Below, in pieces: positions 1-47,647 of a DNA stretch of 47,647 nt. Numbering within the stretch: the first letter of the stretch is position 1; each line of letters starts with the position of its first letter. A program made the translations under genes and the position numbers. Source of the DNA: Acidobacteria bacterium UBA7540 (GTDB lineage Bacteria > Acidobacteriota > Terriglobia > UBA7540); contig DLMI01000125.1 of NCBI GenBank assembly GCA_002478145.1, positions 1 to 47,647 of the forward strand, written 5' to 3'. The notes under the pieces were generated by a model that was not told where the DNA came from, searched no databases, and worked only from the letters and a program-made list of their open reading frames with translations.

Positions 1-60
1 TCGTTGACGTAGGAGGCGTACACGTCGCGTTCCCAGGGACCAGCGCTCGCCTGCCGCTCG

Positions 61-129
61 CGTAGAGGCCGGCTTTAGCCGGGCACCTGTTGCGCATCGC
101 GAGGTGCCGCGCTGAAGCGCGCCTCTACG
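61..129. repeat. Imperfect inverted repeat (hairpin) downstream of ribokinase
   Basis: The outer arms CGTAGAGGC (61-69) and GCCTCTACG (121-129) are perfectly complementary. Pairing continues inward for about 28 bases with roughly five mismatches, closing on a loop near 89-101. It lies 27 bases beyond the stop of the minus-strand ribokinase, so it could act as a transcript 3' end, but no T-run follows. It looks like a REP-type dispersed palindrome. The first 60 bases of the window hold nothing I recognise. Confidence 0.6.
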
Positions 130-155
130 AGAGGCTTTGCGACAGCCTCCCGCGA

Positions 156-1100
156 TCACGCTTTTTTCGCTTGTCCCATCAGGGCCTCGACCTCCAGGCG
201 CGTGGGCAGGGAAGGCTGAGCGCCCAATTTGCTCGCTGCCAAAGCCCCGGCACAATTGGCGAAGCGAATGGCATGTTCGAGGTCGTGGCCGGCAGCCAGT
301 TCAACTGTCAGAGCTGCTGTAAATGCATCGCCTGCTCCCGTGGGATCAACAGGGGCAACCTTGCAGGCGGGAAAGTGTTTTGACTTCTTTGCGGTCACCA
401 GCATTGAGCCGTCGCTGCCCAGCTTCAGAACCACTGTCTTTACACCCAAAGCGAGGAGTTTTTCAGCCGCCTCGCGCGCCGAAACTCGTCCGCGAACTTC
501 CTCGCCGGTCAGGTGCGCGAGTTCTGTCTCATTGGGCGAGACAACGTCGGCCAATGTCAATATCTCCATCGGGCAGTACCGGGGCGGACCCGCGTCAAGC
601 ACCGTCAATTTGCCGGCCTTCCGACCCAGGCGCAATGCTGCTTCCACAACTTCTAATGGGATTTCCAGCACGGTTGAAAGCGCATCCGCGCGCTCAATGA
701 CATCCTTTGCCCGCTCGATGTCGGCGGGTGTCAGGCTGAAGTTTGCGGCTGGGTCAACCGTAATGCAGTTGTTCCCGTTGGGGAAAAGCATGATGAAAGC
801 GCTCCCGGTGGCGCGCACTGGGTCTCGCCGGACGCAGGTAGTGTCAATCCCGTTCGCCACCAACCCCTGAAGCAGGAAGTCTCCGATTATGTCGTTGCCC
901 ACTGCACCAACAAGCGAGGTCTTGGCGCCCATTCGCGCCACGGCCACCGCCTGGTTCGCTCCCTTGCCGCCAGGAAAGAATTTGAGATTTGAAACCAACA
1001 TGGTCTCGCCTTCTCTGGGCAGCCGCTCCGCCTTGACAACCAAATCGAAATTCGTGCTGCCCACAACCACAACCTGAAGATCTTCTGCGCGACGTATCAT
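156..1100 (-). CDS. rbsK: Ribokinase (PfkB-family sugar kinase)
   Basis: This 314-residue protein has the full layout of a PfkB-family kinase. The N-terminal substrate-binding signature GGKGANQ is at residues 44-50 and the C-terminal signature DPTGAGDAF is at 252-260, with the presumed catalytic aspartate at 258 in GAGD. Ribokinases phosphorylate D-ribose at O5 with ATP in the cytoplasm, feeding the pentose phosphate pathway. The length and the GGKGANQ wording favour ribokinase over fructokinase or adenosine kinase, but substrate cannot be fixed from sequence. The ATG is preceded by an AAGGGAG ribosome site at a spacing of 5 bases. No ribose transporter or RbsD is in view, so it appears to stand alone, divergent from the ACT-domain gene. 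Confidence 0.87.
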   Translation of the reverse strand: MIRRAEDLQVVVVGSTNFDLVVKAERLPREGETMLVSNLKFFPGGKGANQAVAVARMGAKTSLVGAVGNDIIGDFLLQGLVANGIDTTCVRRDPVRATGSAFIMLFPNGNNCITVDPAANFSLTPADIERAKDVIERADALSTVLEIPLEVVEAALRLGRKAGKLTVLDAGPPRYCPMEILTLADVVSPNETELAHLTGEEVRGRVSAREAAEKLLALGVKTVVLKLGSDGSMLVTAKKSKHFPACKVAPVDPTGAGDAFTAALTVELAAGHDLEHAIRFANCAGALAASKLGAQPSLPTRLEVEALMGQAKKA

Positions 1101-1392
1101 AGGACTCCCTTGGGGTGCTCGACCCCGGAAGAAACTGCTTCCATCCGGGGGTGGCGCTGACCCCCTTTACATACTGAAGCGGGAGGAGTATTTTATCATT
1201 ACTGGCAAGAACGGTCTTCCGGAGGTAACTGCGACGGATGAAATGGCGCTGCGTGAAACCGCAGACGACCTTGGCCTGTGGTTCCTTGCCGTCGCTGAGA
1301 CGCATATAAAAAATCGAGTTCGACTCACATTGATCGCTGGAGTAAGTGGGTCACGTTTCCGATGACTCACACTTCACGGAGGGGATTTCATC
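1101..1392. other. Divergent intergenic region between rbsK and the ACT gene
   Basis: This 292-base spacer separates two divergently read genes and should hold both promoters. I see no convincing -35/-10 pair. A GGGAGGAG purine run (1181-1188) is followed by a short open frame without an ATG start; I do not call it a gene. The ACT gene's ribosome site (GGAGGGG) lies at the right end. Confidence 0.5.
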
Positions 1393-1788
1393 ATGCCAAA
1401 GGCGAAACAAATTACAGCTTGGGTAGAAAACAAGCCCGGAGAACTCGGCCGAATCGCTGAAGCACTGGGCAAGGCGAAGCTGAACATCACAGCATTCTCC
1501 GGGTGCAGCACAACCGGTGAGAGTCCCGTTCACCTCCTGGTCAGCAGCCCGGTGAAGGCAAAAAAGGTGTTGGAGGGCCTCGGCATCCGCTGCACCGAAG
1601 AGGAGGTCTGGCGCATTACGCTTTCTGACCAACCCGGAAAGCTCGGGGAGGCCGGGGTGCGCCTCGGCGCGGCCAACATTAATGTGGACTATGGTTATGG
1701 AAGCGTCGCTGAAGGCGGTAAGAAGGCCGAGATCGTGCTGGCCGTCTCTGATCTCGCGGGCGCCGCAAAGGCCCTGCGCGGTTTGTGA
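1393..1788 (+). CDS. Tandem ACT-domain protein
   Basis: The 131-residue protein consists of two ACT domains and nothing else. The first spans about residues 5-65, with the diagnostic ENKPGELGRIAEAL turn. The second spans about 70-131, with DQPGKLGEAGVRLGAANINV. ACT domains pair into amino-acid-binding regulatory units, and free-standing double-ACT proteins are common in bacteria with mostly unknown ligands. A GGAGGGG ribosome site lies just upstream of the ATG. There are no catalytic or DNA-binding segments, so it probably senses a small molecule and acts on a partner protein. No amino-acid biosynthetic gene is adjacent to suggest the ligand. Confidence 0.85.
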   Translation: MPKAKQITAWVENKPGELGRIAEALGKAKLNITAFSGCSTTGESPVHLLVSSPVKAKKVLEGLGIRCTEEEVWRITLSDQPGKLGEAGVRLGAANINVDYGYGSVAEGGKKAEIVLAVSDLAGAAKALRGL

Positions 1789-1885
1789 TTAGCGTAGGGG
1801 CGTCCCTCGTGGGTGGGCAGTAGGCCCGCCCCTACACCAAGATGCAAACGGCTGCGCGTTCGCGCACCAGGTGCGTGTCCGCCCT

Positions 1886-3688
1886 TCAGACGAACGGGTA
1901 CCGATTCAGGTCGAGCGCGCGGTCCGCCACTCGCCGCCGCAATTCGATGGTATCCGGTGGCGTGCGCCGCAAGAAGCGCCTTAGCATGGCGAGTTGGGCG
2001 CGGAGTGTGTCACCCTCGGCGATGCGCGCCAGTGCGCGGCGCGCCCCGACATCCATGCGGTCGCAGGCATCGTAGATGAACACTCGCGTGGCCGCGACCT
2101 CAGCGGCGCACGATTCGGTTCCGCGGGCGGAGAGCTTCTTCAAGGTGCGAAGCAGCAGGCTCTCCATGGCGTAAACATCCATCACCAGGTTGCTGAGCAC
2201 GCCGATCACTTCCTGCTCTTTTTCGAGCCCCATCAGGAAGCGCTCGACGGCGCTTCCGGCCACCAGCAGCGCCACCTTCTTGGCCCCTTCAACCAGCTTG
2301 GTTTCTTCCCCGAGCGGCTGATCGTCCAGCAGTTCCTCCCCCGGCCCCATGCCCAGAATCTCGTCGAGCAGTTTCCGGGCAGCGGGAATCAGCGCGAGCT
2401 GGCCCTTCATCGACCGCTTCATGAGCATATCGGTAATCAGCAGCCGGTTGATTTCGTTCGTACCCTCGAAGATGCGGTTCACGCGCTGGTCACGGTAAGT
2501 GCGCTCCACTTCATAATCGCTGGAAAAGCCGTAGCCGCCGAAGATCTGGACAGTTTCATCTGTGACGTAGTGCAGGGCTTCGGTTCCCATCACCTTCAGG
2601 ATGGAGCATTCCACCGCGTACTCTTGCAGGGCTTCCATGATCTGCTTGGGCGCTGCGGGCGCTCCTTGGTCAATTCCCTCGAGCAGGGAATCGATCATGC
2701 CCGTCGTCCGATAGGAAATGCTCTCGATGGCGAAGGTGCGTACGATCATCTCGCCCAGCTTTTCCTTGATCAGGCCGAAGTCCGCGATCTTGCGGCCGAA
2801 AGCCTCGCGCTCCTTGCCCCACTTCAGGGCTTCGAGCAAGAGGTACTTGCAGGCTCCCACGCAACCCGCCCCGAGTTTCAGCCGCCCCACGTTCAGGATG
2901 TTGAAGGCGATCAAGTGGCCCTTGCCGATCTCACCCAAAAGGTTCTCCACGGGAACAGGCACGTTTTCGAGATTCAGGGGCGTGGTGGAAGAACCGCGAA
3001 TACCCATCTTGTGCTCTTCAGCGCCTGCCGAGACACCCGCGAATCCCCGCTCCACGATGAAGGCGGTGAACTTTTCCCCGTCCACTTTCGCGAACACCAC
3101 GTACACATCGGCGATGCCGCCGTTGGTCACCCACATCTTGGTGCCATTCAGGATGTAGTGCCTCCCGTCGGGGCTGAGGACCGCCCTGGTCTTGACATTC
3201 AAGGCGTCCGAGGCCGAACCTGCTTCACTCAAGGAATACGCACCCACCCACTCGGCGCTGGCCAGCTTCGGCAGGTATTTCTCTTTTTGGGCGTCGGTCC
3301 CAAAGAAGACAATGGGCAGAACCCCGATGCCCGCTTGCGCCCCCACCGTCGCCGCCCACGAGCCATTGCGCGCCATCTTCTCCGAAACGATGATGGAAGA
3401 AATCTTGTCCAGCTCCAGCCCGCCGAATCTCTGGGGGAGGTCCGTAGAGGAAAGGCCAACCTCCGCGGCTTTCCTCAATAGCTCCCTCAGCACGCCTGGC
3501 TTCTTGTCCTCAATCTCCTGAAGGCGAGGGACAATTTCCAGATCGATGAACTCCTGTGCGGTTTGGGCGATCAACTTGTGCTGGTCGGTAGTGTCTTCCG
3601 GCGTGAACACGTCCCCGGGAGAACGGGTCTCGATCAGAAAGCTCCCGCCCTTGGGTGCAACTTTACTGGACGCTGCGCTGGTAACCAT
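1886..3688 (-). CDS. Acyl-CoA dehydrogenase, 600-residue type
   Basis: This FAD enzyme catalyses the first step of beta-oxidation, converting acyl-CoA to trans-2-enoyl-CoA and passing electrons to electron-transfer flavoprotein. The core is recognisable from FGGLELDKIS near residue 88, through the flavin and substrate segments (KMWVTNGG, GIRGSSTTPLN), to the C-terminal motif FGGYGFSSDYEVERTYRD and RIFEGTNEI, which carries the usual catalytic-base region. At 600 residues it is longer than the classic 380-residue enzymes. The extra C-terminal 180 or so residues match the extended, very-long-chain-like architecture. It is the last gene of the minus-strand fatty-acid operon, 33 bases after the thiolase stop. 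No Shine-Dalgarno is visible before the ATG, because that position is occupied by a 7-bp repeat array. Confidence 0.92.
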   Translation of the reverse strand: MVTSAASSKVAPKGGSFLIETRSPGDVFTPEDTTDQHKLIAQTAQEFIDLEIVPRLQEIEDKKPGVLRELLRKAAEVGLSSTDLPQRFGGLELDKISSIIVSEKMARNGSWAATVGAQAGIGVLPIVFFGTDAQKEKYLPKLASAEWVGAYSLSEAGSASDALNVKTRAVLSPDGRHYILNGTKMWVTNGGIADVYVVFAKVDGEKFTAFIVERGFAGVSAGAEEHKMGIRGSSTTPLNLENVPVPVENLLGEIGKGHLIAFNILNVGRLKLGAGCVGACKYLLLEALKWGKEREAFGRKIADFGLIKEKLGEMIVRTFAIESISYRTTGMIDSLLEGIDQGAPAAPKQIMEALQEYAVECSILKVMGTEALHYVTDETVQIFGGYGFSSDYEVERTYRDQRVNRIFEGTNEINRLLITDMLMKRSMKGQLALIPAARKLLDEILGMGPGEELLDDQPLGEETKLVEGAKKVALLVAGSAVERFLMGLEKEQEVIGVLSNLVMDVYAMESLLLRTLKKLSARGTESCAAEVAATRVFIYDACDRMDVGARRALARIAEGDTLRAQLAMLRRFLRRTPPDTIELRRRVADRALDLNRYPFV

Positions 3689-3720
3689 TTTCTAGTTTCT
3701 GATTTCTAGTTTCTGAATTT
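3689..3720. repeat. Heptamer array TTTCTAG/TTTCTGA between thiolase and acyl-CoA dehydrogenase
   Basis: Four consecutive 7-base units (TTTCTAG, TTTCTGA, TTTCTAG, TTTCTGA) are readable on the plus strand. They fill almost the whole spacer between the thiolase stop and the acyl-CoA dehydrogenase ATG, occupying the place where a ribosome binding site would be expected. Confidence 0.75.
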
Positions 3721-3721
3721 C

Positions 3722-4903
3722 TTATTGCAGGTTTTCAAATATCCCTGCTGCTCCCATGCCACCGCCCACGCACATCGTGACCATACCGTACTTGGCGCTT
3801 CGCCGCTTCAACTCAGCGAGCAGGGTAGCCGTGAGTTTGGCGCCGGTGCAGCCCAAGGGATGCCCCAGGGCGATGGCGCCGCCATTGACGTTCACTCGTT
3901 CGAGGTCCAACTCTGCCAGCTTGATCACCGCAAGCGCCTGGGCCGCGAACGCCTCATTCAATTCGATTACTGCGATATCCGCGAGCTTCAGGCCCGCCAA
4001 CTTCAGCGCCTTGGGGATGGCGTAAACCGGGCCGATGCCCATCTCCTCCGGCAGGCATCCCGCCGCCGCGAAGCTCACGAACCTGGCCAGCGGTTTCAGT
4101 CCTAGCGCCTTCGCCTTCTCCGCCGACATCACCACGGCTGCAGCCGCCCCGTCACTCATCTGCGAGGCGTTCCCCGCCGTAACGGTACCGTGGGCGTGGA
4201 ACGCAGGCTTCAAATTGGCCAGCGCATCCAGGGAAGTATCAGCCCGCGGTCCCTCGTCGGTGTCGAACCGGATCTTGCGCGTCTGCGGCTTATCCTTGCC
4301 GTTCAGGCTGACCTCCACCACCTCGAGCGGAACGATCTCCTCTTGGAATTTGCCTTCCGCAATCGCTGCCAGCGCCCGCTGATGGCTGCGCAGCGCAAAC
4401 TCATCCTGTTGCGGGCGCGTGATGTGGTGTTTTCGTGCCAGGTTTTCAGCCGTCAACCCCATGCTGAGGTACGCGTCAGGATAATGCTCCACCAGGTAAG
4501 GGTTAGGCGCGAAATGATATCCGCCCATGGGAATCATGCTCATGGTTTCCGTGCCGCCGGCAATGACCACCTCGGCGAACCCCGCCATGATGCGTTCGGA
4601 AGCGATGGTGATGGCCTGAAGACCCGAGGAGCAGAAGCGATTGATCGTCATCGCCGAACAGCTTACCGGCAGGCCGGCCCTGAGCGAGGCGACGCGCGCC
4701 ACGTTGTTTCCCTGTTCAGCCTCGGGCATCGCGCAGCCGAGGATCACGTCTTCAACCTCGTTAGGGTCAATCGCCGGGGCCCGCCTCAGGACCTCCTGAA
4801 TGGCGGCGGCGGCCATGTCATCCGGTCGCGTGTTGCGCAGCGTTCCCCGCGGCGCCTTGCCCACCGCAGTCCGCGCGATGGATACAATTACTGTTTCCTT
4901 CAT
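3722..4903 (-). CDS. fadA: Thiolase (acetyl-CoA acyltransferase)
   Basis: The 393-residue protein performs thiolytic cleavage of 3-ketoacyl-CoA, or the reverse condensation. The nucleophilic cysteine is in [11 protein letters not shown] (about residue 91), the active-site histidine in [10 protein letters not shown], and the second cysteine in CVGGGMGAA near the C-terminus. Two ATG codons are in frame, at 4909 and 4903. An AGGGG ribosome site sits directly against the first and 6 bases from the second, so I chose 4903. It follows the four-helix-bundle gene with a short gap and precedes the acyl-CoA dehydrogenase, in an operon headed by the two-domain hydroxyacyl-CoA dehydrogenase. This context favours a degradative thiolase over a biosynthetic acetoacetyl-CoA thiolase. 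Confidence 0.92.
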
Positions 4904-4917
4904 GTTCATCCCCTGAC

Positions 4918-5322
4918 TTATGACATTGGTGATTTGCGATTGGTGATTGGCGATTGCGCGGTTGTTCGCGACGCTTGAAAGATTCGCACCAACTCGTTCA
5001 CCTCTGCCAGCAGGCTTTCCAGCTTGGATCTTTTGATAATGCCTGCATCGATGATCAATTCCAACCAGAAAGCCGTTTCGTCAGCCTCTTCAACCGTGAT
5101 CCCGATCTTCGAGATAAAGTCAGCGCGCGACCTGGCCCGGCATGCACTCCGGTAGTTGGCCGCTACCGCTGTTCCCGAGCGGAGAACCTGCCGGCCCAAG
5201 ATGCGGGCCTCTTCCGTTTTTGGCAGGGCGCGAAACAAGTTGATAACCCGCAGCGCAAACTCTTTAGTCCTCCGCCTCAGGTCTTCAGGACTGGTAATTG
5301 TCTGGGAGTTTTTGCCAATCAC
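4918..5322 (-). CDS. Four-helix-bundle protein (23S rRNA intervening-sequence protein family)
   Basis: This 134-residue protein has the hallmarks of the four-helix-bundle family first seen in 23S rRNA intervening sequences: [35 protein letters not shown], then [19 protein letters not shown]. Its biochemical role is unknown, though related proteins (Avd) serve diversity-generating retroelements. The GTG start and the first codons fall inside an array of 7-base repeats. The last dozen residues ([12 protein letters not shown]) are encoded by a second such array in opposite orientation. It therefore looks like a cassette dropped between the fatty-acid genes rather than a beta-oxidation gene. No retroelement reverse transcriptase or rRNA gene is nearby. 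I am confident of the family and uncertain of expression. Confidence 0.85.
4924..4956. repeat. Heptamer array, left flank of the four-helix-bundle cassette
   Basis: Period-7 repeat on the GATTGGT theme (units CATTGGT, GATTTGC, GATTGGT, GATTGGC). It begins with CATTGGTGATT, the exact reverse complement of the outer end of the array at 5315-5355, so the two arrays bracket the gene as inverted repeats. It encodes the C-terminal tail of the four-helix-bundle protein. Confidence 0.8.
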
Positions 5323-5355
5323 AAATCACCAATCACCAATCACGAATCACCAATG
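5315..5355. repeat. Heptamer array, right flank of the four-helix-bundle cassette
   Basis: Period-7 repeat on the plus-strand theme ATCACCA (ATCACAA, ATCACCA, ATCACCA, ATCACGA, ATCACCA). Its outer 11 bases, AATCACCAATG (5345-5355), are the perfect inverse of 4924-4934. It contains the GTG start of the four-helix-bundle gene and ends 3 bases from the stop codon of the upstream hydroxyacyl-CoA dehydrogenase gene. Confidence 0.8.
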
Positions 5356-5358
5356 CCG

Positions 5359-7776
5359 TCAGTTCCTCAGCGGCTTGCCGTGTTTCAACATGAATTGGAT
5401 GCGCTCGCTGGTCTTCTTCTGGCCGCAGAGGCTTATGAAGGCCTCCCGTTCCAAATCCAGCAGGTACTGTTCGGAAACGAGCTGTGGCGAAGTGAACTCG
5501 CCCCCGCCGGAGAGGATCTTCGCCAATTGAGTTCCGATCACCACGTCATAGTCGGAGATGTACTCGGCGCGGCGCATCAAGTGCAATCCCAGTTTCATTT
5601 TGACGAAAGCCGCCTGGCCGAGGACTCGAACGTCCTGGCGCGGCCTGCCCGGACGGTACCCCAAGCGGGCCAAGTCGAGTGCCAACTGCTTGGCGTCTGC
5701 GAGCTGCCGGTCGCGGTTCATGCTGATGGAGTCCTTCGCGGAAAGGTAGCCGAGCTTGCGCGCTTCCTCGGCGCTGGAGGAGACCTTGGCCATGCCGATA
5801 TTCAAAAAGACTTCCTTGACGAATGTAAATGGGTCGGCCTCCGGATCGGCAGGCACGGCATCCATGGCGCGCACTAACATTTCCTTCGTCCCGCCGCCCG
5901 CCGGAATCAGGCCCACGCCGAATTCCACCAGACCCAGGTAAGTCTCCGCCGCCGCGCGAACGCGCGTGGCGTGTAGAACCATCTCCGTTCCCCCTCCCAG
6001 CGTCAGGCCAAAGGGAGCGGCCACGACGGGTTTGGGCGCATACTTGAGCGCCATGTTGGCGTTCTGGAAGGCGCGCACCGCCCTGTGAAGGTCGTCCCAC
6101 TCGCCTTCCTGAATCGTCATCAGGACCATCATCAGGTTCGCGCCCACGCAGAAGTTCGCCGCTTGGTTCCCAATCACCATGGCGTCAAAGCCCTCGTTCA
6201 AGGTTTTCAGCCCGGAGTGAATCATCTGCACCGTGTCAGCCCCAACGGTGTTCATCTTGGAATGGAACTCGAGGCAGACCACGCCCTCGCCAAGGTCGAT
6301 GAGGCTTGCGCCGGCATTCTTCCTGATTTCCTTTTTGCGGGCTTTGAGTGACGACAGCAGCAGGACGCCCGGCTTATCTTTGATGTCGCGGAACGCGCCG
6401 CTCCCGAAATCGAAGTAGCTACGAGCGCCGTCGCCTGACGCGTAGAAGCTCTTCTTCCCGGTGGCGAGGAGTTTTTCGACCAGGGGGGGTGTTGATCGGC
6501 CTGCCTTCTTCCAGGCATCGACGACCTTCTCAATCCCCACCGCATCCCAAAGCTCGAAGACGCCGCACTCCCAGTTGAAACCCCACTTCATGGAATTATC
6601 AATGGAGACGATGTCGTCCGAAATCTCCGGCACGCGCATCGCGGTGTAGTGGAACGTATCGAAGAGAACCTTCCGGTAGAACTGCCCGGCGCGCTCAGGT
6701 GATTGGCAGAGCGTCCTCACCCGCTCCCGCGTGTCCTCGATATTGCGGGCCATCTCAAGCGAGGGGAACTTCGGCTTCTGGCGCGCGCGATAATCGAAGG
6801 TCTTGAAATCGAGCGTGAGAATTTCGCTCTCTTCCCCGCCTTCCCTCCCCTTAACTTTCTTATAAAAGCCTTGTCCGGTTTTCTCTCCCAGCAGCCGGCG
6901 CTGCATCATCTGCTCAATAAAATCGGGAAGCTGGAAGAGGTTGCGCCGTTCATCATGGGGCAGCGACTCCGCAAGGTTCTTGACAACCTGCGCCAGGACA
7001 TCGAGGCCGACGATATCGAGCGTCCGGAAGGTTGCGGACTTCGGCAAGCCCATGGCAGGGCCAGTGAGCGCGTCGATTTCCTCAATCGTGTAGCCATCCT
7101 CCTGCATGGCGCGCAGGACGTTCAGGGTTGTGAACGTCCCGATGCGGTTGGCGATGAAATTGGGCGTGTCCTTGGCGATGACGATCCCCTTGCCCAGCAC
7201 TACCTCGCCGAAGCGCGAGACCGCCTCGACAACCTCTGGCAGCGTCTCGGCGACGGGAATAATCTCCAGCAACTTCAGGTAGCGAGGAGGATTGAAAAAG
7301 TGCGTGCCCAGAAAATGCCGCCGCAATTCTGCGCTGAAGCCTTCGAGGATGCTGCCGAGGCTGATGCCCGAGGTGTTGGAACTCACCACCGCACCTGGCG
7401 CGCGCACTGCCATAACCTTTTCGAGCAATGTCCGCTTGATGCTGCGGTCTTCCGTCACGGCCTCGATGATCCAGTCACAGTCTTTCAGCCAGGTTAAGTT
7501 GTCCTCGAAGTTGCCCAGGGCGATCATCCGAGCGGCCTCCGGGACGAAGAACGCTGCCGGCCGCGACTTCAGCGCCGCCTCGAGCCCGGCTTGCGCAAAG
7601 CGGTTGCGAACCTTGGCGTCGCCGAGCGTCAAGCCTTTGGCTTGCTCCTCAGGGGTCAGCTCGGGAGGGACGATATCGAGCAGAACAGAGGGAATTGAAG
7701 CGTTGGCAAGATGAGCAGAAAGACGAGCCCCCATCGTTCCTGCGCCTAGTACGGCCACTTTACGAATGTCACGCAC
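5359..7776 (-). CDS. 3-hydroxyacyl-CoA dehydrogenase / enoyl-CoA hydratase, two-domain
   Basis: This 805-residue protein carries both middle steps of beta-oxidation. The NAD-binding dehydrogenase is N-terminal (GAGTMGARLSAHLAN near residue 11, then FFNPPRYLKLLEI and the TPNFIANRIG segment). The crotonase-fold hydratase is C-terminal (FCVGANLMMVL, LGGGTEMVLHA, GLIPAGGGTKEML). This order, dehydrogenase first, is opposite to E. coli FadB and resembles the FadN type. An in-frame start exists at 7845, but those 23 extra residues are unlike the family. The GTG at 7776, with a GGGGG purine stretch upstream, places the Rossmann motif at the expected distance. It heads the minus-strand operon with the thiolase and acyl-CoA dehydrogenase. 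Confidence 0.93.
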   Translation of the reverse strand: MRDIRKVAVLGAGTMGARLSAHLANASIPSVLLDIVPPELTPEEQAKGLTLGDAKVRNRFAQAGLEAALKSRPAAFFVPEAARMIALGNFEDNLTWLKDCDWIIEAVTEDRSIKRTLLEKVMAVRAPGAVVSSNTSGISLGSILEGFSAELRRHFLGTHFFNPPRYLKLLEIIPVAETLPEVVEAVSRFGEVVLGKGIVIAKDTPNFIANRIGTFTTLNVLRAMQEDGYTIEEIDALTGPAMGLPKSATFRTLDIVGLDVLAQVVKNLAESLPHDERRNLFQLPDFIEQMMQRRLLGEKTGQGFYKKVKGREGGEESEILTLDFKTFDYRARQKPKFPSLEMARNIEDTRERVRTLCQSPERAGQFYRKVLFDTFHYTAMRVPEISDDIVSIDNSMKWGFNWECGVFELWDAVGIEKVVDAWKKAGRSTPPLVEKLLATGKKSFYASGDGARSYFDFGSGAFRDIKDKPGVLLLSSLKARKKEIRKNAGASLIDLGEGVVCLEFHSKMNTVGADTVQMIHSGLKTLNEGFDAMVIGNQAANFCVGANLMMVLMTIQEGEWDDLHRAVRAFQNANMALKYAPKPVVAAPFGLTLGGGTEMVLHATRVRAAAETYLGLVEFGVGLIPAGGGTKEMLVRAMDAVPADPEADPFTFVKEVFLNIGMAKVSSSAEEARKLGYLSAKDSISMNRDRQLADAKQLALDLARLGYRPGRPRQDVRVLGQAAFVKMKLGLHLMRRAEYISDYDVVIGTQLAKILSGGGEFTSPQLVSEQYLLDLEREAFISLCGQKKTSERIQFMLKHGKPLRN

Positions 7777-7945
7777 GGTTTGCCCCCAAGGATGTCGGCA
7801 AGTACCGAACCGGTCATTATGTGGGAGGGATTCACGCGGGGTCAAGGCGCAGAAGGCAGGAGGGAGGAAAAGGGGCTGATTTTTTGGGCGGGAAAGCCTA
7901 TATTGGGCAGTCGTCCTTCATTGCCACGTTTCATGGAGGTAAACG

Positions 7946-8974
7946 ATGTTCGATGTTGTGACTTTTGGCGAAGCTATGATTCGCCTCGCTCCGCCGCATT
8001 TCGAAAGACTGGAGCAAGCCAACTCGCTGGACTTGCGCATTGGCGGCGGCGAGTTGAACGTCGCCGTGGGTGTAAGCCGTTTGGGCCTGAGAAGCACCTG
8101 GGTCTCGCGCCTCCCGAAAAACGCGCTGGGAAAGCTAATGGAAAACAGGGTCCGCCAAGCTGGCGTGGACACCTCCAACCTGGTTTGGACCCAGGAGGGA
8201 AGAGTGGGGCTTTACTTCGTCGAGTTCGGCGCTGCGCCAAGAGCCAGTTCAGTGCTCTACGATCGGTCGCAGTCCGCCATTAGCGCCGTGCAACTTGGCG
8301 AGATCGACTGGAAGAAAGTGTTCCAGGGCGCGAAGTGGTTCCACACCAGTGGCATTACGCCGGCGCTCAGCGATTCGGCGGCCGCTGTTACCTTCGAGGC
8401 CTTGAAGGCTGCAAAGCAGGCTGGGGTTACCGTGAGTTTCGATCTGAATTACCGCGGCAAGCTCTGGCCGCCTGATAAAGCACAGGCAGTTCAGGAACCG
8501 ATGATGGAGTTTGTGGACGTCCTGATAACCACTGAGGAGGACACGAAGGTTGTCTTCAAGATCAAAGCCTCCGGCAAGACCGATGACAAAGGTTTTGCGG
8601 AAGTCTCTGCCGAGACTTACAAGGAGGTGGCGCGCCGGCTTCAGGAGAAGTTCAAATTCCAGGCCGTGGCGATCACCTTGCGAGAGAACCCGCTGGTTTG
8701 GCGGAACACCTGGACGGCCATTGCCTACCATGATGGGCAATACTTTGACGATGTAAAGTACGAACTCGAAATCGTGGACCGCCTGGGTGGAGGCGATTCC
8801 TTCAGCGCCGGGTTCATCTACGGCTATTTAACGAAGAAGTCTTATGCGGACGCCGTCCGTTACGGAAATGCGTTCAGCGCCCTGAAGCATTCTGTACCCG
8901 GCGACTTCAATTGGGCAACGCTCCAGGAAGTGGAGAATCTGCTCAAGGGCGCCAGCCTGAGAGTAGCAAGGTAG
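7946..8974 (+). CDS. kdgK: 2-dehydro-3-deoxygluconokinase (PfkB family)
   Basis: The 342-residue cytoplasmic kinase matches KDG kinases: MFDVVTFGEAMIRLAPP at the start, GGGELNVAVGVSRLG at about 32-46, and the ATP-site DRLGGGDSFSAGF near 278-290 with catalytic Asp284. It would phosphorylate 2-keto-3-deoxygluconate to KDPG. The next gene is KDPG aldolase, which takes that product to pyruvate and glyceraldehyde-3-phosphate, supporting the assignment over other sugar kinases. A GGAGG ribosome site lies about 6 bases before the ATG. It is divergent from the fatty-acid operon, with about 170 bases shared upstream. No sugar-acid dehydratase or regulator is adjacent. Confidence 0.9.
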   Translation: MFDVVTFGEAMIRLAPPHFERLEQANSLDLRIGGGELNVAVGVSRLGLRSTWVSRLPKNALGKLMENRVRQAGVDTSNLVWTQEGRVGLYFVEFGAAPRASSVLYDRSQSAISAVQLGEIDWKKVFQGAKWFHTSGITPALSDSAAAVTFEALKAAKQAGVTVSFDLNYRGKLWPPDKAQAVQEPMMEFVDVLITTEEDTKVVFKIKASGKTDDKGFAEVSAETYKEVARRLQEKFKFQAVAITLRENPLVWRNTWTAIAYHDGQYFDDVKYELEIVDRLGGGDSFSAGFIYGYLTKKSYADAVRYGNAFSALKHSVPGDFNWATLQEVENLLKGASLRVAR

Positions 8975-8977
8975 ACC

Positions 8978-9060
8978 CTGGGGACTGGGTGCTGGGGACT
9001 AGGGACTGGGGAGAAGTTCGGTTCTTGTCCCCCAGCCCCTAGCCCCCAGTCCCCAGCCCC
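8978..9060. repeat. Inverted heptamer arrays (GGGACTG theme) between kdgK and eda
   Basis: A period-7 array (GGGACTG, GGTGCTG, GGGACTA, GGGACTG) is followed, after a short loop around 9013-9022, by its near-complement (CCCCCAG, CCCCTAG, CCCCCAG, TCCCCAG). The RNA could form a GC-rich hairpin with about 35-base arms between the two cistrons. The array ends about 8 bases before the eda ribosome site. Confidence 0.85.
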
Positions 9061-9078
9061 TTGATTTGAGAGGTGCAA

Positions 9079-9744
9079 ATGTCCTGGACAAGAGAAAAGG
9101 CTCTGGCACTTATTCGTGAGGTTGGACTTATTCCCATCGTTCGCGCGCCCTCACCCGACGACGCCCTGCGTGCCGCGGAAGCCATTATAGAAGGAGGGAT
9201 AGGAATTGCCGAGATCACCATGACAGTTCCCAATGCCATTCACGTCATGGAGCGCGTGGTGAAGAAGTTCGGGGATAAGGTGCTGCTCGGCGCGGGAACG
9301 ATCCTCGATCCTGAAAGCTGCCGGGCAGCTCTGCTGGCAGGCGCGGAGTTCATCGTCACACCCTCCCTCAATCCCCAGGTCATCGAAGTGGCGCGCCGGT
9401 ATAGCAAGGCGTGTTTCCCTGGCGCCCTCACGCCCACCGAAGTCGTTTCGGCATGGCAGTCAGGCGCGGACATGGTGAAAATATTCCCTTGTGGACCCGT
9501 GGGCGGGCCCAGCTACATTAAGGCACTAAAAGGCCCATTCCCGCAGATCGATTTCGTCCCCACGGGCGGAGTCAATCTTGAAACCACACCGGAGTTCATC
9601 AAGGCTGGGGCAGCGGCAGTGGCGGTGGGCGGAGAACTGGTGAACGTGAAAGTGCTGAAAGAAGGCAAACTGGATGCGGTGGTTGCCAATGCCCGAAAGT
9701 TCATCGAAGCTGTCCGCTCCGCCAGGGCATCGCTCGGCCAATAG
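9079..9744 (+). CDS. eda: KDPG / 4-hydroxy-2-oxoglutarate aldolase
   Basis: This 221-residue class I aldolase cleaves 2-keto-3-deoxy-6-phosphogluconate to pyruvate and glyceraldehyde-3-phosphate. Seen in sequence: VGLIPIVRAPSPDDALRAA, GAGTILDPESCRAALLAGA, TPSLNPQVI, and ADMVKIFPC with the Schiff-base lysine at residue 134, the position expected for Eda. The ATG at 9079 has a GAGAGG ribosome site 5 bases upstream; a GTG two codons earlier lies inside that site and is rejected. It is co-directional with kdgK, with which it forms the lower arm of Entner-Doudoroff/uronate catabolism. The two are separated only by the hairpin-forming repeat. Confidence 0.94.
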   Translation: MSWTREKALALIREVGLIPIVRAPSPDDALRAAEAIIEGGIGIAEITMTVPNAIHVMERVVKKFGDKVLLGAGTILDPESCRAALLAGAEFIVTPSLNPQVIEVARRYSKACFPGALTPTEVVSAWQSGADMVKIFPCGPVGGPSYIKALKGPFPQIDFVPTGGVNLETTPEFIKAGAAAVAVGGELVNVKVLKEGKLDAVVANARKFIEAVRSARASLGQ

Positions 9745-9750
9745 CAAGGC

Positions 9751-9948
9751 ATGAGGTCCGCGTTGCTCAATTTCGCGCTTGCCGCCGCTATCCTGGGGGG
9801 CGCCTGGGTGCTTACCAATTTGTTCGCTCGCGCCATGTACCTTGTTTGTCCAGCCTGCCGGACGCTAAACGCCCGGCGGCGGAGCCAGTGTCGGAAGTGT
9901 GGGCAGCTCCTGCGCGCGCATGGCCGTGAAGTCAGAAAGCCCCAATGA
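9751..9948 (+). CDS. Small membrane protein with zinc ribbon
   Basis: A 65-residue protein begins 6 bases after the eda stop. Residues about 5-25 form one hydrophobic membrane segment (LNFALAAAILGGAWVLTNLF). Residues about 34-51 carry two CxxC knuckles (CPAC and CRKC), forming a short zinc ribbon, and the tail is basic. I do not recognise a characterised relative. The paired-knuckle layout and tight spacing make it likely real and cotranscribed with kdgK-eda. Its function is unknown. Confidence 0.65.
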   Translation: MRSALLNFALAAAILGGAWVLTNLFARAMYLVCPACRTLNARRRSQCRKCGQLLRAHGREVRKPQ

Positions 9949-10027
9949 ATCCGCCTCCCGGACGCTCGCCCTGGGAAGGTTGTCTAATGGCAGGTCAAGA
10001 AAACCCGGTCGGGGAGAGGTCAACTGA

Positions 10028-11782
10028 ATGACGAGAGAGGAGCGGCTCGAGGCCATCCGACACCGGCGGGGGGTTTCGGTGCTCATCGTGGGAGGCGGGA
10101 TTAATGGCGTTGGCCTGCTTCGTGAATTGGCTTTGCAGGGAGTGGACGCGCTTCTGGTGGAAAAATCCGATTTCTGCTCCGGCGCCAGTTCTGCTTCCAC
10201 GCGCATCATTCACGGTGGGCTACGATACCTCGAAAACGGCGAATTTCGCCTGGTCAAAGAAGCCTTGCGGGAGCGCAACCGGCTGCTCAAAAACGCGCCG
10301 CATTATGTAAGGCCTCTCCCCACCACCATTCCAATCTTCAGTTGGGCAGATGGCCTGTTTTCGGCCCTGGGAAAGTTCCTGGGCTTCAGGGTGCGGCCCA
10401 GCGATCGAGGAGCCTTGCTGTTCAAAATTGGATTATCCTTGTACGACCTCCTCGCAGGAAATCAAGCGGTCTTACCCGCTCACCAGTTCAAGTCTCGTCA
10501 TGTTTCCCTGGCCGCGCGCCCTCAGCTCCACCCGGAGATCGTTTGCACCGCAATCTACTACGATGCCTGGATCAGCTATCCCGAACGGCTCTGCCTGGAA
10601 CTCGTTCTGGATGCAGAGAGCCAAGGTTCAGGCGCGTACGCGTTGAATTATGCACGCCCCAAAGGCGCGAAGGGAGATACGGTTGTCCTGGAAGATGAGA
10701 TTTCCGGTCGGACACTTGAAATCAAGCCCAGGATCGTGGTGAATGCCAGTGGGGCCTGGATCGATTTCACCAATGGCGCCTTCGGGCGGCAGACTCAATA
10801 TATCGGCGGCACCAAAGGCTCGCACATCGTGCTTGATCATCCCGAACTGCTGGCCGCGACCAAAGGGCAGATGCTCTATTTTGCCAATGCGGACGGGCGT
10901 ATCTGCATCTTTTATCCCTTTTATGGGAAAGTGATTGCGGGTTCCACGGACATACCTGTTACGGATCCCGAAACGGCGTTTTGTGAGGAAGATGAGGTGG
11001 ACTACATCCTGGAGTCCGTGCGCCAGGTTTTCCCCGCCCTCCGGCACCTGCGGGACCGGTCCAACATTGTTTACCGATTCTGTGGAGTCCGCCCACTGCC
11101 CCGCAGTGATTCCTCCACTCCGGGAGAGATCAGCCGAGATCATAGCTGCGCGGTTATCCCGGCGGGGAATGGAATTGACTTTCCGGTTTATTCCCTGATC
11201 GGCGGGAAGTGGACCACCTTCCGTGCCTTTGGCGAGCAGGTGGCGGACAAGATTCTCAACCACCTGGCAAGGCCACGCCTGACCAGTTCCGCCGATTTGC
11301 CCATTGGGGGCGGCAAGGGCTACCCGCAAACGGCGGTGGAGAAGAGTGAATGGCTGGCTTCCCTGGAGCGCAAGACTCGGCTACCAATCGGCCGTTTGAC
11401 GGCCTTGCTGGACCGGTATGGGACTCGAGCGGAAGGCCTGGCACATTTCATCAGCGCTGGGCCTGACCAGCCGCTGCGTTCGTTGCCCGAATACACCCGG
11501 CGCGAAATTCAATTCATGGCGTCGCAGGAGAGCATCGTGCACCTGGATGACCTCGTCTTGAGACGGACCATCATGGCTCTTTTGGGCCAGTTGAGCCTTG
11601 ATCTGTTAGAGGAGCTGGCTGTCGTGCTGGCGCCGGTGCTGGCATGGTCGCAGGAAATAACCCAGCAGGAAATCGAGCGCACGGTGAAGCTCTTGAGCGA
11701 AGTCCACGGCGTAACGCTCAATGACTCAATGAATCAATCACTCAATTCTCTTACCCCATCACCAAGCCGCCATTCACGTTGA
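10028..11782 (+). CDS. glpD: FAD-dependent glycerol-3-phosphate dehydrogenase
   Basis: This 584-residue flavoprotein oxidises sn-glycerol-3-phosphate to dihydroxyacetone phosphate at the membrane face and delivers electrons to quinone. The N-terminal FAD motif is LIVGGGINGVG (about 20-30). It is followed by the family signature FCSGASSASTRIIHGGLRYL and later FYPFYGKVIAGSTD and YRFCGVRPLPRSD. A C-terminal GlpD domain follows, ending near ELAVVLAP. The final residues (NDSMNQSLNSL) are encoded by an 8-base tandem repeat and are not part of the conserved fold. The end overlaps the convergent SDR gene by 32 bases. A GGGGAGAGG ribosome site precedes the ATG. No glycerol kinase or facilitator is nearby. 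Confidence 0.93.
   Translation: MTREERLEAIRHRRGVSVLIVGGGINGVGLLRELALQGVDALLVEKSDFCSGASSASTRIIHGGLRYLENGEFRLVKEALRERNRLLKNAPHYVRPLPTTIPIFSWADGLFSALGKFLGFRVRPSDRGALLFKIGLSLYDLLAGNQAVLPAHQFKSRHVSLAARPQLHPEIVCTAIYYDAWISYPERLCLELVLDAESQGSGAYALNYARPKGAKGDTVVLEDEISGRTLEIKPRIVVNASGAWIDFTNGAFGRQTQYIGGTKGSHIVLDHPELLAATKGQMLYFANADGRICIFYPFYGKVIAGSTDIPVTDPETAFCEEDEVDYILESVRQVFPALRHLRDRSNIVYRFCGVRPLPRSDSSTPGEISRDHSCAVIPAGNGIDFPVYSLIGGKWTTFRAFGEQVADKILNHLARPRLTSSADLPIGGGKGYPQTAVEKSEWLASLERKTRLPIGRLTALLDRYGTRAEGLAHFISAGPDQPLRSLPEYTRREIQFMASQESIVHLDDLVLRRTIMALLGQLSLDLLEELAVVLAPVLAWSQEITQQEIERTVKLLSEVHGVTLNDSMNQSLNSLTPSPSRHSR
11720..11747. repeat. Octamer array (AATGACTC/AATGAATC theme) inside the 3' end of glpD
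   Basis: Period-8 units AATGACTC, AATGAATC, AATCACTC, AATT lie within the glpD reading frame and code for its nonconserved tail. The same 8-base word family recurs at 21093-21130 and 45012-45104. Confidence 0.75.
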
Positions 11783-12536
11783 TGACCGCGCCCGTAATGT
11801 AACTGGCTTCTTCCGAGGCCAGGAACGCTATGGTTGCAGCCACTTCTTCGGGCCGGCCGAAACGCCGCATGGGAGTCTGGCTCATCCATTCCTGCTCGCG
11901 TCCTGCCATACGCTCGAGGAGTAAATCCGTAAGGATACGCCCCGGGGCCACCGCGTTTGCCGTGATTCCGTAAGGCCCCAGTTCCTTCGTCAAGGAAAAG
12001 GTGAAACCTAGAAGTCCCGACTTCGCTGCGGAGTAGTGCGCATGATTGCTCGACCCTGTGTAAGCCGCCTGCGAGGAGACATTGATGATCCGTCCCCAGC
12101 GGCGTTCCTTCATCGACGGGATGCACTCGCGCGCGTATCGGAAAGATGCGGTTAAGTTAATAGCCAGAGCTTGTTCCCAATCTTCATCTTTCATATCGAC
12201 AACAGAAACATCGGTCATCTCGCCGGCGTTGTTCACGAGGATGTCAATCTTCCCCAGCCTCGCGACGGCTTCTTCAACCGATTGCTTAATCGCTCTTGGG
12301 TCAAGTACATTGGCTTCAATGGCCAGACCCTGCCCAGCGGTTGACTGGATCTGCTCAACCACTTCGTTAGCCTCTTTGATTCGGCTCCGGCAAAGTACGG
12401 CTACGGCGGCGCCCTTGGCAGCCAAGGCCAGACACGTAGCGCGCCCGATGCCACGCGATCCGCCCGTAATTAAAGCGACGCGGCCCGCAAAGCTTCTGTC
12501 CGCCGAATTGCTTCTATCCTGGTTGGGTAATTCCAT
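11751..12536 (-). CDS. SDR-family oxidoreductase (FabG-like)
   Basis: This 261-residue classical short-chain dehydrogenase has the NAD(P) motif ITGGSRGIGRA, NNAGEM, the catalytic serine in NVSSQAAYT and the Tyr/Lys pair in YSAAKSGLL. The C-terminal GAVINVNGGLVMG is typical of 3-oxoacyl-ACP reductase-like members. Substrate cannot be assigned; there are no acyl-carrier or polyketide genes nearby, so it need not be fatty-acid FabG. Two ATGs are close together. AGGAG is 8 bases from the one at 12536 and too close to the one at 12542. It lies 90 bases downstream of the TPR gene on the same strand, and its 3' end overlaps glpD by 32 bases. Confidence 0.88.
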   Translation of the reverse strand: MELPNQDRSNSADRSFAGRVALITGGSRGIGRATCLALAAKGAAVAVLCRSRIKEANEVVEQIQSTAGQGLAIEANVLDPRAIKQSVEEAVARLGKIDILVNNAGEMTDVSVVDMKDEDWEQALAINLTASFRYARECIPSMKERRWGRIINVSSQAAYTGSSNHAHYSAAKSGLLGFTFSLTKELGPYGITANAVAPGRILTDLLLERMAGREQEWMSQTPMRRFGRPEEVAATIAFLASEEASYITGAVINVNGGLVMG

Positions 12537-12625
12537 TCTCATAACTCCTGCGGTCAATTGGTTCAGACCCACAGCAACCCACAGATCTCAATTGCTGGCA
12601 TTCAAATGCAGGCCGGAAGAACCAG

Positions 12626-14548
12626 CTATTTTCGCTGGTCAGGTGGCGCAGGAAGCGAGAGAGCTTTCCTCTCCTCTTTTGTCTCGACATTGAAGAGCTT
12701 GAAATCCGAATAGCGATGCCAGTTGCGATAAATTCGGCCTCTCCAGTCCACGGTGACACTAACTTCTTGCGGGAGCCAGAAGGCGGTGGCAACTTCCTTG
12801 AAGGAAACCTCCTTGAAGTGAATCTCTGTAGTCTGTTTCTGCAAGCGGACTTTGGATTGAGGAGCGAGAAGATCGGTACGGAGGCGGACGATTTGAAAGT
12901 TTGTGGGATCGATCCACGCCAATCCCTGAAGCAGAATCAACGCAGAGCCCTCATCGGTGCTGAAGCGTTCTTCCGTCCGAGCCCTTTGGGGGTTTTGAGC
13001 AAAGGCAATGACGTGCAGGTCTTTTCCGTCGAGGGATTGGCGTCCCAGGTAACGGAAGCCCGCGCCGTCCTGATAGGCAGGATGAAAGAGCAGGGAAACA
13101 GAGGCGAAACCCGCCGTGAGCATCAGGCCCTGATCGCTGCCGTGCAGCGCCGCATTAGCGCCCTGCGCCGTAGCGCGATGTTCCTCAATCTCCAAGCCCC
13201 ACTTATCGGTGGGGGCCAGGAGCAGGTACCGGAAATCCTGATCGAGCGCGCGCGCGACCTTCCCGTCCTTGCCCAGCCGCTCCTGGTGGACCTGCTCGAG
13301 TGACACGGTGTTAGGGAAGTTCTTAAAGAAGGATTCGACCCCCTCGCCCACTTTCTTAAGAACAACCTCGAGCTCATCCTGGTTCGGGGCCATACGTATC
13401 CCTTCCAACTCTGGCATGTCCGTCACCAGATCCTGAGGCGATTCGGTAAGCACCGACTTCACCTTGCCATAGCCTTTCAAGCTCAGGCGCTGCTTAACCA
13501 GGACGTACAGCGTGCGAGCCTCGTTGGGAAGAGTCTTCAGGTCGTGGCCAGCCGTGTATTGATCCATCTCGCGTCCGGCCTCGACATTGTCACCTTCCTC
13601 CAGCAGAGCGCGAACCCGCAGAAGCCGCGCTTCGTCACTAGCTCCAGCGTGGGTCGCTCTTTCAAGATACCGGTCGGCGGCTTCCCAATTCTTCTGCGAG
13701 ATCAGGACGCGACCCATCTCCTGAAGCGCCAGGACACTGTTAGGATCGATCTCCAGAGCCTTCTGAAAGAAGCCCGCCGATCGGCTGGTCTCGCCCCGCC
13801 ATTCCTCCAGCACGCCCGCAATCAAGGCCGGTTCAGGGCGCTTCGAGGTGGCGGCATCGTTGAGTTTCGTAACTTCCTCAAGCTGCCGGTTTGCGCCTGC
13901 CCAGCTTCCGGATTGGAGCAGCGCCAAGGTCAGAAGCAGGCGGCATTCCACGCAACTCGACGCCCCCCCGACACCCTTGGAAAGCAGCGGAACCGCGCGC
14001 ACCGCATCGTGGCGGTCGATCAGCTCCTCACATCCGCGGGCGAATTCCTTTTCCTTTCGGGCGGCTTCAGCCCCGGAACCCTTCGCGGCATCCTGCCGGA
14101 GCCGCGGCGCCAGCGTGTCCACCAGCGTCGCCATGGAAAGCTGATCCGGATTCTCAGTCAATTCTCGCAAGACTAGATCGATGCCACTTGTCTTGTCGCG
14201 GGCTCCGAATTCGACCGTCTCATGTGCCGCGGCGTAACCGGACCGGGTGGCGACCAGGTTGACAGTGAGGCGTTTGTACATGTCCGCATTGAGTGTGAAA
14301 ACGGTCTGGAACTCACCTTGGAGGTTGGTTTTCAGCGCTCGCACGGAGTCCATGCCGGTACCGGCGTCGACGCGAACTGCGACGCCCCCGAGCGGGTCTC
14401 CTCTCATGTCTATCGTCCGGCCGAATATGACCCAGTTATGCACAATGTCCCCCGCGTCCACCGCATGCGATAACTCACCCGGCATTTGCTGTGCCCAGGC
14501 TACGAGGGGAAAAAGAATCAAGAAGAAGAGGCTGTTTCTAACGCTCAC
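12626..14548 (-). CDS. Exported TPR-repeat protein
   Basis: The 640-residue protein starts with a signal peptide (VSVRNSLFFLILFPLVAWA, likely cleaved after AWA). A carboxypeptidase-regulatory-like beta domain follows at about residues 35-120 (FGRTIDMRGDPLGGVAVRV). A helical TPR region spans about 200-370 (e.g. AGFFQKALEIDPNSVLALQEMGRVL). A C-terminal beta-rich domain of about 200 residues is rich in WGLEIEEH- and LQKQTTEIHFKEV-type strands. A GTG start at 14548 is chosen because GGAGG stands 7 bases upstream and the signal peptide then begins at once; the open frame extends 57 codons further without support. The function is unknown; a surface or periplasmic scaffolding role is an inference. 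Confidence 0.8.
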   Translation of the reverse strand: MSVRNSLFFLILFPLVAWAQQMPGELSHAVDAGDIVHNWVIFGRTIDMRGDPLGGVAVRVDAGTGMDSVRALKTNLQGEFQTVFTLNADMYKRLTVNLVATRSGYAAAHETVEFGARDKTSGIDLVLRELTENPDQLSMATLVDTLAPRLRQDAAKGSGAEAARKEKEFARGCEELIDRHDAVRAVPLLSKGVGGASSCVECRLLLTLALLQSGSWAGANRQLEEVTKLNDAATSKRPEPALIAGVLEEWRGETSRSAGFFQKALEIDPNSVLALQEMGRVLISQKNWEAADRYLERATHAGASDEARLLRVRALLEEGDNVEAGREMDQYTAGHDLKTLPNEARTLYVLVKQRLSLKGYGKVKSVLTESPQDLVTDMPELEGIRMAPNQDELEVVLKKVGEGVESFFKNFPNTVSLEQVHQERLGKDGKVARALDQDFRYLLLAPTDKWGLEIEEHRATAQGANAALHGSDQGLMLTAGFASVSLLFHPAYQDGAGFRYLGRQSLDGKDLHVIAFAQNPQRARTEERFSTDEGSALILLQGLAWIDPTNFQIVRLRTDLLAPQSKVRLQKQTTEIHFKEVSFKEVATAFWLPQEVSVTVDWRGRIYRNWHRYSDFKLFNVETKEERKALSLPAPPDQRK

Positions 14549-14838
14549 TGAAGAACCTCCGGCTCTGCCCGCGCAGGCTCGCTCGCAAGGGGACTGTGCT
14601 CCCTTCCAAGGATACCACCGCCAGAACGGCGATGCAAAACGGCTGCGTCGCGATGAGAATCTAACGATAGTCTCAAGGAGGGCGGGCGGCGCAGACCCGC
14701 CGCGGCGGGACTCGGTCAATGTCTGGCTGCTTCAGCAGGCCGCGTTTGAGGGGATTGTTGTGCATGTAATTCAACTTCTCCTCCCGCTTCTTGGAGCTTC
14801 AGATGTTCGTATCATAGAACCAATCGATATGCCATCCC

Positions 14839-14847
14839 TGCTATAAT
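14839..14847 (+). promoter_or_regulatory. Extended -10 promoter element for surE
   Basis: TGCTATAAT is a perfect extended -10 box (TGnTATAAT). I see no clear -35, which such promoters often lack. A start of transcription near 14854 would give an RNA leader of about 80 bases to the surE ATG. Confidence 0.6.
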
Positions 14848-14876
14848 TAATACTTAGGTTCGGGGAGCGAGGTCGA

Positions 14877-14914
14877 ATCCCGATCTGATCGGGATGCGGC
14901 CCCGATATTTTTTT
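14877..14914 (+). promoter_or_regulatory. Leader hairpin with T-run upstream of surE
   Basis: ATCCCGAT (14877-14884) and ATCGGGAT (14888-14895) are perfect complements around a 3-base loop. A run of seven T follows at 14908-14914. This could be a weak terminator or attenuator in the surE leader, but the 12 bases between stem and T-run weaken that reading. Confidence 0.3.
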
Positions 14915-14934
14915 CTCCGGGAAGACTGCTGGAG

Positions 14935-15693
14935 ATGAAGCAAATCCTTTTGACCAATGACGACGGAATCCAGGCGCCGGGGCTGAAGTCTTTGGAAGAG
15001 GGCTTGGCGACGATAGGCGAAGTCACCGTGGTAGCGCCGGACAGGGAGATGAGCGGCGCCAGCCAGTCCATCAGCGTGCACGCGCCGCTGCGCGTTCGTC
15101 AGCTTGATGAGCGGCATTACGCTGTGTCAGGCACACCCGCTGACACCGTCATTATCGCTCTCTACCACCTCCTTCCGCAGAAGCCCAATCTCGTAATTTC
15201 CGGCATCAACCCGGGCGGCAACCTGGGGGAAAGCGTGGTTTACTCGGGCACCGTGGCGGCAGCCATGGAGGCGGTGCTGCACGGTGTGCCGGCGATCGCA
15301 ATATCCCTGGCCACGCGCAAGCACCTGGATTTTTCCAGCGCCGCCACATTCGCCGCCCAACTGGCTGCAAAGGTCCTGGAAGAAGGCTTGCCCGAGGGCG
15401 TGATGCTTAACGTGAACGTCCCGCGCGGCGAAGTGTCCGGCGTACGTCTGACGCGCCAAAGCCAGAAGATTTCGCAGAACCTGGTGCTGGAAAAGAAGGA
15501 CCCGCGCGGCCGCCCCTATTATTGGCTTGATGAAACAGTGGAACTTAGTGAGGTCGAGCCGGATTCCGACTATGCCGCCATCCTCGCCCACCAGGTTTCC
15601 GTTACCCCCCTGCACGTTGACCGCACACATTACCCCAGCCTCAATCACCTTTCCCGCTGGCTGCCCGCCCTACAGGTGGCCGTGGGCAGGTAG
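14935..15693 (+). CDS. surE: 5'/3'-nucleotidase SurE
   Basis: The 252-residue protein is a SurE survival nucleotidase, which removes phosphate from nucleoside 5'- and 3'-monophosphates and needs a divalent metal. The metal site TNDDGIQAPG is at residues 5-14. Further signatures are APDREMSGASQSIS, VSGTPADTV, SGINPGGNLGESVVYSGTVAAAMEA and LNVNVP. The length is normal for the family. The ATG abuts a GGAG, so the real ribosome contact is probably the GGGAAG further upstream. It is a single gene before the respiratory operon, and usual partners (pcm, nlpD, rpoS) are absent. Confidence 0.95.
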   Translation: MKQILLTNDDGIQAPGLKSLEEGLATIGEVTVVAPDREMSGASQSISVHAPLRVRQLDERHYAVSGTPADTVIIALYHLLPQKPNLVISGINPGGNLGESVVYSGTVAAAMEAVLHGVPAIAISLATRKHLDFSSAATFAAQLAAKVLEEGLPEGVMLNVNVPRGEVSGVRLTRQSQKISQNLVLEKKDPRGRPYYWLDETVELSEVEPDSDYAAILAHQVSVTPLHVDRTHYPSLNHLSRWLPALQVAVGR

Positions 15694-15709
15694 CGAGGAG
15701 CTGTTTTTT

Positions 15710-15739
15710 TTGACAACAGCAACCCTGGGGAAATAGAAT
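15710..15739 (+). promoter_or_regulatory. Promoter of the ACIII-oxidase operon
   Basis: A perfect -35 hexamer TTGACA (15710-15715) is followed after 18 bases by TAGAAT (15734-15739), a 5/6 match to the -10 consensus. It lies between surE and actA and would give a leader of about 130 bases. A run of eight T precedes and overlaps the -35. This is the best sigma-70-type promoter in the window. Confidence 0.65.
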
Positions 15740-15878
15740 TAGTTTCTTGAGGGGATTTCGAGACATCAACTCAAAAGATGACTGTTTGCTGCAACGCGTC
15801 GTCTCAACGTTGCTCAGGTCGCAGGAAGGCTGACCGACTGCGCAGCAGGGATGGCTTTAATCTGTTGGGGCTTCCTCC

Positions 15879-16538
15879 ATGGCCCAGATTTTTCATCGCA
15901 GCACCAATACCATCTCGCGCGTGAGTATCTATGGGGCGGTATTTGTCGTCGCCGCTCTCTGCTACCTTGGGTGGGCCATCACCCAATCACCCTACTTCAC
16001 CGACGTCAACGTTGCCCGGCAACAACCGGTGCCTTTCAGCCACAAACATCACGTGACCGATGACGGGATTGATTGCCGCTACTGTCACACCTCCGTTGAA
16101 AAATCATCCTTCGCCGGCATTCCCTCAACCCATATCTGCATGAGCTGTCATTCGAAGCTATGGGTTAACAGCCCGATGCTGGAACCCGTGCGCCTGAGTT
16201 ACGAGACCGACAAGTCGCTCGAGTGGACGCGGGTCAACGCGCTTCCCGACTTTGCGTATTTTGACCACAGTATTCACATCCATAAGGGCGTTGGGTGTAC
16301 CACGTGCCATGGCCCGGTTGGAGACATGCCTCTCACCTGGCGAGCCAACACGCTTTACATGCGCTGGTGTATTGATTGCCATAAACACCCGGAGCGTTAC
16401 GTCAGGCGACGCGAGGATGTTTTCAAGGCCGATTACAAACCGCCCAAGGACCAGCTCGCCCTGGGGCGACAACTGGTGAAGGAATACAAGATTAAGGATG
16501 CGCGGCAACTGACTGACTGTTACACATGCCACAGGTAA
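15879..16538 (+). CDS. actA: Alternative complex III pentahaem cytochrome ActA
   Basis: ActA is the multihaem electron-transfer subunit of ACIII, the quinol:cytochrome c oxidoreductase that replaces bc1 in many bacteria. The 219-residue sequence has an N-terminal membrane anchor (about residues 16-36, VSIYGAVFVVAALCYLGWAI). It has exactly five CxxCH haem-binding motifs: CRYCH, CMSCH, CTTCH, CIDCH and, at the extreme C-terminus, CYTCH. This is the pentahaem count known for ActA. The start at MAQIFHRSTNTISR fits, since the anchor follows immediately, although no strong ribosome site is visible. It is the first gene of the operon, 23 bases before actB. Confidence 0.93.
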   Translation: MAQIFHRSTNTISRVSIYGAVFVVAALCYLGWAITQSPYFTDVNVARQQPVPFSHKHHVTDDGIDCRYCHTSVEKSSFAGIPSTHICMSCHSKLWVNSPMLEPVRLSYETDKSLEWTRVNALPDFAYFDHSIHIHKGVGCTTCHGPVGDMPLTWRANTLYMRWCIDCHKHPERYVRRREDVFKADYKPPKDQLALGRQLVKEYKIKDARQLTDCYTCHR

Positions 16539-16560
16539 GCTGTAAGGGCGGAAAAAGTTA

Positions 16561-19500
16561 ATGGCGGATAGAGAGAACGCAATGCGGGCTCACGATCTGG
16601 TCAAGCACGTAGCGCCGGTCCCGCACGCGGCGGGACCGGCACCTGCCGCCCCTTCTCCCGCGACTGCGGGATCAGGGCAGGCTCTAAAGGTCGGCGCTAC
16701 ATCAGTCGCGAATGACGCCAAGAAGCGGTTTTGGCGCGGCCTGGACGAACTGGCGGAGACTCAGGAGTACAAGGACTTCCTTCGTCACGAATATCCGTAC
16801 GGGGCCGTCAGCGAAGTCAACACCCTCGGACGCCGCGATGTTCTCAAGCTGATGGCCGCGTCCGCTGCTTTTGCGGGCCTTACCGCGTGCACGAGGCTCC
16901 CCACCGAGAAAATCGTCCCATACGCTCAACAGGCGCCTGAGGAGTTCATTCCGGGCAAACCGCTCTTCTACGCTACCGCCATGCCTTTCAGTGGTGTGGG
17001 CACGGGACTGCTGGTGGAAAGCCACATGGGCCGCCCCACGAAGGTCGAGGGGAATCCCGGCCACCCGGCCAGCCTTGGGGCCGCCGATATCTTCGCGCAA
17101 GCTTCTGTGCTCGGCCTCTACGATCCGGATCGCTCGCAGGTGGCCATCCGCAACGGCCGGATTGGGAGTTGGAGCGCATTCCTCACGGCAATGGATGAGC
17201 TTCGGCTGCAGCTCGCCGCCAACAAGGGAGCAGGGTTCCGGCTGTTGACGGAGACTGTCACTTCGCCGGCGCTCGCGGACCAGATTCATGCTCTTCTGAC
17301 TCAGTTCCCATCCGCCAAATGGCATCAATTTGAGCCCTGCGGACGCGACGCCGCGCGCGAGGGCTCGCGCCTGGCTTTCGGTGAGTACGTCAGCACGGTC
17401 TATAGATTTGACCGGGCAGACGTAGTCCTTTCTCTCGATTCCGACTTCCTCTCCTCAGGGCCCGGCAGTCTGCGTTACGCGCATGACTTTGCCGGCAAGC
17501 GACGGATTTCCGACCCTCAATCGACGATGAACCGGCTGTACGTTGTGGAGAGCACCCCCTCGGCTACCGGAGCCATGGCGGACCATCGGCTGCCCCTGCG
17601 GGCTTCAGACGTGGAAGCTTTTGCCTGCATGGTTGCGGAAGGGCTGGGAGTCAAAGCGCTGGTGGGAGCACAAACAAGGTTTCCCAATCTTCCTTCCGAT
17701 TGGGTCGGCGCGCTCGTCCGTGATCTTCAGAATCACCACGGGGCGAGTTTGGTGGTCGCAGGCGATCAGCAGCCGCCCGTCGTGCACGCGCTGGCGCACG
17801 CCGTGAATGAAGCGCTGGGGAACGTGGGCAAGACCGTTTACTACACGGCGCCCATCGAGGCAAACCCGGTCAATCAACTCCAATCCCTGCGCGACCTGGT
17901 TTCAGAGATCGAAGCCGGCCAAGTCGATGTGCTGGTGATGCTGGGCGGCAACCCGGTTTTCACTGCCCCTGCGGACGTGCAATTTCGAGAGAAGCTTCTC
18001 CAGGTTGGCCTGCGAATCCATCTCGGACAGCACGAAGACGAGACCGCTGAACTCTGCCATTGGCACATCCCCGAGGCACATTATCTCGAGTCGTGGGGCG
18101 ATGTCCGGGCCTTCGACGGGACCGTAAGCATCATCCAGCCGCTCATTGCCCCGCTTTACGAGGGCAAGTCCCCGCACGAGCTGCTTTCGGTGCTCCTGGG
18201 CCAGGCAGGCGGGCAAGCCCACGCCGTTCTCCAGGACTATTGGAAACGCCAGACGCCTGGTGCGAATTTTGAAGCGACCTGGAAATCCTGGCTCAACGAC
18301 GGAGTGGTTGCCGGGACGGCTTTGCCTCCCAAGCTAGTGAAGCTCGTGCCCGATTTCCGCGCACGGCTCTCTCAGAACGCGGCCGCCGGCCACACTCAGA
18401 GCCGCGGCCTTGAAATCATCTTCCGACCAGACCCCGCAATTTGGGACGGGCGGTTTGCTAACAATGGCTGGCTCCAGGAATTGCCGAAGCCGCTGAGCAA
18501 GCTCACCTGGGATAACGCGGCCATGCTCAGCCTGGCCACCGCGGAGCGCCTTGGGGTGAAGAACGGGGAGGTGGTGAAACTCCGCTTCGAAGGTCGCGAA
18601 GTCCAAGCCCCTATCTGGGTCATGCCGGGTCACGCGGATGAGTCTGTCACGGCGCACCTGGGCTACGGGCGAAGGCGGGCGGGCAAAGTGGGCTCGGGGA
18701 TCGGGTTCAACGCCTACGCGATTCGCCCCGCGAGCGCGCCGTGGTTTGGCTCCGGGCTTGAAATCGCGAAGACCGGCGACAAGTACAGTCTGGCGACCAC
18801 GCAGCATCACCACATCATCACCGGTCAGAACCAGAAGAAAGAAGAAGAGGAAAGCGTTGCGGCGGCCCGGCGAGACCTTGTGAGGGTTGCCGCAATCGAG
18901 GAGTATCGGAAGAACCCGGATTTTGCCAAGGACCCGGAGGAACAGACCACGCATGCCCCCTCGCTTTATCCCGGCTTTAAGGACGAGGGATACTCCTGGG
19001 GCATGGCGATCGATCTGAATAGCTGCACCGGCTGCAACGCCTGTGTGGTGGCATGCCAGTCTGAAAACAACATCCCGGTGGTCGGCAAGGACCAGGTGGC
19101 GCGGGGCCGCGAGATGCACTGGATCCGCGTGGATACCTACTTCCGCGGCGCTCTGGAGAATCCGGAGACTTACCACCAAATCGTACTGTGCATGCAGTGC
19201 GAGAACGCCCCCTGCGAATCCGTCTGTCCAGTGGGCGCCACGGTCCACAGCCCCGAGGGTCTTAATGAAATGGTTTACAACCGCTGCGTGGGCACGCGGT
19301 ATTGCTCCAACAACTGCCCCTACAAGGTAAGGCGCTTCAACTTCAAACTCTTTCAGGATTGGACGACGCCCAGCTTGGTCCCCATGCGGAATCCGAACGT
19401 GACGGTCCGGAGCCGGGGGGTGATGGAGAAGTGCACTTACTGCATCCAGCGCATCAACGCAAAAAAGATCGAGGCGGAAGAGCAGAACCGCGAAGTGCGC

Positions 19501-19701
19501 GATGTAGAAATCCTCACGGCGTGCCAGCAAACCTGCCCTACGCAGGCCATTGTTTTCGGAAACATCAAGGATCCAAACAGCCGCGTATCCAAGCTGAGAG
19601 CGCAATCCAGAAACTACGCGCTGTTGACGGATTTGAACACGCGACCACGGACCACTTATTTGGCCAGGCTGCGAAACCCCAACCCGGAGATCAAGGAGTA
19701 A
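16561..19701 (+). CDS. actB: Alternative complex III molybdopterin-like / iron-sulfur subunit ActB
   Basis: ActB (1046 residues) joins a molybdopterin-oxidoreductase-like domain (about 110-790) to a four-cluster ferredoxin domain (about 815-1010). Cluster cysteines are visible in CTGCNACVVAC (822-832), CMQCENAPCESVCP (877-890), CSNNCP, CTYC and CQQTCPTQA. In known ACIII the large domain carries no molybdenum cofactor. A twin-arginine motif GRRDVLKL starts at residue 90, followed by a hydrophobic stretch ending in the lipobox LTAC (Cys110). This is the 'extended Tat' arrangement of the family, preceded by the conserved FWRGLDELAETQEY segment. It lies between actA and actC, with 3 bases to the actC start. 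Confidence 0.94.
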   Translation: MADRENAMRAHDLVKHVAPVPHAAGPAPAAPSPATAGSGQALKVGATSVANDAKKRFWRGLDELAETQEYKDFLRHEYPYGAVSEVNTLGRRDVLKLMAASAAFAGLTACTRLPTEKIVPYAQQAPEEFIPGKPLFYATAMPFSGVGTGLLVESHMGRPTKVEGNPGHPASLGAADIFAQASVLGLYDPDRSQVAIRNGRIGSWSAFLTAMDELRLQLAANKGAGFRLLTETVTSPALADQIHALLTQFPSAKWHQFEPCGRDAAREGSRLAFGEYVSTVYRFDRADVVLSLDSDFLSSGPGSLRYAHDFAGKRRISDPQSTMNRLYVVESTPSATGAMADHRLPLRASDVEAFACMVAEGLGVKALVGAQTRFPNLPSDWVGALVRDLQNHHGASLVVAGDQQPPVVHALAHAVNEALGNVGKTVYYTAPIEANPVNQLQSLRDLVSEIEAGQVDVLVMLGGNPVFTAPADVQFREKLLQVGLRIHLGQHEDETAELCHWHIPEAHYLESWGDVRAFDGTVSIIQPLIAPLYEGKSPHELLSVLLGQAGGQAHAVLQDYWKRQTPGANFEATWKSWLNDGVVAGTALPPKLVKLVPDFRARLSQNAAAGHTQSRGLEIIFRPDPAIWDGRFANNGWLQELPKPLSKLTWDNAAMLSLATAERLGVKNGEVVKLRFEGREVQAPIWVMPGHADESVTAHLGYGRRRAGKVGSGIGFNAYAIRPASAPWFGSGLEIAKTGDKYSLATTQHHHIITGQNQKKEEEESVAAARRDLVRVAAIEEYRKNPDFAKDPEEQTTHAPSLYPGFKDEGYSWGMAIDLNSCTGCNACVVACQSENNIPVVGKDQVARGREMHWIRVDTYFRGALENPETYHQIVLCMQCENAPCESVCPVGATVHSPEGLNEMVYNRCVGTRYCSNNCPYKVRRFNFKLFQDWTTPSLVPMRNPNVTVRSRGVMEKCTYCIQRINAKKIEAEEQNREVRDVEILTACQQTCPTQAIVFGNIKDPNSRVSKLRAQSRNYALLTDLNTRPRTTYLARLRNPNPEIKE

Positions 19702-19704
19702 TCG

Positions 19705-21090
19705 TTGAGCCCCGACGCACCAGACAAGACAGCCGCCGCTCAGCCGGCTAGTCCCTTTCTTGGGCCCGGCCATTCCTACGCGTCGGTCACCGACAAGATC
19801 AGCTCCATTGTCTTGGTGGAAGGCACGAGGAAGGGCTGGTTGGCGGGGTTTGCCATCGCCTTTGCACTCTTCATGCTCTTCAACATGGCGGTGGCTTACC
19901 TGCTTTACGTCGGCGTTGGCATCTGGGGAATCAACATCCCCATTGCCTGGGGATTTGCCATTGTCAATTTTGTTTGGTGGATCGGAATCGGTCACGCAGG
20001 GACGCTGATCTCAGCCTTCCTGCTGTTGATGCGCCAAGCCTGGCGGCAGTCTATCAACCGCTTTGCCGAGGCGATGACGCTGTTCGCAGTTGCCTGCGCG
20101 GGGATGTTCCCACTCCTGCATATGGGCCGCCCGTGGCTGTTTTACTGGCTGGTGCCCTACCCCGACACGATGGGAACCTGGCCGCAATTCCGCAGCCCGC
20201 TGGTTTGGGACGTCTTCGCGGTATCCACGTACGCAACTATTTCGCTCCTCTTCTGGTTTGTGGGGTTGATTCCCGATCTAGCCACGATGCGCGATCGCGC
20301 CAAGCAGCGCCTGGCTAAAGTCGCCTACGGCGTGTTAGCCATGGGGTGGCGCGGCTCGGCTGTTCACTGGCGCAATTATGAAATGGCTTCCTTGCTGCTC
20401 GCGGGGCTCGCCACGCCGCTGGTTGTCTCCGTCCACACGGTCGTAAGCTTTGATTTCGCCATTGCCATTGTACCCGGCTGGCACAGCACCATTTTCCCGC
20501 CCTATTTTGTTGCGGGCGCCATTTATTCGGGCTTCGCCATGGTGTTAACGCTGGCAATCCCGCTCCGATATTTCTACAAGCTTGAGGACTTCGTCACCGA
20601 ACGCCATCTGGACAACATGGGGAAAATGCTGCTGGCGACGGGCTTGATCGTGGCCTACGGCTACGTGATGGAGACGTTTTCGGCCTTTTACAGTGGGAAC
20701 CAGTACGAGAAGTTCATGATTATGAATCGCATGACCGGCCCTTATGCTCCTGTCTATTGGATCCTCATCACGTGCAATATTGCCGTCCCATTGACCTTGC
20801 TGTGGTCCTCACGGATCCGGAGAAACGTGCTGGCGCTTTTCTTGATTTCGCTGGTGATCCAAACCGGGATGTGGCTGGAGCGCTTTGTCATCGTCGTAAC
20901 CAGTTTGCATCGCGATTTCATGCCCTCTGCCTGGGGGATGTACTACCCGACGATATGGGACTGGGCGACTTTTATTGGAACTATCGGCCTGTTCTTCACC
21001 TTGTTCCTGCTTTTCATCCGCTACCTGCCGATGATTTCGATCTTCGAGATGCGGGAACTGGTGCACAAGACGGCGGAGGAGAAAGCTTAG
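19705..21090 (+). CDS. actC: Alternative complex III membrane subunit ActC (NrfD family)
   Basis: The 461-residue integral membrane protein has about ten hydrophobic helices and belongs to the NrfD/PsrC family. It anchors ActB and forms one quinol-facing membrane module of ACIII. Recognisable segments include WWIGIGHAGTLISAFLLL, FPLLHMGRPWLFYWLVP and FDFAIAIVPGWHSTIFPPYF. The start is a TTG with AAGGAG 6 bases upstream, overlapping the actB stop region; no ATG is available before the conserved N-terminal part. It sits directly between actB and actD, as in other ACIII operons. Confidence 0.93.
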   Translation: MSPDAPDKTAAAQPASPFLGPGHSYASVTDKISSIVLVEGTRKGWLAGFAIAFALFMLFNMAVAYLLYVGVGIWGINIPIAWGFAIVNFVWWIGIGHAGTLISAFLLLMRQAWRQSINRFAEAMTLFAVACAGMFPLLHMGRPWLFYWLVPYPDTMGTWPQFRSPLVWDVFAVSTYATISLLFWFVGLIPDLATMRDRAKQRLAKVAYGVLAMGWRGSAVHWRNYEMASLLLAGLATPLVVSVHTVVSFDFAIAIVPGWHSTIFPPYFVAGAIYSGFAMVLTLAIPLRYFYKLEDFVTERHLDNMGKMLLATGLIVAYGYVMETFSAFYSGNQYEKFMIMNRMTGPYAPVYWILITCNIAVPLTLLWSSRIRRNVLALFLISLVIQTGMWLERFVIVVTSLHRDFMPSAWGMYYPTIWDWATFIGTIGLFFTLFLLFIRYLPMISIFEMRELVHKTAEEKA

Positions 21091-21092
21091 CG

Positions 21093-21130
21093 AATTGAAT
21101 CATTGATTCAGTGAGTCATTGATTCATTGA
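21093..21130. repeat. Octamer array between actC and actD
   Basis: Period-8 units on the ATTGATTC theme (ATTGAATC, ATTGATTC, AGTGAGTC, ATTGATTC, ATTGA) fill the spacer from just after the actC stop to 5 bases before the actD start. They leave no room for a conventional ribosome binding site. The word family is shared with 11720-11747 and 45012-45104. Confidence 0.8.
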
Positions 21131-21135
21131 ACGAC

Positions 21136-21672
21136 ATGAAGCGACACGCAATTTACGGCCTGTTGGCCGAATTCGAAAACTCGGAAGACCTGCTCAGTGC
21201 TGCCCAGGGCGCGCACGAAGCGGGATACCGCGGGTTGGATGCGTTCTCACCGTTTCCCATCGAGGGATTGGCGGATGCGGTGGGTTTTCGCAGCACGCGC
21301 GTCCCGCTCCTCTGCCTGGTGGGAGGACTCATCGGATGTCTTGGGGGCTTCTTCCTTCAATACTGGCCGAACGTTTTCGGCTATCCCCTGGACATCGGTG
21401 GCAAGCCTTACAATAGCTGGCCTAATTTCATCCCCATTACTTTTGAGCTGACGATTCTCTGCGCGGGTCTGGCGACTGTATTGGGAATGCTGGCGCTCAA
21501 TGGATTGCCCACTCCCTATCATCCGGTCTTTAACGTCCCCCGTTTCGAGCTGGCCACGCGGAACCGGTTCTTCCTGTGCATCAAGGCGTGGGATCCGAAT
21601 TTCGATTTGCAAAAGACCAAGGAGTTTTTGGCGACCCTGAAAGCCAAAGAGGTTTCAGAGATTGAGTCGTAA
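21136..21672 (+). CDS. actD: Alternative complex III subunit ActD (DUF3341)
   Basis: This 178-residue DUF3341 protein is the ActD membrane subunit of ACIII. The N-terminal cytoplasmic domain opens with the family signature IYGLLAEFENSEDLL and YRGLDAFSPFPIEGL. Two membrane helices follow (about VPLLCLVGGLIGCLGGFF and LTILCAGLATVLGMLAL), and the C-terminus includes RFFLCIKAWDP. I chose the ATG at 21136 (MKRHAIYG). A TTG three codons earlier belongs to the preceding repeat array. No ribosome site is visible because the array occupies its place, so translation may be coupled to actC. Confidence 0.9.
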   Translation: MKRHAIYGLLAEFENSEDLLSAAQGAHEAGYRGLDAFSPFPIEGLADAVGFRSTRVPLLCLVGGLIGCLGGFFLQYWPNVFGYPLDIGGKPYNSWPNFIPITFELTILCAGLATVLGMLALNGLPTPYHPVFNVPRFELATRNRFFLCIKAWDPNFDLQKTKEFLATLKAKEVSEIES

Positions 21673-21673
21673 T

Positions 21674-21820
21674 AGGACGCTGAAAAACCTGTGTAGCCTG
21701 TCATTCCGAGGAGTCCGTCAGCAGACGGACGACGAGGAATCTCGCAAGTCCTCTGTTTCCGGAGCGAGATTCCTCGCTTCGCTCGGAATGACAACGTTCA
21801 TGAGGGTTTTTCAGCATCCT
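21674..21820. mobile_element. MITE-like palindromic element between actD and actE
   Basis: The 147-base element has 16-base terminal inverted repeats, AGGACGCTGAAAAACC (21674-21689) and GGTTTTTCAGCATCCT (21805-21820), with one mismatch. Inside are a second pair, TGTCATTCCGAG / CTCGGAATGACA (one copy near 21699, the other near 21782), and a third nested stem around GAGGAATCTCGC / GCGAGATTCCTCG. It begins 1 base after the actD stop and runs over the actE start codon. It has no coding capacity, so it is a non-autonomous or REP-like element. Confidence 0.8.
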
Positions 21821-22411
21821 GCTAAGATTTCATTCAGCGCTGCTCTGCGCTGGGTTTGTGTCGGTCTCTGCGGATTGTTCCTGTTCGGGTGCCGGCTGGA
21901 CATGCACGTGCAACCAAAGTACAAGCCGCTCGACCCCAGCAACTTCTTTGACGACGGCAGGTCCGCGCGGCCGGAAGTTCCAGGTACCGTGGCGCACGGG
22001 CATTTACGCGCCGACGACCTTCTGTTTACAGGGAAGGTGAATGGGGAGCCGGCTGATGCCTTTCCATTCCCCGTCACGCGCGAGGTCCTGGAGCGCGGCC
22101 GCGAGCGATACAACATTTACTGCTCGCCCTGTCACGACTACACGGGCAGTGGACGGGGTATGGTCGTCCAAAGAGGGTTCCCGCCTCCGCCTTCTTATCA
22201 CCTTGAGCGATTGGTGAAGGCCCCGGCGGGGCATTTCTTTGAGGTCATGACCAACGGTTATGGGGCCATGTATAGTTACGCGTCGCGGGTGACTCCGGAG
22301 GATCGTTGGGCCATCGTCGCTTACATTCGGGCCCTCCAGTTGAGCCAGCATGCGACGCTGGAGGATGTGCCACCACAAGAAAGGGAGCATTTGACGGAAC
22401 AGGCTAAATGA
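21800..22411 (+). CDS. actE: Alternative complex III monohaem cytochrome ActE
   Basis: This 203-residue lipoprotein is the monohaem c subunit of ACIII. The single haem site CSPCH follows YNIY at about residue 112, with the probable distal methionine in GYGAMYSYASRV. The N-terminus has a basic n-region, a hydrophobic stretch (WVCVGLCGLFLF) and a lipobox LFGC, so the mature protein would begin at Cys31 with a lipid anchor. The only ATG that gives this signal peptide lies inside the right arm of the inverted-repeat element. The open frame runs further upstream across the whole element, which is unlikely to be translated. The 3' end overlaps actF by 4 bases (ATGA). Confidence 0.88.
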   Translation: MRVFQHPAKISFSAALRWVCVGLCGLFLFGCRLDMHVQPKYKPLDPSNFFDDGRSARPEVPGTVAHGHLRADDLLFTGKVNGEPADAFPFPVTREVLERGRERYNIYCSPCHDYTGSGRGMVVQRGFPPPPSYHLERLVKAPAGHFFEVMTNGYGAMYSYASRVTPEDRWAIVAYIRALQLSQHATLEDVPPQEREHLTEQAK

Positions 22412-23580
22412 ATTCGACGGAATCCATCCAAACCGGTCTGGGCCGCTTCCAGAGGGGTTCGCTGGTCGTCGGCCTGCTGGCCCTGACGGTCTGTTTCGCC
22501 GGGGCATCCCACAGCCCTGTGCAGTTCTTCCGCTCTTACCTGCTGGCGTTTGTGTTCTGGGTCGGTGTGGCGCTCGGCTGCACCGCCATTTTGATGTTGC
22601 ACCACATGGTGGGTGGGAGGTGGGGCTTTCTGCTGCGCCGCCTGCTCGAATCGGGGACACGAACATTCTATTTGATGGCCGTTTTGGCGCTGCCTCTACT
22701 GTTCGGCCTGCGCCTCCTTTATAGTTGGGCGGATCCGGAGAAAGTCAGGCTGGACCCCATCCTGCAATACAAGCAGCCTTACTTGAACGTTCCGTTTTTC
22801 ATTCTCCGGACGGTGATTTACTTTATCGCTTGGATCGCGCTGGCCTACTTCCTCAACAAGTGGTCCCGGGAGCAGGACGAGACCGCGAACCCCCACCTGG
22901 CGAAGCGCCTCCAGAACCTCAGCGGGCCCGGCATGGTCATTTACGGGCTGACCGTCACCTTCGCGTCGATTGACTGGGTAATGTCGCTCGAACCCCGGTG
23001 GTTCTCGACGATCTATGGCATGATCTTCATGGTCACGCAAGCGTTGGCGGCGATGTCCATCGTGACCATTGCCGTCATCCTGCTTTCAACCCAGAAGCCT
23101 CTCTCAGGCCTCGTTTCCAGGCGGGTCCTGAATGACTTTGGGAACCTGCTCCTGACCTTCACCATGCTCTGGGCGTACCTCTCTTTCTCACAGTACCTCA
23201 TCATCTGGTCGGGGAACCTTCAGGATGAGATCCCCTGGTACGTCAGCCGCGCCTCGGGTGGATGGGCCTGGGTGGCGATGGCACTCATCGTCTTTCACTT
23301 TGCCGTACCCTTTCTTCTGCTCTTATCCCGCTTTGTAACACGCAGGACGCTATGGCTGGGAATCGTTGCTGCCATTCAAATCGTCATGAGCGTGATTGAC
23401 ATCTTCTGGCTCACGGTGCCTGCCTACGAGCGCTCAGGTCCCCAGTTTCACTGGATGGACTGGGCGGCGATTCTGGGCATCGGCGGCGTCTGGATTTGGC
23501 GATTCACCGCAGGTCTGAAAGGCAGGCCGCTGCTGCCACTTCACGATCCCCAAATGGAGGGCATAGGTCACCATGAATAG
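22408..23580 (+). CDS. actF: Alternative complex III membrane subunit ActF
   Basis: The 390-residue protein has about ten membrane helices and is the second NrfD-type quinol-side subunit of ACIII, distantly related to ActC. Landmarks are [21 protein letters not shown] near the N-terminus, [20 protein letters not shown] in the middle and [22 protein letters not shown]. All are typical of the 'quinol:cytochrome c oxidoreductase' annotation used for ActF. It starts within the actE stop (ATGA) and overlaps the next small gene by 8 bases, which implies translational coupling through this part of the operon. Confidence 0.92.
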
Positions 23581-23998
23581 GAGCAGGGGGCCTCGCGACC
23601 AGCTCAGGCGCGGCCACGAAACAAGCGATGCCAATATCCGCAATTTAGTTATTTTTGGTGTCGGCTTGTGTTGTCTGGTCATCGCAGGTCTCCTCGTCAG
23701 TGGAGGTGTGTTCCATTACTTTGTCGGGCATCAGGGATTAGGTCCTCCGGCGTCACCATTCGAGAATGTTCGGATGCTGCCACCCGAGCCGCGCTTGCAA
23801 GTTTCTGCGCCGAAGGACCTCAAGCAGTACAAGGCGGCGCAGGAAGAAATCCTGAATAACTACGGGTGGGTCGATCAGAAAGCTGGTATTGTGAGGATTC
23901 CGATTGACCGGGCGATGGATATCCTGGTTCAGATTGATAGGGTGCAACACCGTCCTGGGGTGAAGAGGCGAGGGGATGAATTTGATGGCGACCGCTAA
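23573..23998 (+). CDS. Small single-helix membrane protein of the ACIII-oxidase operon
   Basis: This 141-residue protein starts inside the end of actF (8-base overlap) and overlaps the SCO gene by 23 bases, so it is firmly part of the operon. It has one membrane helix at about 25-48 ([20 protein letters not shown]). A periplasmic region with proline-rich linkers follows, ending in the compact motif [20 protein letters not shown] near 97-116, which looks conserved. I recall similar small ORFs beside ACIII-oxidase genes in acidobacteria, but know of no function. Its position between the complex III and oxidase blocks suggests an assembly or supercomplex-linking role (inference). Confidence 0.75.
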
Positions 23999-24857
23999 TC
24001 ACTGGAGAAGGTTTCGGCTGTGCGTTCAACGCGAGGGGCATGGCTTTGCTTGGCGGCGGTGGATGGGTTTATTGCTAGGGTTTCTCGCCGTTTGTGGAGC
24101 GCCAGGCGCCCGCGCGGACAATTCGAAGATCCTCCCGTCCCTCCTCCAAGGAATCGGCATCGACCAGAGGCTGAATGAACAGGTCCCTCTCGATTTGCAG
24201 TTTCGGGACGAGGCAGGCAAGACGGTGACGCTGGGCGATTACTTCGGCAAGAAGCCGGTCATCCTCTCCCTGGTTTATTTCGGTTGTCCCATGCTTTGCA
24301 CCATGGCTGAGAATGGCTTGCTGCACAGCTTGCAGGAAGTCAAGTTCAGCGTGGGAGACCAGTTTGACGTTTTAACGGTGAGCTTCGACCCGAACGACAA
24401 CGCTGAACTTGCCGCAGCCAAGAAGGCGGTTTACGTCGGCCTTTACGGGCGCCAGGGAGCCGACCGAGGCTGGCACTTTCTTACCGGAGATGAAGCCTCG
24501 ATCCAGCAACTCACCAGGGCGGTGGGGTTCCGGTACAAATACGACGCCCAGGCCAAGCAGTACGTTCATGCCACGGGGATCATGGTGCTTACCCCCAAAG
24601 GCAAAATCGCCCGCTACTTCTACGGGATTTACTATCCTTCGCGCGACCTGCGCCTGGGCTTGGTCGAGGCGTCCGCGAACAAGATTGGCTCGCCGGTTGA
24701 TGAAGTGCTGTTGTTTTGCTGCCGGTACGATCCCGCTACCGGCAGGTACGGCATGGTTATTTCGCGCCTTATCCAGATTTCGGGGCTGATAACCGTCCTT
24801 TGCATTGGAGGGCTGATACTGGCGCTCTCCAGGAGCCGGAAGCCGGCTAGCTTGTGA
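23976..24857 (+). CDS. SCO1/SenC-family copper chaperone
   Basis: The 293-residue thioredoxin-fold protein delivers copper to the CuA centre of cytochrome oxidase subunit II. It has an N-terminal signal region ([17 protein letters not shown]), the copper-binding CPMLC at residues 104-108 and the third ligand histidine at 198 (YVHATGIMV). A C-terminal membrane helix follows ([14 protein letters not shown]), so it is anchored at both ends or at the C-terminus after cleavage. Two ATGs, at 23976 and 23985, are both possible. It sits directly before coxB, whose product would be its client. Confidence 0.92.
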
Positions 24858-24907
24858 TGATTTTTGCCGTTCGATTCTGTTCGATGTCTCGCACCCACTT
24901 GCAGTTG

Positions 24908-24936
24908 GTCAACTTTTGACCTTCGACTTTTGACTT
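24908..24936. repeat. Short ACTTTTGAC repeat before coxB
   Basis: The words AACTTTTGAC and GACTTTTGAC recur with a CTTC spacer in the 104-base gap between the SCO gene and coxB. This is a weaker member of the short-period arrays seen at other gene junctions here. The coxB ribosome site (GAGGAG) follows. Confidence 0.45.
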
Positions 24937-24961
24937 GTTGAACTGAAGGTGACTGAGGAGA

Positions 24962-25903
24962 ATGTGGCAAGGGTTCCCAATACGGCCTGAGCAAGCCTCC
25001 ACCATCGCGCGCGGAGTCGATCATCTTTACTATTTCCTGACTGCGGTTGATTTGTTTTTCACCGCCGTCATCTTCCTGACCGTATTCTATTTCGCCCTCC
25101 GATACCGGCGCCGGTCCGAAAAAGAAAAGGCCACCCAGGTCGAAGGGAGCCTCCCGCTCGAAGTGCTGTGGACCTTCATTCCGCTGGTCTTCGTTGTGGT
25201 GACCTTCCTTTGGGGGACGAATCTCTACATCCGAAACTCCCGTCCGCCCGAAGCGTCCATGGAGATTTTTGTCATCGGGAAGCAATGGATGTGGAAGCTC
25301 CAGCATCCCGAAGGCCCGATGGAAATCAATGAGCTGCACGTGCCTGTCGACCGCCCCATCAAGTTGACCATGACCTCCGAGGACGTCATTCACAATTTCT
25401 ATGTCCCCGCCTTCCGCGTTCAAAAAGACGTGGTGCCGGGAATGTACACCAGCATCTGGTTTCAGGCGACCAAGACGGGCCGATACCATTTCTTCTGCAA
25501 TTCATACTGTGGCACAAATCACGCCCTCATGGGCGGGTACGTGACCGTCATGAAGCCGGGTGACTACGAGCAGTGGCTTAGTGGCGGCATCCGCGGGGAA
25601 TCGATGGTTTCCGCAGGCGCCAAGCTTTACGAACAACTGGCCTGCATCACTTGCCATGGAACCGGCAAGGGCCCGCCGTTTGTGGATCTCTTCGGGAAGC
25701 CCGTGAAACTAAGTAACGGGGCGACGGTGATTGCCGACGAGGCTTACATCCGGGAGTCGATTCTTTACCCTTCGGCGAAAATCGTGGCCGGATATCAGCC
25801 CATCATGCCCACCTACAAAGGCCAGGTCTCTGAGGAGCAATTATTGCAGCTTATGGCTTACATCAAGTCTCTGAGCTCCGTGGAGGGGAAGGTAGCAAAG
25901 TGA
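24962..25903 (+). CDS. coxB: Cytochrome c oxidase subunit II with fused cytochrome c (caa3 type)
   Basis: The 313-residue subunit II has two N-terminal helices (about 25-50 and 68-90) and a cupredoxin domain. The CuA ligands are in HNFYVPAF and [12 protein letters not shown], near residues 144 and 179-190. A C-terminal cytochrome c domain carries one haem site CITCH (about residue 223) and a distal methionine in QPIMPTYKG. The fused haem domain marks a caa3-type oxidase that accepts electrons directly, plausibly from ActA or ActE. No cleavable signal peptide is evident before the first helix. The stop overlaps the coxA start by 4 bases. Confidence 0.94.
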
Positions 25904-27531
25904 TGGGAACGGCAGCGGTTGAAACAGGGATCGAACCTCGCGTCCATTATCTGAACGCCAGCTACGGCATCAAGTCATGGCTGCTGACCACGGACCACAA
26001 ACGCATCGCCTTACTCTATCTTGCCTCGATTACCTTTTTCTTCTTTATCGGCGGGTCAGCCGCAGTGCTGATGCGTCTGAACCTGATTGAGCCCCAGGGC
26101 GCCCTACTCGAACCGGCAACCTACAACAAGCTGTTCAGTATGCACGGAATCATCATGGTCTTCCTCTTTATGATCCCCTCCATTCCGGCGGTGCTGGGGA
26201 ATTTTCTCGTCCCCATGATGATCGGGGCACGCGACCTGGCTTTCCCCAGGCTCAATCTTCTGAGCTGGTACGTTTTCATGGTGGGCGGGTGTTTCACGCT
26301 TTATGCCGTGATTGCCGGCGGAGTCGATACGGGCTGGACATTCTACACGCCGCTGAGCACCACGTATTCAAATACCAATGTAATTTCTGCGGCACTCGGC
26401 GTGTTTATCGCCGGCTTCTCCTCCATCCTGACCGGGCTGAACTTCATCGTCACCATCCACAAGATGCGCGCCCCCGGGCTCACATGGTTCCGGCTGCCGC
26501 TTTTTCTCTGGGCGATCTATGCCACCAGCGTCATTCAGATCCTCGGGACGCCGGTCCTGGCGATCAGTATCGTACTGGTCGCCCTGGAGCGGCTCATCCA
26601 TGTGGGGGTCTTCGATCCGGCCGTGGGAGGGGATCCGATCCTCTTTCAGCACTTGTTCTGGTTCTACTCACACCCCGCGGTCTACATCATGATCCTGCCT
26701 TCCATGGGCGTCATCAGTGAGCTGGTCACCGCATTCTCCAAGAAACGGATCTTCGGTTACAAGTTCATCGCCTTTTCAAGCGTTGCCATCGCCGCGATTT
26801 CCTTCCTGGTTTGGGGTCACCACATGTTCGTCGCGGGACAATCTGTTTACGCGGGGATTGTATTCTCCGCGCTCAGCTTCGCGGTCGCCATTCCCTCCGC
26901 CATCAAGGTTTTCAACTGGACCGCCACGCTTTACAAAGGCTCGGTCTCCTACCAGGCGCCGATGCTCTATGCCATTGGCTTCATCGGGCTCTTCACGATG
27001 GGTGGATTGACCGGCCTGTTCCTCGCCACGCTGGCCGTTGACGTGCACGTCCACGCCACTTATTTCGTGGTGGCTCACTTCCACTACATCATGGTGGGTG
27101 GCGCGGTGATGGGTTACATGGGCGGCATTCATTTTTGGTGGCCCAAGATCACCGGACGCATGTATCCGGATGGATGGGCAAGATTGGCGGCGGCAATCAT
27201 TTTCATTGGCTTTAACCTGACTTTCTTCCCTCAGTACATGCTCGGCTACCTTGGCATGCCGCGCCGCTACGCCATCTATGCGCCGGAATTCCAGGTGCTG
27301 AACGTGATGTCCTCCGCCGGCGCATCGGTCCTGGGCGTGGGTTACCTGCTCCCCCTGGTTTACCTGGTCTGGTCGATGCGCTACGGACCTGTTGCCGGGC
27401 CCAACCCCTGGGGCGCCAAAGGCCTGGAATGGCAGACGCCCTCTCCGCCTCCGACTGAGAATTTCGAGGAAACACCCATTGTCACGGAGGAAGCTTACGC
27501 GTACGGAACGGAGGAGACCCAAGTTGCGTAG
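25900..27531 (+). CDS. coxA: Cytochrome c oxidase subunit I, A2 type
   Basis: The catalytic subunit (543 residues, about 12 helices) reduces oxygen at a haem-CuB centre. Helix II carries the low-spin haem ligand in [10 protein letters not shown]. The CuB histidines lie in YSHPAVY (256-262, with the His-Tyr crosslink pair) and [10 protein letters not shown], and helix X has [14 protein letters not shown]. The helix VI motif is YSHPAVY rather than HPEVY, so the D-channel glutamate is absent and replaced by the tyrosine-serine pair that defines A2 oxidases such as Rhodothermus caa3. It overlaps both coxB (4 bases) and coxC (8 bases). Confidence 0.95.
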
Positions 27532-28174
27532 CAGCAACACCGCTCTGGCAGAACAATTCGACGATCTCGAACAGCAGCACGAAGCCTCCAGCCTTGGGAT
27601 GTGGGTATTCCTGGCTACGGAGGTCATGTTTTTTGGCGGCTTGTTCACGGCCTATATTATTTTCCGCAACCTTTATTTGCCCGCCTTCGAAGCTGGTAGC
27701 CGTCTGCTGGACGTCCGCATTGGAGCCTTCAATACAGCGGTATTGCTGTGCAGCAGCTTGACCATGGCGCTGGCCGTTCGCGCTGCCCAACTGGGGAGAA
27801 AGGGGGCGCTCATAACCTTTTTGCTGCTTACCTTGCTTTTGGGACTGACGTTCGTCGGTGTCAAACTCGCCTTGGAATGGAGGCACGACTACCTCGAAGG
27901 GCTGGTGCCTGGGGTGAACTGGACTTTTGATGGGCCTGACTCGCGACACCTGGAATTGTTCTTCTGCTTTTACTTCTTCATGACCGGCGTCCACGCCCTG
28001 CACATGGTGATTGGCGTCGGAGTCCTCACGGTACTCATCATCATGGCTTGGCGGGGGAAGTTCTCACCGCAGCGCTACAACACCGTTGAGATGTCGGGCC
28101 TCTACTGGCACTTCGTGGACATCGTCTGGATTTTCCTCTTTCCTTTACTGTATTTGATCGGGGGGCGCTACTGA
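27524..28174 (+). CDS. coxC: Cytochrome c oxidase subunit III
   Basis: This 216-residue subunit III has about five helices; signatures are [34 protein letters not shown] and [20 protein letters not shown]. The open frame extends 44 codons further upstream inside coxA, but that part is arginine-rich and unlike the family. The TTG at 27524, with GGAGGAG 7 bases upstream, is the credible start and overlaps the coxA stop. It is followed at once by the subunit IV gene, sharing one base. Confidence 0.92.
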
Positions 28175-28503
28175 TGTCGGGCCACGTTGTTCCCAAGAAG
28201 CTCTATATCCTGGTTTTCGCTGCACTGATCGTGTTTACCGGCCTCACCACAGGTGTCGCGTTCATTAACCTGGGCAAATGGAACACCGTCGCGGCGCTCG
28301 TGATTGCCGTTTGCAAGGCCTCGCTGGTAGTCCTTTTCTTCATGCACCTTCGGTGGAGTTCTAACCTCCTGCGGATCGTGGTCGCCTCCTCCCTCCTCTG
28401 GCTCGCCATCCTGATCGGCTTGACCCTCAGCGACGTGTTCACCCGCGATTGGACGCCCGTCCCTTCCAATTGGGAAGCCCAGATTCAGCAAGATGTGCGC
28501 TAG
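28174..28503 (+). CDS. Cytochrome c oxidase subunit IV-like protein
   Basis: This 109-residue protein has three membrane helices. The first begins KLYILVFAALIVFTGLTTG, the second is VAALVIAVCKASLVVLFFMHL and the third is VVASSLLWLAILIGLTLSDV. This is the usual pattern of prokaryotic oxidase subunit IV, which stabilises the complex. It begins at the last base of the coxC stop (TGATG) and closes the respiratory operon. No intrinsic terminator is visible after it. Confidence 0.88.
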   Translation: MSGHVVPKKLYILVFAALIVFTGLTTGVAFINLGKWNTVAALVIAVCKASLVVLFFMHLRWSSNLLRIVVASSLLWLAILIGLTLSDVFTRDWTPVPSNWEAQIQQDVR

Positions 28504-28569
28504 GCGCAAGGTCCCCGAATTCCGCGCAACAAGGTCTCAGGGTGTTCAGGCCCGGAGGGCCGCAAGAAG

Positions 28570-28912
28570 GTGTGAAAGAATCGGACTGGCCATTTGTAGC
28601 GGCGCTCTATGAGCGCCGAAGTCATTGATTCTAAAATGCGCCGGTCATAGGCCACGGCTGTCCAAATTAGCGAACGCTTCGAATGGTCAACGCGGCTCTG
28701 CCGCCGGCTGTGCGGAAAGCCTCTGGCTTTCCGGCTAGACCCGCCCCATACTTCCTCCTGCGCGCAGGAGGTTGGTTAGTGAACCAGCGCCACGGAAAGG
28801 CGAAGCCTTTCCGCACAGCCGGCGGCAGAGCCGCTGGTTACCGCCCGCCTAATTGAGTGCAATTTGGACAGGCTTGGTCATAGACCACCGCATCAGCGCG
28901 ATTTTTTCACAC
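28570..28912. repeat. Three-layer concentric inverted-repeat complex
   Basis: Outer arms are GTGTGAAAGAATCG (28570-28583) and CGATTTTTTCACAC (28899-28912). Middle arms are GGCTGTCCAAATT (28656-28668) and AATTTGGACAGGC (28861-28873). The middle layer is flanked by near-identical direct repeats GGTCATAGGCCAC (28643-28655) and GGTCATAGACCAC (28876-28888). Inner arms pair for about 28 bases, 28692-28720 with 28806-28834 (GCGGCTCTGCCGCC at the outer edge). Smaller hairpins such as CTCCTGCGCGCAGGAG sit in the core. Confidence 0.75.
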
Positions 28913-28952
28913 GTTCCAAGCCCTGGGACCCCGGCCCGCCGCAATAAACCCG

Positions 28953-29082
28953 TAGCCCCGGCAGGGGCGTAAGAGTCTGCACAGTCGAAGCTTCTTTCGC
29001 CCCTTCCGGGGCTCACTCCCGTGGCGCGACCCCAACCCAGGGCTTGCGCCCTGGCCTAAATTCTCCCGCCCCTAACGGGGCT
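28953..29082. repeat. Dispersed GC-rich repeat, copy 1
   Basis: This begins with TAGCCCCGGCAGGGGC and ends with GGGCTTGCGCCCTGG and GCCCCTAACGGGGCT. The same words occur in the interior of the element at 33953-34220, so this is a second copy of a dispersed family. It has several short self-complementary stems and no coding sequence. Confidence 0.65.
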
Positions 29083-29254
29083 AGGTCGGTGGAATCCCGG
29101 TCGCTGCGGTTGGTCTTTCTGACGCGAGTTTCCGTCAGTAAGAACTGGCATCGCTGGTCGCGAAGATATAGCGGTCATGAAGGGACGGACGCGACAACCT
29201 GGACATGCGATCAATCTACCCCCGGTGCGGTGCCGAGGCAACAAAGAACCGAGG

Positions 29255-29308
29255 CCGCGAGCGCTCGCGGACGCGAAGAACCGCGGACCTCACACGCCGG
29301 AGGTCCGC
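29255..29308. repeat. Perfect palindrome and hairpin
   Basis: CCGCGAGCGCTCGCGG (29255-29270) is a perfect 16-base palindrome. GCGGACCTC (29283-29291) pairs with GAGGTCCGC (29300-29308) across an 8-base loop. No T-run follows, so these are probably repeat remnants rather than a terminator. Confidence 0.55.
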
Positions 29309-29400
29309 GCTACTTCCTCCGCGCCGAGCGTGGCGAACCGGCCACGCAGGCGCGCCATGTGGTTTGCTTTCCAGGCGCTGGTGCCTTGCCTCGCCGTTTA

Positions 29401-29409
29401 TGGTATAAC
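29401..29409 (+). promoter_or_regulatory. Extended -10 element before the repeat-built membrane protein
   Basis: TGGTATAAC matches the extended -10 consensus (TGnTATAAT) at all but the last base. A start near 29416 would leave a leader of about 17 bases containing the GGAGG ribosome site. No good -35 is seen. Confidence 0.45.
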
Positions 29410-29432
29410 CAACCCTGACTCTGGAGGTGCCT

Positions 29433-31430
29433 ATGGGTGAAGAACAGCCTCAGGGAGCGACGGGCAAGCTGGAACAGTTGGCTCGAGCTAGATTCGGGGA
29501 GACCTTAACGCCGTCCGAGCTCAAACTCATCCGCGCTGCGCCAAACGCCCCGCCAAAAAGCTATTGGGCGCAGTGCGGCCCAAACCTCAACGATGAGGAC
29601 CCTAACAACGACCCCAGCAAGGCAGACAAAGAATGGGGAACGGAGCGCGAGATTCGCGCCGAGGTGATTCGTTGGCTCTGCGTTGACGAGAAGGCCAAAC
29701 ACGAGGTAGACCCGAAGGGGATCTGGGTGTATGGCGCTAAGGTCACCGGGAAGCTTGACCTGTCTTCCGTCATCGTCCCTTTTCCCATTGTGCTGCGGCA
29801 TTGCCGCCTGATGCAGGATGCCCGGCTCTTCAATTCTCAACTTCCGCTCCTCAGTCTGGAAGGCAGTTGGGTGCGGGTGATAAGCGCCGACAGGCTGGAT
29901 GTCGAGGGCGACGTTTTTCTGCGCAACGGATTCCGTGCTGAGGGCGAGCTGCGGCTGCTGGGGGCACAAATTGGGGGCAATCTGGACTGCTCCAGCGGGA
30001 AGTTCATTAACTTCCCCGGAGATGCTTTAAGCGCCGATGGCATGAATGTTGACGGCAACGTTTTGCTCCGCGACGGGTTTCATGCCGAAGGCGCGGTGCG
30101 GCTGCCGGGAGCGCAGATCGGAGGCAACCTTGAGTGTGACGGAGGCACGTTCGTGAACCCCCCCGGAAGAGCTTTGTTCGCCGACCGCATCCATGTTCAC
30201 GGCGACGTTTCCCTGAGCGACGGGTTTCGTGCGGAAGGTGAGGTGCGGCTGCCGGAGGCGCAAATCGGAGGCAATCTTGGGTGCGACCGAGGCAGGTTCA
30301 TCAAGCCCTCGGGGAAAGCTTTGAATGCCGACGGCATCGATGTTCGGGGCTACGTGTTTTTGCGCAACGACTTTCGCGCCGAAGGCGAGGTGTCGCTGCC
30401 GGGAGCACAAATCGGAGGCGATCTCGACTGCATTGACAGCACGTTCACCAAGCTCACCGCTTACTCCGCGACTGTAAGGGGCAACTTCTGGTGGCGGGGC
30501 TTGAAGGATGCGGCGGGCGCAACGCTCAATCTCGGAAACACTTCGGTCGGCTCGATCATCGACGACGAGAAGAGCTGGCCGACGAAGGGAAACCTCCTTC
30601 TCGACGGCTTTGTGTACGGTCGCATCTCCGAAGGACCGACGAAAGCAAAAACCCGCCTCGAGTGGCTTGCCCGTCAGGATCCCTTCAAACCCCAGCCCTA
30701 TCGTCAACTCGCCAAAGTGCTGCGGGAGAGGGGAGACGAGGATGGCGCGGTGACGGTTCTTGAGGAAATGGAAAGCCTGCGCAGGAAGGAGGAGGACCGT
30801 ACCGCGGTCGCACGCCTCGAGAGCTGGGCTTTCAAGGAATCAATCGGCTACGGGTACGACCCCGCGCGGGCGGTTTGGGAAATTGTGGGCCTCAGCGCCC
30901 TGGCATGGATAGTCTACAGAAGGACTTACCTTGCCGGAAACATCGTGCCTACGGAGAAGGACGCCTACGAATCCTTCAGGCGCGACGGTCAGCCTCCGCC
31001 GCACTACACGCCGTTCGCACCGCTGGTCTACTCGGTGGAGAATTCGCTGCCTCTGGTGAAACTCGGACAAGAGGACAAGTGGCATCCCGAACCCGATTCA
31101 GGGAGTGCCTTGTCGCGAAGGAGCAATTGGCCGACCCGACTTGCCGGCCCGCGTACTTGGACACACTTCCAGTGGCTGCAGCGCCGCTTGATTCTTCGGG
31201 GGCTACTTCGCGATCCAGTACCGAAAGGAGAACCCCCGCGGCTGCAGCGCTTCCTGGTGTTTTGCGGCTTGCAGCCGCACCCGGATCGGGAAGCCGCGCG
31301 GTCGCGCCCCAGCCGATGGCTTACGTCGCCGCGGTTCGTGCGGTGGTTCCTGTGGATTCAAATTTTGCTGGGCTGGCTGTTGGCCACTTTATTCCTCGCG
31401 GGCCTGACAGGCATCGTCCGCAAGGAATAG
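29433..31430 (+). CDS. Membrane protein with four 49-residue internal repeats (beta-helix-like)
   Basis: The 665-residue protein has three parts. Residues 1-150 are soluble and include IRAEVIRWLCVDEK. Residues 150-345 contain four repeats of exactly 49 residues, each built on LsADgidVdGdVfLrdgFrAEGeVrLpgAQIGGnLdC, which suggests a beta-solenoid. After a helical linker (about 395-455), a C-terminal membrane region carries AVWEIVGLSALAWIVYRR, the motif YSVENSLPLVKLGQ and a final helix (LLGWLLATLFLAGLTGIVRK). Proteins of this plan are sometimes annotated 'membrane-associated oxidoreductase', without evidence I know of. The ATG has GGAGG 5 bases upstream. The function is unknown; the C-terminal part recalls small membrane-channel modules. 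Confidence 0.8.
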   Translation: MGEEQPQGATGKLEQLARARFGETLTPSELKLIRAAPNAPPKSYWAQCGPNLNDEDPNNDPSKADKEWGTEREIRAEVIRWLCVDEKAKHEVDPKGIWVYGAKVTGKLDLSSVIVPFPIVLRHCRLMQDARLFNSQLPLLSLEGSWVRVISADRLDVEGDVFLRNGFRAEGELRLLGAQIGGNLDCSSGKFINFPGDALSADGMNVDGNVLLRDGFHAEGAVRLPGAQIGGNLECDGGTFVNPPGRALFADRIHVHGDVSLSDGFRAEGEVRLPEAQIGGNLGCDRGRFIKPSGKALNADGIDVRGYVFLRNDFRAEGEVSLPGAQIGGDLDCIDSTFTKLTAYSATVRGNFWWRGLKDAAGATLNLGNTSVGSIIDDEKSWPTKGNLLLDGFVYGRISEGPTKAKTRLEWLARQDPFKPQPYRQLAKVLRERGDEDGAVTVLEEMESLRRKEEDRTAVARLESWAFKESIGYGYDPARAVWEIVGLSALAWIVYRRTYLAGNIVPTEKDAYESFRRDGQPPPHYTPFAPLVYSVENSLPLVKLGQEDKWHPEPDSGSALSRRSNWPTRLAGPRTWTHFQWLQRRLILRGLLRDPVPKGEPPRLQRFLVFCGLQPHPDREAARSRPSRWLTSPRFVRWFLWIQILLGWLLATLFLAGLTGIVRKE

Positions 31431-31868
31431 ACCGGCGGGGCGGCAACCGTAGCGCGGACCTGCTCCTCAAGGTGCGCAGCTTGCAGCTTCAAGTCCTCAC
31501 CTTCTCGGCGGCTGGCAAACGCACGAGGTCAATCGTCAGGGCACCCTGCCAGCGGTCGGGCAGCGGATGCACGGGCTTTGCTCCGTAAGATCTGCAACAC
31601 CGAAGTGGACCTGTTTCCCGACGCCCAAAACAAAACCTTGACCGTGCGCGTGCCCCATCTGACGCGGGCGGCGCATGATGAGGCAGCACGTCATCTCTGC
31701 GATGAACTCAACGCTACCGAGACCCTGTTCTCAGGTGCGGACCTGCGCTCTGTCAGGTGCGCAGCCCTTCCCCGACGAAACGCACGTGCCGCAGAGCTTG
31801 CCGAGTAAAGTGAAGTGGCCAGAGGGCGGACCGCGGCGCTACGTCTTGCTCACATGCCCCGACCTGAA
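31431..31868. other. 438-base spacer with a possible transposase remnant
   Basis: No intact gene is present. The middle (31578-31755) translates into a fragment resembling a transposase C-terminus, listed separately. The remainder shows nothing I can name. Confidence 0.5.
31578..31755 (+). pseudogene. Putative transposase C-terminal remnant
   Basis: The frame translates to a stretch containing TLTVRVPHLTRAAHDEAARH and LCDELNATETLFSGADLR. This resembles the C-terminus of a group of putative transposases in which a 'LC.ELNATET.FPGT.LRLVY' ending is usual, recalled from memory. The usual continuation is lost after GADLR, and no upstream catalytic region is found. I therefore treat it as a decayed fragment, marking past insertion activity in this accessory stretch. 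Confidence 0.45.
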
Positions 31869-32120
31869 TCACCCCACAAACGATTTCTCCGGCATGTTGA
31901 TGTAGCGGTCGGGTCGCTCGGACTTATTCCGGATGGCGAAGAATCGGCGCTCGATTTCCTTGAGCACTGCGGCATCGTAATAGACCATGCCACAATTCAG
32001 GCAGACGTCTACTGGAGTGTTGGGGACAAGCAAGTGCTCTCCCTGATGGCTGTAGAGATATTCGATGCGACGTTCTTCATGCCGATCGCTGCCACAGAAA
32101 TTGCATCTTGATTCGGTCAC
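31869..32120 (-). CDS. YgiT-type zinc-finger protein (antitoxin-like)
   Basis: This 83-residue protein carries two zinc knuckles, CNFCG at about residues 6-10 and CLNCG at about 40-44, in the arrangement of the YgiT-type (MqsA N-terminal) zinc finger. Its typical VDVCLNCGMVYYDAAVLKEIE continuation is present. No helix-turn-helix domain follows, so it is the short form. The GTG start has GGGAGGA 5 bases upstream and overlaps the stop of the preceding DUF4258 gene in GTGA. DUF4258/YgiT pairs are widespread and are thought to be toxin-antitoxin-like; which partner plays which role is not established by this sequence. Confidence 0.8.
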   Translation of the reverse strand: MTESRCNFCGSDRHEERRIEYLYSHQGEHLLVPNTPVDVCLNCGMVYYDAAVLKEIERRFFAIRNKSERPDRYINMPEKSFVG

Positions 32121-32431
32121 TCGGTTCCTCCCGCCCCGCGAGTCCAAGGGTCGGAAAACTTGGGTGGTCGTGGAATGTAAACCGTTATCACCGCGACGCT
32201 TTCGCCGCGCCACCCGCAGACCACGTGGATCGGCACGTCCCCAGATAAGCCTACCACAAGACAACTCTCTCCGCGACCGGTGTCAGGATACTCCTCCAGG
32301 ATTCGCCCATTGAGTATGGCTTGTTCGATCTGAATGAAGGTAAGTGACTCGGCTCTCCGCTCAATGACGGCGTGATGGCTGTAAACGTAGCGGTTCTCTC
32401 TGACTCTCCGTTTGATCTCTTCGATGTCCAT
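32117..32431 (-). CDS. DUF4258 domain protein (toxin-like partner)
   Basis: The 104-residue protein matches DUF4258: YVYSHHAVIERRAE near residue 17, ILNGRILEEYPDTGRGESCL, and a closing strand region VHVVCGWRGESVAVITVY. The fold is related to small RNase-like toxins, but activity is unproven. The ATG at 32431 is preferred over an in-frame TTG seven codons earlier. The gene overlaps the YgiT-type zinc-finger gene by 4 bases, forming a two-gene operon. An 18-base perfect palindrome lies about 48 bases upstream and could be the site of autoregulation. Confidence 0.78.
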   Translation of the reverse strand: MDIEEIKRRVRENRYVYSHHAVIERRAESLTFIQIEQAILNGRILEEYPDTGRGESCLVVGLSGDVPIHVVCGWRGESVAVITVYIPRPPKFSDPWTRGAGGTE

Positions 32432-32478
32432 GCGCAAGAAAGCCCGAACCAATTTTGGGCCGTGCGGAGCCTTCGCGG

Positions 32479-32496
32479 GTGGCGCGTACGCGCCAC
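32479..32496. promoter_or_regulatory. Perfect 18-base palindrome upstream of the DUF4258-YgiT pair
   Basis: GTGGCGCGTACGCGCCAC is a complete palindrome, 48 bases upstream of the DUF4258 ATG. It is the size of a homodimer operator. It could equally be a dispersed palindromic repeat, as such repeats abound here. Confidence 0.4.
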
Positions 32497-32634
32497 GTTA
32501 TGGACTCTATGCGATTTCAAAGGTTGGAATCAAGGCGAAAAAGAAAGTCCACCGTCGATAGTCGATATTAGGTAGAATCCGGGGCTGCCCGCGAAAGTAA
32601 TGCCAGGAAAGTGGGTGCCCAGGCAGCCGGTTTT

Positions 32635-32643
32635 TGGTAAGAT
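32635..32643 (+). promoter_or_regulatory. Extended -10 element before the first DUF488 gene
   Basis: TGGTAAGAT fits TGnTATAAT with one mismatch in the hexamer. It would start transcription near 32650, just ahead of the AAGGAGG ribosome site at 32651-32657. Confidence 0.4.
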
Positions 32644-32664
32644 GCGCTACAAGGAGGTGTCGGG

Positions 32665-33318
32665 GTGCAGCTCGAGAACTCTTGCCCAACTAATTCCGGC
32701 GGCCTGAACCCACTTTTTACGGTAGGTCACTCGATCTTGGAGTTCGAGCATTTCGCCAAGCTGCTCAAGGACTTCGGAGTCGAGCTGGTGGTCGATGTGC
32801 GCAGCTTGCCGCAGAGCGCGCGCTTGCCTCATTTTAGCCAGCCGGCGTTCGAGAAGCTGCTGGGCGCCGAACACATCTCCTACCTCTTCCTTGGAGAGGA
32901 GCTGGGAGGTCGCCCGGACGACGTCGATGCCTATCGCCCCGACGGGTTGGTTGACTATCAGGTGCGCCGCAAATCCTACGCCTTCCAGAGGGGGCTGGAA
33001 CGTCTTTTGAAGGAGTTGGAGGGCCGCTCGGTGGCGATGATGTGCGCGGAGGAAGACCCGCTCGAGTGTCACCGCTTTCTCATGGTCTGCCCTGAACTCG
33101 TCAAGCTTGGAGTCCATCCGCTGCACATCCGTAAGGACTCGCGAATTGAAACGCAAGAAGCCGCTGAGAACGGGCTGCTGGCTGCCAACGGCTTTGCCGG
33201 CGTTGCCGCCAACACGCTTTTCCCCCAGGCTCGTACCGATGCTTTGGAGGATGCCTACCGACTGCAAGCGGAAAAGTTCGCCTTTCGCGTCAAGCCTTTC
33301 GCGCTCGACACTTGGTAG
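32665..33318 (+). CDS. DUF488 family protein, first copy
   Basis: The 217-residue protein belongs to DUF488. Motifs seen are TVGHSILEFEHFAKLL near residue 19, VVDVRSLPQSARLPHF near 42-57, and MCAEEDPLECHRFLM near 127-141, which carries the family's conserved Cys-Glu and Cys-His-Arg residues. The activity of the family is not established. A GTG start is chosen because AAGGAGG stands 7 bases upstream. A second, divergent DUF488 gene begins 9 bases after its stop, so the two form an operon. Length is slightly above the family's usual 150-190 residues, owing to a C-terminal extension. Confidence 0.85.
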   Translation: MQLENSCPTNSGGLNPLFTVGHSILEFEHFAKLLKDFGVELVVDVRSLPQSARLPHFSQPAFEKLLGAEHISYLFLGEELGGRPDDVDAYRPDGLVDYQVRRKSYAFQRGLERLLKELEGRSVAMMCAEEDPLECHRFLMVCPELVKLGVHPLHIRKDSRIETQEAAENGLLAANGFAGVAANTLFPQARTDALEDAYRLQAEKFAFRVKPFALDTW

Positions 33319-33326
33319 CGCTGCGA

Positions 33327-33845
33327 ATGACCTCAACGATTTTCACTATCGGCTTCACCAAGAAGACGGCGAAGGAATTCTTCCGGCTTCTTCAAGAGGC
33401 CCAAGTGCAGAAGCTGATTGACATCCGGGAGAACCGCGTCGGACAACTCGCCGGATTTGCGAAGTACCCCGACCTGGCCTTCTTCCTCGATCGAATCTTG
33501 GGAATCGCCTACGACTATCAACCCATCTTCGCCCCCAGCGTCAAGATTCGGACTGCCTACCGCAAGACGCGCGACTGGGCGCAATTCGCGAAGTCTTTTC
33601 GGGAACTGATGAGGCAAAGGAGAGTTCTGGATGGCGTGGATTCCGCCTCGTTTGAAGGAAGAGTGGCGCTTCTGTGCTCGGAGGCTGAACCCGATAAGTG
33701 TCATCGTCGCTTGGTGGCGGAAATGCTGGCAAAACACTGGACGTCGCAAGGCCACCAGATCGAAGTCAAGCACCTGGGCTCCCCCAAGCCAGTGCCTCGC
33801 AAGAAACGAACCCGTAGCAGCCATGAGGGACCTGATTCTATCTGA
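33327..33845 (+). CDS. DUF488 family protein, second copy
   Basis: This 172-residue DUF488 protein directly follows the first. It shows IFTIGFTKKTAKEFFRLL at the N-terminus, LIDIRENRVGQLAGFAKYPD in the middle and LCSEAEPDKCHRRLVAEML towards the end, so the same Cys-Glu/Cys-His-Arg residues are kept. It differs greatly from its neighbour elsewhere, so this is an old pair rather than a recent duplication. The C-terminus is basic (PVPRKKRTR), as in a nucleic-acid-contacting protein. I placed the start at the ATG 33327; a TTG five codons upstream is also open. Confidence 0.83.
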   Translation: MTSTIFTIGFTKKTAKEFFRLLQEAQVQKLIDIRENRVGQLAGFAKYPDLAFFLDRILGIAYDYQPIFAPSVKIRTAYRKTRDWAQFAKSFRELMRQRRVLDGVDSASFEGRVALLCSEAEPDKCHRRLVAEMLAKHWTSQGHQIEVKHLGSPKPVPRKKRTRSSHEGPDSI

Positions 33846-33952
33846 CATCACCGTGATGGGGCCGGCGGGACGGGAATGACCGGCGTTTCGAAAGGGATCC
33901 CATCCCAAATGACACCACCACCTGGGTGCGAAGTGCATCTTGTGCTTACGCC

Positions 33953-34220
33953 AGTGCCCTGAGTCAGAAGTTCGTTGAATAATTCAGCCCCGACTTGTCG
34001 GGGCGAAAGAATGTAGCCCAGGGCGCAAGCCGTGGGTCAGCGAGCCCTCCCTCACCCCCGTCCCCTCTCCCGCCCGAGCGGGAGAGGGGTGGCGAAGGCG
34101 GGGTGAGGGTCCTCCCCCAGGGCTTGCGCCCTGGGCTACAATCTTCCGCCCCTGACGGGGCTGCGAAAAGACCGCCCGCATGAGGAAGACTTTGTAAGCG
34201 AACTTCTGACTCAGGACACT
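33953..34220. mobile_element. MITE-like element with 22-base terminal inverted repeats
   Basis: The ends AGTGCCCTGAGTCAGAAGTT (33953-33972, continuing CG) and CGAACTTCTGACTCAGGACA (34199-34218, continuing CT) are inverse with one mismatch over 22 bases. Within them lies a second inverted pair, 33986-34031 with 34121-34162 (AGCCCCGACTTGTCGGGGC against GCCCCTGACGGGGCT, and GTAGCCCAGGGCGCAAGCC against GGCTTGCGCCCTGGGCTAC). A third pair at the core is of the CCCTCTCCCGC / GCGGGAGAGGG type. There is no transposase, so it is non-autonomous. Confidence 0.78.
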
Positions 34221-34475
34221 AGGATTCAATCCGAGGCTTGACAAACTCCCGTCAGTCGGCTATTGTTGTAGCGTATGCTTCCCCAGCGGAAATTCCAGGG
34301 AACATTGGCCACCTCCGCACCCTTCCCTGTCATGGTGACAACAAGTCCATGCGGGCCGGAAAAGGCAATCTTTTCGTCGGCGTTCACTGTAAACTGCCTC
34401 GGCGCAGCGGGTCGGCTGTCCATCGTAGGGTGGACTGGAAGCAGGAAAAAGAATTCCTTTTTTTGCACGAGCAAC

Positions 34476-34652
34476 GCGGGAATGTTATTGAAAACAAAGG
34501 ACCGCTGTGGAAAAAGGCCGAAGAAGCGGGAATGTTATTGAAAACAAAGGACCGCTGTGGAAAAAGTGGGAACGAAGCGGGAATGTTGTTGATTACAAAG
34601 GAGATAAGCGCAGAAAGCGGGAATGTTATAGAAAACAAAGAGGATAATCGGT
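34476..34652 (+). repeat. Four-copy direct repeat upstream of the VOC gene
   Basis: Units begin with GCGGGAATGTT at 34476, 34526, 34577 and 34617, so spacings are 50, 51 and 40 bases. The first two are identical for about 41 bases; the third and fourth keep a core of about 25 bases ending in ACAAAG. The last unit runs directly into the AGAGGA ribosome site (34639-34644) of the VOC gene. Each unit contains an ATG, and short overlapping frames are open across the array. Confidence 0.85.
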
Positions 34653-35051
34653 ATGAAAAGAGTTAGTGGGCTTGGCGGAATATTCTTCAAGGCTGACCAT
34701 CCCGAGAAACTCTATGCGTGGTATGAGAAGCATCTTGGCTTGCAGCGTCAGGCGCAGGAAGCAGTGGTTTTCAATTGGCGTCAAGCCGACGATCCAGAAA
34801 AATCCGGCATGACCGTCTGGGCGATCTTCCCGAAGGATACGAAGTATTTCGACCCCAGCCGCTCCGGGTTCATGATGAACTTTATTGTGGAAGATTTGGA
34901 CGGGTTGCTGGCCGCGCTCCGCGAAGAAGGCGTGGAGGTCGATCCAAAGCGCGAGGACTACGATTACGGACGCTTCGCCTGGATCATGGATCCCGAGGGC
35001 AACCGTATTGAACTCTGGGAGCCGCCCAAAAAGAAGCAGAGTGACGAGTGA
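34653..35051 (+). CDS. VOC-family (glyoxalase/bleomycin-resistance-like) protein
   Basis: The 132-residue protein is a single vicinal-oxygen-chelate domain: GGIFFKADHPEKLYAWYEKHLGL at the start and the paired module IVEDLDGLLAALREEGVEV ending in AWIMDPEGNRIELWEPP. Members include lyases, dioxygenases and drug-binding proteins, so substrate is open. The likely metal-ligand glutamate is in RIELWEP. The ATG has AGAGGA 8 bases upstream. The stop codon and the last residues (KQSDE) fall in a 7-base repeat array shared with the convergent DUF1080 gene. Confidence 0.85.
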   Translation: MKRVSGLGGIFFKADHPEKLYAWYEKHLGLQRQAQEAVVFNWRQADDPEKSGMTVWAIFPKDTKYFDPSRSGFMMNFIVEDLDGLLAALREEGVEVDPKREDYDYGRFAWIMDPEGNRIELWEPPKKKQSDE

Positions 35052-35177
35052 CAAGTGATGAGTGACGAGTGACGAGCAAAAAAGAGTGACGAGCGACGGA
35101 TGGGTAATGAGTGACGACGAGCAAGGTTGGCTTCTATCCTCCGCTCGTCATTCGGCACTTATCACTTGTCACTGCTC
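35040..35177. repeat. GAGTGAC heptamer array at a convergent gene junction
   Basis: Period-7 units GAGTGAC, GAGTGAC, AAGTGAT, GAGTGAC, GAGTGAC run from 35040. Further degenerate units lie at about 35084-35120, and an inverse segment (CACTTATCACTTGTCACT) at about 35156-35173. The array supplies the stop codons and final residues of both flanking genes. Confidence 0.8.
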
Positions 35178-36649
35178 GTAGGAAGTCCCCGTTTCTGGAC
35201 GGGCTTCTCGCCATCGGGCTTTGGAAGGAAGATATCCTGCCATGTTAGCCCGCACTCCTTCACCATTTCCACGGCGTACTCCATACGGCCCAAGTTCTTG
35301 TCACTGTTGTTCGTGCCAAAAGAGAACTTGACGCCCGCCTTCTTGGCCGCCTTGATGAAAGCCGGGCTGGGCACTCGGTACCGATTGTTTATTTCGATGG
35401 CCACGTCGTTCCTCCGCGCGGCGTCGATCACAGTCTGCATTCGCTCAGGCGTCCAAAGTCGATCGTAGTCGGCCGCGATAACATCCGGCAGAAACGTCGG
35501 ATTGGCGTGGATGTCGATCGGCTCATGATTGAGCACTCCAAGGATGCGGTTGACGTACATATCCATGAATCGTTCCTTGTCCTTAATCTCTCCCACCTCT
35601 TCCTTGATCCAAATCCGCATTCGCTTGCCGCTGTCGTCGGTGAAGGTCATGGCGTCAGTAAACACGTAATCGAATTTCGCCACCGTTTCCTTTGAGAACA
35701 GCTTCACCCATTCCCGGCCTTCGCCTTGCAGCGCCACGAAGATCGGTTGCCCCTTCATGGCGCGGAGGAACTCCTCGGCTGCGGCATCGTCGGTGACGGG
35801 AAAGCCGAGCCCGCCGTTGATAGCGATTCCGTACTGGATGCCGAGCCGTCGCGACTCCTTGAGCGCCTCTTCCAGTGTGAGCCCGCCTTTCAGGTGAACG
35901 TGGTAATCCACCACGGGGAAATTCTGGGCATTCATCCGCAGCAGTTCTCGGTAGACGGCGTCTACGACGGGCCGCTCGGCAGTGTCTGCGGGGAGATCGT
36001 CCGGCAGCGGCTTCACCTGGATATTCCGGAACAAGACCTTCGAGTTCGCGTCGTGGCATTCGAGCGCGAGTGTACCGCGCCCGAGAACACGTCCGGCGTA
36101 ATCAGCCTCCACTGCTGGCGGGTCAGGCTCGAGGTAATCCACCAGCAGCGTGTCGTTCAGCCGGACCTGCACCTGTTTACCCCGGACCAGAATGTGCAAC
36201 TGGGACCATTCGTTGTCGTTTGCGAACGCCTTGTACACGTCGCGGACGCCGTAAAGCGAGCCGGTCTTCCTGCGCTCGCGGTAATCGCCCTCACCCGGGT
36301 AGGTGTTGTTGATCTGAACCTTGAACCCCTTTTCCGGCCGGCCCCTCGTCTGGAACCCAGTGTGAAAGTAAATGCCAGACTCGGCCCCCGCGCGCGGCAT
36401 CACTTCCGCCCTTAACTCGAAGTTCTTGAAACTCGCATTCCGCGTCCGTCCCGTGTAAAACAAGTGCGAGCGCGGTCCACCGGCTGCGATCTGCCCGTCC
36501 ACGACCCGGAAGGAGCGGCTGTTCTCGCTGGCCTTCCAGCCGCGGAGCGCGCGGCCGTCAAAGAGCGGCATCCAGTCGGGGTCCGCGCGGAGCGTAGCAG
36601 GCAGAACCAGCAAGGAAGCCAGCAAATCGCGCCTTGATATGGGAACCAT
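35162..36649 (-). CDS. Tat-exported fusion of a DUF1080 domain and a PHP-like domain
   Basis: This 495-residue protein begins with a twin-arginine-type signal (ISRRDLLASLLVLPATLRA). It continues into a DUF1080 lectin-like/3-keto-disaccharide hydrolase domain at about residues 28-220 (WMPLFDGRALRGWKA, GAESGIYFHTGFQ, GTLALECHDANSKVLFRNIQV). The C-terminal half (about 250-480) is a PHP-like barrel: FPVVDYHVHLKGGLTLEEAL, FDYVFTDAMTF, HEPIDIHANPTFLP, VAIEINNRY and FSFGTNNSD. DUF1080 binds or cleaves carbohydrate; PHP domains are metal-dependent phosphoesterases. The combination in one exported protein is unusual. The ATG at 36649 has AAAGGAA 6 bases upstream; 39 upstream codons are open but lack support. 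Confidence 0.82.
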   Translation of the reverse strand: MVPISRRDLLASLLVLPATLRADPDWMPLFDGRALRGWKASENSRSFRVVDGQIAAGGPRSHLFYTGRTRNASFKNFELRAEVMPRAGAESGIYFHTGFQTRGRPEKGFKVQINNTYPGEGDYRERRKTGSLYGVRDVYKAFANDNEWSQLHILVRGKQVQVRLNDTLLVDYLEPDPPAVEADYAGRVLGRGTLALECHDANSKVLFRNIQVKPLPDDLPADTAERPVVDAVYRELLRMNAQNFPVVDYHVHLKGGLTLEEALKESRRLGIQYGIAINGGLGFPVTDDAAAEEFLRAMKGQPIFVALQGEGREWVKLFSKETVAKFDYVFTDAMTFTDDSGKRMRIWIKEEVGEIKDKERFMDMYVNRILGVLNHEPIDIHANPTFLPDVIAADYDRLWTPERMQTVIDAARRNDVAIEINNRYRVPSPAFIKAAKKAGVKFSFGTNNSDKNLGRMEYAVEMVKECGLTWQDIFLPKPDGEKPVQKRGLPTSSDK

Positions 36650-37226
36650 AGGTATTCCTTTCAGGGCTCTCGTGTCCTGAACAGCTCCACAACCGCGCCA
36701 AGACAGCTTGCGCAAACCGCGCCAGAGAACTCCGGGGACACTGTACCCCAATCGCCTGCCCGCCACAACCCCATGCGTTGTCGGGTACTGGTGTCATTTG
36801 GAACGCAGTCATTCCCGTCCCGTCCCGCCTTGCAGGAGAGGAATCCACGCGGCGACATCGTCTTTATTACCACCGGTTGGCGCGTGGGGGAAAAGTACGA
36901 GAAGTACAAGAAGGTTTTCGCCGCCGTCCTTGCTTCCTTCAATCCCACTGGAAAGTAGATTGACGGCCCTATACCGGCAGTTATAGGTTGAATCAATTTA
37001 ATGAATTGGATGAAGGCGGGTCAGGTGGAGTAAAATAGCTGATGAGATGCAACAAACTAGCCAAATTCGGGAACTCACCTGCCTGTTTTCTTCCGCCATG
37101 GTGTTGATGGCCGAGTCACGCAAGGGTCGAGAAACTCTACTGTAACAATGGCCATTTAAAATAAGCCGACCAAGGAACTCGATCAAACAGGCGAGTTGGG
37201 GTTACAGGCCTGAGGAGGAGATGTCT
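36650..37226. other. 577-base spacer upstream of the HAD gene
   Basis: It has no intact gene. It holds a short orphan coding remnant (36851-36958). A possible weak promoter lies upstream of the HAD gene: TTGGAT at 37006-37011 and TAAAAT at 37031-37036, 19 bases apart. Nothing else is recognised. Confidence 0.4.
36851..36958 (+). pseudogene. Orphan C-terminal coding fragment
   Basis: Thirty-five codons translate to GDIVFITTGWRVGEKYEKYK, continuing KVFAAVLASFNPTGK, and a stop. This has the look of the last strand and helix of a PsbP/DUF1795-type lipoprotein (a strand, then 'Y...F..VL.SF.P'). No corresponding N-terminal part exists upstream. It is probably the tail of a deleted gene; the family guess is weak. 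Confidence 0.35.
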
Positions 37227-38087
37227 ATGCAAGTGACAACTCAGATTGCTAAACAATACCTGGTAGCGAGCGACTTTGACCAGACGCTCAGCTTCCACGA
37301 TTCCGGCGTAGTTTTGAGTGAACTGGTGGGAATTTCCAGTAAAGAGTTCGAGCGAAAGACGGCAATCCTGTCGGCGCAAAACCTGGTGCAACAGGGCGGG
37401 GAATTAGCTTACCTGCTGCTTCACGATCCCGAGTTTCAGGCCCGAGTGAGGAAAGATCATTTCAAGGAAGCAGGGAAGAAAATCCGTCTGAAGAAGAATA
37501 TTAAGCGGCTGCACGAAATGCTGGCCAGCGCCGTGGATGGCTACCAGTTCGAGTTCCATGTGATCTCGGCTGCTCCCCAGGAGGTTGTGGAGTCGGCACT
37601 CGAGGACATCATTGCGCCAGACCATATCCACGGTACCCTGTTGGAGTATGACGATGCGGGTTGCATTGCGGGGCTCGTTCGAGTGAATGCCGGTTACGGC
37701 AAAGTGGCCGTGTTGGACGACCTGCAGGCGAAGCTGCAGATCGGCGCGGACCGGATCGTGTACATTGGTGACGGCAGCTCTGACATCCACGTGATGTTGC
37801 ATCTGAATCAGCGCGAGGGCTTCACCGTAGCGGTTTCCGAGGCGCGAAATATTACGCAAATCGCCAAGCGTACTGTGCTCAGCGACGACGCGCTGAGCGT
37901 GCTGGTCCCTATCCTGGAGGAGATCGTGGGTTGGGGACGGTCTCAAATCCGCGCTCTCTTCGAGGCGCAAGGGCTCGTCATCCAGGATTGGGACAAGGCT
38001 CAAGCCGACTGGCTCACCATCCGCTCCACGCAGCCTGCGCAGGACGCCAAGCCGGAAGAAGCCACGCCAAGCTGGGTCAATTCGTGA
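37227..38087 (+). CDS. HAD-superfamily phosphatase (subclass IB-like)
   Basis: The 286-residue enzyme carries the HAD motifs: nucleophile DFDQT near residue 17 ([12 protein letters not shown]), a serine in [13 protein letters not shown], and the metal-binding [10 protein letters not shown] near 190. The helical cap after the first motif resembles the phosphoserine phosphatase/MtnX group, so it should dephosphorylate a small phosphorylated metabolite. Which one cannot be told. Two ATGs are close; GAGGAGG is 8 bases from the one at 37227 and nearly abuts the earlier one at 37221. It converges on the phosphodiesterase-like gene with 9 bases between. Confidence 0.8.
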
Positions 38088-38096
38088 AACCGGCGC

Positions 38097-38624
38097 TCAC
38101 AACCCCAGTCCAACCCTTGCCACGCGCCTCCAAGCCGCTGGCTCACTCTTGATGAGATACAAGTGAAGACCACTAACCTTGAACTCGAGCTCGAACCGCC
38201 GGCCAAGGGAAGTGGCGATTCTTTCTTTCACGCCTGAGGGCAAATTGGCGTACAGAAGGCTGAGGTGGGGCATGAAGGCGGGCTGCTTCTCGAGGCTGAA
38301 GACTGCCCGCGCAGCCTTGTTCGCCTTCATGATGGGGTGAGTCGTCGCCACCCTCACGAACAGGCAGCGAAAGTATTCGTCAAGGAAATCGACCTCGGCA
38401 AGGCGAACTGTAAAAGGTGGGATTCGCCTTGCCAAGTCCGCCATCTTCGACGCGACCTCCCGCGCCGGCCCCACAATGCCGCCGGCCAAGGTGACGTGAG
38501 GCTCAAAAGTCGGCGCGGCATATTCCCGGCTCAAATCGAGGATTGTTGCTGCCAAGCGGCGACGAACTTCCCCGGTGGGCATCAACCAAAGCGAATAACT
38601 AGATGGTTTCTGGTGTGGGCGCAT
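38097..38624 (-). CDS. Cyclic phosphodiesterase-like protein (2H phosphoesterase)
   Basis: The 175-residue protein is a two-histidine phosphoesterase. The catalytic HxT/HxS pair is PHVTLAG (about residues 42-48) and PHLSLLYA (about 119-126), and the opening YSLWLMP matches the CPDase branch. Such enzymes open 2',3'-cyclic or 1'',2''-cyclic phosphates from RNA or tRNA processing, while relatives ligate 2'-5' RNA. The substrate here is unknown. The ribosome site is weak (GAAAGAT). It is divergent from the Phd-PIN pair and convergent with the HAD gene. Confidence 0.83.
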   Translation of the reverse strand: MRPHQKPSSYSLWLMPTGEVRRRLAATILDLSREYAAPTFEPHVTLAGGIVGPAREVASKMADLARRIPPFTVRLAEVDFLDEYFRCLFVRVATTHPIMKANKAARAVFSLEKQPAFMPHLSLLYANLPSGVKERIATSLGRRFELEFKVSGLHLYLIKSEPAAWRRVARVGLGL

Positions 38625-38695
38625 ACCGATCTTTCGGGCTCATTGATAAGTTGGGCTTCCACCTGTGCTTTTCCTTGCGCGGAATCCTCGTTCCC

Positions 38696-38716
38696 GTGTA
38701 CACTTCAGGTGTACAT
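38696..38716. promoter_or_regulatory. Twin GTGTACAC boxes upstream of the Phd-PIN operon
   Basis: The 8-base palindrome GTGTACAC (38696-38703) is followed after 5 bases by GTGTACAT (38709-38716), one mismatch from the same word. Together they also form a larger inverted repeat, TGTACAC-N5-GTGTACA. The position, 12 bases before the antitoxin ATG, is right for autoregulation by the antitoxin/toxin complex. Confidence 0.6.
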
Positions 38717-38727
38717 GGAGTCACTGC

Positions 38728-38970
38728 ATGGGCACACATAAGGTCAGCGTCCGGGAAGCGCGAGAAGGCTTGCGCCGCTTGCTGGATCAGGTCCAGGCGG
38801 GCGATGAGGTCGTGGTGCTGCGCCGGGGCGTCGAGGTCGGAAGACTCGTCCGGCCCGAGCGAAAGACCCCGCCCCTTCCTGACCTGAGCCGCCTTCGAGC
38901 CTCGGTCAAACTTCGCGGGCGAGCATTGAGCCAGGACATTCGGGACGCCCGCCGGAGCAGCCGCTATTGA
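38728..38970 (+). CDS. Phd/YefM-family antitoxin
   Basis: This 80-residue protein has the Phd fold signature: VSVREAREGLRRLLDQVQAG (residues 6-25), then DEVVVLRRGVEVGRLV. A disordered, charged C-terminus would bind the toxin. It should neutralise the adjacent PIN ribonuclease and bind its own promoter. GGAG lies 7 bases before the ATG. The stop overlaps the start of the toxin gene in TTGA, the usual coupling for such pairs. Confidence 0.88.
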   Translation: MGTHKVSVREAREGLRRLLDQVQAGDEVVVLRRGVEVGRLVRPERKTPPLPDLSRLRASVKLRGRALSQDIRDARRSSRY

Positions 38971-39389
38971 TTTATATCGACACAAGCGTGCTGGCTGCCT
39001 ATTACTGCCCCGAGCCGCTGAGCCGCCGGGCGCAACAGGCGTTGCACGAAGAAGACGAGCGGGCCATTAGCTGGCTCGTAGAAGCGGAATTGGTGTCCGC
39101 GCTCGCCCGCAAGGTGCGCGCCCGCGAAATGCGCCGGGCGGACGGGCATCGTATCCTGGCTGTCTTTCAATCCCATCTCGAGCAAGGAATTTACACCCGG
39201 CTTGCAGTGGAGGGGGCACATTTTGCAAAGGCACGCGAGTGGCTCGCGACTTTCACAGTCCCGCTCCAGACCCTGGATGCCTTGCATGTGGCGGTGGCCG
39301 CCATGCAGGATTGCCCCTTTCTGACTGCTGACGCGGCGCTCGCCAAAGCCTGCGCGAGAATCGGCGTCACGGCACGTCTGATCAGTTAA
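38967..39389 (+). CDS. vapC: PIN-domain ribonuclease toxin (VapC-like)
   Basis: The 140-residue PIN domain protein begins IYIDTSVLAAYY, with the first acidic residue at Asp5. It has the conserved glutamate in VEAELVSALAR (about 45) and the later acidic cluster in LQTLDALHVAVA (Asp near 104) and FLTADAALAKA (Asp near 122). All four catalytic positions are therefore kept and an active Mg-dependent RNase is likely. The start is a TTG overlapping the antitoxin stop by 4 bases. VapC toxins commonly cut tRNA or rRNA; the target here is unknown. Confidence 0.88.
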   Translation: MIYIDTSVLAAYYCPEPLSRRAQQALHEEDERAISWLVEAELVSALARKVRAREMRRADGHRILAVFQSHLEQGIYTRLAVEGAHFAKAREWLATFTVPLQTLDALHVAVAAMQDCPFLTADAALAKACARIGVTARLIS

Positions 39390-39704
39390 TCGTCAAGAAT
39401 AGTCTTCCCCTCCGGCGGACACCACCAGTTCAAGGATCACTCGAGCGATGGTCCGTAGCCCCTCCATCCCTAACCAGCGGGCCTCTGATCGATCACCCGC
39501 CAACCCCGCTCCGGGCGTGTATCGATTTCATCGTGACAACGCCATTTTATACTCCTGAAGAAAGCCAATCAACCAGCCGCTACGGCGGATCAGCGGACGC
39601 GACCGCTGTGGTCTTCTTCCGGGTCATACCTTCCTGGGAATGCATGATCCGCTTGCAAACCTCCTCGTGTGGGAATAACTTGGAACCGGTCCTCAGGAGG
39701 TCAT
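39390..39704. other. 315-base spacer before the mandelate-racemase-like gene
   Basis: I see no gene, repeat or clear promoter hexamers here. The right end carries the CAGGAGG ribosome site (39694-39700) of the following gene. Confidence 0.4.
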
Positions 39705-40925
39705 ATGCAACGGCGTTTTTTCCTGCAATCGGTCGGTTTGGGAGGAGCAGCGGCTCTAGTGGCGCCTTCGAAGGCGACTGCCTCGCCTACGCCCATGAAG
39801 ATTACACGCGTTCGTTTCTACCACAACCCGAGCTCTCCCACTCATTTCAACCAGAGCTTCCACATCGTGACCGTCGAAACGGACCAGGGCATCACGGGCA
39901 TTGGCGAGGGCGGTTCGCGCGACCCCATCTCGCAGTGTGCCGCCATGATTATCGGCGAAGACCCATTCCGCATTGAGCATCTGTGGCAAATGATGTTTCG
40001 CGGTTACTTTTATCCTGCCGGGCGCGAAAAACTCGACGCGCTGGGTGCAATCGACCTTGCGCTCTGGGACCTCAAAGGTAAGGCTCTGGGCGTGCCCGTC
40101 TACGAATTGCTCGGAGGTTTCTCACGCGACCACCTGGAGTGTTACTCCACCGGGTTTCCAAGCAAGGGAAGCCTGAAGGAAACCGCCCGCGCCTGCCTTG
40201 AGGCCGGTTTCCGCGCTTTCCGCTATGCCACTGCGGACCCCCCGGCCGGCCAGCCTTTCAACTCACATCAGATGGTGCGGAAGACATACGAGGACTGCGT
40301 CGAGATACGCGACGGCGTGGGAAAAGACGGCGATTGGGCGCTGGATTACCACACCCGCCTCGACTTCCCGGATGCCGTGCGGCTCAGCACACTGATTGAG
40401 CCGCTCGAGCCCTACTTTGCCGAGGATCTGATCCGATCTGAAAATCCCGAGGTCTATAAGGAACTCCGCGCGCACGTCAAAGTACCCATTGCGGTCGGCG
40501 AGCAGTTCGGAACCCGGTGGGACATCAACCCGTTGATCGAACAGCAACTCATTGACTACGCACGTGTCACTTTGCCGAACGTAGGAGGCATCACCGAGTA
40601 CATGAAGATCCTCGCCCTCTGCGAGACGCACTACGTCGGTTTGATCCCGCACTTCACGGGGCCGGTTGCGGAAGCCGCATTGGTCCATGCCTGCGGAGTT
40701 TTCTCGGGACCGGTGTTGATGGAAATGCTCGGCGAGGGAAAGGCTTCTTACCCTCATTTGCCGGAGGGCTACGATTTCCGCCATGGCAAGATGTGGCCGA
40801 ATCGCCGTCCAGGCCTCGGTGTAACGTTGGATACCAAGCCGCTACAACTCGCGGCCGAGATCACGGAACGCGCCCGCCCCATCCCTATGTTCCAAAGGCC
40901 CGACGGGTCCATCACGAACTGGTAA
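39705..40925 (+). CDS. Tat-exported mandelate racemase / muconate lactonizing enzyme family protein
   Basis: The 406-residue enolase-superfamily enzyme has an N-terminal twin-arginine signal (MQRRFFLQSVGLGGAAALVA). The N-terminal cap includes TDQGITGIGEGGSRD, then ALGAIDLALWDLKGKALGVP. Barrel metal ligands are plausible in LDYHTRL (Asp), FAEDLIR (Glu) and VGEQFG (Glu), with a general-acid/base histidine in LIPHFTG. The pattern resembles galactonate-type sugar-acid dehydratases. Such enzymes are usually cytoplasmic, so export is notable. The ATG with CAGGAGG 4 bases upstream is far better supported than the open upstream codons. Monocistronic. Confidence 0.85.
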   Translation: MQRRFFLQSVGLGGAAALVAPSKATASPTPMKITRVRFYHNPSSPTHFNQSFHIVTVETDQGITGIGEGGSRDPISQCAAMIIGEDPFRIEHLWQMMFRGYFYPAGREKLDALGAIDLALWDLKGKALGVPVYELLGGFSRDHLECYSTGFPSKGSLKETARACLEAGFRAFRYATADPPAGQPFNSHQMVRKTYEDCVEIRDGVGKDGDWALDYHTRLDFPDAVRLSTLIEPLEPYFAEDLIRSENPEVYKELRAHVKVPIAVGEQFGTRWDINPLIEQQLIDYARVTLPNVGGITEYMKILALCETHYVGLIPHFTGPVAEAALVHACGVFSGPVLMEMLGEGKASYPHLPEGYDFRHGKMWPNRRPGLGVTLDTKPLQLAAEITERARPIPMFQRPDGSITNW

Positions 40926-41045
40926 GCTCGGGCGCCTGCGAACCCCGACTGGCATTTGCCGGCCATTCTTGCCCTGCGACTTTGGTCACATGCAAGGTCT
41001 GAAATGAGCGCTACTATGGAGAGTGTGAATTGCAGAGGAGGACAC

Positions 41046-41603
41046 ATGGCAATAGCAACCAAAGTATTGCGGCACGAACATGAAGCTATTCTAAAAATGC
41101 TTGGGGCAAGTGAAGAGGTAGCCCGCCGGCTGGAGCGGGGTGAACAAGTGGAGCAGCAAACGCTCGACGGCCTGCTGGAATTCTTCCAGCTCTTTGCTGA
41201 CCGTTGTCATCACGGCAAAGAGGAGGACTTGTTATTCCCGCTCCTCGAAAAGAAGGGCTTTCCACGCGATGGCGGACCCATCGGTGTGATGCTTTTCGAG
41301 CACGAGCGCGGCCGATCGTTAATCCGCCAAATGGCGGAGGCAACGGCGGCCTACCAGTCCGGCGACAAGACCGCCGGTATACGCTGGGCGGGGGCGGGCG
41401 CAGGCTATGCCGCACTGCTGCGCGCCCACATCGATAAAGAAAACAACATCCTGTTCGCAATGGCGGAAAAAGTCCTTACGCCCGCGGAGCAAGCCGACCT
41501 GGCAGAAGGGTTCGAAAAGCTGGAGGTCGAAAAAATGGGCGCCGGAACCCACGAGAGGCTGCATGCTATGATGGACGCCCTGCTCGCCCGGCTCTCAACC
41601 TAG
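41046..41603 (+). CDS. Hemerythrin HHE-domain protein
   Basis: The 185-residue four-helix protein binds a di-iron centre. Ligand motifs are LRHEHEAIL (about residue 9), DRCHHGKEEDLLFP (HxxxE, about 55-65), FEHERGRSL (about 84) and LRAHIDKENNILF (about 121-133). Such proteins sense or scavenge oxygen or nitric oxide, or store iron. GAGGAGG is located 4-5 bases before the ATG. Thirty upstream codons are open but unlikely to be coding. It stands alone, followed by msrA on the same strand, suggesting an oxidative-stress neighbourhood. Confidence 0.87.
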   Translation: MAIATKVLRHEHEAILKMLGASEEVARRLERGEQVEQQTLDGLLEFFQLFADRCHHGKEEDLLFPLLEKKGFPRDGGPIGVMLFEHERGRSLIRQMAEATAAYQSGDKTAGIRWAGAGAGYAALLRAHIDKENNILFAMAEKVLTPAEQADLAEGFEKLEVEKMGAGTHERLHAMMDALLARLST

Positions 41604-41726
41604 CGACCAAGGACAGGCGATGCTCATGCAAACGTTTGCGCCTTGCATTCTTGTCGGCGGCGCGCAACAATATTTCTGCGGCTGGGGACGGAATCAAATT
41701 TGAAATCCTGACATGGAGAGCAGGTC

Positions 41727-42200
41727 ATGGAGACAGCCACGTTTGGCGGGGGGTGCTTCTGGGGAGTCGAGGCAACGTTTCGGCAGGTGCCGGGAGTCGT
41801 CTCAACGTCTGTCGGCTATATGGGCGGAACACTCGACAGCCCAACTTACCAGGATGTCTGCACCGATGAGACCGGACACGCAGAAGTAGTGCGAGTCATC
41901 TATGACCCCTCCAAGACATCCTACGACAACCTCTTGAGGGTCTTTTGGCAGAACCATGATCCGACGACGTTGAACCGCCAAGGCCCCGACGTGGGGACTC
42001 AATACCGATCGGTGATTTTCTATCACACTCCGGAGCAGGAGGCAGCCGCCAGAGCATCTAAGGAAGGTCTGGAGCGCGCCGGAGCATTAGAAAAACCCAT
42101 CGTAACGGAGATCGTTCCCGCTTCTGCCTTCTGGCGAGCAGAGGAATATCACCAGCAATATTTGGAAAAGCGCGGCCTCGCCCAATGCCACATCAAGTAG
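41727..42200 (+). CDS. msrA: Peptide-methionine (S)-S-oxide reductase MsrA
   Basis: The 157-residue protein is MsrA, which repairs methionine-S-sulfoxide in proteins. The catalytic cysteine is in [12 protein letters not shown] (Cys10). [19 protein letters not shown] and [11 protein letters not shown] follow, then [13 protein letters not shown] [23 protein letters not shown] (given here in part) and [11 protein letters not shown] probable resolving cysteine is near the C-terminus in LAQCHIK. The length is the short form without an MsrB fusion. The purine stretch GGAGAGCAGG before the ATG serves as ribosome site. Confidence 0.95.
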
Positions 42201-42241
42201 AGGCAGGGCACTGCCTTGTCCCTTGACGGGTCGCGGTCTTT

Positions 42242-42383
42242 GGAATGCGGCCCGCCGTGGCGGGCTGCCGCTTTTCTCTTGCGAGCTTGCTCGCGCTTCA
42301 CCGGTCTGAGTACCGCGCTCCTGTGCAGGGCCAGCAAGCTGTCCCGCGATGCGGGAAAAAGCGGCAGCAAGCTGCCGCACTCC
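42242..42383. repeat. Imperfect inverted repeat between msrA and the DoxX gene
   Basis: The left arm GGAATGCGGCCCGCC... (42242-42275) and right arm AAAAAGCGGCAGCAAGCTGC... (42356-42383) are inverse at their ends (GGAATGCGG / CCGCACTCC and GCTGCCGCTTTT / AAAAGCGGCAGC). Each arm also folds on itself. It is REP-like and lies about 40 bases after the msrA stop. Confidence 0.65.
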
Positions 42384-42411
42384 AGAGCGCTTCGTCACAT
42401 TGGAGGAACAC

Positions 42412-42816
42412 ATGTCAGCGATTCGTACCCTCGAGCCTTATGCGCGCTCCGTGCTCCGCGTGGTTGTGGGATTCACTTTCTCCCTGCACGGAATGCAAAA
42501 ACTGCTCGGCTTCTTTGGCGGCTTGGATGGAAAAGGCGCGACGGTTCCATTCGGCTCCTTTTTTTGGTTTGGCGGCGGCCTGGAACTGATCGGCGGGCTG
42601 CTGATCATCTTGGGGCTCTTCACCTCTCCGGTGGCGTTTATTCTGTGCGGGGAAATGGCCGTGGCCTACTTCAAGGTGCATTTTCCCCACGGGTTCATCC
42701 CCCTTCTTAACCACGGAGAGTTGGCTGTGCTTTACTGCTTCATCTTCCTCTACCTGTGCATTGCCGGGGCCGGGCCCCTCAGCTTGGATTCCCTGATTTG
42801 GAAAAAATCCAGTTAG
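42412..42816 (+). CDS. DoxX family membrane protein
   Basis: The 134-residue protein has four membrane helices. It starts with the DoxX signature VLRVVVGFTFSLHGMQKLLG, followed by FFWFGGGLELIGGLLIILGL. A conserved HFPHGFIPLLNHGELAVLYC segment leads into the last helix. DoxX-like proteins are linked to redox stress and thiosulfate:quinone chemistry, but this one has no assigned reaction. TGGAGGAA stands just before the chosen ATG. The neighbouring msrA and hemerythrin genes are consistent with a redox-stress role (inference). Confidence 0.85.
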   Translation: MSAIRTLEPYARSVLRVVVGFTFSLHGMQKLLGFFGGLDGKGATVPFGSFFWFGGGLELIGGLLIILGLFTSPVAFILCGEMAVAYFKVHFPHGFIPLLNHGELAVLYCFIFLYLCIAGAGPLSLDSLIWKKSS

Positions 42817-42907
42817 GCCGTCTCCGGACTCACACGGTGATTGCCGGGAAGCATTGGTAACTGGTCCGCGCGCGCTGGCTTCCAATCAGCCGGCGAGGGA
42901 CAGGCCA

Positions 42908-42916
42908 TGGTATAAT
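42908..42916 (+). promoter_or_regulatory. Extended -10 promoter element for typA
   Basis: TGGTATAAT is a perfect extended -10 box, with no clear -35. Transcription from near 42923 would give a leader of about 180 bases before the typA TTG; no riboswitch-like fold is obvious in that leader. The rest of the 42817-43105 spacer shows nothing else. Confidence 0.55.
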
Positions 42917-43105
42917 ACTGATTTAGCGCTTGCTGGAAAATCGCGATCGCTTTCTTCAGCAACCTGATAAGGCTGCTGGTTGTGGCCAGTGCGCCTCAAG
43001 AATTCCTTCGGCTTCCACCAACCCATTCCAAACCAAGTCTGGTTGAAGCGGCGTCGAGCGGAAAAGGAACGCGGGCGCACGGGAATGTGAGAGGGGTTTA
43101 GACTC

Positions 43106-44935
43106 TTGACCCAACAGATCCGCAACATCGCCATTATTGCCCACGTTGACCATGGGAAGACCACGCTCGTCGACACCATGCTGCGCCAGAGCGGCATCTT
43201 CCGCCCCAACGAGGCCGTGGTGGAGCGCGTCATGGACTCGAACGATCTCGAGCGCGAGCGCGGCATTACAATTCTTGCCAAGAACACGGCGCTCTTTTTC
43301 CAAGGCATCAAGATCAACATTGTGGATACGCCGGGCCACAGCGACTTCGGGGGCGAAGTTGAGCGGGCGCTCATGATGGTGGATGGGGTGCTTCTTCTGG
43401 TGGACGCGAGCGAGGGCCCACTGCCGCAAACCCGCTATGTTCTCCAGAAAGCTCTCGCGGCCAAGCTGCCTCCAATTGTCGTGCTGAACAAGATTGACCG
43501 GCAGGATGCGCGGCCCGCCGAGGTGCTGAACGAGATCTACGACCTCTTTATCGACCTCGACGCCACGGAGGACCAACTCGAATTTCCGGTCCTTTACACC
43601 AACGCCAAGAAAGGCGTCGCCCACCGTCAAATCGGCGACGGCTCGCAAGACCTTTTGCCACTGTTTGAAACGATTGTGAACTCCATCCCCGCCCCCGCTG
43701 GCGATCCGGAGGCTACCCTGCAGCTTCAGGTGGCAAACCTCGACTACAGCGACTACCTGGGCCGCATCGCCATCGGCCGGGTGTTCAACGGCGCCGTTCA
43801 CTTTGGGGACGAAGTGGCTATCGCCAAGCTCTCGGGGGAATTGGTCCGGACTCGAATCACCAAGCTCTACACCTTTCTTGGCCTGGAACGGGAAGAGGTG
43901 CAGGAAGTGCCCGCCGGCGACATCGTCGCCCTCGCCGGAGTCGAGGGCATCCAGATTGGCGAAACCATCACCGACCCCGAGCAGCCCGCTCCGCGCGAGC
44001 GCATCGTGATCGATGAGCCCACGATCGCCGTCGTCCTCACGGTGAACACCTCGCCGCTCGCAGGCCGCGAAGGCCAGTACGTGACCTCTCGCCACTTGCG
44101 CGAGCGGTTGGAAAAAGAGCTGCTCACCAACGTCTCGATCGCCGTGGACTGGCAGGACTCAACGGACACCTTCCGGGTGCTGGGGCGCGGCGAGCTTCAG
44201 CTTGCCATCCTGATCGAGACCTTGCGCCGCGAGGGCTACGAGCTGGTCGCAGGCAAACCGCAGATCGTGGTCCGCAGGGAGAATGGCAAGCTCCTGGAAC
44301 CCGTCGAGCTCCTTGTGGTGGATTGCCCGGAGTCGTTTACCGGACTGGTGATTGAGACCCTGGGAAGCCGCCGCGGGCAAATGACCAAGATGGTGAATCA
44401 CGGGTCCGGCCGCGTCCGCCTGGAACTCCGCATTCCCTCACGCGGGCTCATTGGATTGCGCAGCCAGTTGCTCACGGAGACGCGCGGCACGGCGCTGCTT
44501 CACTCCCTTTTTGATGGCTGGACGGAATACCAGGGAGAAATGGCCACTCGCCCCACGGGAGTTCTGGTGGCTGACCGTGCCGGCGTCACCACCGCCTATG
44601 CCCTCAACAACCTTCAGTCGCGCGGCGAGCTTTTCTATGGGCCTGGCACGGAGGTCTATGAGGGCATGATCGTGGGTGAGAATTCGCGCGCCGACGATAT
44701 CGACATCAACGTCACCAGAGAAAAGAAGCAAACCAACATGCGCGCCTCGGTGGCCGATGAGGCCATCCGCCTTATTCCTTACCGCCCGCTCAGCCTCGAG
44801 CAAGCTCTCGACTTCATCGCCGACGATGAATACGTCGAGGTCACACCTAAGTCCATCCGGCTGCGGAAGAAAATCCTTGCAGCCAACCGTCGCCCCAAAC
44901 CCTGGGAGAAGAAGCAACTAGCGCCGGCGGTTTAG
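43106..44935 (+). CDS. typA: Ribosome-associated GTPase TypA/BipA
   Basis: The 609-residue translational GTPase binds ribosomes, aids 50S assembly and is needed in stress and cold. The G domain has AHVDHGKTT (P-loop, about 12-20), RGITI (switch I), [13 protein letters not shown] and a TNAKKG-type G5. EF-G-like domain II follows (about 200-290), then domains III and V and the TypA-specific C-terminal domain ([17 protein letters not shown], ending with [18 protein letters not shown]). The start is a TTG with GAGGGG 9 bases upstream; no ATG precedes the conserved [10 protein letters not shown]. It is a single gene. Confidence 0.96.
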
Positions 44936-45011
44936 CCCGCAGTGCCAGTCTATGACGGACGATCGTCCAAAACCTCGCGCAGGGTGCGGCGCTATAGTAA
45001 TTTTGGATTGA

Positions 45012-45104
45012 CCCATTGAATCATTGATCCATTGATTCAATGAAAGGCCGTATCACTCGTGACTCTGCAAATGATTCAATGAACCAATGAATCAATGAAT
45101 AAAT
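45012..45104. repeat. Pair of octamer arrays in opposite orientation downstream of typA
   Basis: The first array (about 45012-45043) has ATTGAATC, ATTGATCC and ATTGATTC units. The second (about 45069-45104) has AATGATTC, AATGAACC, AATGAATC and AATGAATA units, its near complement. The RNA could fold into a long AU-rich hairpin between typA and the following minus-strand gene. The word family is the one seen at 11720 and 21093. Confidence 0.8.
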
Positions 45105-45143
45105 TTCCTAGTACTGTCGAGTCCCCAACCTCCGCCTACGGGT

Positions 45144-45368
45144 TTACGAGGCCTTGTTGGTCTTACCGCCTGTGTCTGACTCTGCCGCCTCGTAACCCCG
45201 GCAGAAGAGCACAGGAAGGCGGGGGTATTGAGGGTAACCAGGGTCCATAAGGCTCCGGCGGCACAGGTAGAAAACCGAACCTCGATTGGACCGGATGGTC
45301 CGAACGTGCCTGCAACTGGCGCATTGGCCAGCTTCGTTTGAGTCCTGGGAAGGGTGTTCCGTCGTCAA
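45144..45368 (-). CDS. Small conserved cysteine-motif protein
   Basis: The 74-residue protein has CASCRHVRTIRSNRGSVFYL near residues 16-35, a further cysteine at LCRRS and the ending YPRLPVLFCRGYE. The four cysteines (CxxC, then two single) suggest a small zinc-binding fold. Similar short proteins with a 'C..C.H...RGS.FYLC' core and 'RLPVL.C.GYE' tail occur in many bacteria as hypotheticals. A TTG start is chosen, with GAGG 7 bases upstream. It is divergent from the HEAT-repeat gene. The function is unknown. Confidence 0.7.
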   Translation of the reverse strand: MTTEHPSQDSNEAGQCASCRHVRTIRSNRGSVFYLCRRSLMDPGYPQYPRLPVLFCRGYEAAESDTGGKTNKAS

Positions 45369-45441
45369 CAGTCGCCTCGAGTTACCATCTGCCTGAGTAA
45401 CGGTAGGATAGCACGAACCCCAGGCAGGGAGTTCGACGCAA

Positions 45442-46413
45442 ATGCCGAAGGGGTGGACTGGCCCGAAGACCTTGCGCTACTCTGTGAGACTGAGTCAAAT
45501 CGTGTCCTTTGAATTCCCATCCCGCGAAGGTCGTTCCTTTCAGGAGGGCCAGGCGCCGCGCCGGGTGGCTGGGGCGGGCGGGCTTGGTTCACCGCGCAGC
45601 ACGCTCATTTTCATTGTCCCGATTCTAGTGGTCCTCATTACGTTTCTTTTCTGGTACCAGACGTGGTTTGGGAGGCCACTGAGCGAGCGGGAGATGAGCC
45701 AGTATCTATCGGACACCTCAGTACCTCACAAAACCCAGCACGCGCTGGTGCAGCTTTCGGACCGGATGGCGCGCGGCGATGGGAGGGCGCGGCGCTGGTA
45801 TCCCGAGATCATCGCCTTGGCGCAGAATAAGGAGCCGCAGTTGCGGTCCATGGCTGCTTGGGTGATGGGCCAGGACAACCATTCGGAGGAATTTCACCAA
45901 ACACTACATAGGCTTGTTGACGACCCTGCGCCGCTGGTGCGGTGGAATGCGGCGCTGGCGCTGGCGCGCTTCGACGATGCGGCGGGAGAGCCGCAGTTGC
46001 GGGAAATGCTGCAACCCTTTACACTGGCTGCCCCACAGGCTGGGACACTCAAATTCTGCCTCAAAGAACAGGACGCGGTTCAAAGCGGGGGCATCGTGGC
46101 GCGCATCAGTTCCGCGGGCGGCGCGAACTCCGTGAACGTTGTCTCACCCATGGCCGGAAAAGTTGCGCGGCTGGCAGCAAAAGAGGGTGGGCAAATCGGC
46201 GCCCGCGAGGCGATTGCCGTCATTGAGCCCGGGGAAGCACAAGTGTTTGAAGCCTTGCGAGCCCTCGTGTTGATTGGCCAGCCTGAAACCTTGGCCGATG
46301 TGGAGCGTTTCGCCGCCGGCGTGCCGGGAATGTCCGAGCGCGTCCGGCAGCAGGCGCTCCTGACCGCGCAGGCTAGCCGCCAGAAGGTTAGGCAAAAAAG
46401 GAAGGCAGAGTAG
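45442..46413 (+). CDS. Membrane-anchored HEAT-repeat protein with barrel-sandwich insertion
   Basis: The 323-residue protein has one membrane helix (about 54-70, LIFIVPILVVLITFLFWY). HEAT-like helices follow at about 90-190 (LRSMAAWVMGQDNHSEEF, LVRWNAALALARFDD). Then comes a segment of two matching halves, APQAGTLKFCLKEQDAVQSG and SPMAGKVARLAAKEGGQIGA (about 193-268), which reads like a biotinyl/lipoyl-type barrel-sandwich hybrid domain. It lacks the modifiable lysine motif (MKM). A last helical pair and basic tail follow. It may span the periplasm or cytoplasm as a scaffold; I know of no characterised relative. The start codon is tentative, since the first 45 residues look unstructured. Confidence 0.75.
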   Translation: MPKGWTGPKTLRYSVRLSQIVSFEFPSREGRSFQEGQAPRRVAGAGGLGSPRSTLIFIVPILVVLITFLFWYQTWFGRPLSEREMSQYLSDTSVPHKTQHALVQLSDRMARGDGRARRWYPEIIALAQNKEPQLRSMAAWVMGQDNHSEEFHQTLHRLVDDPAPLVRWNAALALARFDDAAGEPQLREMLQPFTLAAPQAGTLKFCLKEQDAVQSGGIVARISSAGGANSVNVVSPMAGKVARLAAKEGGQIGAREAIAVIEPGEAQVFEALRALVLIGQPETLADVERFAAGVPGMSERVRQQALLTAQASRQKVRQKRKAE

Positions 46414-46418
46414 AGAGG

Positions 46419-46784
46419 CTAAAACTTGAACTTCGTCCCCAACCGGGCTTCCACTTCTTCCGTGGGCACCATCTCGATGGCGTCCCATGGGCAGCCATCC
46501 AGAAAACATCCGTCGGGGCCTTTGCTGGTACACTTCTTGCAGCCGATACAGAGTTGAGGATCAACCTCGATGCGACCGAAGGGAGGGTTCTCCTCGTCAA
46601 CCACCCAATACATGCAATCCAGAACCGGGCAGTAAGGAACGCAGGCCGGGGAACCGGCGCAACCGGTGCAACACTCGGTGATAACGGCTATTTCCTTGGG
46701 CTTTTTCTTGCGCGGGGTGTCAATGCCTTCGGACTTCGGCTCGAGCTTGACAACTTCGCCGAGCGGAATGTAAAACTGCGCCAC
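46419..46784 (-). CDS. Ferredoxin-like 4Fe-4S protein
   Basis: The 121-residue protein has two cysteine clusters. The first is CCTGCAGSPACVPYCPVLDC at residues 38-57. The second is LCIGCKKCTSKGPDGCFLDG at about 79-98, with CPW directly after. Together they could hold two iron-sulfur clusters, though spacing departs from the plain 2x[4Fe-4S] ferredoxin, with a long insertion (MYWVVDEENPPFGRIEVDP) between. It is probably an electron carrier in the cytoplasm with an unknown partner. The GTG start has AAGGAGAG 6-7 bases upstream. It converges on the HEAT-repeat gene with 5 bases between stops. Confidence 0.82.
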   Translation of the reverse strand: MAQFYIPLGEVVKLEPKSEGIDTPRKKKPKEIAVITECCTGCAGSPACVPYCPVLDCMYWVVDEENPPFGRIEVDPQLCIGCKKCTSKGPDGCFLDGCPWDAIEMVPTEEVEARLGTKFKF

Positions 46785-46903
46785 CGTGTCTCTCCTTCAC
46801 CACCCATCCTACATATTGTCCCAAATTCGACGCGGCCTCGTCAACGATGAAGCCCGTGGGCGAGGACGGGAATGCACCTGCCAGTCTGCGAAGCAAAGAA
46901 CTC

Positions 46904-47365
46904 TCAGATCGGAGTCTTGCGTTTCGGCAGCATTTCGATTGCTTTCTCGGTGCGCCGCCCGCGCGTTTCTTCCTTCTTTGCCTCCGTGATCCACTTCACA
47001 TACTCTTTCTTATGGCTGAAGGAGAGCAGGTCGAAAGCGGTTTTCGCTTCTCCATTTCTCGCCAGCGCCGTCTTGAAGTCTGATGGCACGACTACCACCC
47101 GGGGTTCGGAATCCGGTTCCATGGTGACCCTAACCGTGTCGTCGGCTTCGATGCCGGCTGCGTCCCTGACCGATTTGTTGACCACCATGTAATGCTTGCC
47201 GTCGCCCATCGGAAACACGGAACTGCGGTAGGGAATCCCGTTGATGGCGCCTTTGACGGGAACGCGCGCCTTGCTCCCAAAGACTTCCTGAACACTGAAA
47301 GGAACCGTGAAACGCGCGGCCCCGCCGGATCTTTCAAGCTTGATCCTGAACTCCTTTCGAGTCAT
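46904..47365 (-). CDS. DUF1905 / YdeI-OmpD-associated family protein
   Basis: The 153-residue protein joins an N-terminal DUF1905 beta-barrel (FRIKLERSGGAARFTVPF, then GAINGIPYRSSVFPMGDGKH) to a C-terminal YdeI/OmpD-associated helical region (SFSHKKEYVKWITEAKKEET, RRTEKAIEML). Relatives are linked to bacteriocin protection in annotation, but no mechanism is established. The ATG has AGGAGG 7 bases upstream. It is located 119 bases upstream of the ferredoxin gene on the same strand. Confidence 0.85.
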   Translation of the reverse strand: MTRKEFRIKLERSGGAARFTVPFSVQEVFGSKARVPVKGAINGIPYRSSVFPMGDGKHYMVVNKSVRDAAGIEADDTVRVTMEPDSEPRVVVVPSDFKTALARNGEAKTAFDLLSFSHKKEYVKWITEAKKEETRGRRTEKAIEMLPKRKTPI

Positions 47366-47605
47366 TCACATCCTCCTGCTGCGCGATGCCTTACCAGTTC
47401 TTGGTCTCGAATTCGGCGAACAGACCACTTCCTAAATCATAGCGCACTGCCGTAATTTGTGAAGCAAGCTCTCGATGCGTCCGATGTGAACAGTACTGTT
47501 ATTACGCCGCAGGGTTCAGAATTACCCTCGGGCATATCCCGTTTACCGCATTCCTGTCCCGAAGTCTGGTTCGAGGACCCCAACGCTGTCTCGGAGGAAC
47601 CGAGA

Positions 47606-47647
47606 TTGAACGCCATTTGTCCGATTTGCCGACATAACCGGCCAATC
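47606..47647 (+). CDS. Start of a cysteine-motif (zinc-finger-like) protein, cut by the window edge
   Basis: A TTG with GGAGGA 7 bases upstream opens a frame reading NAICPICRHNRPI to the last base of the window. CPIC is a typical zinc-knuckle pair near an N-terminus. Only 14 codons are present, so the call rests on the ribosome site and the CxxC. The 240 bases before it hold nothing else I can name. Confidence 0.4.
   Translation, partial: MNAICPICRHNRPI

Follow-up and report, generated by a model that had tools for sequence, protein, structure and literature searches.

The window, meaning the whole 47,647-nt stretch of DNA that was analysed, contains a small gene situated between genes for a fadB-type 3-hydroxyacyl-CoA dehydrogenase and a fadA-type thiolase. 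The gene is bracketed by two tandem heptamer arrays in opposite orientation, which together with it make up the putative element described here. Three pairs of inverted arrays without a gene are found elsewhere in the window. These features are as follows:

4924..5355, minus strand: whole element, from outer array end to outer array end, 432 nt
4918..5322, minus strand: four-helix-bundle protein gene (PF05635 / TIGR02436), 134 aa, GTG start at 5322
5315..5355, minus strand: 5′ arm, ~5.7 units of ATTGGTG (sense strand), outer end at 5345-5355
4924..4956, minus strand: 3′ arm, ~4.6 units, inverted relative to the 5′ arm, outer end at 4924-4934
5359..7845, minus strand: upstream gene, fadB-type 3-hydroxyacyl-CoA dehydrogenase / crotonase, 3 nt from the element
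3722..4909, minus strand: downstream gene, fadA-type thiolase, 14 nt between its ATG and the element
8978..9060, no strand assigned: gene-less inverted heptamer pair, gap of 16 nt, a candidate non-autonomous relative
35039..35173, no strand assigned: gene-less inverted heptamer pair, gap of 79 nt
45007..45104, no strand assigned: gene-less inverted octamer pair, gap of 26 nt

The open reading frame of the element matches PF05635 at 64.4 bits and TIGR02436 at 89.4 bits, and phmmer aligns the encoded protein with PDB 2rld_A (8e-23). PF05635 is the sole Pfam match in the element, and no catalytic domain was found in the helix-bundle protein. The outer 11 bases of the 3′ arm (4924-4934, CATTGGTGATT) are the exact reverse complement of those of the 5′ arm (5345-5355, AATCACCAATG). 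As tandem repeats of period 7, the arrays span 4925-4956 and 5315-5354. The GTG start lies within the 5′ array, the C-terminal tail is encoded by the 3′ array, and the TAA stop (4918-4920) falls just beyond it. The initial annotation is borne out on each of these points, having described a four-helix-bundle gene between hydroxyacyl-CoA dehydrogenase and thiolase genes, flanked by two opposite period-7 arrays whose outer 11 bases are perfect inverse copies and which supply the start codon and the C-terminal tail, with the stop codon just outside. The best inverted match between the flanks of the gene is 29 of 32 nt (score 23), compared with a top score of 12 among 2,921 random placements in the window using 120-nt flanks, and in the predicted fold of the transcript a long stem closes the whole element (z = -7.0, 100 shuffles). 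By analogy with the Nostoc comparison described below, the ends of the element are probably the ends of its arrays. The best relatives of the window fadB belong to Terriglobia and other Acidobacteria, with 64-78% identity.

Several other features are present in the window. Unpaired octamer arrays with the unit ATTGATTC/ATTGAATC lie at 11717-11746 and 21094-21130, and on visual comparison this unit is similar to the arms of an element that carries a gene in another genome (L179). A tandem repeat of period 147 occupies 29907-30419 (3.5 copies), a 50-nt repeat is located at 34476-34623, and positions 34116-34162 match the Acido-Lenti-1 RNA of Rfam at 45.7 bits.

The window protein is not conserved at the fadB-fadA junction of distant relatives, a result that the initial annotation had named as speaking against its proposal; a tblastn search (E 1e-5) with this protein against 80 fadB loci returned no match. 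A profile built from the collected copies identifies one PF05635 gene among the 80 loci, at the same junction in a more distant relative (L017). This gene contains an in-frame stop and is bracketed by inverted arrays of another heptamer, and its product is ~20% identical to the window protein; given this low identity and the different unit, it looks like an independent arrival. Both fadB and fadA are readable in 11 relatives (L001-L007, L009-L011 and L016), seven of which have a spacer only, of 82-181 nt (L001, L002, L003, L006, L007, L011 and L016), while the spacer of L010 is 5 nt. In the remaining three, the junction holds an unrelated secreted-type gene of ~230-270 codons (L004, 8418-9245; L005, 6623-7412; L009, 8406-9259), suggesting that it tolerates different insertions. 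The initial annotation had asked whether junctions without the gene show a clean empty site. The short spacers are not all pristine: in L001 the spacer consists of a gene-less pair of inverted heptamer arrays, and in L011 it carries a heptamer array on one side. The closest relative found for the window protein (66% identity) is encoded in another genome between genes for a thiolase and a hydroxyacyl-CoA dehydrogenase paralogue, and is accompanied by octamer arrays.

PF05635 genes were sought in 15 genomes reached via the fadB loci, 13 of which were positive, with up to 19 matches each, some of them fragments. From the 117 matches 105 were taken, the 12 weakest (≤38.2 bits) being left out, and 103 of these had usable flanks. 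Within flanks of 250 nt, the best ungapped inverted match scores at least 14 in 74 of the 103 acidobacterial copies and in none of 840 control intervals, these being random intervals of the same contigs and not intergenic ones; the inverted arrays that had been proposed as a mark of homologues are thus present around most of them. At a score of at least 12 the counts are 85 copies and 15 controls, and a period of 7 (score of at least 8) occurs on both flanks in 62% of copies and 0% of controls. The other 29 copies score below 14, genomes G003, G005 and G014 (eight copies, one with short flanks) have none that reaches 13, and period 8 is found chiefly among low-scoring acidobacterial copies. 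At L090 (G005, contig C140), a long heptamer array is confined to one side of the PF05635 gene, with a score of 105 versus 4.

Direct matches between flanks score at least 14 in 11 of the 103 copies and in one of the 840 controls. Arrays serving as a pre-existing landing site would leave direct, not inverted, flanks, and this candidate was rejected given that just these 11 copies have them. Long direct repeats between flanks (score 39-104) are also seen at four plasmid loci (L237, L238, L240 and L249), which gives the impression of a block duplication spanning the gene. Direct matches of either kind are not predicted by a simple hairpin model.

A second set of 46 genomes, mostly from other phyla and some acidobacterial, yielded PF05635 matches in 23. 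From 100 matches 29 loci were examined, four of which had short flanks, and 14 of the 25 usable copies reach an inverted score of 14 (0 of 200 controls), two of the 14 with hexamer arrays. Among 15 copies from plasmids of Cyanobacteriota, Chloroflexota, Bacteroidota, Spirochaetota and Bacillota, 14 reach this score, counted with no separate control and with slightly wider flanks (300 nt plus 30-60 nt of gene ends, as for viral loci). Their arms match at up to 39 of 39 positions, and the sole exception is one Bacteroidota copy with a score of 11. The 15 scored copies come from 26 plasmid records; further plasmid records comprised H29-H31 (from the 26), the empty-site records H37, H38 and H41, and three of 46 others. 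On contigs classed as viral, three of four loci have inverted arrays scoring at least 14, and a phage collection contains two PF05635 records. Individual copies from an alphaproteobacterium, a gemmatimonad and Trichormus show the same pattern, and a class-wide search around genome G048 gave matches in two of 21 genomes (L215 and L216). As judged from sequence, this comparison shows the gene and the inverted arrays to belong together in many phyla.

The converse scan, which helps to offset the use of random and not intergenic controls, covered 1.35 Mb, including 347 kb of contigs chosen for carrying the gene. Where the arms of an inverted array pair are 150-1500 nt apart, nine of ten pairs hold a PF05635 gene, seven of the nine being in the chosen contigs, compared with none of 15 pairs with a shorter gap; two of 11 PF05635 genes lie outside any detected pair. 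Arrays also occur without a gene. In 347 kb of genome G002, there are 40 arrays of period 7 and 15 of period 8, compared with 5, 4 and 3 of periods 6, 9 and 10, the arms of nine PF05635 copies being included in these counts. Away from the PF05635 genes, 25 of 39 G002 arrays match a gene-bearing arm at a score of at least 14, counting arms of any of the genomes and not of its own only, compared with 8.7% of column-permuted arrays (n = 390).

The repeat unit varies between copies and matches between the two arms of one copy. Over 74 copies, inter-arm identity is 0.918, compared with 0.788 between adjacent units of one arm and 0.80 when the arms are shifted by whole units, and the best shifted register is exceeded in 46; part of the inter-arm excess reflects selection, because it was the best register that was scored. 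Shuffling the order of units in one arm lowers the mean score from 20.5 to 18.3 (73 copies). The observed score exceeds the mean of the shuffles in 53 of the 73 and is individually reached by at most 5% of shuffles in three, and with so small a drop the match in register over all copies is modest. Matching arms that are themselves irregular are a stronger sign of whole-arm copying, and are found at L131, with 34 of 35 positions identical between arms versus 0.43 within, and at L180, with 33 of 33 versus 0.31. The lengths of the two arms give a Spearman coefficient of 0.23 over all copies (p 0.054).

Co-variation of protein and unit was assessed over 82 copies, using pairs without detectable outer-flank homology and excluding L151, which has a match without periodicity. 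The unit is shared on the same strand in 38% of the 37 pairs with a protein identity of at least 0.7 (5% on the opposite strand), compared with 0.2% of the 1,591 pairs with an identity below 0.3 (Mantel r 0.38, p 0.0005), although diverged orthologous flanks may have slipped past the homology filter of this test. The co-variation suggests that gene and arrays travel or evolve together. Many copies lie at loci common to species whose proteins are 54-78% identical, indicating that elements can stay put for long periods. The layout is kept without the unit in the orthologous pairs L082/L084 and L157/L158, while L138/L140 keep the unit. With a median dN/dS of 0.11 over the 28 pairs with finite dS (of 134), the helix-bundle protein is, by this measure, under purifying selection. 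Under a crude ORF rule, 49 of 88 copies are co-directional with both neighbours, seven are opposite to both and 32 are mixed.

Of particular interest are comparisons between related cyanobacterial plasmids. In Nostoc sp. C052, the element of pC052_A replaces 188 bp that are present in pC052_D, in C057 p057_H and in ATCC 53789 pNsp_a. Homology ends at position 1440 of L245 (1430 versus pNsp_a) and resumes at 1863, so that the breakpoints lie at most ~10 nt from the outer array ends. No target-site duplication was seen at this single resolved site, which, with 188 bp lost, is a replacement and not a clean insertion. The flanks are 90% and 99.8% identical to pC052_D, and since they are not equally close to one donor, recombination probably took part.

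At another Nostoc site (L255-L257), a homologous element has AATTCGC in place of AATTCGT in both arms, and L255 has exactly one 7-nt unit fewer than L256 and L257, again in both arms. The elements of L255 and L256 are identical at 441 of 442 positions, compared with 271 of 300 and 272 of 300 in the adjoining flanks; the other two pairs show 0.980 and 0.982 in the element versus 0.90-0.95 in the flanks, the wider right flank holding an alignment break. The L255/L256 pattern suggests that homing-like replacement took place recently, or that a recombination tract has the element at its centre. Between elements at different sites, homology stops at the arrays. Comparison of the copies thus shows that the unit tends to be common to elements with similar proteins and, in one orthologous set, that the two arms changed together by one unit.

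In the 69-kb Dolichospermum plasmid pAfl69, a pattern search locates ten AATTCGT tandem sites, all within 6.4 kb, two of which are the arms of an element. The other eight AATTCGT/AATTACG sites lie inside or at the end of helicase and methylase genes, where most of the in-gene arrays read as (ITNYELR)n peptides (L258, 26031-33603), and the methylase is annotated as two ORFs. Four operons orthologous to that of pAfl69 lack a PF05635 gene at the junction and contain no period-7 array; in one of the four, from Planktothrix, the methylase carries an insertion of a different repeat. Near acidobacterial elements, extra arrays of the same unit account for 4 of 43 flank arrays versus 0.55 expected, and since this enrichment is mild, pAfl69 with its dense satellites is not typical. 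The proposal of a mobile cassette of ~430 bases with array ends therefore holds as to size (432 nt) and as to the array brackets, which are general among copies, while we infer its mobility from comparisons, namely one well-resolved replacement and one operon with satellites.

The best explanation of these sequence comparisons, to which we assign a probability of roughly two in three, is that the gene and its two arrays form one small selfish mobile cassette, the ends of which are copied from each other and the protein of which would be a non-enzymatic nucleic-acid-binding partner. Such a cassette, of ~430-530 bp, would have terminal inverted repeats of a short tandem unit, usually of 7 nt, sometimes of 8 and rarely of 6. 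It would settle in gene junctions, mostly co-directional with both neighbours, and so could be transcribed from the operon. When DNA or RNA is single-stranded, the complementary arms may fold into a hairpin, host replication or repair would then copy one arm onto the other, and host machinery might occasionally paste the hairpin or a piece of an array into a junction that is close by or new. The role of the helix-bundle protein may be to bind its cognate arrays and promote annealing or template switching. A Xanthomonas member of the family is described as a homopentameric ring (PMC4990558, introduction), and a pentameric ring that reads the ~7-nt period is speculation. A role in RNA, such as excision by RNase III as in rRNA intervening sequences (IVSs), may coexist with copying of DNA.

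An element acting at the RNA level alone, like the 23S rRNA IVS, in which the arms form a stem and RNase III cuts the segment from the operon transcript, is possible but rather unlikely. Selection for pairing, and not copying of DNA, would then keep the arms matched, and spread would be rare and passive. The Coxiella IVS has the same protein family and the same layout of an ORF between complementary ends (PMC4990558), the predicted stem closes the whole window element (z -7.0), and the bias in orientation, with 49 copies co-directional with both neighbours versus seven opposite of 88, is of the kind expected. Selection for pairing in sense-strand RNA also predicts that G·U mismatches markedly outnumber A·C mismatches, and the counts of 64 versus 46 lean that way, though not decisively (p 0.10). 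However, this explanation does not readily account for the whole-unit change in both arms of L255, for arrays inside genes or for elements opposite to both neighbours (L244, L247, L248 and L250). Generic intergenic slippage, with small genes lying between heptamer arrays by chance, was rejected as highly improbable: heptamer repeats are abundant in the intergenic DNA of many bacteria (PMC4692102, PMC4679880) and the main controls were random and not intergenic intervals, but inverted matches outnumber direct ones (74 versus 11 of 103), the unit follows protein similarity, none of the 840 control intervals reaches the threshold, and nine of ten long-gap pairs hold a PF05635 gene.

A further reading, which is improbable, takes the protein for a host factor, either Avd-like or associated with defence, and the arrays for its regulatory hairpins (an attenuator or RNA switch), passed on together with the operon. 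Such a role would be consistent with purifying selection on the protein, as it would with the frequent location of plasmid copies in defence operons (cas2/cas1, hsdS/hsdR, DUF1156/Swt1-HEPN, helicase/methylase), and PF05635 is the commonest Pfam in the aggregated data of a survey of immune families, where it is read as Avd-like (PMC10053308). Other neighbours are metabolic, however, as are the fad genes of the window, the gene is absent from the same junction in relatives and reaches up to 19 matches per genome, and L082/L084 and L157/L158 keep the layout but not the unit, although L138/L140 do keep it. The copies in defence-type operons (L237, L240-L242, L244, L246, L247 and L251) may inflate the 'immune association' score of PF05635.

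PF05635 proteins are common and often annotated, without a known role, and heptamer arrays are likewise common and of unknown origin; the linkage of the two gives both a testable explanation. It also advises caution in reading a PF05635 gene beside defence genes as a sign of immune function (PMC10053308), since the gene may be a hitch-hiker in the operon. If gene and arrays do form one mobile cassette and the protein acts on the arrays, DNA hairpins would be copied without an element-encoded transposase, and inverted ends would be kept matched while the repeat evolves freely.

Among known systems, RAYT/REPIN elements are defined by an HUH (Y1) transposase gene. As generally understood, they likewise combine a gene in inverted repeats, dispersed gene-less repeats that match, and a protein lineage that follows the repeat lineage. 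The element described here differs in having no transposase gene, encoding a helix-bundle protein instead, and in having tandem heptamers rather than single palindromes; the division of labour resembles that of RAYT and REPINs, without a transposase in the element. Unlike MITEs and insertion sequences, it has no terminal inverted repeats common to all members, and the unit is shared mainly among similar proteins. Rickettsia palindromic elements are repeats inserted in-frame into coding genes, like the in-frame insertions of pAfl69, which differ in being tandem heptamers beside a gene-bearing element.

Heptamer simple repeats have been described in Nostoc (GGGGA(C/T)T), Xanthomonas (GGGAATC) and Beggiatoaceae (TAACTGA) (PMC4692102, PMC4679880), including 70 and 75 inverted close heptamer pairs in two Xanthomonas genomes (PMC4692102). 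The passages on the inverted heptamer pairs of Xanthomonas in Rehm et al. (2015) name no protein partner, and the term 'four helix' is absent from the texts of PMC4692102 and PMC4679880. Among the matches listed from the open-access full-text literature, no paper links PF05635 genes with heptamer arrays, and the proposal made here differs from the published accounts of these repeats in giving them a protein partner. Avd of diversity-generating retroelements is reported to be homologous to PF05635 in sequence and structure (PMC10053308); the annotated plasmid neighbours of PF05635 genes that were read include no reverse transcriptase.

The element shares with the IVSs of 23S rRNA a PF05635 (S23p) ORF, a length of ~430 nt, complementary stem-forming ends and a sporadic distribution, and the IVS of Coxiella is excised by RNase III (PMC4990558). 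In contrast to an rRNA IVS, the window element lies between fadB and fadA, and Rfam detects no rRNA in the window. When 100 of the 104 acidobacterial loci (those other than L181-L184) were scanned with Rfam, no PF05635 copy fell in rRNA, the sole rRNA match being a 16S gene ~740 nt from the copy in L146. Tandem 6-8-mer ends, copy-specific units, up to 19 matches per genome and gene-less arrays further distinguish the array-bracketed element from IVSs, the latter being compared by their description. The chances appear evenly poised that these elements constitute a transposase-free class of mobile element spanning ~10 or more phyla (from record titles), in which arm copying and array spread are driven by a helix-bundle protein with specificity for its own tandem repeat of 6-8 nt, and that this class is the source of many unexplained bacterial heptamer repeats, with rRNA intervening sequences as one offshoot. 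Since its nearest relative, the IVS, is defined by a location in rRNA that is not that of the present element, we rate the latter as an array-bracketed element outside the known classes, of which the rRNA IVSs may prove to be one branch.
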